Below are positions 1 through 64,000 of a stretch of 64,000 bases of DNA, one piece after another. The position numbers and the translations under genes are program-made. Below the pieces are notes generated by a model. That model made no database searches. It worked only from the letters and a program-made list of their open reading frames with translations, and was not told the origin of the DNA. The first letter of the stretch is position 1. Each line of letters starts with the position of its first letter. The DNA comes from Maylandia zebra (lineage: Eukaryota > Chordata > Actinopteri > Cichliformes > Cichlidae): NCBI RefSeq assembly GCF_041146795.1, contig NC_135187.1, positions 5,033,556 through 5,097,555 on the forward strand, written 5' to 3'.

Positions 1-17
1 AAATCATTTTGTTGCAG

Positions 18-93
18 CACTGGAAGAAGGGAATTTCCATTGGAGGTGGATGAAACCTCTTTGAGAAACTGCCAAACGCTTGTCACTGTATAA
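18..93 (+). CDS. Possible last coding exon of an unrecognised + strand gene (partial)
   Basis: A plausible splice acceptor (tttgttgcag) ends at base 17. The phase with one leftover base then reads 24 codons to TAA at 91-93, ending in the residues CQTLVTV. The other two frames stop sooner. A poly(A) signal lies about 320 bp downstream, which fits the 3' end of a + strand gene entering from the left. I do not recognise the peptide. It is too short to assign, and the true frame depends on exons outside the window. It could also be entirely 3' UTR. Confidence 0.25.
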
Positions 94-440
94 ACAAAAA
101 TTTTAAAAAAGGACTCCAGGTGACTCCGGCATGTAAAGCCAGGGTTTTCCTGCATAAGACAAATTTTGCTACCCCCTCAAAAAGAGACCCCCCCCCCTGC
201 GTAAAGTACATTATTGCCTATGAAATGGCCAAAAAAACAAGTTAAAAAACACTTGTGTGATTTATGACTTTGTCTTCTGGTTATCAGCTTTTCCTTGTTT
301 TGTTTATTATGTATGCTGCGTATTTTTAGTTTAATCTACACTTTGATCATTCCACTTCTGTATGTCTGCCAAAGCATTCTGTAAACTGTGTTTTTTTTTA
401 AAGGTGCAGCATAAATAAAATTGTATTCTATTTCTGTGAT
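94..440 (+). other. 3' UTR with poly(A) signal of the left-hand + strand gene
   Basis: This AT-rich noncoding stretch contains a C run (190-199) and T runs. It ends with AATAAA at 414-419, followed by a T/G-rich segment, the usual layout of a vertebrate cleavage site. There is no open frame of note. Bases 440-850 hold nothing else I can name. Confidence 0.5.
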
Positions 441-849
441 GACAAGTTATGTAGGAAGTTCAACTTTCAGGGTTTGGGATTAATAGGTGATTGAAGCCTT
501 TGTGGTGCTGTTGAACTTTGTATGCTTGCTAAAGGTAATCTCACATTAAACCACCTTAGCTAACTAAACTCCCAGCTGTGTGTACTTATTTGCTAACTCT
601 TTGTCCTCTACTCGGTTTCTGGGATCAAAACTTTTGCGGGAAACCTGGACTCCGACTTAAAATAGCCTCACTGTTTAGTAACTGAGTCCTAGTCTGAATA
701 ACAGAACTACAATAAAGAAACACTGTCAAATAAGCTCCAGCATTAGTTTTACACACATCTGCACACATCTGGAGACAGCCCCTTCCTGTCCACACTGAAC
801 TAAGTTTGGACCAACAGAGGACGCCTAGCCTTTTATGACCGTGTCTGAC

Positions 850-1560
850 AGCCGGGCTGCTCTTTGAGAGGCTTTGAGCAGACACCCAGGTGGCGTTTGT
901 GCACCGGGGAGTAGTATTTGTTAGCCCGGGATGTTTACAAACAATGCGGGCATCATTACTCTGAGAGCAGCTCCAGCCCAGCACATACACTTCAAAACAA
1001 ACTCAACTTCGCGTTACACACCGCGGCTCGGCAGAGGAAGTTCCGACTCTAATGCAAACGCGCACACTTGAAGTTGTTGGCAGTACCGAGAGCTGCAGCT
1101 TCCCACTGGCTGCGCTATTTGATGTGGGAGACACAATTTGGAGAGGGGGGAGAGAGAAAATAGGGGGAAGGCACACAAATTCATCACTTCTGGCTCGACC
1201 GTCACTTTACCTGGATTTTTCCGAGGTGCGAGTGCTTTCCTCAGTCGCCACACTCCGCTAAATCTTCAGCGATTCACCACGAAGGGTTATTTCCTTTAAA
1301 AAAAATGTCAATTCTTCTCGCTAAACAATCACTCCGCACATCCAAGATGGCTACCAGGAACACCTCCTCCTCCGATGCCCTGTTGGACAAGAGTTCCGCC
1401 TAGCTCGACTGTGATTGGGCACCGAAGGCGGCTCCCGCGCTTCTATTCGGTGAAACCGGTTGTCAGTCCAAACAGGCTGGTTTTACTACTTCCAGCGTAG
1501 CTCCCGCTCTGATTGGCCCGCTCAGAAAGGTTAAAGGGTAAACTGAGTTTACGACCTCCC
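850..1560. promoter_or_regulatory. Orphan CpG-type promoter
   Basis: GC and CpG content rise sharply against the AT-rich surroundings. Inverted CCAAT boxes (ATTGG) lie near 1413 and 1511. A YY1-like CAAGATGGC at 1343-1351 overlaps an ATG that opens an 18-codon frame. On the - strand a donor-like CCAG/GTAAAG near 1211 could end a noncoding first exon. No gene body can be connected in either direction, so the served transcript is unknown. It could be a noncoding RNA or a gene whose next exon lies outside the window. Confidence 0.45.
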
Positions 1561-1879
1561 CCCGCCCCCTCAGACACTAAACGCACCCCCTGTGTGCCGC
1601 AATGTATTGTGGGAAATGAAGTTTGTGCAGTTGTCATTTATTTTATATTTTTCTATTTTGAACGCCATGACAGTAAACGTTTATTATAATGTTGTTTTTC
1701 TGCTAAAAACTAAAAGAGTAGTTTATAATAGATAAATACATAAATATAAACGTATACAAGCTGTTTATTTTAGTGGGTACAAGTTTGAATATTTTGCATA
1801 ATTCAACGCTTAGTCAATGCTTAGTCAAAAAACTGAGACCTCTTTGCATATTGCAAATAACAATTTAATGAATGGCATT

Positions 1880-2400
1880 ATTACATACAGTACTGTGCAA
1901 AAGTCTTGAGCCATGCTGTCATGCTGAAAATGAAGCTGTTCCCAGCTGCTTTCACAGTTATTACAATATCACCTGTTTTCATAGGATCTCCAACAAACCA
2001 GCTGAAATGAAGCTCCAAACCATCACAGAGCTTCCACCAGGTTGTACAGATGCCCATAGCCACAACTCTCCTGTGACCTCCCATGTACTCCTGCAAATAT
2101 TGATAACAAATTGTAGCCAAACCTTCAAAATTGGATTCAGCACTACTTTAGACCAGTTGCCTTTAATGTGCATTCGAGTTATTGTGTAATTTGGCATACC
2201 TCAGCCTTTTTCCCCCTCCTTTGCTAAGAATGGCTTCCTGACAGCCATTTTCCACTGAGACCATTTCTTTAGTGAACAGTAGACATAACTGAAAAGTCAG
2301 ATGCATCTCTCAGGTCTTTGCTGGATGTTTGCTGTCATTTTGGAAGGATTCAAGTAAAGAAATGGGAACAAATTGTGTGTTTTTGCAACAGGGTGCAAGT
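1880..2400 (-). mobile_element. Decayed Tc1-like transposon remnant
   Basis: The right margin starts with the fish repeat terminus reading GTGCAAAAGTCTTGAGCCA near 1895-1913. On the - strand two overlapping frames (2197-1979 and 2120-1881) carry fragments resembling the DDE domain of Tc1/mariner transposases, for example GGSSVMVWSFISAG, similar to the family's GGSVMVWGCFSAG. Frame breaks show it is inactive. Borders are approximate because no intact inverted terminal repeats were found. Confidence 0.5.
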
Positions 2401-2499
2401 TACAAAGTGTCTAAGACACAATTTAAAATGGGATCTTTGCGTGTAGACAAAACTGAACTATTTCTTGAGTTTGGTGCCTTTTTATGCTTGAATGGCTCA

Positions 2500-2900
2500 T
2501 AGATCAGTGCAGTGGTTCCCAAACTTTTTTTGCCAGGCCCCCTTTGTTTTACAAGAAAAATGTTAAACACACACACGCACGCACGAACACATCCTCCAAC
2601 CACACGCACCCATATTTTGCTCCATTGCGGTTTATTTCACACCTCAAACATTTTGCAAACAATTAAGCAAATACAAGTAGCCTAATCTGCAATAAATTAC
2701 AGGTAGTAATGAAATAAACTACTAAATCTTTTACGCTACGTCCGCACCTACACGGGTATTTTTGAAAACACAGCTGTTTCGTCCACACGTAAACGGCGTT
2801 TGGAATCAACGAAAACAGATTTTTTTAAAAACTCCTTTTTTGCGTTTACGTGTGGACGAGGAATACAGAGTTCGTCACGTAACGTCAAAGGTATGTGCCT
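2500..2900. repeat. Fish interspersed repeat (hAT-like, non-autonomous)
   Basis: The segment GTGGTTCCCAAACTTTTTTT near 2512 is a common edge of dispersed vertebrate hAT-type repeats. Further in lies a perfect 16-bp inverted repeat, CGTCCACACGTAAACG at 2780-2795 with its complement at 2843-2858, separated by 47 bp. Assignment to hAT is by resemblance only. Confidence 0.35.
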
Positions 2901-4312
2901 TTTTTCACGTCACGCTGTGCTCCACGTTATTGTTTAGATGAGATGAATTGCAGAATGGCAGATAGAAACAAAAATACTGTTAATCTGACTATCTTCAGGT
3001 TTTACACGCTTATACACACGCAGTTACAGTCAGAGGCGTCATTTTGAAAAAAAAAAAAAAAAGCAAGCCTTCTTCAGTTTGCATAATGACTGAAACTAGC
3101 CCACTGGTGAACAACGGGCTGTGAGGTCAGTTTCATCATTAGATTAGTGAAAAAATAAAATAAATAAAATTACAAGCAAATCCCAAATGATGTGGAGCAT
3201 AAAATAGACCTATAATAAACCCATATGTAATATATACATTTAGATGTACATGAAAAAAAACTGGGAAAAGATTTTTATGTTTTGAGCCCGGATCAATATT
3301 AAATGTTTTGGATCCCATTGATCCCTAATAACAATTTCTCTTTATTAATGAACTAATTCCCCAAATTCTTCCACTGGAGGGCGCTAGAGTCTGCAAGTCT
3401 AATTTTTCTTTTTTTAGATAACATCTTTTTAGCAAAACATTTAAGTCTAATTTGATTTCTTTAGCTCTTAATGACTTTGTTTGTAAACACTGAGCTCAGC
3501 ACGTTGTCACTTTGTCAGCCTCATTACATCAAATGAGTCAGAGTCAGGAAAACAATACATTAATACATTTAAGGTTATTTAATCTATTGTACAGTATTGC
3601 ATTTTACATGTTATGTTATCAGAATTGAAAAAAGAAAAAAAATTCACATCACCGTTAATACTTTCACATTTAACTTAAACAACTTTTGTATGAAACACAT
3701 CAATGAATAAAGTTTTTTTAATGAAACATCAAAAATCCATGTACATCATTTCAGTGCAAAAGGAAAAATCAAACACTAAGCCAAAAATAAAGATAATAAA
3801 TATTTCTCTCTTATATAACAAAACTTTGAGGCACATTTACTCGAACTTCTGTCTCTTATACCTGCTCTATAAAATATCTGCAGGTACTGATGAATCAGAC
3901 GGTTCCCTCAAGAAAATTATAATACCTCAGAGATGAGTTATTATAATTAACAACATATGCGCTCTCTCTTTTTAATTCTTCAGTTAATTTTTAGGGTAAA
4001 GCAAAAAAAACAAAAACAAAAAAACCCCCCAAAAAACAAGTACTTCAGTCTTCAGTGTGAAACACTGTCATAGCTCAGAGGAGTAAAAAACTACTCTCAA
4101 CTGTAATAGCTGCACAAGGAAAAACAAACAAAAACATAAATAAAGCAGTTCAATGAAAATAAATAAATAAATAAATGAATAAATCAGAATATGCCCTGTA
4201 ATTTGGCATTTAATCTTCTCACATCCTATTATATATTCTGACTTTAAGAAAAATGAGAACAAAGTGCAGAAAGCTCCCACCAGCTGGTCCTGCTGCCCGC
4301 CTCGCTCCGCTC
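2901..4312. other. AT-rich intergenic stretch and probable ccdc106 3' UTR
   Basis: No coding exon is recognisable. The part next to 4313 is presumably the ccdc106 3' UTR. A possible - strand AATAAA is seen as tttatt near 3340, but the true end cannot be fixed. An A run (3047-3062) and A/C-rich low-complexity sequence (4003-4040) are present. Confidence 0.4.
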
Positions 4313-7721
<3,409 letters not shown>

Positions 7722-8290
7722 GGCTGAGAGGTCTGCCGGGCAGCAGCTACAGAGCGGTAATAAACCGCGTGTTTGGATAAACCTGTTATTATTTGTCTCC
7801 AGTAGTTCTGTGCGCAGTTATACTTCAGTAATATGACCTGAAACCAGCCACACCTGCGGCCCTACAGCCCGCCTCGCACACTCCCGGTGGCAATTACCTG
7901 ATTATACTGGCGGGAACAGGTGTACCGCGCGCAGATTTAGTTGTTTCACACATGCGCAGAGGGGCGGTGTTTTTTTTTTTTTTTTTTACCCCCTAAAAGA
8001 TTTCCATTCAAATTAAAAGAAATATCTAAAAAGTGTTAAAAGGGACCTTATTATTCTTTATTAATCAATAAAACACTCACATTAAATAAATACAGTGAAA
8101 CTATAACAATAAAAAGTGCGTTTTAAAAATAAATTTCTTTGCGTTTATGAAGCTGTAAAATGCCAAGAAGCAAAGGAAAAGAAAAAGAAGAAGAGGGTGA
8201 AATCCGGACCGGAAACGTGTCACCAGAAGGGCGTGGTGGCTGCAGGTGAGTAAGAGCGCAGATCAAGCCGGAAGTGAAGAACACGGTGGA
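7722..8290. promoter_or_regulatory. Divergent promoter between ccdc106 and the tmem238-like gene
   Basis: The ccdc106 start codon (- strand, 7721) and the first presumed tmem238-like exon (+ strand, about 8250) face away from each other across roughly 0.5 kb. The interval has CpG-containing sequence at both ends and an ETS consensus CCGGAAGT at 8268-8275, with a second ETS-like site near 8207. There is no obvious TATA box. A T run lies at 7971-7987. Confidence 0.5.
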
Positions 8291-8349
8291 GAGAACAAAC
8301 CCGTCTACGGAGGCGTTGTTTTTTATAACTTAACGGACAACAGCAGCAC
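8190..8349 (+). other. Probable noncoding first exon(s) of the tmem238-like gene
   Basis: Two good donors lie in the CpG-rich stretch: GCAG/GTGAGT after 8245 and CAGCAC/GTGAGT after 8349. Either could join the acceptor just before 9763, which precedes the start codon by 7 bp. Transcription start is inferred from the ETS sites and CpG content, not observed. Confidence 0.35.
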
Positions 8350-9769
8350 GTGAGTCAAAGTTTATGTGTGAAAGAAAGTCTTTAAATTAACTTTAGTTCA
8401 TAATCCAAGAGAACATTGTTATGTTCTCCTGTTACAAACCAGGCAGAAACAGCTCTGGGTCTAGTTGACCGCTTGCAAAAAGATTGAATCCTCCTGTCAA
8501 ACACAGTGACGCCGTACTCCTTTGTGTACAGTGTACTCTTTACCGGCTTCAGTTAGTTCAAAATGCAGCTGTGTGTCTGCGTTACTAACTGTGAAGCACT
8601 ATGGTTAACTTTATTGTTTTTAATATTTGCTATATCAATAAATTTTGGTTTGATTTGATATGTTTGGTATAGTCTTATAAGGGTCTCACACAGGCAGCTT
8701 TCACATAAATCAACCCTCTTATGATGAGCAGGCAATTCAAATTTGGGATAAGAAGCTGATAACATTACACTGTTTCCATAGTCTTAAGAAATTAAACATG
8801 TAAAGTTTTGTATTTTATTACATTTGCCGATCTTAGATTACTTTGCAGATGCTCACACAATCAGTGACTAACACAGTAACCTCGTGGTTCCTCTTAAGGC
8901 TTTTGGTTCAGTAACATGGAGCATCTATGGAAGCTGCAGGTTGTCATCAGAGACGTGGATCTTCTTACCTCCAGAACTTAAACTGCCCCTAACAGGGATC
9001 ATCTTGAAACTAAACTGAGACAGTTTTTAAAGCAGACTCAGTCACGAATCATGTATAACCTACTGCTTCTGGTTCTGTGGTACATTATTATATTGCAGCT
9101 AGTGTCATCTTTCTGCCTGAAAGACACTGTTCTAGTAGAAAGTTTCAGGTCCCTACTGTCCCTAGCTTTCTAATGAAGGAAAACAGTTTTGTTTTGTCTT
9201 TTAGGAAATCATCTTTGGACGGCTGTCTTAAAATATAATTATCTAGTTAACCACTTGAGCTAGAGCCTTCATATTATCTGGTACCATTATCTGGTACTCT
9301 ATGATTAAGAACGCTCAGGAGTGGTGTTCAGTTTAACACAGAATCACTGATGCTCAAAATCCCTAAAATATTTGAATGTGTCATCTTTGTCAGCAGGTTT
9401 TGGAGGCCAGTTTTGCAGGTAGGAGACTGATATTGTATTTACAGCTTCTCATAGACCAGGATCATAAATTTCTTTCAGAGACCAAATCAGGAAAGCAGTC
9501 CCTCCTTCTTTTGACATTTCAGATTCTAGGCCTCTGTCCCATGTATTTAGCTTTAATCTAAACTCTGATCAGAATGTAAATGTCTGAATTCTGTGTATTT
9601 ACAACATTTAATTTAAACATTTAATATGTTTAATTTTGTCAGTGTTAACGTGAATCATTCTTCCACTAGTACATGTGGAAGCATCAGTGATCCTGTAGCG
9701 GGTTTAGTTCACCTGTGGTTCTGTCAGATTGTAACAGTCTTTCCTCTCCTCCTCCCTCCCAGCTCAATA

Positions 9770-10342
9770 ATGGGCGAATATACTGGGTTGTCCCACTGTA
9801 AACTGGCTCTGGCGTTTGCCGTGTTTATGGATGTAGTGGGTGGAGCCGTTCTGCTGGTGGGGGTCTTCGCCAATCTGAAGATCCAAGACAGGGACCTTGG
9901 AGACGTGTTGGTCTACTCTGGTATGCTTGTGTGGCTTAATCAAAAACAGAAGTGGGTTGACATTAAACAGAAGTGACGAGTCAACTGGAGCGTGAATTAG
10001 AATAGAATAGAATAGAATTCAACTTTATTGTCATTGCACATGCACAGGTACAGGGCAACGAAATGCAGTTTGCATCCATCCAGAAGTGCTTTAGTGATAT
10101 AGATATATTACAATATATATTAGCAATAATATAGATATGTAAGTATATTACAGAAATGGGTCTTAATTATTAGAATTAATATAAACTCACAGTCATAGCA
10201 GCATATACATTAATTCACAAGCAGAGGAAGGAATTTTGCACATCTCTGTGAACTTTAAAGCATCAAAATTAGCTCTCTGCAAAAGTTATTATAACTTCAG
10301 GTACTCAGTGAATAGCTGTCTGCATATTTGTAGCTGTACACC

Positions 10343-10437
<95 letters not shown>

Positions 10438-11431
10438 CCTCTGCACCCGCTAGCTAAAAAGCTAGTACTCTGACAATGGTGCCAAACAGGGAGCTGATGC
10501 TGGAGGCAGACAATTTCAAGATAGGTGGGAGAGAGACTGCCATGTCTCCATTTACCTTCAGGGAACAGACAAAATGTGATTCTCTGAGCCAAATCTCAAA
10601 GTGATGGAGCTTCAAAAGCAGATTTCTCACGGCAGTGAAAATAGTCGAGTCAGCTGTTTTCAGAATAACTGCAAAGTTTATTTGCAGATTCTTTCCTGGC
10701 TGGAAGCTGGGCTGCAATATCCACTCATCCATTCATGCATCCGCCAAAATGTGCCAGCCAACTGCATATATGACACCAATGATGTAATTACCATTTCCTG
10801 GTGATTTGTGATTTTGTCCAGGTGGTCTTAACCATGCAAACTATGTAAATATCAGTTATGTGGAATATCAGACAATATCAAAGGCTAAACTGCAACAAAG
10901 TCAAACAAATGCCAGACTCTACAAATATGAAACAGCATTTGAACTTTTACTGTGCAGTAGAAGTACAGAGCACAAGAAAGGAGTAGAGTGACCTTTATGA
11001 TAGAACTGCAACAAAATAGATGAGGAGATAAAATGTTACACAAAAACATGAGAAAACTTGTGGGTGGAAATTAACTATTACAGAAAAAGGCTTAAAACAA
11101 CACGTGCTCTACATCTTTTTTTATTATTTTTATTAAGGAGATAATCTTTGCTTCTTTCTCAAGACTAGATCATTAAATGGGCTGGGGTTGTAATTGTTCT
11201 GTTTAGATGAATTTCTATGACCTAGTAATAAAAAAATGATGAATCTGTGTCCTCTGCTCAGGAGCCCTGTTTTTACTCGTGTCTCTGGCCGGATGGGTGT
11301 TGTGGTACAGCGGAAACATCGAGGGCCTGTCACTTGCAGATGACAAGAAGCAGGGACACATCAGCTACGCCGTCGACCGCATCGCCCGAACCCTCAGCCG
11401 CAAGATACGCTCGCACAGATACCGCAGCTGA
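9770..11431 (+). CDS. tmem238: TMEM238-like small two-helix membrane protein
   Basis: Two coding exons, 9770-9920 and 11262-11431, give 106 aa. The acceptor (ctccctcccag) lies 7 bp before the ATG. Donor CTCTG/GTATGC and acceptor ctgctcag keep frame across a Gly codon. The protein has two hydrophobic helices, about residues 10-33 and 46-68. A conserved loop, GVFANLKIQDRDLGDVLVYS, separates them. The segment GWVLWYSGNIE leads into a basic C-terminal tail (SRKIRSHRYRS). This layout and the loop match the TMEM238 family as I remember it; its function is not established. It is head to head with ccdc106. The symbol carries less certainty than the family because TMEM238-like paralogues exist. Confidence 0.75.
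10003..10260 (-). repeat. Interspersed LINE/SINE-like tail in the tmem238-like intron
   Basis: It begins with an (AGAAT)n run at about 10000-10017. Next comes a stretch including CTTTATTGTCATTGCACATG, which recurs as a dispersed fish repeat. The simple repeat at the left edge suggests a retrotransposed copy in - orientation. Family not determined. Confidence 0.4.
10343..10435. repeat. (CA)n microsatellite
   Basis: About 46 uninterrupted CA units in the tmem238-like intron. The His/Thr and Cys/Val open frames across it are not genes. Confidence 0.97.
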
Positions 11432-11670
11432 CCCTTTCATTTTAAAAGCCTTTTGATGGTGTTCAGTGTTAATGAGAAACAGATGCTGAATCAAACTGTT
11501 TGTGTGTGAAAGTGTTACAGACCTCTCCAAAAGATTTCAGAGTGTTACAAAGCTGAAGCGTTTGCCTTATTATGACCAGTATTCTTCTTTTTTATATATA
11601 TCATCTGACTGTTGTTTAACAGAGCAGTGTTGTCTCATTGGATTTCAATAAAAAAAAAGCTCTTTATATA
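11432..11670 (+). terminator. 3' UTR and poly(A) signal of the tmem238-like gene
   Basis: AATAAA occurs at 11647-11652, followed by an A run and a T/G-rich stretch, about 215 bp after the stop codon. Confidence 0.7.
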
Positions 11671-14485
11671 ATTATGAAAATATGTTTTTTGTTTTATTTG
11701 ATTATCAGGTTTATTTAAAAGTGACTTAAATATTTAGTTTGAAACTAAAAATGCAACAAAAATAAATGTCATATTAATATTAATACAGCAATCTGTCAAT
11801 AGAGACACAACAGTAGGCAATAGCAGGACAGGTACTGCGTGCATTATGTCATTAAATGGCCTATTAATGCCATTTTATTTATGTTACAATATAACAGCTG
11901 TTAGAATTCACTATTGTATTTATTCATGGATTTACATATATAGCGAACAATACAAGACTAATATGCATATAAACCTCTGCATATGTTAGAACTGTTTGTA
12001 ATTAAAATAATTTTTCAGTTGGACAACATAATGAAGAGGAAATAAAGTTGTAATGAGGTTACAGACAGGAAAGTAGTAAAACAAAGAACAACAGAGCATT
12101 CTGACAATGCACAGAAATATCGAAAATCATACCACATTGTAATATATATAAAATATTATAATATCTATTAAGCATTTTACTCAGTGGTGTTTCAGTGAGG
12201 TTTTGACCTCCCCTGTGTCATAATCATACATACAATAAAGGCTCTCTACTGCCCTCTACTGGTGAGCTGTGGGACTTAGAAACAACAATTTCCATCTACA
12301 GCCTTTATAGTATAAGAAGCTTATGGGAGTAACTTGTAAGTTAAATCATTCAGAATTTTTAATTTAGAATTAGAAAAAAAATCAAACCAAGAGTTTCTAA
12401 AGTTTTATTTTTGCAGTCATTTCCAGATCATGTAACCAATATATATTTATACACAGTAAAACACATATAAACAAATGAAATGGTTAAACTGAGAATTATA
12501 AGAACAAAATAAAGTAATCTTGAATTTAATGGGACATGGTCATGTTTACTGCCGTGGAGCTTCCTGTCTTCTTTCTCGGTGTTTGGAAGAGGAATGTTAT
12601 CCCACTGTTATCTGATGGAGCTGCTCAGCAATCATAGGTTTTCTTTGTTGTACTTTTCATGATGATCCAGATGTTTATTTTTTAGTTGATGAAAGGTCTG
12701 AACTCCAGGCAGGCCAGTTTAACTTTCAGCCACATGCTGCTCTAAAACTTGAATATACCTTTCAGCATTCATGGTGCTGCAAGCTGCCGATTGTATAGGC
12801 ATTAATGAACCTTCATGCCATCAGACTTGCAGGCTCTTGAACTGAGCATCTTACTACCAAAAAGTTTTCTACTTTTCATCAGTTTAGCTTTGGTCAAAAA
12901 AAACAAAAAAACAGGAGCTTTTTATCCATGCTAGAGCTTTAACCTGCTCCTCAGGACTGCACAGTGAACTGTGACCTTTACAGGAGTGATTTCTGGCCTT
13001 TTCAGTTTCAGTGTTTTAGTTAACCTTAACATCCTCCATCGAAACATTAACAGATCATTAAGATAGTAGCTAGAATGGGTTTGATCTAAATGTTCAATGA
13101 TCAATATTGCATGATATCTCATCAACATAAACTATATAATTTCCACTGCTTTATTAAAAAATACAGTACAGCTACTGTTCTTTTTTCATTACATCTAGAT
13201 TTCCATCTTCAGGAATCAGTTACTATGAGTATGTATAAGAGTGCATGGGAGAGAATTACTTTACCTTTACTGGCCTCTGCTGGTGAAAAGTGGGAATTCC
13301 AACATCAGCAAACATTCAGTAAAGAACACAGCCGCACTAAAGCTACTGAGTGAATATGCCAAATAATGAATCCAATTCTAGTGCAGCGTTTGGCAATGTT
13401 TCACAATTCAATATGTGAGTAATATTACTGTGGTATGTACCATCACCCAGCCCCCAAACCTGTCACAAAATATACATTATAACCAGGACCTTGAGTACAA
13501 CCCTAAAATCAGCTTTCAATCCGGAGACCAAAATCTTCTTTACCTGCCGTGCAGCTTGGCCCAAGCTGAGGAATGAACTCCACCTAAGCTCACAATTACA
13601 GCAGCCCCCATAAAAAGCAAAGGAGAAACTAAAGACAGGAACTGATTCTGAAGCTTGATTCCTTATCTGGCTCACCTCTAACCTTGCTGCAGAAAATGGC
13701 AGACGTGTCTGCGCAAATAATAGATTACTCACTGGCTGCAGTCCCAGTAGTTAGTGATTAGATCAATTACGGAGCCTGTGGAGTAGCAGACAGACAGGCC
13801 AGTGACTGACCAATTACTAGTCAGTACTTTCTTAGAAGGTGGATGTCACATTTAGATATTTAAAACCAGAGCAATCACAGAAATAGTTCAAATTGTAGAT
13901 AATAATAAAAAGAAACTCAAAAATTTACAAACGTGAAAGCTTGTTTCCTACATGCCAAGCTGAAGAAAGTATTTTTTTAATCTCTTTCTTGTGTTTGCAT
14001 AAGATAATTTGGTCCCACAGGATTTTAAATAGCTCCATGTGGTGTCAATCCTATTTTTATTTTTTATTTTTTTGGGGGTGGAGTGCTAAATTATCAGCTA
14101 ATGCTAGCAAGCTTGATCAAATTGACTCTACAGGTAACATTACTTTAATCTTTAAGTTTAAAACATTAAATAGATGTAAGAGACTAGTAGATGATGCTGC
14201 TGCCCCAACTAACTTGCTTGCAGGGTTGCTATTTGTCAGATAATCCTATCCATGATCCAAACAACAGAAACATGATGGAAAAGTCCAGTTCAGTGACTCC
14301 AGATAGTAGAAGTGACACCTACTGGCTACAGCTGTTTGTGCTGGCCCACCTACAACACAGCTCGAACTCCAGATGCAGGTGGATGTCTCCATCCATACAG
14401 TTTTTATAAATGGACAAACTATCCATAGAAGGTATCCATGCGTTTTGATTCTGTAAAGTTGGGCATTTTAACACAGCAGTCTACA
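11671..14485. other. Intergenic sequence, one probable dispersed repeat
   Basis: AT-rich with no supported gene. At about 12560-12870 lies sequence I associate with an abundant fish repeat: a stretch containing CCAGGCAGGCCAGTTTAAC, followed by CTTTCAGCATTCATGGTGC. Its transposon class is not clear to me. The remainder shows no structure I can name. Confidence 0.4.
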
Positions 14486-14489
14486 GGGG

Positions 14490-15150
14490 TCGACTCGTTT
14501 TGTGTGCCAGCCTCAAGTGGACATTGGAGGAATGTGCAGATATTTGCACTTCAGTGTTGGAAAGGAGGTGTTTAAGTATCTTGGGGTCTTGTTCACGAGT
14601 GATAGGAGAAAGGAGCCGGAGATTGACAGACGAATTGGTGCAGCAGCTGCAGTGATGTGGACGCTGTACCGGTCTGTTGTGGTGAAGAGAGAGCTGAGTG
14701 TAGAAGCGAAGCTCTCAATTTACCGGTCGATCTACGCCCCTACCCTCACCTATGGTCACGAGCTGTGGGTAGTGACCGAAAGAACGAGATCGCGAATACA
14801 AGCGGCGGAAATGGGCTTCCTCCGAAGGGTGGCTGGAAGTTCGCCCGTTCGGGAGGGGCTCAGAGTAGAGCCGCTGCTCCTCCACATCGAAAGGAGCCAG
14901 TTGAGGTGGTTCGGGTATCTGACAAGGATGCCTCCTGGGTGAGGTTTTCCGGACTTGTCCCACCGGAAGGAGGCCCCGGGGCAGACCCAGGACACGCTGG
15001 ATATCTGTCGGCTGGCCTGGGAACGCTTTGGTGTTCCCCCGGATAAGCTGGAGGAGGTGGCTGGGGAGAGGGAGGTCTGGGTTTCTCTGCTTGGGTTGCT
15101 GCGCCCGTGACCCGGTCCCGGATAAGCGGAAGAAAATGGATGGATGGATG
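14490..15150 (+). mobile_element. 5'-truncated RTE/Rex3-like LINE with GATG tail
   Basis: The frame from 14502 to 14942 encodes the C-terminal part of a non-LTR ORF2: FKYLGVLFTSDRRKEPEIDR, then LTYGHELWVVTERTRSRIQA, then LLLHIERSQLRWFGYLTRMP. A frame break at about 14940 moves the reading into another frame (GPGADPG region). The copy ends in GATAAGCGGAAGAAAATGG plus three GATG units at 15139-15150. A short 3' end with GATG repeats is what I recall for fish Rex3/RTE elements. It lacks the endonuclease and most of the reverse transcriptase, so it is dead. Confidence 0.7.
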
Positions 15151-16122
15151 TTGGAAACCCAGACAGCGCTAAAGAGTTGGTTACTGACGCCAGTTAAATT
15201 CACATTTTGTTTGTACAAAAAATAACTCATTCCCAAAATTAAAATAAATACATTTTAAAAGGAAGGTGAGACTTTATTATTTAGAATTATATTTAATTAT
15301 AAAACCTAGTTTTCACAAAATCTACCTCAGTTGTATCCAAGAAATCCATTCTAAAATAAAGAAATCTGATTCTTCTCTTTATTAAGGTTATTAGGATCCA
15401 GCTCCAGCCGGGTTCTGTTAAGACTATCTAATAAATGATCTGTTTTAGATTGAGTCTGACATGTTTTCTTAGGAAATTTGCCAGCTTGGCCTGGGTTGAC
15501 CTTAGGCTGCATGCTAAGCCCCTCCTAGGTGGTAAATCAAGTGAATTAAATTTGGACTACAGCTTGAAAACTGTTTGACTCCACTTTAACCTGACACACT
15601 TATGGTTTGAAATCAGAGCTGGCCTTCAGGTCATCTGCTACAATAGCAATTATGAACATCGAAAGTTCGCAGCTCGACCTCAGTGTTCCTCTACAGCTCA
15701 GCATGGTCAGTAAACTCACTCCACTCTCAATCTCCTATCCTGAATAACCTTACTGGTTTCTCTGTGTGAGGACAGCATTCCCTGCAGACAGTAATTATAT
15801 AGCTAATAATTGGATCATGACGCAGCGAGGATGTTTTCACTGGTCTTGTTCTCACTACCTTTTCTCTGTCAGTGCTGTAGCAGTAGCAAGTAACCATGAA
15901 GCATGATTTTTTAGAGTCAGACAAGACTTTATGGAGGATGTTGTGGGATATTTTGTTGTCTGACAGTCATTAAAACGGCAACAATCTACAGTAATACGTG
16001 TATTAGTGTGTGTGTGTGTGCACGGAGCACTTTGAGTTTGCATCAGCCATTGTGTTGCAGATTGGCTGCTGCACTTATGATGATTGCCCTGAGTCATAAC
16101 CTGGTAAGCTGTAGCTGCTGAA
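15151..16122. other. Intergenic, nothing recognised
   Basis: AT-rich sequence without a supportable exon. A short (GT)n run lies at about 16005-16020. Confidence 0.4.
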
Positions 16123-16560
16123 CATCCATCCATCCATCCATCCATCCATCCATCCATCCATCCATCCATCCATCCATCCATCCATCCATCCATCCATCCA
16201 TCCATCCATCCATCCATCCATTTTCTGTCTCTTATCTGGAGCTGGGTTGCAGGGGCAGCAGCCTAAGTAGAGAAGCCCAGACCTCCCTCTCCCTGGCCTC
16301 CATCTGCTCCAGAAAAAACTCCAACACAGAGGCAGCAAGCCGAGGGATACTAACATACCCACCAAAGCCTGCTGCCTATCACCAGGAGCAACTCCAGACT
16401 GAGACAGAGTCTAGCTCAGGAGAACTCCAGGAGGTTTCTGAGCCCAAGCCATGTGTTGATGTATCTCTCAACCTCACGCACTAGCTGCTTCCCACCAGAG
16501 AGATGACGTTCCACGTCCCAGTCACTAGTCTCGGTAGCTGTGGATCGGTTCCTGGTGGAC
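16123..16560 (-). mobile_element. (CATC)n array and attached LINE 3' end, minus orientation
   Basis: About 24 CATC units (16123-16220) adjoin TTTTCTGTCTCTTATCTGGA. Reversed, this resembles the GGATAA...AAAATGGATGG end of the RTE-like element at 14490-15150. GC-richer sequence up to about 16560, including TGACGTTCCACGTCCCAGTC, looks like the further 3' part of a dispersed fish LINE. No intact frame survives. Confidence 0.55.
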
Positions 16561-19500
16561 TGATCCAGCAACTGCTGGAAAATAAATATAGTTCTGTGCA
16601 TTATGGCCAAACATCTAACATAAACCATGTTAACTGAGGCCTGCACAGTCTGACACGTAGAACTCATATTTATTTTGCTGTTTCTCTGAGCATGCCCTGC
16701 CTGCCTTGCTGGGACAGCCACTCCTTGGGAACTGCTTTGAATGTTTTGGACTTCAGCTTGTTTGGAAATGGTGAAATATCCCTTCCTATATTGATGGGCA
16801 GCAACAATTGCATACTTGAGATCGGTACTTTTGTATTTTCTCCTTGGCTTTACGTGAATACACACAAATGCTTCAGACCTGCAAACCACCAAACCTTTAA
16901 AAAATAAAAATAAAAAATAGAAATTGTTACAATTGCTTATGATCAGTGAATCAAATGGACCTAATTATCTGGCTGCCACTTACCCCCTATGGAAACAGTA
17001 AGGGTGTAGGTAGTTTATTATGGCACTGGACACATTTAAGTAGTGTGATTGCATTGTAGGTTTAGTTTAGTTTTTTGGATTTTTTTTTGCCATAATATTT
17101 TTCTATATTAACAACAGATTAAATTGCAGTTTCATTTCCAAGTGACTTGGAACTCTATTTGGTCCTATGTGCTAAGACCAAATCAATACTTTATCCTTTT
17201 AATGAACATGGTTAGAGTGGCACACAGCACTTTTTACATGCTAGTGGGAATAACAGAGCTTTTTTGAATGTATCTTTTTATACAGCTCTATTTTGGATCA
17301 ACAAGTAGCTGACCAACAGACCAAACAATCCAATGACATGGATCAATTTTAGAAAGACAATAAAACAAGAGGTTTGGCTGAACTAAAGGGAATAGATGCT
17401 TTTACAATTATAAATAAACCAAAAAACTCGTATTTATTTTTTTTTATAATGCTGCTCAATTTATGTGATAGCTGTATGCTAACAGTCAACATTACATTTG
17501 CTTCACCCAGTCTAAAGTAACTGCACAAAGTCCTGCATTAGTCCCGCCTCCTCACTCGGTCCATATCCTCAGTCATTTGGCCGACTGTTCATCTGACCTC
17601 CCTTACCTCCTTCGACTAGTATCCACACTGACGCCATGATATCAATTAGGATGTCTAGATTAAATATTCTTTTTCTAAGAACAGATTCCCCAAGGTCAAG
17701 CCAAAGAGCTTTGATAAAACCTCTCAGCTATGTTCAGGTAACCCTAGATTTTCCATTCCCTTTATTAACTCTCAGACAGAGAGCAGACAGCTTTGCATTG
17801 CTGCCAAATCCTCCTTACGCTGCCTAACATCACCACATGCACCGCTCCTCTCAGGCTCTCCTTCTGTTGGTCCATCTTAATCCCCTCCTCCTTACAATCA
17901 AAGGATTCCCTTTCTTAGAACCCAATCTTGTAGGTTAAAGGTGAGACAGTGACAGGGAAAGGCTTGTCCCAAGAACCAAGGGACAAAAACAGCTAATCCA
18001 ATAAATCCCGACGGGAATATCCTTGTTCTTAAAAAAGGCAAGCTGATTGAGAATGAGGTCAATAAAGCAAGAATTAAAAAGGGGGGTCTAAAATATGTGT
18101 TGGAAGGCCAGAAACCCAGAAGAATGAAAAATATAGTACTCACAGGTAATCGTTACCTTCTGTGAGAGAAGAATTGCAAAAGGGAACTAAACAGCTGCTG
18201 TAATTTCTCTAATAAAATAGAAATTAATCCAAAACAAAACAAGATCCAAATCAAAAATGTTTTCCTCCTTTAAATCAGTGGTTCGTGCATTATCAGGATA
18301 CCAACAGAGCAAATTCCCCCCAAAATCAAAAACTAGTATAAAAGTGTAAAATTTAGCTGTCCCAGACTTAAATTCTTGTTCTGTGGTTGGAAAGTGTTTG
18401 TCTCTTTATGGAACTCATTACCCTGCCTGCCACCTTTGTGGAGCTTTGTTAGTTGGTATTCTTGTAAAATCATATAGCAGCAGGCATATTGGAAGATGAC
18501 GATAAATGAGTGGTTAAAGTGGAAAAAAAGAAAGCTGATAAAGCATCAGTATGTTTAAAGGGAGAATGTGCTGAATACTTGAACGTCTTGACCAAAGTCA
18601 TGGTGGGCTTCAAAAAGACAGCTGTGCATTAGTTATCTTGGCCATGAATGTTTTTAGGGTAAAGAAAATTATATTCTCCTCATTTACAAGTATCTTTGGG
18701 GTTTAAATGCTAATGTGCTTACTGATAATATTCCATTTTTAAAAGAGAGACAAAATCAATGAAAGCTATGCTAGTCTGAAAATTGGTTGTGCCCATTAGC
18801 AAGAAACAAATAAAAGGCCAGCATCTCCCAAAAGCCACTCTGATGTTTGGACTTAAGACAGTGATGAGTGGCCGGCGCTCCACACGCTTGTCCTAAACCT
18901 CGCTCATCATGTCAGCTTGTCTTGTTGATGACGGCCTGGTTTTGTATCATGTTGTCAAAGCGAATCACCAGTAACAACATATCAAATCTGAAGTGACATT
19001 GAGGCCTGAAAAAGTCAGATTCTCTGTCCTCCTCACAAGTGTAGTGATCAAATATGTCATAAAGAGTAACACTTAGAGTATATTGACCTGCCTTGGTCAT
19101 GCCACACAGTGACTTGTGAGCAAGGCATCAAAAAAGCATTATACACCAAAGCTACAAGAAACACTCAGTGCAATTGAAACAATGTTGCAGCTGTTTGTGA
19201 GAACTGCCAACGCACGAGCTGTTCCTATGGAGGAGAGGATTGACTGGGCAAAGGTTCCGATAGTGGTTGGTGTGTGTGTGTGTGTGCACATGCATGCATT
19301 CTTCTGTGTGTCCGTATGTATGTATAAGTTGTCTCCCCCATTCGTTTCTAATGACTGGTCATTTTGGACTGGAAACACAAAGAGGGTACAAATGTTGAAT
19401 AAAATACACTGTATGCAGACTAATACAATTTAATTTGTGTGCTGAAATCCTATTTGTAAACAAACTCATGGAATCTTAGGTCAGTCAAACTTTCAAATCG

Positions 19501-22480
19501 GTTGAATATAAGGGATAATATCACCAAGGTGTCATTTCTTGTTTTCACTTTCTAAAAAACTGTGAAATACTTATCTGTGGCATGCTAAAATATACTGAAA
19601 CAGTAATACATTTTATAGAACTCGTAGTGATTTTAGCTTGCTAACTATAGCTAGCTAACATTAGCCTGCATTAGCTGTTTTTTTATTCCAGCACTATTCG
19701 AGTCAGACTAAATCTGAACAAGTTCAGAGGTTGGTTTTTTTTGTTGTTGTTGCTGCAGGAAGTTATTTATTCTTGAAAGCTGACATTGCATGTCTTCTTC
19801 ATCCTCTCTGGCTCTGCCATGTGTCCAGTGGTAAAATCCAAATGATCCGTGGAGCTGTGGTTAATGATGCCAAGAGGAGGGCGGGATGATGAAGTTAGGC
19901 CTCAGCACGTCAGCACAGGATTTAAGATGTTTTACTTCTATAGAAGAGACATCAGCTGTTTGCCAAGGGAGAGCTTACGGTATGTGGCTCTAAATTTGTC
20001 CTGCATTAGAGAATCAGCACAGCTCCGCCTGACAGAAAAGCAGTGGGTGGAGAGGATTTCTGCAGGTAGCTACTTATGTCATCTTAATCAGGTAGAACAG
20101 ACCCATCGCCATCAACAAGTCAACATCACAGTTGCTGTTGTTGTTGATGATGATTATATAACAGAGTTCACTTTTTGAGTTTAGACTATGAATCAGCTTG
20201 TACTCACTTAAAATAAGTCATTGTAGGACCTAAAACAGTCAGAGCTTTTTGGCTAAATAAATGAGTAAAAATATTAAAGTAATTAATAATTTGTATATAA
20301 AAAGTATGAAAGCAGCTCATTTCTAAAACTTCTCCATAACCATGGCAGAAATTCACCTCATGCTGCTTCATGAATACCATTTAAGCAGACCAGTGGGCAT
20401 TAAAAGCCAACAAGGATGCTGTACAGTTAGTACGTTGTACACTTGGTATCCATATTTTCAGGGTTGCAGGGTTAATGTCTTTGTAAACCTAACGAAGTAG
20501 ATGTGGTGCTAACACTAACCAGTAATTGAATTTCTGAGATAAGAATGCAATGCAGAAACACTGAATAGCGTAAAGGGCCCTTTCTATACCAGTGCGACCT
20601 ATGATACAGTGAACACAATTCTTTATGAAGTCTTAGTCTCACACACTCAGAGACCCATCGGGGTTCCAGTGGTTGGGTAGTGATTGCTGGCTGTCGCTAG
20701 GTGAAACTGGTTGCAAAGAGCGTGCTCTACCGAATAGCTCTATGTGATTCCTTAATATACTTGTATATTGCCTCAAAGACACCAGCTTGTCTGCAAACAC
20801 TTGCCAAATACTCACCGAGTGGTAGTCAAAGTTGAAAAAGTGTGACAAAAACTGAAAATGAGAATATGAGAATATTCACATTCAACATGTTTCAAAAGTG
20901 CACCTTTTACTTTGAAGGTGAACATTTCCACCTTTCAGGTTTCACTACCTCAGTTTGTCTGGTTTTTTGCAGAGAAGTTGGAATCTTCCATACAAAGTAT
21001 GGGCAGCCTAGGTGATTCATGAGCAATTAAAGCAAACGCAAAACAAGGTTTTGGTGTAGTACAGCACAATATACTGCTTTGCAACCAGTTCCACCCACCA
21101 ACTGCCATGCATCTCCAGCAACCGTTCCAACAAATTGAAGAATACACATTTTTCCTTACTAGTAACTGCTTGCAGATGGTTGTTGACAGTCTTTAGGCCT
21201 CTGTAACTGGGGTCTAGCATTAGCATGGTAGCTTGGACGTTAGCACTGTCACCATTCATCATTATGAGCCAAGGTAGGAAGTGAGATGGAGTGTTTGAAT
21301 GCACTGAAAGACAGAATGCATTCCCTGTGCCCTCCTAGTTTGTTTCAGAGATTGAGTTTATAAAATGATGTAACTGTAAATGATGTGACTTTTGTAATTC
21401 TTATCACTTATGCACGACTGTGTGGGCAGTACAAATATTAGACAAGATAAAAGAAAAATCTAGACGCACGAAATTAAAAGTGTGGAGTGTCACACAGGTT
21501 GTGACCTTCCAGTGGGGTTCAGACAGTTGCTTTCCCATCATGCTTTTCTGTATTGATAGAAACTTTGGTTGGTTCAGTGCACTCTGTTGATGGGTTTCTG
21601 TGTAGACTGGTTGACAGTGGAGCAGATGGTGGATCAGTCAACACTCACTTTAAGTGTATTTAAATCCCCCGCTGAATGCAGCAGATATATCCTCCACCTG
21701 CTGCCTGCCAACTGGATTTAAACTGCTAAACCTTGGCCCGCCTAAAGGTCCAAGGTAGATTTGGAAACAGCTTCCTTTAACTTTGTCACTTCACTTGATC
21801 GGGTTTATTTTTACAGCAGACAAACCCTGCAGTGCGCTTGCAATGCTTCAGTGCCTAGATCAGTCAGCTGACTTGATTTGCTCTGTAGGCTGAAGATAGA
21901 AACAAGCCTTTCCTGTTACTTTTAAGGAATAATATTTTACAGCAGTGGTAATAATTAAGCTTTTATATAGACAATGATAATTCAAAATTAAATTAAATAG
22001 GATTACTAAAACATAAATTGAATTACTTCAGCAGCTTGATTAATAATAAAGGATAAAAATCTCACACCAGAATAACAGAGGCTTTGTTTTTTTTTGCATA
22101 CTTAAAACATATATGTTCATTTTTGCCATTGCTTTGTGAGATGATGCTAAGTTTCAGAGGCTGTGTTATTATTCTATTAGTTCACAAATTGTTTTGACTC
22201 TTTCTATACAAAGACTGTATATAAAGAAGGGGTATAACCACTGCGATACCTCCTACTACCTGAACTGCGCATTTTGTAGCCTCAGTTTAAGAGTTTGGAT
22301 TCTTTTGGGAGCCACAAAAGTATTTGTCAGATTTAAACGGACGGAAGGCAGTACGAATCTACTGGACTTTACGTTGGCTAATTCAAGTCACTGAACTTCT
22401 TTCACTGAAGGCCTAAACATCATACACCAGGGCGAGAAACTCAGTTCTGTAACTATAATTTGGTGAGCCTAAAAAACTGC
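16561..22480. other. Long intergenic stretch without a supported gene
   Basis: Mostly AT-rich. Short open frames show no family features, exon phase or CpG promoter. A block at about 17520-18160 is somewhat GC-richer and has a 63-codon (+) and an 81-codon (-) open frame that I do not recognise; it may be a decayed element. A (GT)n run lies at about 19268-19286. I see no RNA gene. Confidence 0.35.
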
Positions 22481-22483
22481 TTG

Positions 22484-22552
22484 TGCCAGCTTTGAGGGCC
22501 CCGAAAAGCGCTATATAAATGCAATCCATTATTATCATTATTATTATTACTC
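22484..22552 (+). repeat. SINE/LINE tail with (ATT)n
   Basis: The stretch reads AAAAGCGCTATATAAATGCA and then an ATT-rich simple repeat. This is the common 3' end of dispersed fish retroposons. The body is too short or degraded to classify. Confidence 0.45.
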
Positions 22553-23089
22553 CTGTCAGTTAAAAATCCCCACATAGGTAAGGCATAAAAACTGTCCTCT
22601 CTGTACAGTTGTGATAATAAGGAAATTATCTCTACTGACCAAATCCATTTTTGTACCTGGTTGTTCATTTTTCACTTGTGCAGCCAGCCTCAAGTGAAGC
22701 TGACTTCATATATGAGCTGCTACATGATCAAAGTAACCACAGCCAAAATTAGTGAAGCTAAATTATAATTACCTTGGTTTTATTTGTCTCTCTCTCTGAA
22801 TACCCAAACTAAAGAAACTCTAATGATATAATCTAGAACAGGATTTTAAAGAAAATCTTTCTGAAAATAACAGATGACATAAACTGATTGGTCATCGTAC
22901 ACAGGAATGTTGGATAGCATTGATGTTACAATGCGGACGATCTGCAACATCTGGAAACCCTGTGCATTCTTGTGGATGTTACTTTGATAGCTCCCACTAA
23001 ATAGACCATGAGTGCTCACTGCCAGTTGGAAAAACCTGCTCAGGAGTGTCTCAAACAAAATGGCAAACCCAAAACATTTACCCATTTAC

Positions 23090-24010
23090 TACATATGAGC
23101 GGGTGGAGGGAGGTTTGGAGTCTTCTCTCACCCCCATTCTCTGCTGAAGCGGGGGGGGGCTAGGAGGAGGAGTTGGCCGTCCGACTGTGGTCTGGAGTGT
23201 GGGGCCTCCCTGCTGCTGCGGAGTCGGGGCGGTCTGCCTCCCCCCACCGCAGGGAAAAGGGTAACACCACCTGGGTCTGGGTGCAGTTCCCCCCTCCAGG
23301 GGCAAGGGTACCTAGACCCGGGGCTTAGAGTAGGCTTGGGGAGTGTGATCGTGTGTACAGCGTCTCTTTATGTCTGTCTCCACGTTGGTTGAGTGTGGAG
23401 TAAGTGCATATGAGAGCATGAGGGTGGGAATGGATGTTTGTATCTGTGTGTGCCTGTATGTCTGTGTCTATATGTCAGGTTGGGTGTCAGGCGCCACCTC
23501 TCTGGGGACATCTCAGGCCCTCCAAGGTATGGGGGCCTATCTCCCCCCACCACTTCCCCTGCCAGTGGCAGACGCCCTCAGACATCGGTGCGTTGGTGGT
23601 TCTTTGTGTCCGGGGATGGGCGTCCAGGTACACACCGGCTCACTCCTTGGCGGCCGCTTATCGGGGCCTGGAGCCTGGGGCTCTCTCTGGCCACTTTGGG
23701 GGTGGGGTGCCCTCGGCCTCTCGGCCTGGGGCTCGGTCACTCAGGCACAGCTGGCTGCCGGCGGAGCTCCCGGGCGCGTCACTGCAACCCCCCCTGGCTT
23801 CTGCTCCGCGGCTGCTGAGTGAGCCCTCATCTGGGACTCTCCTCAGCTCTTTCTGGGACAGTGGCGCGGCTGCCCCTCTGTTGGTCTTCCTTGGTCTCTT
23901 GTGTTCTGGGGGCCTCTGGATGTCTGGAGTTTTGATCTCCTCCATACCTGCTTCATGCCCTGGAGGACGGGGCTGTGGCCCCCCCCACACCCTCTAGCAG
24001 ATCATTACAT
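23090..24010. repeat. GC-rich low-complexity repeat block, class unknown
   Basis: About 0.9 kb of strongly GC-rich sequence (CCCC/GGGG runs, TGGGGCTC and CCTGGGGG-like words) sits abruptly in AT-rich DNA. Overlapping open frames exist on both strands; the longest is about 187 codons on + at 23434-23997. None shows a known domain, and the frames overlap heavily, as expected when stop codons are rare in GC-rich DNA. I recall similar GC-rich dispersed sequence in other fish genomes but cannot name the family. A coding or promoter role is not supported. Confidence 0.4.
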
Positions 24011-24800
24011 GTAGGAACCTTTTAAAAACCAAAAAACCAGCGCGTCCATGCTCACAGGTGTACACACGGGTGATCACACCCACAAACTACACCCTTTTTG
24101 GCTCCTACCTTAAAGCACACTGTGCGCTGTCGATCTTACGTGCTGCACAATAATGTTTAACATTTAGTATTTACTGTCATATTCCCATATATCATCGTGA
24201 TGTTGTTTATTCTATTGCTCTCGTTTTCTTCTGCTTGTTTTCTTTTTTTCTCAACAGGTGATCCAGGAAAAGAAAAAGAGGGGGGGGGGGGGGGAGACAA
24301 AGGTGATGAAGCAGATTTTCATTGTCTTCTCTCTCTCTTTTCTCCTTTTTCTTTCCCTCTCCTTCTGTTAACTTTCTTCTGAACTTTTCTTCTTGTTTTT
24401 CTTTCCCGTCCCCAAGTCCAGTCTGGCCTGATTACAATAACTTAGAATAAAAATAACTAATAAAGATCAAATAAACTATCACAATCAAGTGGACCAGTAT
24501 AGCAAAAGGCCCACTTGGGAAAGTAAATCTGTTGGGCAAATTTTCTTGGCCTTCAGACAATAATTCTGATTGCTACAGTGCCAGACAGGACACAAAACCC
24601 CCCCCAAAAAACAAAAAAACAGAGTATTTACTGCCATAGTCAGACTGCCAGACTGTCCTGTTGCAAGCGTCAGGTGGAGCTATTTTAATGTGGCTTCTCA
24701 TTGTAAATGTCCTTACAGGCTCTGTTTTCATGTCACAATGACAATGACAGACTGACCAGATCTCCGACAAAGTGCAAAATATTCAGAAAAATGGCACAAA
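24011..24800. repeat. Probable continuation of the repeat: polypyrimidine and G-run segment
   Basis: Bases 24230-24420 are pyrimidine-rich and include CTCAACAGGTGATCCAGGAA followed by a G run of about 15 (24280-24294). Sequence at 24420-24790 contains A/C-rich low complexity. The abrupt composition changes suggest part of the same inserted unit as the GC-rich block. Borders are uncertain. Confidence 0.3.
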
Positions 24801-25009
24801 ATGACAACCTGATCATAGTATAACTATATGTGTGTCAAACCAAAGAAATGAGAATATATCAATAGTGGTTTGAGCCTTTTGTTCAGTCTTGATAATGAAC
24901 AAAAATACTCTTCCTGAGTATAAGTAGTAGTGAAAGTTATTTGTGAGAAACATCATAAAAAGTTCTTATGAGTGATGCCACCTCTTGACTATGTACATAT
25001 ACATAAAAA

Positions 25010-25167
25010 GGAAGCAGCAGCTCAGGGGCTCACACGGGTGCTGATGTGGCTCCGCCTCAGGGTGATCCAGATTAATTGACTCTACCCATCAGGTGGAGGT
25101 TGATTTCCTCAGCTACTCACAGACAGAGCATCACTGTTTGCCCTGGACTCCCCAGCTGATCACACAG
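25010..25167 (+). promoter_or_regulatory. Candidate promoter and noncoding first exon of recoverin
   Basis: A TATA-like ACATAAAAAG lies at 25001-25010. A donor CACACAG/GTAGGA follows after 25167. CAGATTAATTGA at 25068-25079 contains a GATTA core of the type bound by photoreceptor homeoproteins (Otx/Crx), but it would fall inside the exon if the TATA-like element is used. An acceptor (cttttcacag) before 26111 could join this exon to the coding one. All inferred. Confidence 0.3.
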
Positions 25168-26288
25168 GTAGGAGACAGAAAGAGCTGAGCAACACTTGCA
25201 AGATAAATTCTGATTATAAGGAGTGTGGAAACACTAAGGATACTGTTAGACTTATTACTTTATGGCATCTTAATCAGGTGTTGTTCAACTCAATTTAATG
25301 AGCAATGAATTTTTATTTCTTAATGGTTAAATTCAAGTTTTTTGACTTGAAACTGAAACTTTTCTTTGTTTTAGTTTCTCTGTTTTACAGCTCACAAGAA
25401 ACATTTATCCAAAACTGAATTTTTGAAAATATAATTAAGAGAAATTTGGTCCTATTCACTTATGTTTCTCACAGACGAATTCATTCATTTTATTAAAATA
25501 ATCACTTGCACAATTTTTTGGGTATTTTATAATTTGCAAGGAAACAACATTTTTGTTTTCATGTAATGATGTTGGATCTAGATATTATATCAAACAAGGG
25601 TCTTCCAGTTGTACAAATGTTCACTACAAGCTTAGCTGCAGGCTGACTTTTGAAGACCCTTACCAGTGTGTAAATTTAAAGCTATTGATTGACTGTCACT
25701 TATAGATGCAATCACTCATGTGAAGATACATTTATGGTTCGGCCATTTCAGTTTTTGTTCAACATTGGTAATGAAAATGTAAACTTTGGAAAGCACAGCA
25801 TTTTTCCCCATGAAGTAATAGATAGATAAGACTCCTAAGTATGGATGAAGCTCATTATAGAAACTTACCGGGACTAAATAACTCTGAGTACAAGGTGCCC
25901 TCAGGGGCCAAGATCATGTCTATTTGAGTCCTCAGTTGCAACCTGGCTTGGTGCTTATTTTAAGAGATCAACAGGGTAGAGACTTGCACACTTCGATGTC
26001 GATAAGCAAGGACTTTACTTTTGACCTGAAATGAACCTTGTCACCTATTGCTGGAAGTACAGATGGTTGAGTGGCTTAAAGAGCTTACCATACGACTGTT
26101 CTTTTCACAGCTTTTGCGTTGGTGGGCTGAATAGCAGGCGAAGACAGGATCAAGAGGGCTGTTACCCCTTTAACAAAGCAGAGGAGGTAACTTCTTAGGT
26201 TAAAGTTGGGTTATAATTGCCCTAGAAGAGCCAGGGGCCACATATTCACTCTCAAATAAAGCTCTAAAACATCACTAAAACACCAGCA

Positions 26289-28688
26289 ATGGGAAATAGC
26301 AAGAGCGGAGCTGTGTCCAAAGAGATCCTGGAGGATCTGAAGCTCAACACCAAGTTCTCAGAGACTGAAATTGTCCAGTGGTATGAAAACTTCAAGAAGC
26401 AGTGTCCAAATGGCCGCATCACAAAAGAGGAGTTTCAGACAATCTACACCAAGTTCTTTCCAGAAAGTGATGCCAATACATATGCTCAACACGTCTTCCG
26501 CTCCTTTGACACAAATGACGATGGCACTCTGGACTTCAAGGAGTACATCATTGCCCTCCACATGACATCAACAGGAAAGACCACCAGGAAACTCGAATGG
26601 GCCTTCTCGCTGTTTGATGTGGACAAGAATGGATACATCACCAAGTCAGAGGTCTCGGAAATCTGCACGGTGAGTGAAAGGGTGGTGATGAAGTGCTAAA
26701 TCACTGCTTTTCCTTTAGCTTTGGCTTCTAGATGTTTGCACACTGTTTACAGAAACAGGTGGATTCACAAGAACAAAGTTAGACAAACGTATTATCTGCA
26801 TAGAAGATCATGTTAGACTGTCTTGAACTACATGTGCAACCTGTAAAATAGCAAAACAGGCCACTATAGTTGAAATTAAGACTCCAAATATGCTTGAATT
26901 CTGAGCCTAAATATGGGTTTACATTTTCATTTTCTTATATATGATCATAAATAAAAAATAATTTATTAATGCTGATAAATAGATTGCATTTAACTTAATC
27001 CTAAAGAAATAGACATAATCTTGCAAAGTTTTACACAAATGTTGAAATGTCTATAGGTAAAATCCTTGGTCATGTCCTTGGTAACAGGTAATGTCCTTGA
27101 TGTAAATATGTAAAAATTGTGTATGTTTCTGTCCTGTGTCTTGTGTACTGTTTGTTTGTATATGTGTCTTTCTTGCTGCTGTTACACCCAAATTTAACTT
27201 TGTGGGACAATTAAAGGATTATTCTATTCTAATATGTCACAACGTAGCCTCGGTTTTCCACATATTCGTTTTTTTACTCTTAGTAAGTGAAATGTTCTAA
27301 TTTTAATACATTTCAAAGAAGCATGACAGTATGTTAGCTATTAAACTTTGAATAGCAAATGAAGTATAACGGAAACAAATGTGTGATGGGCACACAGGAT
27401 TATTTAAGACAGTGTTTGAGCTTGTTTGATGTCATAAAACCTTGCAAAAATAAAGCACATTGAGGCAATATTTGATATGATCTGGAGCTATAAATGTACA
27501 AATAATATAATAATACAAAGTAAAATTTAACCGAAATAATTTGAATGGAATTGAAAATTAATCAGTTTTATCTACCGGCCACTCGAATTAATTTTTAGAG
27601 AGAAAACTGCAAACCTTCATCAATAAGCACCATCATTATTTGTTGACAGTATGCAGACAAATATAAAAAGGCACTTAGAATTATATAAAGCCAGTGCCTT
27701 CTCACTTTAGTTTTTTGTGCCCACAGTAGTGCATCCTCCCTGATATGTAACAAAATTATTCGGTTTACATTTGGAAAAATAAATTTTTTTCATATATTCT
27801 TAAGACAGGCAGCTGAAGAGTATTACTGTGCTGTGTAGTGTTAATGTATCTTTATATTGCTTGGAAACCTTATTAGAACAGCCACATTTCATTCTTAAAG
27901 ATTAGTATTCATATATTCACTAAATAAAGCCAGAGAGACCAAAAGAGCTGGTTGGTTAATCTGTAGAATCACAGCAGTTTGTTGCTGTTTTTGTTTGCGA
28001 GGCAGCTCATCAGCTCATAGATGTGACAAAGCGGTTCAGATTAAAGGAGGATTTGGGGGCAATGGCTCCATTTCCCTCTGCAGCCACAAAAATAGATTTT
28101 ACTGTATACAGCTGTAGCTCACACAAGTGAAATCTTTTCTCACTTTTCACCAAATTTTGTTATTTTTCCCTTGACAGGCAATTTTTAAGCTGATTCCCAA
28201 AGAAGAGATTGAAAAGTTGCCTGAAGATGAAAACACAGCTCAGAAGAGGGCAGATAAACTCTGGAATTATTTTGACAAGGGTGACAACGGTAAGAAATAG
28301 TGAAGACGTATATGGACATTGAATATGGACAGATAAGTAGATCACACTTGCAATAGTGAAAACACTGGTTTAGAAGTAAATCCCTGAGGAATGTGACAAA
28401 TCTGGTAGTCATAGGTTAGGCTACTGGATTGTAATACTATCAAAGTAAATGACATTCCTCAATTACACAGTTTGTATTTGCAATGCCTTTTAAGTGTATC
28501 TATGTTTAATGTCCATCTTTGAAGACTTCCTTTCAGTTTTTGATATTACTCCAAATAAACAAAACTAATAAACTATAAGAAACTTTTTTTTTCTCTTTGC
28601 AGACCGAATTGCAGAAGGAGAGTTCATCCAGGGAATTTTGGACAATGACGATGCTCTTCGCTTGATTCAATACTCACCTTTAAAGTAG
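26289..28688 (+). CDS. rcvrn: Recoverin (neuronal calcium sensor of photoreceptors)
   Basis: Three coding exons, 26289-26669, 28178-28289 and 28603-28688, give 192 aa with phases 0 and 1. MGNSKSG is a classical N-myristoylation start. EF1 is the non-binding type with the conserved Cys39-Pro40. EF2 (DTNDDGTLDFKE, 74-85) and EF3 (DVDKNGYITKSE, 110-121) have canonical loops. EF4 (DKGDNDRIAEGE, 160-171) keeps Asp1 and Glu12 but has Gly at position 3 and Asp at 6, so binding is doubtful. Recoverin is a calcium-myristoyl switch protein that inhibits rhodopsin kinase in rods and cones. The product ends at SPLK and lacks the short lysine-rich tail of human recoverin (200 aa). Fish have several recoverin paralogues, so the exact copy is uncertain, but the family call is firm. 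Confidence 0.9.
27120..27232 (+). repeat. Retroposon 3' tail in recoverin intron 1
   Basis: AACTTTGTGGGACAATTAAA followed by GGATTATTCTATTCTA matches the ending style of dispersed fish L2/SINE copies. Only the tail is recognisable. Confidence 0.4.
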
Positions 28689-29420
28689 CTGTTCAGACAT
28701 TTTCACTGTATATTTCTCTAGTTCTGTCACTGTCTTTTTTTGTCCACTTCACCTGACAGCAATTTCACAAAACATGAACACATTGTAGGTGTGATGATAA
28801 TGACCAGATGGTCTAATTTAAACAATGACACAGAACCTCTTCAATGGTTTTATAACATTTATTGTATACCCATATGTGCTGTCTAAGTTATTTACAGCAC
28901 ATAAATGTTGAGGAAAAAAATGGGACAAACTGTAAGCATTTCAAATTTCAAAGTATCACCGGTATGTGTCTACCATACAGACAACATCCCCTCTTAAACC
29001 TGTGAACAAAGTTTTACAGCATGTAAATAAAATGTCCATCTTCTGATCACTTCTTCCACATTTAGAAAGTAAGTATTTAATTTGAATTTCTTAAGAAGAT
29101 GAAAGCTACAAAGTGTCATTCAGAGTAGCCAAAATTATTACTATCACAAGTTATGTTCTACCTCCTTTTCTAACCCAAACCAACATATAGCCCACGGTGT
29201 AACTACAGTAAATGCAGGAGGTTTCCATTATCCTGGTCTAATTTCATGTCTTTTACATTCTTTATTGTATCCATATGTCACAGTCTTAAATGTTCAATGT
29301 CCTAGTTAAGTGTTGAATATGGAGAATAGACTTGTTATTGTGAGACAACATGTGAAATCAAGTCTTGATCCTGTACAATACACTGAATAAAACATGTTGG
29401 AATTGTAATAAAATGTTATT
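28689..29420 (+). terminator. Recoverin 3' UTR with poly(A) signals
   Basis: AATAAA occurs near 29024 and again at 29386-29391. The second is followed by further AATAAA-like sequence and T/G-rich DNA, so it is a likely main end about 700 bp after the stop codon. Confidence 0.5.
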
Positions 29421-30813
29421 ATCAAAAGTCTTTATGTCGATGTAAATCTAATTTAAAAACTGTTATTTCCTCTTAAAATTAAGAAATTAACAAAATAACA
29501 AAAACATTGTTAACTGGAAAATGGCTTCTGTAACATTTAAAAAAAAAATAAAAAATTTAGTACACAAACATGCAGATTTTGATTGACTGATGCATGCCAC
29601 CTAATTGAAGTTTATATTTTTTTGTTCAAGTCTGCATTTTGTTCCTTTTTGCCACATCATAACAAATTTACTCTCTGAAAAGGATTTGGCTTTCCGGTAT
29701 AGTTCAAGTCATAGTGATGTAACTCCACTGTTGATGATCCACAGCTAAGTATGCAGTACTTGCACAAAATGTCAAGACAAAGTTAATAAAGCAACCATGA
29801 CAATATTGCCATTTTTTCTTTATTAGAGCGTGCTCGAAATGAAGAAGTGAAGAAAAAATGTCAATCTGTAGTTGCTGAAGTATTCCACTGCTATTTACAC
29901 AGCTGCACAGTTTTTGTGTCACAAACAGCAAATGTGCTGAAGTAAGTGACAACTAAATTTCTTGTTAATGACTGTGTCTCTTTATTATTACATCCTTTCC
30001 CATTTATCTTCTCCCATATATATTATTTGATGACTTAAAACTTAATAATGCATTATCTGTAACTGTGCTATCAAAAAAAGAACTACATTTGAAAAATAAA
30101 AAACCCTAAAAAGCAAACGAAAAAAAACAAAACTATTTATAGTACAATCCTTGTATCCCGCTGTGAATAATTCAGATTTAACGAATCCTTGGTGTTCTCA
30201 CTATGGTCTGTAGATAATCCAAAGAAACAAGTATTACTGTGTGGATTTTTAAATACCTCGGCATCAAAGTCTCCGCTTTTATGTTGCTGCAGTAGCAGAA
30301 ATTTGTCACCAAACCAAACTGATCGGAAAATCACCATGATCATATTTTATCTACAAATAAGAGCCAAATCCTTCATGCATGCATCTCCAGATGCCCTGTT
30401 TAACAGTGGACACTTTCTTAAATTACACAAGACACAGAAGTGTCTGCATAAAAGATTAATGTTGTTTCATAAGAAAAAAGACCTACTTTCTTGTTCTAGT
30501 TTCTTAGAGACATCTGCCTTACTTTTTTTATTCACTTCAAGTCACAGAAGAATAAATTTACTTCAGATGCTTCCTTCAAAAACATGTTTGGTGTCTGGGA
30601 ACCTTCAGGTGTTCCCAAAATGTTCAAAATGAAACGTGACACAGGTCTGTTTATGCAAATTTATACAAATTTTAAAAAGCCTCTAATTTGTATATGTTGT
30701 TGGTTGTGGAACTGTTGCATAATTCAACTGTTTATATACATTTTAATTACTCTCCACATACTGCTCAGAGACCTTACAGTTGACTTTTATCTGTTTCTGT
30801 CCCCGCATGATGT

Positions 30814-30853
<40 letters not shown>

Positions 30854-32970
30854 CTCATTCCCCTGATTGCAGAGATTACTGACATAATCTTCTGTCCAGC
30901 ATTTGAAAGCATCTGTCTGAACATCCAAATCTCTCTGTGAATGTAATTGTTGATCCTTCTTTTTTCTTTCTTTCCTCGATCTACTGTATCTGTGTCTGAG
31001 GGACCCAAATGAACCATTAACAGGTATTGGTTCTGCAGATATTTGATTCTATTCAGCGAGTTAAAACTTGGATTTTTAGATGGTTCTGAGTGGAAGGTAA
31101 AGTGATCACCAAAGTAATTAATGTTTTATAAATGTTGCCAGTTGTTTATTTAAATATTTAATACAATATATGAAGGTAGATCTCATAATAGCAAGAAGAA
31201 AAAAAGTCACAATAATTCCAAAGTGAGTAGAAATCATCCGAAATTATTTCAAGGTCAAGGTCAATATATGTAACATGTCAAAGCCAAGCTAAAGACCAAA
31301 AAATTAAAAATCGTAACTTCTTGTTTAAATGTAAAAGCAGATGTATTTTTTGCCTTTATTTATTTTCTGTGTATTTTAACTTAAAGAGGTCAGCGAGTGT
31401 TGGTTCTTTAATTTATTGTAGTGATGTAGTTACATTGCAAAAAGATAAATACGCTTGCAGCATCTTCATAAATGATAAAAACTGATAAAAAACTCTGATG
31501 TCAACACTAAGTTTACAAGACAGCATTGATCACAGTATACCCCGTTATTGCCACAGGCTAAAGACGAGCCACGTCATACCCAAATATTTCAGACAAAATA
31601 GTGGGTTGATTATTTCCAGTTTATTCTTCAGAAATGTAAATAAACTACATTTTTCTGACAGTTTTGAGAAATATCTGCAGGTTTAGATGACAAACACTCG
31701 AAATTCTGGTTCTTCTTGATTTCATCGATGCAAATATACATTACCTTGGAGCTGTAGCTCTAGCATGAATGAAGCCAATGTGGAAATACCAAAAACCTGC
31801 GGTTCGGGTGTCCCAGTGGACCCGCGCATACTGCTGGATGCAGAAGGGCATCTATAGAGTCTGGCCTCTTCCTGACAAGTCTCTTCCTGAAAAGGTTTTT
31901 ACAGAGGTTGACTCTATAAATTTCTAAAGTAGAAATAACGCACTGGTACATCATGTTCAGAAAGTTTAGAAAGTCTATTTGTTTGAATGCAAATCTATGT
32001 GGGTGCACATAGCACCGAATGGTACAGTTAAGTTAGGTTTGAAAGCCTAAACCCTTAACTTGAATGAACTTGAAAAAGAAAATAAATTCTTGTCTTGAAG
32101 AACTTTAGTATCATTGACTCCATTAAAGTCTATTACAAGTGACGAGTCCAGTCATGCAATGAATGTGCTTCATGTTTATTCATCACCTTAATGTGGAGAG
32201 AATTTTATACAATCATGCAAAAACAGATTAAAAATAAAAATATACATACAGCAAATGTGATTGCAAACTTGTGTTATATTATTTGTTATGTATTGTTGCC
32301 CCTTGAATACATTCACATCATCTCTAACATCCAACGAGTCACTGAATTACATCAAATCCCTGAAGAAATGTAAGGCTTGAAAAACAAAATGATTTGTGCA
32401 GTTTTATAAAATCAAACTGTGAGTGTGTGTGCGCGTGTGTGTGTGTGTGTGCGTGTGTTTAAATTTCAGTTGCCTAAAGTTATATGTACTTCCAGCCAGG
32501 AACAACTGTAAGCTAACTCCATGTGTAAGACATGTAGAAGGGCAAATCTAATAAATGTTACATCATAATATTCTGATTCAAGTATTAAACCCTATTCAAA
32601 TATTCGCTTGCCAATATAATAATCCCAACTTTGCAGCTCTGTGAAGCTTGCATTGTCTTTAAGCCAGTTATTTTGGTTCTTCTACTGCACATACGTCTGC
32701 AGAGTTTGCCATGTGGACAGAAACATTACTGAGATAGGATGAAAATGTTACTGTGGTAACTCTTACAGTAATAAACCACAACACTAATAGTTCGGGCTCT
32801 TTTGCTCGCTACTGGTCCAGAAATTGAAATTCTCATACTGTAATAGATGTAGTACTGAAAATAGTCCAGAATTGATTTGAAACTTCATTTGTACAACCCC
32901 ACATGTACAAAACTGCAGTTAAAGGTTAAAGGTGTGTGTGTCTGTGCAAGTCCTGTGAATTTTTAAAAAA
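29421..32970. other. Convergent intergenic region between recoverin and the GSG1-like gene
   Basis: AT-rich with no supported exon. It contains a (CT)n tract of about 33 bp at 30818-30850 and a (GT)n tract at about 32420-32456. Short open frames, including one of 147 codons at 30189-30632, show no family features. Confidence 0.4.
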
Positions 32971-32975
32971 TATAT

Positions 32976-32981
32976 TTTATT
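32976..32981 (-). terminator. Candidate poly(A) signal of the GSG1-like gene
   Basis: TTTATT on + reads AATAAA on -, about 70 bp beyond the stop codon at 33052. It would give a very short 3' UTR; more distal copies also exist, for example near 32176. Confidence 0.35.
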
Positions 32982-33051
32982 GTAGTTTTAGTGAGATAAG
33001 TAAAATCTGCCGTGGAGAGATGTTTGTCGAGGTCTTCTGCCCCGAGAAGTC

Positions 33052-40130
<7,079 letters not shown>

Positions 40131-42980
40131 GACTGTGTCTCAACTCAAAAGCAGCCAAATGAGAAATGAAATGGTTTTGGCAAGTGTGTGTCAAAAATAG
40201 CTGCAAGAGCCAGACAGGTTCTGGTGACCTGTCTGGAGCAGAAGATTGGGGAGCTTTCTGCAATAATACAATAGAGATTGAAAATAAAGTGGTAGGAAAG
40301 AGACAGAAGTGAGGAGAGGGGATTAGTGGTATTTGAGAAGTGGAACGAAGGACGGAGGGGAAGATAAAAAGTAGTCTGTTGGAGAGATAGAAGTAGGGCA
40401 GCGCTGGAGAAGGAGAGCTAGCGCTGAGCAAAGGTCAAATAACAGTGGAATAAAGAAAGATGAAGCTATGGGATTTAATCTTTTCCAGCAACAAGAGACA
40501 GATGTGCGGGCCAGAGGATGCAGGGGGAGCTCTAACTCTCCTCCTGCTGCAGTGTCACTTAAAGGAAATAAGCATGATGAAGAGAAGCAGGCCAGGTTTA
40601 AATTTGGGACCTTTGTTTCCGTTTGGAGACTTTGGTCACAAATTTAGCCCATGTTTCTACTGCAGTCACCGCTCGGGTCTCATATTAATATCTTCTCCCC
40701 TCTCAGATAAAGACAAACATCTAAATCTTATCCTGTGGATTTTGAGACTAATCGGTTCCACTCTCAGGGCACATCCCGTTCTTCAACCTGTTCCTCCACC
40801 TCAGTGAGAGGGATTGAACTCATGAAGAAGTGATTAGTCCAGCGTCTCAGGCCTACCTCGTGGCCTGGTAATCTGTGGTAATCTTGCGGGGTTAGGTGGA
40901 TGAGTTTAATGCTTACTGACACTCATGCTGTCATTGTCTGAACGACCACCTAAGAGAGGGAAAAACAGATGATGGAGGCAAAGATCTGGGATTAGGAGTC
41001 ATGAAGACAGAGTCACGTCTATGTCCAAGTAATTTGAGCTGCACTTAATCCTGCCAGGTGCCACATTTGTAAATTGGTTATATTTAATACAACGTATTAG
41101 ACTCAAATCATTAAACTACAATCTGATGTAGCAATATAATTCTGGGATAGGGTCCACCCCCCTGTGATAATATAATATAATATAATATAATATAATATAA
41201 TATGATTCCATCAGACCATATTGTATTGTATCATGTCCTATTGCAACACATCATACATTATAAGCACAAACGTATTGGGCCTGACCTCTTGATCACCAGT
41301 TCTTGTGTTCTCTCTGCTTGTACACAAGCAATTACTTAAAAAGATTCCACTGAAGTCTGAATGTGTGCAGATTTTGTAGTAAAAGCAATTAATTACAAAT
41401 TACGATCAGTGTGTCAGAAACATACAGATCATTAAAGACGTCTAGAACATGAAAAGCACCATTTTTTAAATAAAAAAAAGTGTGTCTGTTTTCATATTTG
41501 AAATCATATTTCCCAGTATTTGACAGTTTTCTTTTCAAAATTTATTATCCACTAAATGTGAATTAAAGTGTTGATAACTATAAAAAATTAGGTATTTCCA
41601 ATTTCCTATTTTAGATCAAGTTTGATGGGCATCACAGCAGGAGTTTCTCTGTGTACGCTATAAACACAGATTGATTGACGAGGCACTGAGGTTTAATTTC
41701 ATCTTATCAAATCAGCGTGAGGCAAACCTATAATCCACACACTCCACAAATGCATGTACTGTTCTGCTGGATTATTTGGTACCACGCACCTGACCACGTC
41801 ATCAGTATAAAAGTCTAAATGATGAAGACAAACTGCACAAAACCTGAAATTCAAAGATCCCTAGAAGGAGAGGGGCTGAGCTGAGAGTGCTACCGCTATT
41901 TATTTATTTATTTTTTAGATTTTCCACAGACATCACGATAAAATCATTGTCAGGTTTAACACAACAATGGTGACGATCCGATATGGTGACACCTTCCTCA
42001 AGACATTCATTTTTACTGACTCTGATCTCAGTCTTAGATTAGAAATGCTGGTTTTACTGAAGATGTCAGCGATAGAAAAACTGAATTAACACAGCTCGTT
42101 GAAGCATCACAGATTTCCATAAATACAAGTAAAAAAATATAGTTTCCCTGTTTGAGAGAGCTCTTTGTTTCATCTCATCAGTAAACGCTGAAATCCAGCT
42201 GCTGCCGATTGATCGGCTTACACTTGCAGAACATAATGAAAAAAAAATCTACTTACCTTTCCTTGGATCTCAGGAGAGGCTCTTTTTGTGTTTCCTTCAC
42301 CTGTCTTCAAGCAGGGTTCCAGTTTCCTTCACCTTTCTTTTTCATGCTCCCTTATTACTCCCTCGTGCTTCTTTGGGTGAGTTTCCATCAGAAACCCACC
42401 CAGATTTCCCTCTAATCCTCCCAAGTCCATCTGTTACTTTCCCTCCCCTTTGCTCCCTGCAGTGTCTTTTCCTCCACTCTCACTCTCGCCTCGCCTGCCT
42501 TCCTCATCACGCCTCCTCTCTCAGTCATGGCCTTGCTGACCTGTCCTTCTATAGATTAATTTGTATACATGGTATAGAAAGGCTTAGATTGAGACGAGAG
42601 CTGGTGTTGTGATTGTAATTCTGCTCCTTTAACTCTGACCCGTCTTAACACAAGTGAGGTGCAGCTACTGTTTATACTGAGTGATGACTGCACAAATCAC
42701 TGGGCCGTGATTAGAAAATGATTTTGAGTTTGCTGGATGTTTTCTTGCTTCAGTTGCCTTTGTGGTCTGTTGAAATGAAACATCTGTTTTGTTGCTACAC
42801 CTTAAAAAACGTTTTTAAGAACTTCTCCATCTGTATCCTAAGATGATGCCAAAACCTTACCAACACTCTCTAATTATCAGTCACCAGTCAGAAATCATGT
42901 GAGGCCCAGCTTTGGTTTTCTTATCTGGTTAGTCATCAACATTGCATACTATTGTGAAAGTGCTTTAAATTGCTAATGTT
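40131..42980. other. Upstream region of the GSG1-like gene
   Basis: No coding exon supported. An acceptor-like GAGTTGAGACACAG stands 2 bp before the ATG on -, so a noncoding first exon probably lies upstream, but I cannot place it. A (TAATA)n tract lies at 41168-41202. Pyrimidine-rich DNA at 42330-42520 is not clearly a gene. Confidence 0.35.
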
Positions 42981-42994
42981 ATGAATTTGTGTTG

Positions 42995-43960
42995 TACACA
43001 GGGACATTAATATTTGATCCCCTGCTGTATTGAAATTCATTTGTATGGTAGTTTCATTTTAATTGAAAGAGACAGAAATCCAACAAAAGTCCAGAAGAAA
43101 TTGCATCACATAAAAGTTATTGACTTAAATTTCACTGAGAAATTTAAGTGAAATTCTGGCTGGAATCCCCTGGAACCCAGCCAGAATTCTCCCAATCAAT
43201 CAATCCACCATTGTGGTCAAGTCCAGAGAGCTCCCAGAGGACATCAGGAACACGACTGTAGACCTGCACAAGGCTGGGATGGACTACAAGACCATCAGCA
43301 AGAAGCTTGGTGAGAAGGTGACAGGTGTAGGTGCAATTGTCCGGAAGAGGGAGAACTCTAAACGGCCATCAGTCATCCTTGGTCTGCAGCTCCATGTAAG
43401 CTCTTGAATCATGGGGTGAGGGTGATCATGAGAAGATGGTGGATCAGTACAAAACTACATGGGAGGAGCTTATTATATTATATTAAGTATCTGAAGCCAG
43501 TTGGGAGCACAGTCACCAAGAATACTGTTGTTAACACTGATGGATGTATCCCCCTCCTCAGGAAGGAATGTATACAGGCCATCTTAAGTTTGCCAGTGAA
43601 CATCAGAGATGGTTCAGAGAAGTCTTGGGAGAAAATGCTGCCATCAGATGAAAAACAAGTTGACCTCTTTGGTATCAACTCAACGCACTGTGGTTGGAGG
43701 AAGTGAAATGCTGAGTATGAAACATTTGCTTTGGAGCTGTTTTCATGCTAAGGGTGCAGGATGACATCATGATGCAGATGGATGGGGCCCACTTCTGTTA
43801 ATCTTAAGATGGGTCATCGATGACTCTTCCAGCATGACAGTGACTCAGAACACCAAGGGAACAAAGGAGTGGCTAAATAAGAAGCACATTAAGGCTGAGC
43901 GGCGTGCCTCCAGATGTCTTCTGTGGTTGCTTCTTGGTTTTGTTTCTTGCACTAAACAAC
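42995..43960 (+). mobile_element. Decayed Tc1-like transposon
   Basis: The frame from 43213 encodes a Tc1-type DNA-binding start ([20 protein letters not shown]). Another frame, to 43706, encodes part of the DDE domain (SDEKQVDLFGINSTHCGWRK). Stops and frame changes separate them. The left edge near 43000 reads GGGACATTAATATTTGATCC; the right edge is not defined. Pseudogenic. Confidence 0.65.
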
Positions 43961-45588
43961 ACATTCCTCATCATGCATTGAAAGCCTAGGTTAGTTTAGT
44001 TTTTTCCTTTGTTTCTTACATTCAAAATAAACAGTGTTTTAATTGGGATTCATTTGGCATCTCCCTTTTTGTCATGGCTGTGGAGCCTGGTTTGTGACAG
44101 TATATCAGAGGGTCAGCTCAGATTGTGCCGTTTGGAGGCAGAGGTACAGAGGAAAGGGCGAGATCGATTGGACATGTGCAGAAGAGGGATGGCGGATAAA
44201 TTGGATAAAGGATGCTGAAAATGGCCCTACCAGGCAGGAGGAAAAGATAAAGACCACAAAGAAGACTCATGGAAAGAAGACATGAAGAGTACTGGTGTCA
44301 CATAAGAGGATGTAAGGGATAGGCAAGTTGCTGTGACAACAGAAATGGGAACGATAGAAAGAAGAAGCAAGTGACTTTACTCTCTATGACATTATCTTAA
44401 CTACTCTGATGCAGTTTGACCTTTTAAAGAAAACTGTTTGTTCTCCTGTTACTTTATTGGATTCGTTTTCATCTATAGCAGCTCCACTCTGTGGGCTTGT
44501 TCTCATTTCAAGGCACACAGTAACCAAACAGGTACATTTACACCCCTTTAACTAACTGTTTTTTTTAACCAACGTACTCTTTTTCCCTGATTCCAGATTT
44601 ATTGCTTTAAGTGACATTTTCACCAGCTGCCCTGACACAGCATTAATATTTAACCTTGTTTTTTAACCAGTCCTTTAAAATGAAAGCATTGGTTTCAAGT
44701 AACTTGAACTGCTCTTCACATCTACCCCCTGGGGTAGTGAGTGGGCATCACTGACTTTGAAAGCAATATGTTCAGCAATCACACGTCTAAATGTTACCAA
44801 ACACACTGAGATAGCAAATGATGTGTTGTTGGGCTATTTTAAACATGTTTCTCCTCAGCCTGCGAGCGAGGATTTTATGATTATTATCCATCCAAACTGG
44901 TTTAAAGAGGGACTCAAGTACAACAAACTTTAATAATTATAATTATGAAAATTTTGTCAGGTTGTGATTTATTTATTTAATTAATTGGGCAGGTGTTAAA
45001 GGAAAACCTGCACTTAATATGGTGACACTTTTTATTCAGAATCAGCTTACAGAGGTTTAATTAGTTCAAGGATTCGTAATGAGCAGAAAAAATTGTTCAT
45101 GGTCATTATTCTGAATCTATCCCGCTGTATGAAGGCGATGGCTAGGATTATATAACTCTACTTACTGTACAAAAAAACAAAAGGCGACACAAGGTCTCAA
45201 CTGACCATCGTGTCCTAAAATGACTGAAGCTGACTGTCAAATTCCCAATCTGCCCTGGTCTGTTTTTAAGACACTAAAGCCCTCTATTCATGAATGGAGG
45301 GACTCAGCTCATCTGTCAATCCTATATTTTCTGCTCGTGCCCAATATCTGTAGTGGCTTCATCTGCCCTCCACTCACCCTTGCACTTCTAAATTAATCAG
45401 GAGATTAATGAATGATGAGTGAATGAATAATTAAAGCAGGCCTAATGCTGTGGCCAAATAAATATAGGCTAAAGATACTGTTTGAAGACAGTTATTTAAC
45501 TTTGACAATTTGTGGCTGTATGTCTGCATATTTATTCCATAAAAATCTAAGACAACTGGTTTAAACATCATAATGATAGTAATAATAA

Positions 45589-45624
<36 letters not shown>

Positions 45625-45880
45625 TATTTGCTAACGATGCGGAATTTATCAATGTGCAAATATTTATAGCTTTAAACGTTTCTTCTGCACGGGTGCTGGA
45701 AAATGTTTTGTGTAAATGTTGGTAATCATGGCCCTCTAGTGGTGACAGTGAGAAAGTCCTCAAAGACAGAAATCATGAGTGAGAAATAATTCAGGTTAAG
45801 AAAAGTGAGATTTGAGAAGTTGAGGGATCCACTGTGGACAGCCAGACCCAAAAGAGGCGGAGTGACTGTATCATGAATCG
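43961..45880. other. Intergenic, nothing recognised
   Basis: AT-rich DNA with a 29-base A run at 45591-45619. Small open frames near 44009-44285 lack recognisable features. Confidence 0.4.
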
Positions 45881-45885
45881 CTTTA

Positions 45886-46743
45886 TTTCTCAAATGTACT
45901 GTCACAGTTTACAACACAACTATACATTTTAATACACAGCAAAATAAATTCATTTCATACAAAATTAAATCTGAGAAATAATAGTCATGTGAAGCTAGAC
46001 TGTATTCCAGTCTGTTTTTCCACCAACGTTCACATATTAACGAGTCAGTAACACAGTAAGGACTCGTACAGCCCATGAAGCACAAAGCCATGTGATCCCT
46101 TCATCAGGTTTGCCTGCTTCACTGTGGCTTTAATTTACAGTTTTCAAAACTAATAAATGATGATGATGATGAATCCTGCTACCATTTAAGTTTTCAAAGT
46201 AAAATGTAACAAGAAGAGAAAATACAACCATTTAGTCTCCTTTCAGATGTTTGTGTTGAAGTAAATGAGGAGCAAGTACACATACACGTCCGCTCAAACA
46301 GCATACACATTAAACAAGTTGATATTCTTGAACTCTGTTTTTAATTTCGCCAAAACGGTATTTCAGTTTCTCCTCAGAAAGAGCCGGGAAACCAAGAAGA
46401 CAATTACACAATGACTCAAAAATGTCTACAGAGCTAAACGGGAAGATGAAGCCACCGTTGGTTACCGAGCTGATTCACAAAGAAATATTTAAACAACCAA
46501 TCAGATTAAAGTCAGTTAACATCACACGATCAATACCACCAGGCCAGCCTGCCTGAAATGAAAGTTACACCTGACCTTGGATCTTGTTGGATTTCATTGC
46601 TGTGTCAATAATTAACCAAGCAATAAATTAATAATTAATAAATAGATCAATAAATAGTTACTTGTGATTGCAACACTCTGATATACAGTACAGTATATTT
46701 CCAGGTTTACTTGTAAATACTTCCACTATTTACATCAGCAAAA

Positions 46744-46787
<44 letters not shown>

Positions 46788-47999
46788 ACAGTGACGCATG
46801 TCCCAGTCAAAGATTTACAGGTCCTGTCACAACACTCAAACACACCGAAAACTCTTTAGGATTTCCACACAGACACACTGAGGTGCTCTCCGTTTGTCAC
46901 ACTTGTGCAGGGAAAGGAAAAAATCTAATAAATTCATTTTTAAATAAGAATTACATTGCTCTTTTTTTAATAATCTGTGTATTTGTTTATATATATTACG
47001 CTGTACACATTGTGTTTGTATATATTTGATTCATGGGCAGCATCTTGAGTTCAGGGGAGGTTAGTGTAAGCTCAGGAATGAAAGGGTTTTTTATTAAAGC
47101 ATCATTAGGTGGTTTTGCATGTTTATGCTTCTAAATATGTATAAATATATACTCACCACTTCCCATTATCAATACACCACTTTTGTCGATTGTTTCCTTC
47201 TTTCTAGAAAGACACAGATGTAAGTTTACCATGTCAAATATTTAGATTGCTTCGTACATGTTAAGTACTGTCATTTCCTTCTGGCTAAATTCAACAGCAC
47301 TTTGACAACCACGCTTAGAAACATAAAAACTGCCACGTATACTATATATTTGAATTGTGAATGCCAGCTTCCACGTGGTGAGCTCTGAACAGATAATCAT
47401 CCTGTGTGTTCATCACTAGGGAGTGTAGATGTGCGTCCTGTCTCCTGCTCTTCTCAGGCAGCTTGCTTGTCCAAACCAAACAAAAGCATATGATTCAGTG
47501 AGAATGTGTCATACGTGGGCTCTTGTGCTCTGTGCTAATTCTCAGCCTAGTTCTGTATAAAAATGACTCACGTCTCTGGAACTCTACTGGAGGGATGAAC
47601 TCCTGTCTTTTAAAGATATTGCCTCATTTGGTGTTTTGATAATGGCGGTGGAGAACACCCTCAAACATGCTGATCTAGATTTGCCACAGCAGGTCACTGC
47701 AAAGGCCACATCACATGATTCACATCAGTTTTACCTTTTTGTGACCCCTTCTTATCTATGGAGAACAATGTCTTCCTCCAAGGCTCGACAACCATAAAGA
47801 TAGAAATTTCCATTACAGGCTAAGGTGATTACTCAGAACAACTTTGCATTGGTTTGGGGGAAAGAGACACTTCAAAGTAAGGTTCAGATATTTTGCTCTA
47901 AAATTGATCCTAATGAGAATGCATACACTAAACTGTAGCACTAAACATGCAAAACTACCTTTTTGGTGATTCCAGAGATCCAAATTACATGTCAAGTTG
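45886..47999 (-). other. Probable long 3' UTR of the epsin-like gene
   Basis: A - strand AATAAA (tttatt at 45886-45891) is the best candidate end, about 2.1 kb after the stop codon. No exon of another gene interrupts the interval. It includes a (CA)n tract at 46749-46782. The extent is inferred; nearer poly(A) signals could be used. Confidence 0.35.
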
Positions 48000-50900
48000 T
48001 CAGAACAGGAATGGATTATTTTTGTTCACCATCTCATCTGACCCGCTGCCTGAGACGACTTCAGCGCCAGCCTGTGGGACGGAGCCTCTAAATTGACCGT
48101 CACCTGATGGGTGATTTCCTTGAAAGACACCTGAGTGAATCATTCCAGTTCCCATTAAGATGGAGCCTGGATATCCAAACTGCACCATTCCCACTCCTCC
48201 AATGGGGGAGTTAATGTTGTGTCCTAATTGTGGACTCTCATTGATATAAATGGGATGTATCATTTGTGTTTCTGGACCTATCTGAGATGCCTGAATCATA
48301 CTGATGGAAGAATTAGACATTTCCAGAGTATTCAATGATGCTGAAGGATTGTTAGCTCCAAAAGTGGGAGTTGGTGCACCATGGGGGGAAGCTATGGTCG
48401 AAATGAAAGGGTTGGAGTATGAGGGTGATGTTTCAGCAAAAGCTCCTGGTTTTAGCAAAGGGCTGGATGTCATGCCCGCTGTTTTGAAAGTGCCTGGGAA
48501 ATCAAGGAGAGTGGCAGGAAGATGGAGGGTTGAGGGGGAAGGACGGAGGGAGGGAGTTAAACACAGTTTGAAGAATTCCAGTAAAGAGAAAATGTGCCAA
48601 GGCAGAGCAGAGAGAGGGGTGAGAAGGGTTATACATCTGCTGGTTAATGTACACTAGTCTTTATACAGAGTAACTTCACTAATGCTCTCTCACACACACT
48701 AATGTACAGAACAACATCTACACACTACAGCAAGGCCACAGGGGCAGGAAGGGGAGGTAAAACACACGACCACAATAAGTTTCTCCATACAAACCTACTG
48801 ATAAATATTAGCCATCACCCCTCTCATCTTATCTTTGAATGACTTCAGACGAACACAAGTGGAATGCATTTTTAAAATCAGCAGGGAGTGACTTTCATTT
48901 GTCAGGTCTTCGAGGGTGTTCATGCATCCGTTTGAGTCAAGCGCACCACAAATATTTCCACATGATGAATTTGTCAGAAAAGTTACTTTTCACCCAGACT
49001 GACGCGTCATTTTTTCTGTCCTTACCGATGGCTTGTGTTTGGGCGTCAATGAGAGGGCGCTGTCTGGGTTTAGGGTCAGATGAAAACAGATCGTCCAAGT
49101 CAACCAGTGATGCCTCTGCTGAGCCCAAGAAGGAAGCAGTCTTTCGATACATCGCGTCTTCCTGCTTCGAGTGCTTTCCTGCAATAAAATAAAGGTCCAG
49201 TTCTACTCTAAAAGGTGTTTTCTTTTGGGGACAGGTCAGGGAAGAAGAGAGAGCAAAGTGGAAGAGAAGGTTAATAGATTAAGACTGTTAGGTGACTGCT
49301 GACTGACGGGGAAATGAGGATGAAAACAAGGAAAATGGTGACAAGTGCAAATCACCATGTATGGACACAATAATGAAGGTTTAACGAGTCCCCACTTTCA
49401 GGATATTAATTAAAGACAAGCCAAACATTTAGTCAATTAAATCAGAGCAGAGTGTGTTATAGGTGATTATACACAGACAATCAGTGTTTGCTCATGGGAA
49501 TAATGGATAAATGACACAAACATGTATTCAGACAGTGTGTAGAATGTGATGTACCTGTGCCATTGCCACTTGTGTTGCTTGATGCACCCCAGGGGTCATT
49601 GGATTTAGATGCTCCATCTCCAAAGGGGTCACTAGATGGGGAGGAGTCTAAAGGTGGAGCAGGTGCACCCCATGCATCGTCTGTACTGGCAGGAGCCAAA
49701 GCTAGATGAGTAAATTAAACAGACAGGTTCAGGTGATGGAGAAATAAATGACAGAATTAACTCCTCTGGTTATTCCAGAGTTTTGGACCATGCTACTCAG
49801 CCTTCTTCAACAAAGACATAAAGGTGCCACATGTGATGTAAGTACAGAAATTCAGTCACAGGTCTTTCTACAACTAATAAAAATCAGTTTCCAAAATCAG
49901 TTTTCATTCATGACTGTGTAGCCACATCAGACACCACCTCCATTGTCAAGTTTGCTGACGACACTGCTGTTGTGGGCCTGATCTCCGACAACATCGAGAA
50001 GGCCTACCTGGAGGAGATTAGGAACCTGGAGACCTGGTGCCAGGAGAATAACCTCCTCCTAAACATCAGCAAGACTAAGGAGCTGATCGTGGACTTCACT
50101 ACAAAGCAGGCGAGGAATTACAAACCCCTCATCATCAGTGGCACCACGCCAGTGGAGAGAGTGGACAGTTTCCGATACCTGGATGTCCACATCACTCAGG
50201 ACCTGTCATGGTCCTGTCACATCAACACCCTGGTTAAGAAAGCCCGTCAGCGTCTCTTCTTCCTCAGAAGACTTAGAGACTTCCATCTGCCACTGAAGGT
50301 GCTCAAGAACTTCTACTCCTGCACCATCGAGAGCGTCCTGACGGCAAACATCTGCACCTGGTTTGGGAACAGCACCAAGCAGGACAGACGAGATCTGCAA
50401 AGGGTGGTGCGCTCGGCAGAACGCATCATTCAATCAGAGCTCCCTGACCTGCTGTCCATCTACACCAAGCGGTGCAAGTCCAAAGCTAGGAAGATTATGA
50501 TGGATCTCTCCCATCCCAACAATGGACTCTTCTCACTGTTGAGGTCTGGGAAGTGCTTCCGCTCCCTTAAGGCCAAAACAGAGAGAATGAGGAGGAGCTT
50601 CTTCCCCCAGGCTATTCAGGGCCTGAACCAGGTGTAGGACTGGACTCTCCCAAACACGTCACTATAAGACTGGACTCTCACACACGTCACCACACATTTC
50701 CTATAATCCTATAATTCCTATAATTTATAATCCTTATCTTTATAATCTCTTCTGCTATTTGCACATTCTTTACTGTAAATTCCTAAGTTAATTTGTAAAT
50801 TTTTGTAGTAAAGTGTAAATTGTAAATATTGTAAAACTTTTCTTCTGTCATTTAATGGTCGGGCATTGTACAGCTACAAGCATTTCACCCCCATGTCATA

Positions 50901-52772
50901 CTGTGTATGGTTGTGTGTGTGTGACAAATAAAATTTGAATTTGAATTTGATATGCCTTTTTGTGAATGTGTGCACTTTAAAGTGCCATGTAAAACTCCAC
51001 AGTGGAAATGAAAGGCATATACACCTACTTACAATGCATTCTCAGTGCAAGGAGTGGTGAGCACAGCAGCCCCACCCACCTTCTGTTGATAAGGGTCAGC
51101 CAATGAAAAAAAGTTGGCATCTTTTTTCAGATAAGTATAACAGTCATTTTGAACTACGACTAATTCAAACCGGTTAGAAGTTAGCAAAATTCTTCAGCTT
51201 TACGTTCTGAGAAGTACCATCCATATACAAGTATTTATTTGTTTGTTTCTTACCTGAAGGCCCCCATGGGTCATTGTCTGCTTTGGATGCATCTCCAAAT
51301 GGATCAGAATTACTGGTAGGTGAAGAAGCACCTGCCGTGGTCCCCCAGGGATCTGACCCGGTGGCTGGTGGAGAAGTGGCTGGGGCTCCCCATGCAGCTG
51401 TGCTACTCTGAGGCGAGCTCACTAGAGGGGCATCGAAGGGATCTGTGGCATCTATCTTTGGTGGACTGGATGGTGCTGTGAATGGGTCTTCTTTAGGTGG
51501 TGTTGTTGGTGCAGCAAAGGGATCTTCCTTGGTCGGTTTAGATGTTGTGGAGAAGGGATCCTCTTGAGGTGGAGATGTTGGGGCAGCGAAGGAGTCATCT
51601 TTTGCATGTAAAGATGGTGTAGAGAACGGATCCTCTTTGGGTGGTGTTGTTGGTGCAGCAAAGGGATCTTGAACAGGTTTGGTTGGCACTGAGAAAGGAT
51701 CTTCTTTAGGTGGTGTTGTGGGAGCAGTGAAAGGGTCCTCTTTCCCTGATGACGGTTCTGCAAATGGGTCCTCTTTAGGGGGTGTTAATGCTTTTGCACT
51801 GAAGGGATCATCTTTTGGAGAGCTAAATGGATCGTCTTTAGGTGCATTAAATGGATCATCTTTAGGTGCATTAAATGGATCGTCTTTAGGTGCATTAAAT
51901 GGATCGTCTTTAGGTGCATTGAATGGATCGTCTTTAGGTGCATTGAATGGATCGTCTTTAGGTGCATTGAATGGATCGTCTTTAGGTGCATTGAATGGAT
52001 CGTCTTTTGGGGTAATGAAAGGATCTTCTTTAGGGGCACTAAAAGGATCATCTTTTGGGGCGATAAATGGGTCATCTTTTGGAGCTTTGAAAGGATCATC
52101 CTTTGGAACATTAAACGGATCATTGTTAGAAGAGCTGAAAGGGTCTGGTTCATCTTTCTGAGCAGCAAATGGATCCTCCGTGTCTTTGGGGGCACTGAAA
52201 GGGTCTGAACTGTCCTTTGGGGTGTTGAAAGGTGTTGATGCACTAAAGGGATCTTCCCCATTTTTCGGTGCCGCAAAAGGATCTTCCCCATTTTTCGGAG
52301 CCGCAAAGGGATCTTCCCCATTTTTTGATGCCACAAAAGGATCATCATTAGTTTGATCTGCTGCAAATGGATCTTTATCAGGACTTGTTGGAGCCCCCCA
52401 GGGACCACTGCTAGCTGCTGTTTCAGTTGTGTCAGGTCTTGAGGGGGTGCCCCATGGATCTACGGCCTCTTTAGGTTCTTTGGGGGCTCCCCATGGGTCC
52501 GTTTTTACTTCCTCTTCTTTCTCTCCTCCCCAAGCATCAGTTTTAACATCAGAACCTTTATTAGCATCCTCCCATTTTAGCTCCTCTTCACTCATCTTGG
52601 CCTAGCATATCGTTGCAAAATGGTTAATACAAATAATTCATATGCCATAATAATTTCATATACCAAAATGCTATATGCTGTGGCTAACCTCCATTTAATG
52701 GCACAATACAGACGATAGTTGTTCTTAATCAGCACATACAGTAATTAAAAATATATAGCTAGGTTAGACTCT

Positions 52773-52864
<92 letters not shown>

Positions 52865-55800
52865 TAGTTGCTGGATAGACTGCAGGTTCTTGGACTGAGG
52901 CAGCCCTAAAAACCAATGGAGATCAAACTGCAACACATCATAGGAATCTGCAATGGGCTTCTCAATATATAACTTCTGCCTATTGAGATTTTTTTGTTTA
53001 CTTTAATAAAACAGAAGGCCTTCAAATGTAAACACATTGGCTAAATGTTTGGAGTGTTTCCTCGTTAGCCTACCATTTATCGGCAATGGCTTTTTATCTG
53101 AAATAGAGCCTCTTGGCAGCATCATATTGGCGTAATGTTCGATCTTTCTACACCTGTGCACTGTACTTACCCGTCTCTCTGTTTCTTTCTTCTCAGCTTC
53201 CTGTTTAAGCCGCTCTTCTTTGCGGGCGGCGAAGGAAGCTGTCAAGTCAGCTACAGAGGGTATGTTGTCCAAGGATGGAAGCCCTGAGGCCCCAGGTACA
53301 TAACAGGGCTTATAGTTTGGATCCTTGACGTTGTCCGTAGATGATGCTGGTTAGAAAGTAAGCAAAAGAATATAAATGATCAGTGAAGAAAACCTGTTGG
53401 AACAACAGTATATAGCAGTGATATAAAAAAAAAGGCTTACCAGCTGCACTTTTTGATGTCTTTTCTCTGGTTTTGACAGCAAACTCTCTCTCTTCCTTTA
53501 GTTTCTCATCGTCCTCCATAAGAACAAGAACAACCTTGGCCTTGTCTCTCACATTTACACCCTAGCACAAATATGGCTACAATAAGCGTTCACTTGGCTC
53601 TGACCATTTCAGAAAAATTATTTAAGCCTGAAATACTTGTGCTTGAAGAAAACCCCAATGCTTTTTGCTAAACAAGATCAGAACTATTCAAGATCTAATT
53701 TAAAACAAACTATAGCACATGATTAAAAAAAACAAAAAAAACAAACAAGTTTATTCATGCTGTAGAGAAATTAAATGTGTTTGTTACTCTGAAAAGGTTT
53801 TCAGTTAGGAGTATCTTAAGGTGATTGAGGCAGCAAACCTAGACTACACTTTCATTCTTGCTGTAAACCTGGTCTGAAGGTTAATGACATAAATATTATA
53901 GTACCAGTAACTGTCTTAATGCATAGCATGAAATCCTTTAATGGAACCTAAAAGACTACATCCATTTGACATAATCAGGAAGTGTGTATCACCTGATCTT
54001 TGCCATCCTTTTCTACAAAGCGGTACTCTGTGAGAGCTTTGACAATGTAGATGTTGTCTTTCATCTTCAGAAGCACGCGATCATCACCGGTCTTCAGCAG
54101 GTACTCCAGGAGTGTCAGGGACTAGGATAAAAAACACATGACAACACAAACTCATTTATATACAATAAAAATGCAGTTTCCTATCACTACAATGCTTCTT
54201 GTTTTATCTGCATTAGGGAATAAATAGGACAAGTAAAAAGGAACAAAAAATATTGGTGCAATGGATGAAAGATAAGAAAAACAACTGAAAAGACATAATT
54301 TCTCTGGAACTGATGAGCCAACACTGAGTCATGTGGCTGACTGGCAAAGCTGAAATGGAAGCAGTGATACGGCTGATGTTCAGAAAGTAATAACTGCCAC
54401 TTAATAGACTAAACTGTGCTTTTAAAGAGAAACTAAATATATTTTTGCTGTAAGGTTTTTTGTTTTTTTTTTAAACACTAAATATTAAAAAACTTTACAA
54501 AGTTAAATGTTTATTTTTAAAACCTTGCATATTCCTATATAGATACTGTACATGCTACTTAGATGAAGAATGCCTTCTATCTTCTCTGTTGGTCCCATCA
54601 GGGGGTCGTGACAGCAGATCAACTGCCTCCATCTCACCCTATTCTCCGCATCCTCTTGTGTCACACCAACCCTCACACCAAGCTGATAGAGGGTTCCCTA
54701 TGTGCTAGCTTACTGTTATGCTGTTCTACTGAATTCAACTTACACAGTCTGTTTTATTAGATTATTTTTGCTTTTCATTTGATAATGGCTGCACAGGAAA
54801 CAAGTAGAAACAGTGTTATGAAACTTAAGGGTAAGAGGCTTGGGGAATAGTTGAGGAGTTTAACCAATGCAACAATCCTTTTATTGTTAATCACAAAAAT
54901 AAAACAAAAGCTGTGGTATATGAGGTTTTACATGCTGCCCTCACTCTTATTCAAACAATCAACACTGCGATGGATTAAAACTCAAACTAGTTCTTTTGTG
55001 TTAATTTTATTGATTTATTGTTTCCTGTGACAGATGACTTCAGTCAGTCATTCATGTAGTTTGGAGCAAACTGCAACACACAATCTGTACAGCCATGTTT
55101 TGAACAGGCACAATCACACAGACATATTCAGTGACTGTATCGTGTAGCTGTATCAACATAACATGATTTTGCATGTGGTGCATTAAAGGGACATCTGGAA
55201 ACTGTAGCTGCAAAAAAAAATAAAAAAATAACCCTCACTTCAGATGGGCACCGCATTGTAGAGATGAGTAACAGAAGACAGAAACTGACTATATCTGAAG
55301 ATGAATGTTTCCCATCTTTTTTGTGAATAAATGGACAATTCCACACTTAACATCTCATCCCCGAAGAATCCAATATATGTCTGAAACCAGCATCTATCCT
55401 CTAAAGCAAACCCTTCTTTGTTCCAGTGTTACTCCTTCACCGTCGCTCACCTTGTGGATATGTCTCCAGTTCTTGTCGTCTTTCAGCCGTTTCCAGAGCA
55501 TTGTCATGATCTCATTACAGGCCACAACGTTGTACGTTAGGTCGGAAATGTCGGCCATCTGAGAGCTGGATGGGCCCCATGGGTCATTGGATGTCGCCTC
55601 TCTCACCTGCAACAGAAGTAAAGAGAGTAGAAAGATGCCAAAACAGCTTCAGGAAAGTTGAAAGTTTGAGATGCTAACTTATAAAATGTTAACATCAGGG
55701 TTTTGGAGGACTGGCAGCAGCAGGGCATCTCATTACATGAGCCATGCTACCAAAGATGTTTAGTAATCAGTTCTCAAGGACATTATTGATCATGTTTGAG

Positions 55801-56275
55801 ATCAGCATCCAAAAAAGGAGTTCATCTCTATATTTTCTTTGACTCTAAGAAATTCAGGTTCAGGGCTTAAAATTGATGGTTTCTGCTTTGTTTTAATTAG
55901 TAGGGTTTTTACTTGAGTAACCCTTTAGTCACTCTAACCTCTTAAAGTATAAGCAATTGTTACCACACCAGACGACTTGAATTTAAAGCTACTAGTGTTC
56001 AAACACATGCCAGAAATGTATTATTTGTTGTGCATACAATGATGCACAGACTACATAATAAATATTTACCTTTATTGTCCTCCTAAATTTAACCTACATA
56101 ATTTTTAAAATATTATTTGCATTACTGGATGAGGTAATATTGAATTGAAAGGCTGAAAACATTATGGTTTTGAGGTCATACACAATTTAAATCTAGCTTC
56201 TCCTACCTTGACCTCGGCCTCAGAGTAGTTCTGGACCAGGTTCTTCAGCTGTCGACGGAGCATAGAAGACGTCAT
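48000..56275 (-). CDS. Epsin-like endocytic adaptor with expanded DPF repeats
   Basis: Nine coding exons, 56275-56207, 55606-55451, 54121-53993, 53561-53441, 53346-53171, 52601-51254, 49701-49555, 49178-49026 and 48493-48000, give 930 aa; human epsins are about 580-640 aa. The ENTH domain (about 1-145) keeps the PI(4,5)P2-binding Arg7, Arg8, Lys11, Arg25, Asn30 and Arg63 and the motif VREATSNDPWG. It diverges later (YLLKTGDDRVLLKMKDNIYI). Residues 218-715 hold about 33 DPF and 5 DPW motifs, binders of the AP-2 alpha ear. LVDLD (about 730-745) is a clathrin box with the epsin context SFLG..ASLVDLD. Two NPF motifs for EH domains are in the last exon, including the C-terminal NNPFLF. Canonical ubiquitin-interacting motifs are missing. 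The family call is firm; which epsin paralogue (EPN1, 2, 3 or a fish-specific one) is not clear, so no symbol is given. Confidence 0.85.
49900..50952 (+). mobile_element. 5'-truncated L2/Rex1-like LINE in an epsin-like intron
   Basis: An open frame from about 49900 to the stop at 50635-50637 encodes the reverse-transcriptase palm with KFADDTAVVGL (catalytic ADD) and the thumb and C-terminal region (ISKTKELIVDF, FRYLDVHITQDLSWSCHINT, RSFFPQAIQGLNQV). About 300 bp of 3' UTR ends in ACAAATAAA and (TTTGAA)n. The frame is unbroken, so insertion is comparatively recent, though the 5' part is absent. It sits antisense to the host gene between exons 49701 and 51254. Subfamily is by resemblance. Confidence 0.75.
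51841..52008 (-). repeat. 24-bp coding minisatellite (7 DDPFNAPK units) in the epsin-like gene
   Basis: Seven exact-length 24-bp units lie in frame, each encoding DDPFNAPK. The only differences are Phe TTC/TTT and Asp GAC/GAT, all synonymous. Flanking sequence carries more divergent DPF units of the same 8-residue period (DDPFKAPK, DDPFIAPK, DDPFSAPK). Confidence 0.95.
52772..52864. repeat. (CTA)n trinucleotide microsatellite
   Basis: About 31 CTA units in the intron immediately 5' of the large DPF exon of the epsin-like gene. Confidence 0.95.
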
Positions 56276-57298
56276 GATGTCCGGAGGAGAGGTGGGAAAT
56301 CAAACCACCGCGATCTGATTTAGAGAAAACATGAGAACAAAGCAAAAGAAAACACAAAGAGTTCTAAAAATGTAACATTTTTGAAATTTTTGGGGATTTC
56401 TACATCGATTACCAAGGAAATTTACCCTAACTTTTATCTGAAGCTACATCCACATATACATTTTTTTGCTAATTGTGCATCATTTTTGTAGTTGACGGTT
56501 GGTCGATAATGGAGATGAAGCAGAGGTTTATTGTTTTGTGAAAATGCTATCTTTATTTTAGTCAGATTGCTTGGTTCAACATAACTGGTGTTCTGATTGC
56601 TAAGACCCAGTAAAATGTTATGTTGGACCAGGAACTACCCAGCTGTTGGCCTATTCAGATCAGTTTTTCATCAGACAGCAAATTGGAAGAAGATAAACCC
56701 CATCTTTCAGCTTGTTGCACAATCAGTGAAGCAGCACAAGACTTTGACTTATAATAATGACTGAAAATCTTGTAGATCCACATGTCTAGGAGCATGTGTG
56801 TGATAAAAACACTCACAAGATTTGGTGTAATTTGAAGTGCAGCGTCTCTGATGGGCTCACTTTATGAGCCGCAGAGAGTGAGCACTTGGACGGAGACTCA
56901 GGTGGAGTTTTTTTTCTATAGTTTCAAACAGCAACACTTTGTTTCTGTAATCACAATCAAACCTTTACAATTAAAAAGCCCATGAGTTGTTTATCAAGCT
57001 ATTTCTTCAGTAGCCCTTAACATGAAAAGGAGATCCTCCCATCAAACACCTGTTTGTTTTATACACCGACAGCTGTATAATCTATACAAATAAACTGAGT
57101 GAGTTTGTCAGTTTTAAATTTGACCGTCCTGCTTCTGTCTTTATAGCAGAGATACCTGCAGCATTACAGGGTGAGTCAAAAGGGAAGTCACAATAGCTCT
57201 ATGACATTTATTTTCTAAAGCTCAAGTTATTTTATACTTTCCTGTTTTATATCATTCATAAAAACAGACAATATACTAATAAATGATGCCATTTTATA

Positions 57299-57300
<2 letters not shown>

Positions 57301-57346
<46 letters not shown>
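57301..57346. repeat. (ATT)n microsatellite
   Basis: About 15 ATT units, abutting the LINE remnant that follows at about 57440. They may have arisen next to it. Confidence 0.95.
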
Positions 57347-57347
<1 letters not shown>

Positions 57348-57439
57348 AATCCAGGCCAGGCCTACACTGCTTTTTGAAAACTTCACTCCGACTTGAACAA
57401 AATTCCATCATGGATATAAATTTGAGTGACCTCTAAGTT

Positions 57440-57990
57440 ACATATGGGCAACGTATGTTGAACGTGAAATGTGAAACAAATGCAAACAAACAGCAGGGTG
57501 CAAGATGCTAGCAGGCAGGGGACACATGGAACGCCATAACCAAGTAGCTGGCAAAGTATACAGGAACATCTGTGCCGAGTATGGCCTGAAAGTTCCAAGG
57601 TCAAAATGGGAGACGCCCCCTAGGATGGTCGAGAATGACTGAGCTAAGATCCTGTGGGACTTCCAGATACAGAAAGACAAACTAGAGATAACTAACCAAC
57701 CAGACATAGTAGTGGTGGAGAAGCAGAGGAAGAGGCCGTAACAATAGTGAATGACAGCAAAATCAAGAAGAAGGAACACAAGAAGCTGGAGAAGTACCAA
57801 GGGCTCAGAGAAGAGCTCGAGAAGTTGTCAAGGGTAAAGGTAACAGTGGTCCCAGCGGTGATCTGAGCACTTAGTGTAGTGACCCCCAAGCTAGGCGAGT
57901 GGCTCCAACAGACCTCTGTCCAGAGGAGCGCAGTCCTAGGAACAGCAAAGATACTGCGCAGGACCCTCAAAATCCTAGGCCTGTGGTAGA
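57440..57990 (+). mobile_element. LINE C-terminal remnant (R4/Dong-like or related)
   Basis: Broken + strand frames read KVYRNICAEYGLKVPRSKWE, then TNQPDIVVVEKQRKR, then KKEHKKLEKYQGLREELEKL, then AVLGTAKILRRTLKILGLW. The PDIVVVEK stretch fits the PD-(D/E)xK pattern of a restriction-like endonuclease, found C-terminally in R2/R4-type LINEs. Stops and small indels make it a fossil. Clade assignment is tentative. Confidence 0.5.
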
Positions 57991-59429
57991 GGACTCGAGC
58001 TTGAATAATAGACCACCTGCAGGGCCGAGACGGGAATTAGCCACTGTTTCCCTAATGCTTCGCTGAGGCATGTTAATGCCAAGTTTTGCCTTGTCATTCA
58101 GTGACAATCATTTTTTATTTGTTGTTATTTCTACAACATGCATCTGCACAAACTTTTTTAATTAATTATTTAGAAAATTCTGTTAAAGTGGATGCTCAAT
58201 TAGCTCGTAGGCTAAGCAAGTCAAGATATGCTGCAAGGCTAGATGCAGCAGCCCATGGTTGACTCCAACCTGAGGTTATTTGCTGTGTGTCCATGTAATC
58301 TTCACTGTGCTATTAAATGAATTCAAAAAAGCCCCCAAACTAAAAAAAAACAACAACTAAAAAGCAGTCTGTTAACGCTTTTGTCAGATGATAGGAATCA
58401 TTATAGTTGCTAGTGCAGAGGCAAAACTCTTACATAAAAATCTAAATGTCATGCATGGTGTAGATGCCACAAATGGAGAAAAACACTGTGAAAGACACAG
58501 TCAAAGAACTGCTCTTTCATTCAGCTATGAATACTGGTTTCCCTTTGAGCCCGAAAACCCCCCCCAAAACCCTTCAGTCTGCAGCTGCATATAAAGTTAT
58601 GTTTTTTTTTGTACTTCACTCTGGACCAATACAACTCTGACCTACTGGCCTGCTTTTTAATCTACAACTCAATTGATTTTGACGATGGCAATGCCACATA
58701 TAACAGTAATCAATACACAAATCATATGCAATGCAACTATATGTTCTCGCGCATGAACAACACAGTGACATACCTTCAGTAAAATCGTCCTCTGTTGTAA
58801 AAGTCTAACTTTCGGTTGTATTTGTGCAGCTCCTGGCTCAGTTAGCATTCATCCTGCTGATCCCCTCTTCCTCCTGCCTGCATTGGTTTGTCTGAGGATG
58901 TCAGAAACCAGATCCTAACGCTGCAATGAGAAACCAGTCAACATATAAAAGAGCTGACCAGTGGGAGGTACACATAACTGACTGCAAAGCGTAAACTAAC
59001 CTAATGTAGGTGACAGCTTTGTCACTGCGACAAACATATATCCCCACCTACGTTAGCTCAGAATCTAGCTGAGCTACAAGCTAGTTAGCTACCAGGGCAT
59101 GTTAGATAAATTTTAAGAAAAGAAAAGATAAAATTGCATGTTTAGCGCAACTGGATACTTAGTCTTAGGATACGCAGTCGTGGTGTTTGTAACAAGAGTC
59201 AGGGTAGGTGTTTTCAGGACCTCGGAGAGCGACTGAAGACGGTCAGCAGGCGTCAATATGGCTAACAGCCAAGCGGTGTTGTCAAGGCAGCGAGCTCCAT
59301 CATAAATATCCGATTTTAGTGTTCAAATGGTGGGATATATTCCACGAAACGTCCCCTGCTTTTAGTTCAAAACTACAACTGACGTTTTGCATATCAAACA
59401 TGCATATTTACAGTAAAAATAAAGCACTA

Positions 59430-59893
59430 ACCATGAGCAGATATTCAGGAATCTTCGAGGAGACGACACGACCGGACGGTTTCCGCTTCCGCAGTTTTCA
59501 GCACCTGCCAGGCCACGCCCCCTCTCAAAATTAGTGTTATTTATGTCTTTATATATTTATTTATTCATTGATTGATTTAAATTCCCAATATAAACAATCT
59601 AGTTCTCTTTTGTGCCAAAAAATAATTTTCTTTTTGTTTAAAATTTAAAATATCATTCAGTTTTATGGTAGTAAAGTATAATTTTTTTTCTGTTGCCTAC
59701 GGTTACGGTCTAAGCTTTAAATGACGTCGTGTGTCAGTTAGGTCCCCCTGAACCATACACACATACACACATGCATACACACACACACACACACACACAC
59801 GCATACACACATACACACACATGCCCCCGTTTGAAAAGAGCTGAATAAATGAGTCACTACCACAACTCCCACATCAATAACAGTTGGACCAAG
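59430..59893. promoter_or_regulatory. Divergent promoter between the epsin-like gene and necap
   Basis: CpG-rich DNA at 59450-59520 includes paired ETS-type cores (TTCCGCTTCCG at 59481) and a GC box (CCACGCCCC) on the epsin side. On the NECAP side CCAAGATGGCGGCC is a YY1 consensus overlapping the start codon. The putative first epsin exon and the NECAP ATG are about 0.4 kb apart. A mixed (AC)n tract (59757-59820) lies between them. Confidence 0.5.
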
Positions 59894-62800
59894 ATGGCGG
59901 CCGAGGGAGAGTACGAGTCGATCCTGTGCGTTAAACCCGATGTCAACGTTTACCGTATCCCGCCGCGAGCTTCAAACCGAGCGTACAGGTAAAGACACAC
60001 CAGTGTCTCGCTGATGTTGCTGTGAAATGCAGTTTAAATGCGTTTGTTGGGCGGGTTTGGGTGTTGTACTTTAACTGCTCGATAGTCAGCGCATGCTTTA
60101 CAAATCACGGAGGGACAGTGCTGGCTTTATGCTCTGATGTCGGAAGCAGCTGATGAGATGAAAGTCCATCTCCAGGTGTTGTGAAGATGAAGAGAGGCTG
60201 AAATGTTGGTTGTTTGGTGTGCGGGGATTCGCTGAGCTGTCAGAGATGTGACCGGGGGTATTTGTCATCATGCTGGCTCGATACGGGCGGCTTGCCAGGA
60301 TAGTCCCACTCTCCTCTGTGACAGCTGGGATGTCTTCTCCACAAACTGTTCAGGCTCTTCAGTCTGAAATCTTCTGTTTGCTTTTAATTGATCCTTTCAG
60401 ATAAAATCTTCAAATCCATCCCGCTCTGCTGCACGGCTGTATTAACTTCCTGGAGCCGGGAAAAGATGTGCTGAAGCACTCCTTTCTCCCTGCACCTGTT
60501 CCCTGAAACCCACCAGATGAAATTATTAGCTGATATTCATGGGATCCTGCTTTTTTTTTAAAATATGTGAACATTTGCTAATTCCATAGTTTTCTATGTT
60601 AGTCACCTTAACAGCTTTTGTTTTTTTCAATCTAAGTTAATGGTTTTTTATTTAGGAATGAAGAAAATTGTTGGCTGCAGCCATGATACCTTCACGTACA
60701 ACCATGTTATGGAGTTCTCTGTCCCAGTCACAGAAGCAATTAAATCAAAGAGTTCAAACACTTTTTTTTCCCTAATAATTGCATATAGCTCTTTTAAGCT
60801 AGAATAATCCCCAAATTGTATCTCTACAAATTAGTATTTACTATTATCATTACTTATCTAACAGTTAATTAGTTCATACTTCTAAGAAACATGCCATTAA
60901 TAAAAAATCTTTTTAAATAAGTCTAATTTTTATAGTGTAATGTCTAAACAAGAGTTGCCGTAAGGCGCTTAATACTGTAAGGTAAAAAACCTTACCTAAC
61001 CTAAAATTGAAAATAAGGGAGCCATCTGAGAGTAAAGTGCTCTGTTGGGGTGCAGTAAACAGTGGTCATTAAGATCAGATGGTGATTATTCAAGACCTCG
61101 TATGTGAAGAGAAGGATTTTTAATTTGATTCTGGATTTAACAGGGAGCCAGTGAAGTGAAGCCAGAATGGGAGAAATATACTCTCTCTTTCAAGTCCCTG
61201 TTAGTACTCTGGGTACAGTGTTTTGGATCAACTGAAGGCTTTTTAGGGAGTATTTAGGACATCCTGATAATAATGAATTACAGTAGTCAAGTGATAAATG
61301 CATGAACTAGTTTTTCAGCATCACTCTGAGACAGGGTATTTCTAATTTTAGCGATATTGCCAAATGCAAGAAAGCAGTCCTACATATTTGTCTGTCATGC
61401 ATGCTGATGGAGATATCTTGGTCAAAAATGACTACAAAATTCCTGAAGTGTTACTGAAGGCCAAGCCGAGTAATGTGGAATAACATGACTCTAAGAGGAC
61501 CTTGTTAGTGCACCCCTCTACTGCAGGTGTAGAAGAATATCCGACCATAAATTTAGTAATAAATTACACTAATTAAAAATAATTTGAATTGATCACGCAA
61601 CACAAAAATATAACCCAAAACAAAATCTCTGTTTAAAAAAAGGTGACGTGTAAGTGTCAGCTTTTACCATCCTTTTTGTTTGTGAGCCAGAGCTCCAATG
61701 TGTAAAATAAATGCATATTTTCAGTGTAATCAAAGTAATTTGCTTTGTGATTCTGGAACGTCTAAAAGGGCTCTGGAGATAAACCAGGAGGCTCAAGATT
61801 TCTTTTAAAGGGGTACGAATGGAGGAAAAATGGGCCCATTTTTACCCATTTCTCTGTAAAATGCTCTTACACTTTCAATAGTATTTTAAATTAAACTGCT
61901 AAAAAGTAAAATTACTTTTCATGACATAACCACATTAAAGCAATAACCTTGGATTTTTGCTTTTACAATTAAATAAATAATCCCACTTTAATATGTGCAG
62001 CCTCCACTAATGGTTTGTGGCTCCTGAGGCAGCACATATTAAAACTGCAATAATGAAAGTAAATGAACACCTAAATCAAGAAATATCAGAGAGAGAAAAT
62101 AAAGATTCTCCTCATTTAAAATACACAAATCCTTTTAATACCACCTTCAAACATTTGTTAGATGTTAGAAATATAAATTTTCAACCAAATATCACTGAAT
62201 CTCTCAGGATTTTATTGTTCAAAATAAGCAATAAAAAGAAGTCACTTTGGACTACATATTAGTGTCAGTGAAACAAGTGAAACCTCATTGGACTTTTGTC
62301 AGCACTCATGAGGCCACATTATGACCTGAAAATAAATAACTGTTTAAGCAGCCCTGGATTCTAATCATTTAATCTAAAGGTTATTAAATTCTCTAAGAAT
62401 TAAAAATACATTACAAGAAGCATCACTTCTCTTTCCATTGTCTGTTTTGTAGCTTTATTTGGTGATATGCAAATAGGTAAATGTCTATGCACTCTAGTAT
62501 GCCTCAAGCCCTGTAATCCACTATGCCAATCACACCTCAAAAGCCAGGTTTGGGTTATTCTTTAAGCAGAAATGTACTGTATTAGTAGCCTGAGTTGGAG
62601 CATTTTCCTGATTTCTTTGTCTTGTTTGGAAGCCATTTACAATGTTTTTTTTTTTGTTTTTTTTTTCCTTTAGAGACAAAGCAATTAACAGAGAGAATAA
62701 CTAACATTTAATTGAAATGTAACCAGACTAACTGATAGTTGCAGCTCTGAAAATGCTAAACTATGTCAAATAATTTCTGCAGGGCAGCTGATTGGAAGCT

Positions 62801-63372
62801 CGATGCTCCAGACTGGTCAGGTCGAATGAGGATCACAGCCAAGGGCAAAGCAGCCTACGTTAAACTGGAGGACAAAATCTCAGGTATGACATCACTGGGT
62901 TTAGCACTTAAAAACTACATTAAAACTATATTTTTATAGTAAAATTGACACCGACTTGCTGTAACGTGAAAGTCACGCTAGTGGTGATGTTTGCACTCAG
63001 AATTATGACCCATCTGTGCTGAAGCACGACTTTTCCTCTCTGCATTGTATTGGTTTAACATTCCTCTGCTGTTGCAGGGGAGCTGTTTGCCCAGGCACCA
63101 GTGAAGGAGTATCCTGGTATAGCAGTGGAAACCGTCAGCGACTCCAGCCGCTACTTTGTCCTGCGGATACAGGATGACAACGGTGAGGATTTAAGTACCC
63201 CGGCAACTCCAGAATATTTCTTAACCTTGCTCAAAGACTTAAATCCTTTCTCTTCTGGTCTTAATGTGAGTTATCATCTCTTACTGGCAGGTCGCAGTGC
63301 TTTCATAGGAGTTGGTTTTGGTGACCGAGGGGATGCTTTTGACTTCAACGTGGCTTTGCAGGATCATTTCAA
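59894..63372 (+). CDS. necap1: NECAP adaptin-ear-binding coat-associated protein (partial, 5' part)
   Basis: Four coding exons, 59894-59988, 62783-62883, 63078-63182 and 63291-63372, encode 127 full codons plus two bases of the next, with matching phases. The remainder lies beyond the window. The reading follows the NECAP PHear domain closely: [60 protein letters not shown], and [25 protein letters not shown] proteins sit at clathrin-coated pits and bind the AP-2 ear and core. Intron 3 is only 108 bp. The start MAAEGEYES resembles NECAP1 more than NECAP2, but [18 protein letters not shown] is NECAP2-like, so the paralogue is moderately certain. Confidence 0.85.
60930..61500 (-). mobile_element. 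L2-like LINE reverse-transcriptase fossil in necap intron 1
   Basis: On - the sequence reads [10 protein letters not shown], then ICRTAFLHL, then (after a frame break) KLVHAFIT and DYCNSLLSG. These are typical of the C-terminal half of L2-type ORF2 ([39 protein letters not shown] in intact copies, from memory). Short indels and stops make it inactive. Confidence 0.6.
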
Positions 63373-63689
63373 GTAAGCAGGATTTGGTGGTTTGGTGGTT
63401 TTAGTGGATTACTTTCTGTTTTTTGTTGACAATCTGATAGCAGGGGATTGAAACATGTAATGTCTGTGAAACACTGGTTATGCCAAATCATCCAGTAGCC
63501 ATTCTGACCACGCCAGAATTTCCTGAAGTTTCAGATCAAGACACCACAAATAAGCAACCGACCAAAAACATGCTGATATTTGTATGTTCCTATGCAGAAT
63601 GATATTGAGTAAAAGTAGTAGTACTGCCCTCATTCCCCTTACAGGCCTTCAGCCAGCTGAAGTTGTTCAGAAATGAATATAACAAGCAG

Positions 63690-63910
63690 CAGAGCTGGGT
63701 GCATCCATCCATGCTTCTGCCACTTATCTGGATCTGGGTCGCAAGGGCACCAGTCTAAGCAGGGATGCCTTGACCACCCTCTTCCTACATGCCCACCTCC
63801 TTCAGCTCTACCTGGGATACTGAAGTATTTGCAGCCTGCACCAGGAGGCATCTGAGCCACATCTAGTGGCTCTACCCTGAGCCTCTGAACTCCTCCTGCC
63901 TCCTAGCTGG
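63690..63910 (-). mobile_element. RTE-like LINE 3' end, minus orientation
   Basis: Two CATC-type units (GCATCCATCCATG) are followed by CTTCTGCCACTTATCTGGAT and GC-richer sequence like the block after the array at 16220. This is another short minus-oriented tail of the same family, in necap intron 4. Confidence 0.5.
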
Positions 63911-64000
63911 TGGTTGTTGGGAAGCAGTAAGCTGAAAAAAAAAAGTTTGTTTAGGTTTTGGTTCAACCATACAATATGAAATATTTAAGAAAGGAGGGAG

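Follow-up and report, generated by a model that had tools for sequence, protein, structure and literature searches.

The influence that short binding motifs exert on coat assembly through their number and spacing is an open question, usually studied with engineered constructs. The window, by which we mean the whole stretch of 64,000 nucleotides analysed, contains an epsin-type gene that bears on this question. Its product combines an ENTH domain with a long linker crowded with DPF motifs. A natural epsin with 33 DPF motifs, a spacing that fits AP-2 and no detected ubiquitin-interacting motif (UIM) would allow the clustering of AP-2 by epsins to be told apart from their part in handling cargo; should the repeat number differ between individuals, natural alleles would amount to a valency series. 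The preliminary description of this DNA had observed the motif-rich exon, to which the missing UIMs and a coding minisatellite are now added. The reading that we consider probable is that this divergent epsin paralogue is a multivalent ligand of the AP-2 alpha-appendage, with its array under selection for DPF and lacking the spacing for strong binding to the muHD of FCHo/SGIP1.

A nine-exon gene of the epsin family

The coding sequence occupies nine minus-strand exons between 56275 and 48000, which join in frame into a protein of 930 aa, and this length, already given in the preliminary description, was reproduced from the assembled coding sequence. All exon junctions are GT-AG and the splice phases match (Table 1). 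Downstream of the ENTH domain, motif matches place the clathrin-binding pattern LVDLD at aa 740 and NPF, the EH-domain pattern, at aa 794 and 926. The earlier assignment to the epsins is supported by the ENTH domain together with LVDLD, NPF and DPW.

Table 1. Features of the epsin-type gene, its repeats and neighbouring genes (positions in the window)
Feature	Position	Strand	Content	Basis
Coding exon 1	56207..56275	-	start codon; ENTH helix-0 region	gene model and ENTH alignment to 1h0a
Coding exon 2	55451..55606	-	ENTH, with conserved NDPWGP	
Coding exon 3	53993..54121	-	ENTH	
Coding exon 4	53441..53561	-	ENTH end	
Coding exon 5	53171..53346	-	charged stretch, ENTH to linker; UIM not found	
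Coding exon 6 (giant)	51254..52601	-	aa 218-666; 32 DPF, 4 DPW	
Coding exon 7	49555..49701	-	1 DPF, 1 DPW	
Coding exon 8	49026..49178	-	clathrin-box pattern LVDLD	
Coding exon 9	48000..48493	-	two NPF; C terminus NPFLF; stop	
24-bp coding tandem array	51824..52121	-	12.4 copies, 89% matches	TRF
36/72-bp coding tandem array	51469..51743	-	12-aa units, including lost motif DSF	TRF
30/60-bp coding tandem array	52245..52375	-	10-aa units	TRF
EF-hand protein open frame	26268-26699	+	recoverin-like by eye	Pfam
GSG1-like protein exon	39870-40139	-		Pfam GSG-1
TMEM238-family exon	9617-9976	+		Pfam
CCDC106-family exon	5854-6123	-		Pfam

The giant exon 6 spans 1348 nt between an AG acceptor and a GTAAG donor, in phases that agree with the adjoining exons. 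Its only internal GTRAG site is a GTGAG at 51422 (-), located after the DPF block. Use of this donor would remove 169 nt, leave 1179 nt and enter exon 7 in phase 0 instead of 1, causing a frameshift, and a pyrimidine-tract-plus-CAG pattern has no match within the exon. Because the donor would break the frame and an internal acceptor pattern is missing, removal of the array by splicing inside exon 6 looks unlikely; skipping of the exon as a whole is possible.

The ENTH domain (aa 17-139) is recognized by Pfam PF01417 at E=1.4e-47. The other families listed at E<=1 in a scan of all 930 aa, ANTH (0.013) and DUF6288 (0.082), both fall below the cutoff. Rat epsin-1 (1h0a) is the closest PDB match, with E=5.3e-63 for the rat epsin-1 ENTH, and the PDB E-values are 2.7e-65 for epsin-1 versus 2.3e-41 for CLINT1/epsin 4. 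Where the two sequences align without gaps, the five PI(4,5)P2-site residues of rat epsin that were compared (R8, K11, R25, N30 and R63) are all identical, and lipid binding is predicted. Yeast and rat epsin numbering differ by one residue, and the site has further ligands. The yeast equivalents of the site are R7, K10, R24, N29 and R62 (PMC6723200).

Within the family, the domain stands apart. ENTH identity is 62% both to rat epsin-1 (96/154) and to zebrafish epsin-1 (85/138; 5lp0, identified as zebrafish epsin-1 in PMC6723200 and PMC11507603), 60% to EPN2 and 59% to EPN3. This places it at 59-62% from each of EPN1-3, which share 79-92% with one another (provisional EPN2 and EPN3 sequences). 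Since zebrafish epsin-1 is well conserved (128/139 ENTH residues, or 92%, identical to rat) while this ENTH is only 62% identical, a different family member that evolves faster is the likelier identity of the gene, and it looks like a divergent epsin-family paralogue. With none of four inner branches of the ENTH tree supported, we leave the paralogue unnamed. CLINT1/epsinR (1xgw, 2qy7) and ENTHD1 have the ENTH domain in common with it, at 47% and 53% identity, respectively (provisional sequences).

Like epsin-1 (EPN1; rat 1h0a, zebrafish 5lp0), the protein has an ENTH domain, a DPW linker, a clathrin box and NPF, in the same order as in human epsin-1; it differs in that no UIM was detected and that 33 DPF stand beside the 5 DPW. 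Epsins in general carry DPW, NPF and clathrin sites (PMC6912373). For human epsin-1, 8 DPW and a region of 240 aa have been modelled (PMC7787433), compared to 33 DPF and 5 DPW in a linker of 489 aa here. Pattern scans for epsin relatives gave 4 matches in viral and 38 in prokaryote contigs, none of which was confirmed as a relative. A PDB match of aa 406-524 to OCM3 (9ufe, E=0.00054) was taken as low-complexity, the best E with a shortened linker being 6.9. Among the listed titles and abstract openings of open-licence PMC papers, no description of a DPF-rich or UIM-less vertebrate epsin was recognized, which does not prove absence.

Pfam detected no UIM either at E<=1 across the 930 aa or at E<=10 in aa 146-252. 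In human epsin-1, the UIMs sit between ENTH and linker, to which the exon 5 stretch is equivalent. A strict UIM pattern has no match in the three minus-strand frames of 56400-47900, including the intron sequence at 53440-53347 and 53170-52602; a loose pattern matches four times in the same frames, never in the coding frame. As a positive control, a provisional human EPN1 stretch returned UIM at E=1.7e-6 in two stretches. By eye and next to a human UIM, LTASFAARKEE (aa 193-203, exon 5) resembles a decayed UIM without its Ala and Ser, a likeness too weak to claim. UIMs are stated to occur in every mammalian epsin and to be lacking from the epsin of Dictyostelium (PMC6912373), which makes the latter similar to this protein by description, albeit in a distant organism.

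Probable growth of the DPF array and apparent constraint on its codons

A recount of the 930-aa protein recovered the 33 DPF and 5 DPW reported earlier as lying mostly in the giant exon: exons 6 and 7 contribute 32+1 DPF and 4+1 linker DPW, and a sixth DPW belongs to the ENTH NDPWGP. In the linker as cut here (aa 218-706), 33 of 35 Phe sit in DPF; of the others, one is part of TPF and one of DSF. Over 20,000 shuffles of the linker, DPF occurred 1.01 times on average and never more than 7 times. Against repeats such a null has little force, so the codon evidence below is weighted more.

The motifs are not intermingled. The block from aa 294 to 606 holds 31 of the 33 DPF and no Trp, and linker DPW lie before it, at aa 252 and 265, and after it, at aa 634, 661 and 702. 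The flanks also carry drifted DPW-like units (DAW twice, GPW and AAW). DPW on both sides of a Trp-free DPF block argues for expansion and against replacement, and the simplest reading, with a presumed order of events, is that DPF units expanded inside a DPW-type epsin linker. This layout does not sustain the "lineage-specific shift from DPW to DPF" that had been proposed, as DPW is kept on either side of the block and the gene has the look of a paralogue that has diverged and lacks UIMs, rather than of the counterpart of mammalian epsin-1.

In protein order, the units are mostly 10 aa long, then fifteen DPFs follow exactly 8 aa apart, and then the units are mostly 11-13 aa; at the DNA level, the 24-bp array is flanked by the 36/72-bp array on one side and the 30/60-bp array on the other. 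Its core consists of seven 24-bp units (aa 418-473, 168 bp) that are pairwise identical at 22-24 of 24 bases and differ by T/C at third positions. This core looks like a recent coding minisatellite. Given seven near-identical units, the motif number of 33 is probably variable, and the young-looking core suggests that it probably varies between individuals as well as between species. As read from their sequence, the outer units are older than the core; DPF has 12 DNA spellings.

Such a structure raises the question of whether the array is mainly a minisatellite in coding sequence that a disordered linker can tolerate, where slippage adds units, a few motifs suffice and the number means little. 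That the seven units are so alike, that exon 6 also contains the 36/72- and 30/60-bp arrays and that P, D, A, S and K abound in the linker, which is hence disordered-like (judged from composition), all speak for this explanation. We compared pN/pS over all 35 Phe-anchored linker units, DSF and TPF included, between motif codons and the four adjoining spacer codons. Motif codons have a pS of 0.95 and a pN of 0.027 and spacer codons a pS of 0.68 and a pN of 0.461, figures to be read with the understanding that codon counts from different pairs depend on each other and that Phe anchoring misses units that lost Phe. Dropping six core copies (29 of 35 units kept) leaves the motif pN at 0.033 and the spacer pN at 0.505.

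The individual blocks can be viewed separately. Motif differences in the 8-aa block amount to 145 synonymous and 0 nonsynonymous ones, and in the 12-aa block, with DSF, to 48 and 7, respectively. The 10-aa block has 41.5 synonymous and 17.5 nonsynonymous differences with TPF but 44 and 0 without it (the unit at 370 then stands in for it); the corresponding motif pN is 0.086 with the TPF unit and 0 without it, and the spacer pN is 0.498. The low motif pN relative to spacer pN suggests that selection keeps the DPF triplet. Diverged units retain DPF while their synonymous sites are saturated and their spacers variable, and the triplet is lost in 2 of the 35 Phe-anchored units. This speaks against a tolerated minisatellite, which we regard as a minority possibility.

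Motif spacing and candidate binding partners

Which partner would a DPF array of this kind serve? A single DPF peptide binds the alpha-appendage with a Kd of ~100 uM, compared to ~21 nM for a region of Eps15 (PMC4731787). AP-2 uses single DPFs, for which strict intervals are unimportant, whereas the Fcho1 muHD needs di- or tri-residue spacing (PMC4921775). The high-affinity muHD site of FCHo/SGIP1 consists of consecutive DPFs with 2-3-residue linkers (PMC4731787, PMC4921775). Not one of the 32 DPF-DPF linkers in this protein is 2-3 residues long, which indicates that a strong muHD site is absent, and 14 of the 32 have 5 residues. We infer a protein tuned to AP-2 avidity with muHD binding that is weak at most, and its motif and spacing make a high-valency AP-2 alpha-ear ligand plausible.

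The likeness to Eps15 in DPF density, raised in the preliminary description, holds for the count but not for the spacing: 33 motifs exceed the 15 of human Eps15 (PMC7787433), and their intervals are unlike those of the muHD-binding part of Eps15. Eps15/Eps15R and this protein have in common a lengthy, disordered-looking region in which DPF for the AP-2 alpha-appendage are numerous. Eps15/Eps15R have EH domains, and the Pfam scan of 930 aa (E<=1) lists no EH here; the DPF pairs 2-3 residues apart that form the strong muHD site of Eps15 are absent as well. Tight binding of Eps15 to the alpha-appendage involves two sites, one presumably DPF and the other a different, unknown sequence (PMC4731787), so DPFs alone may not bind the alpha-appendage tightly. 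Eps15b has multiple DPFs yet binds alpha-adaptin poorly in vivo (PMC2767346). Moreover, modelled Eps15 conformers could hold up to 10 AP2-alpha on 15 motifs, and those with 4 bound are under-represented in the epsin ensemble (PMC7787433), from which it follows that not all 33 DPF need be usable together.

The same motifs could in principle make the protein an Eps15-like hub for muniscins (the muHD of FCHo1/2 and SGIP1) or for DPF-binding EH domains such as that of POB1, instead of AP-2. Eps15 DPFs do bind muHDs, for which a 5-residue linker provides a low-affinity site (PMC4731787) of the length found in 14 of the 32 linkers here, and the POB1 EH domain binds DPF (PMC2238750). A hub for muniscins would be expected to offer the 2-3-residue linkers of the high-affinity muHD site, and their complete absence (0/32; PMC4731787, PMC4921775) makes this alternative unlikely.

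If the protein is instead a multivalent AP-2 ligand, as we favour, its ENTH domain would anchor it at the PI(4,5)P2 membrane and the DPF array would bind many AP-2 alpha-appendages, each of them weakly. Avidity and fast rebinding would then keep AP-2 and clathrin together at the forming pit, and NPF would connect the protein to EH-domain proteins. Without UIMs, its task would be to cluster the coat as an adaptor more than to capture ubiquitinated cargo as a receptor. Tandem duplication within one exon, in units of 24, 30 and 36 bp, would have built up the array, with selection retaining DPF. A decaying gene or an assembly artefact, which the divergent ENTH (62% to epsin-1) and the potential of an assembly to collapse or expand the repeat core might suggest, is very improbable in view of nine intact, in-frame coding exons with consistent phases, constrained DPF codons and a near-identical core of just seven 24-bp units (168 bp).

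Genomic surroundings

A NECAP gene, of which coding exons 1 to 4 run from 59894 to ~63370 (+), matches Pfam DUF1681, which we take to be the NECAP family, at E=1.4e-50; its start at 59894 (+) lies head to head with the epsin-type gene (-). NECAP is an AP-2-binding coat protein. Over 59000-60199 (36-49% G+C), CpG observed/expected is 0.81-1.10 versus 0.36 for the window. The two genes may share a promoter, with which the little CpG depletion between them is compatible without proving it. Non-coding 5' exons of the epsin-type gene were noted by eye. It is tempting to go further and picture that, in this lineage (probably of fish), an epsin ceased to recognize ubiquitin and turned into a protein dedicated to clustering AP-2, with its valency set by a coding minisatellite, its avidity varying heritably with repeat number and its expression possibly co-regulated with NECAP through a shared head-to-head promoter; we consider this extended scenario doubtful.

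Five of eight fragments given to Pfam, lying farther off, match a family (NECAP, EF-hand, TMEM238, CCDC106 and GSG-1), and the other three match no family at 0.01. CCDC106 and TMEM238 lie near EPN1 in human, and relatives of these neighbour genes are found at human 19q13, 17p, 12p13 and 1p36. This hints at an old linkage group that may be partly kept around the epsin-type gene and is no proof of orthology.

Repetitive sequence also surrounds the giant exon. A perfect (TAC)n of 30.7 copies occupies 52773-52864 in the intron before it, and the intron after it contains an open frame (49837-50637, +) that appears by eye to be the tail of a LINE-type reverse transcriptase. A second reverse-transcriptase-like open frame, likewise judged by eye, lies at 14472-14942 (+).
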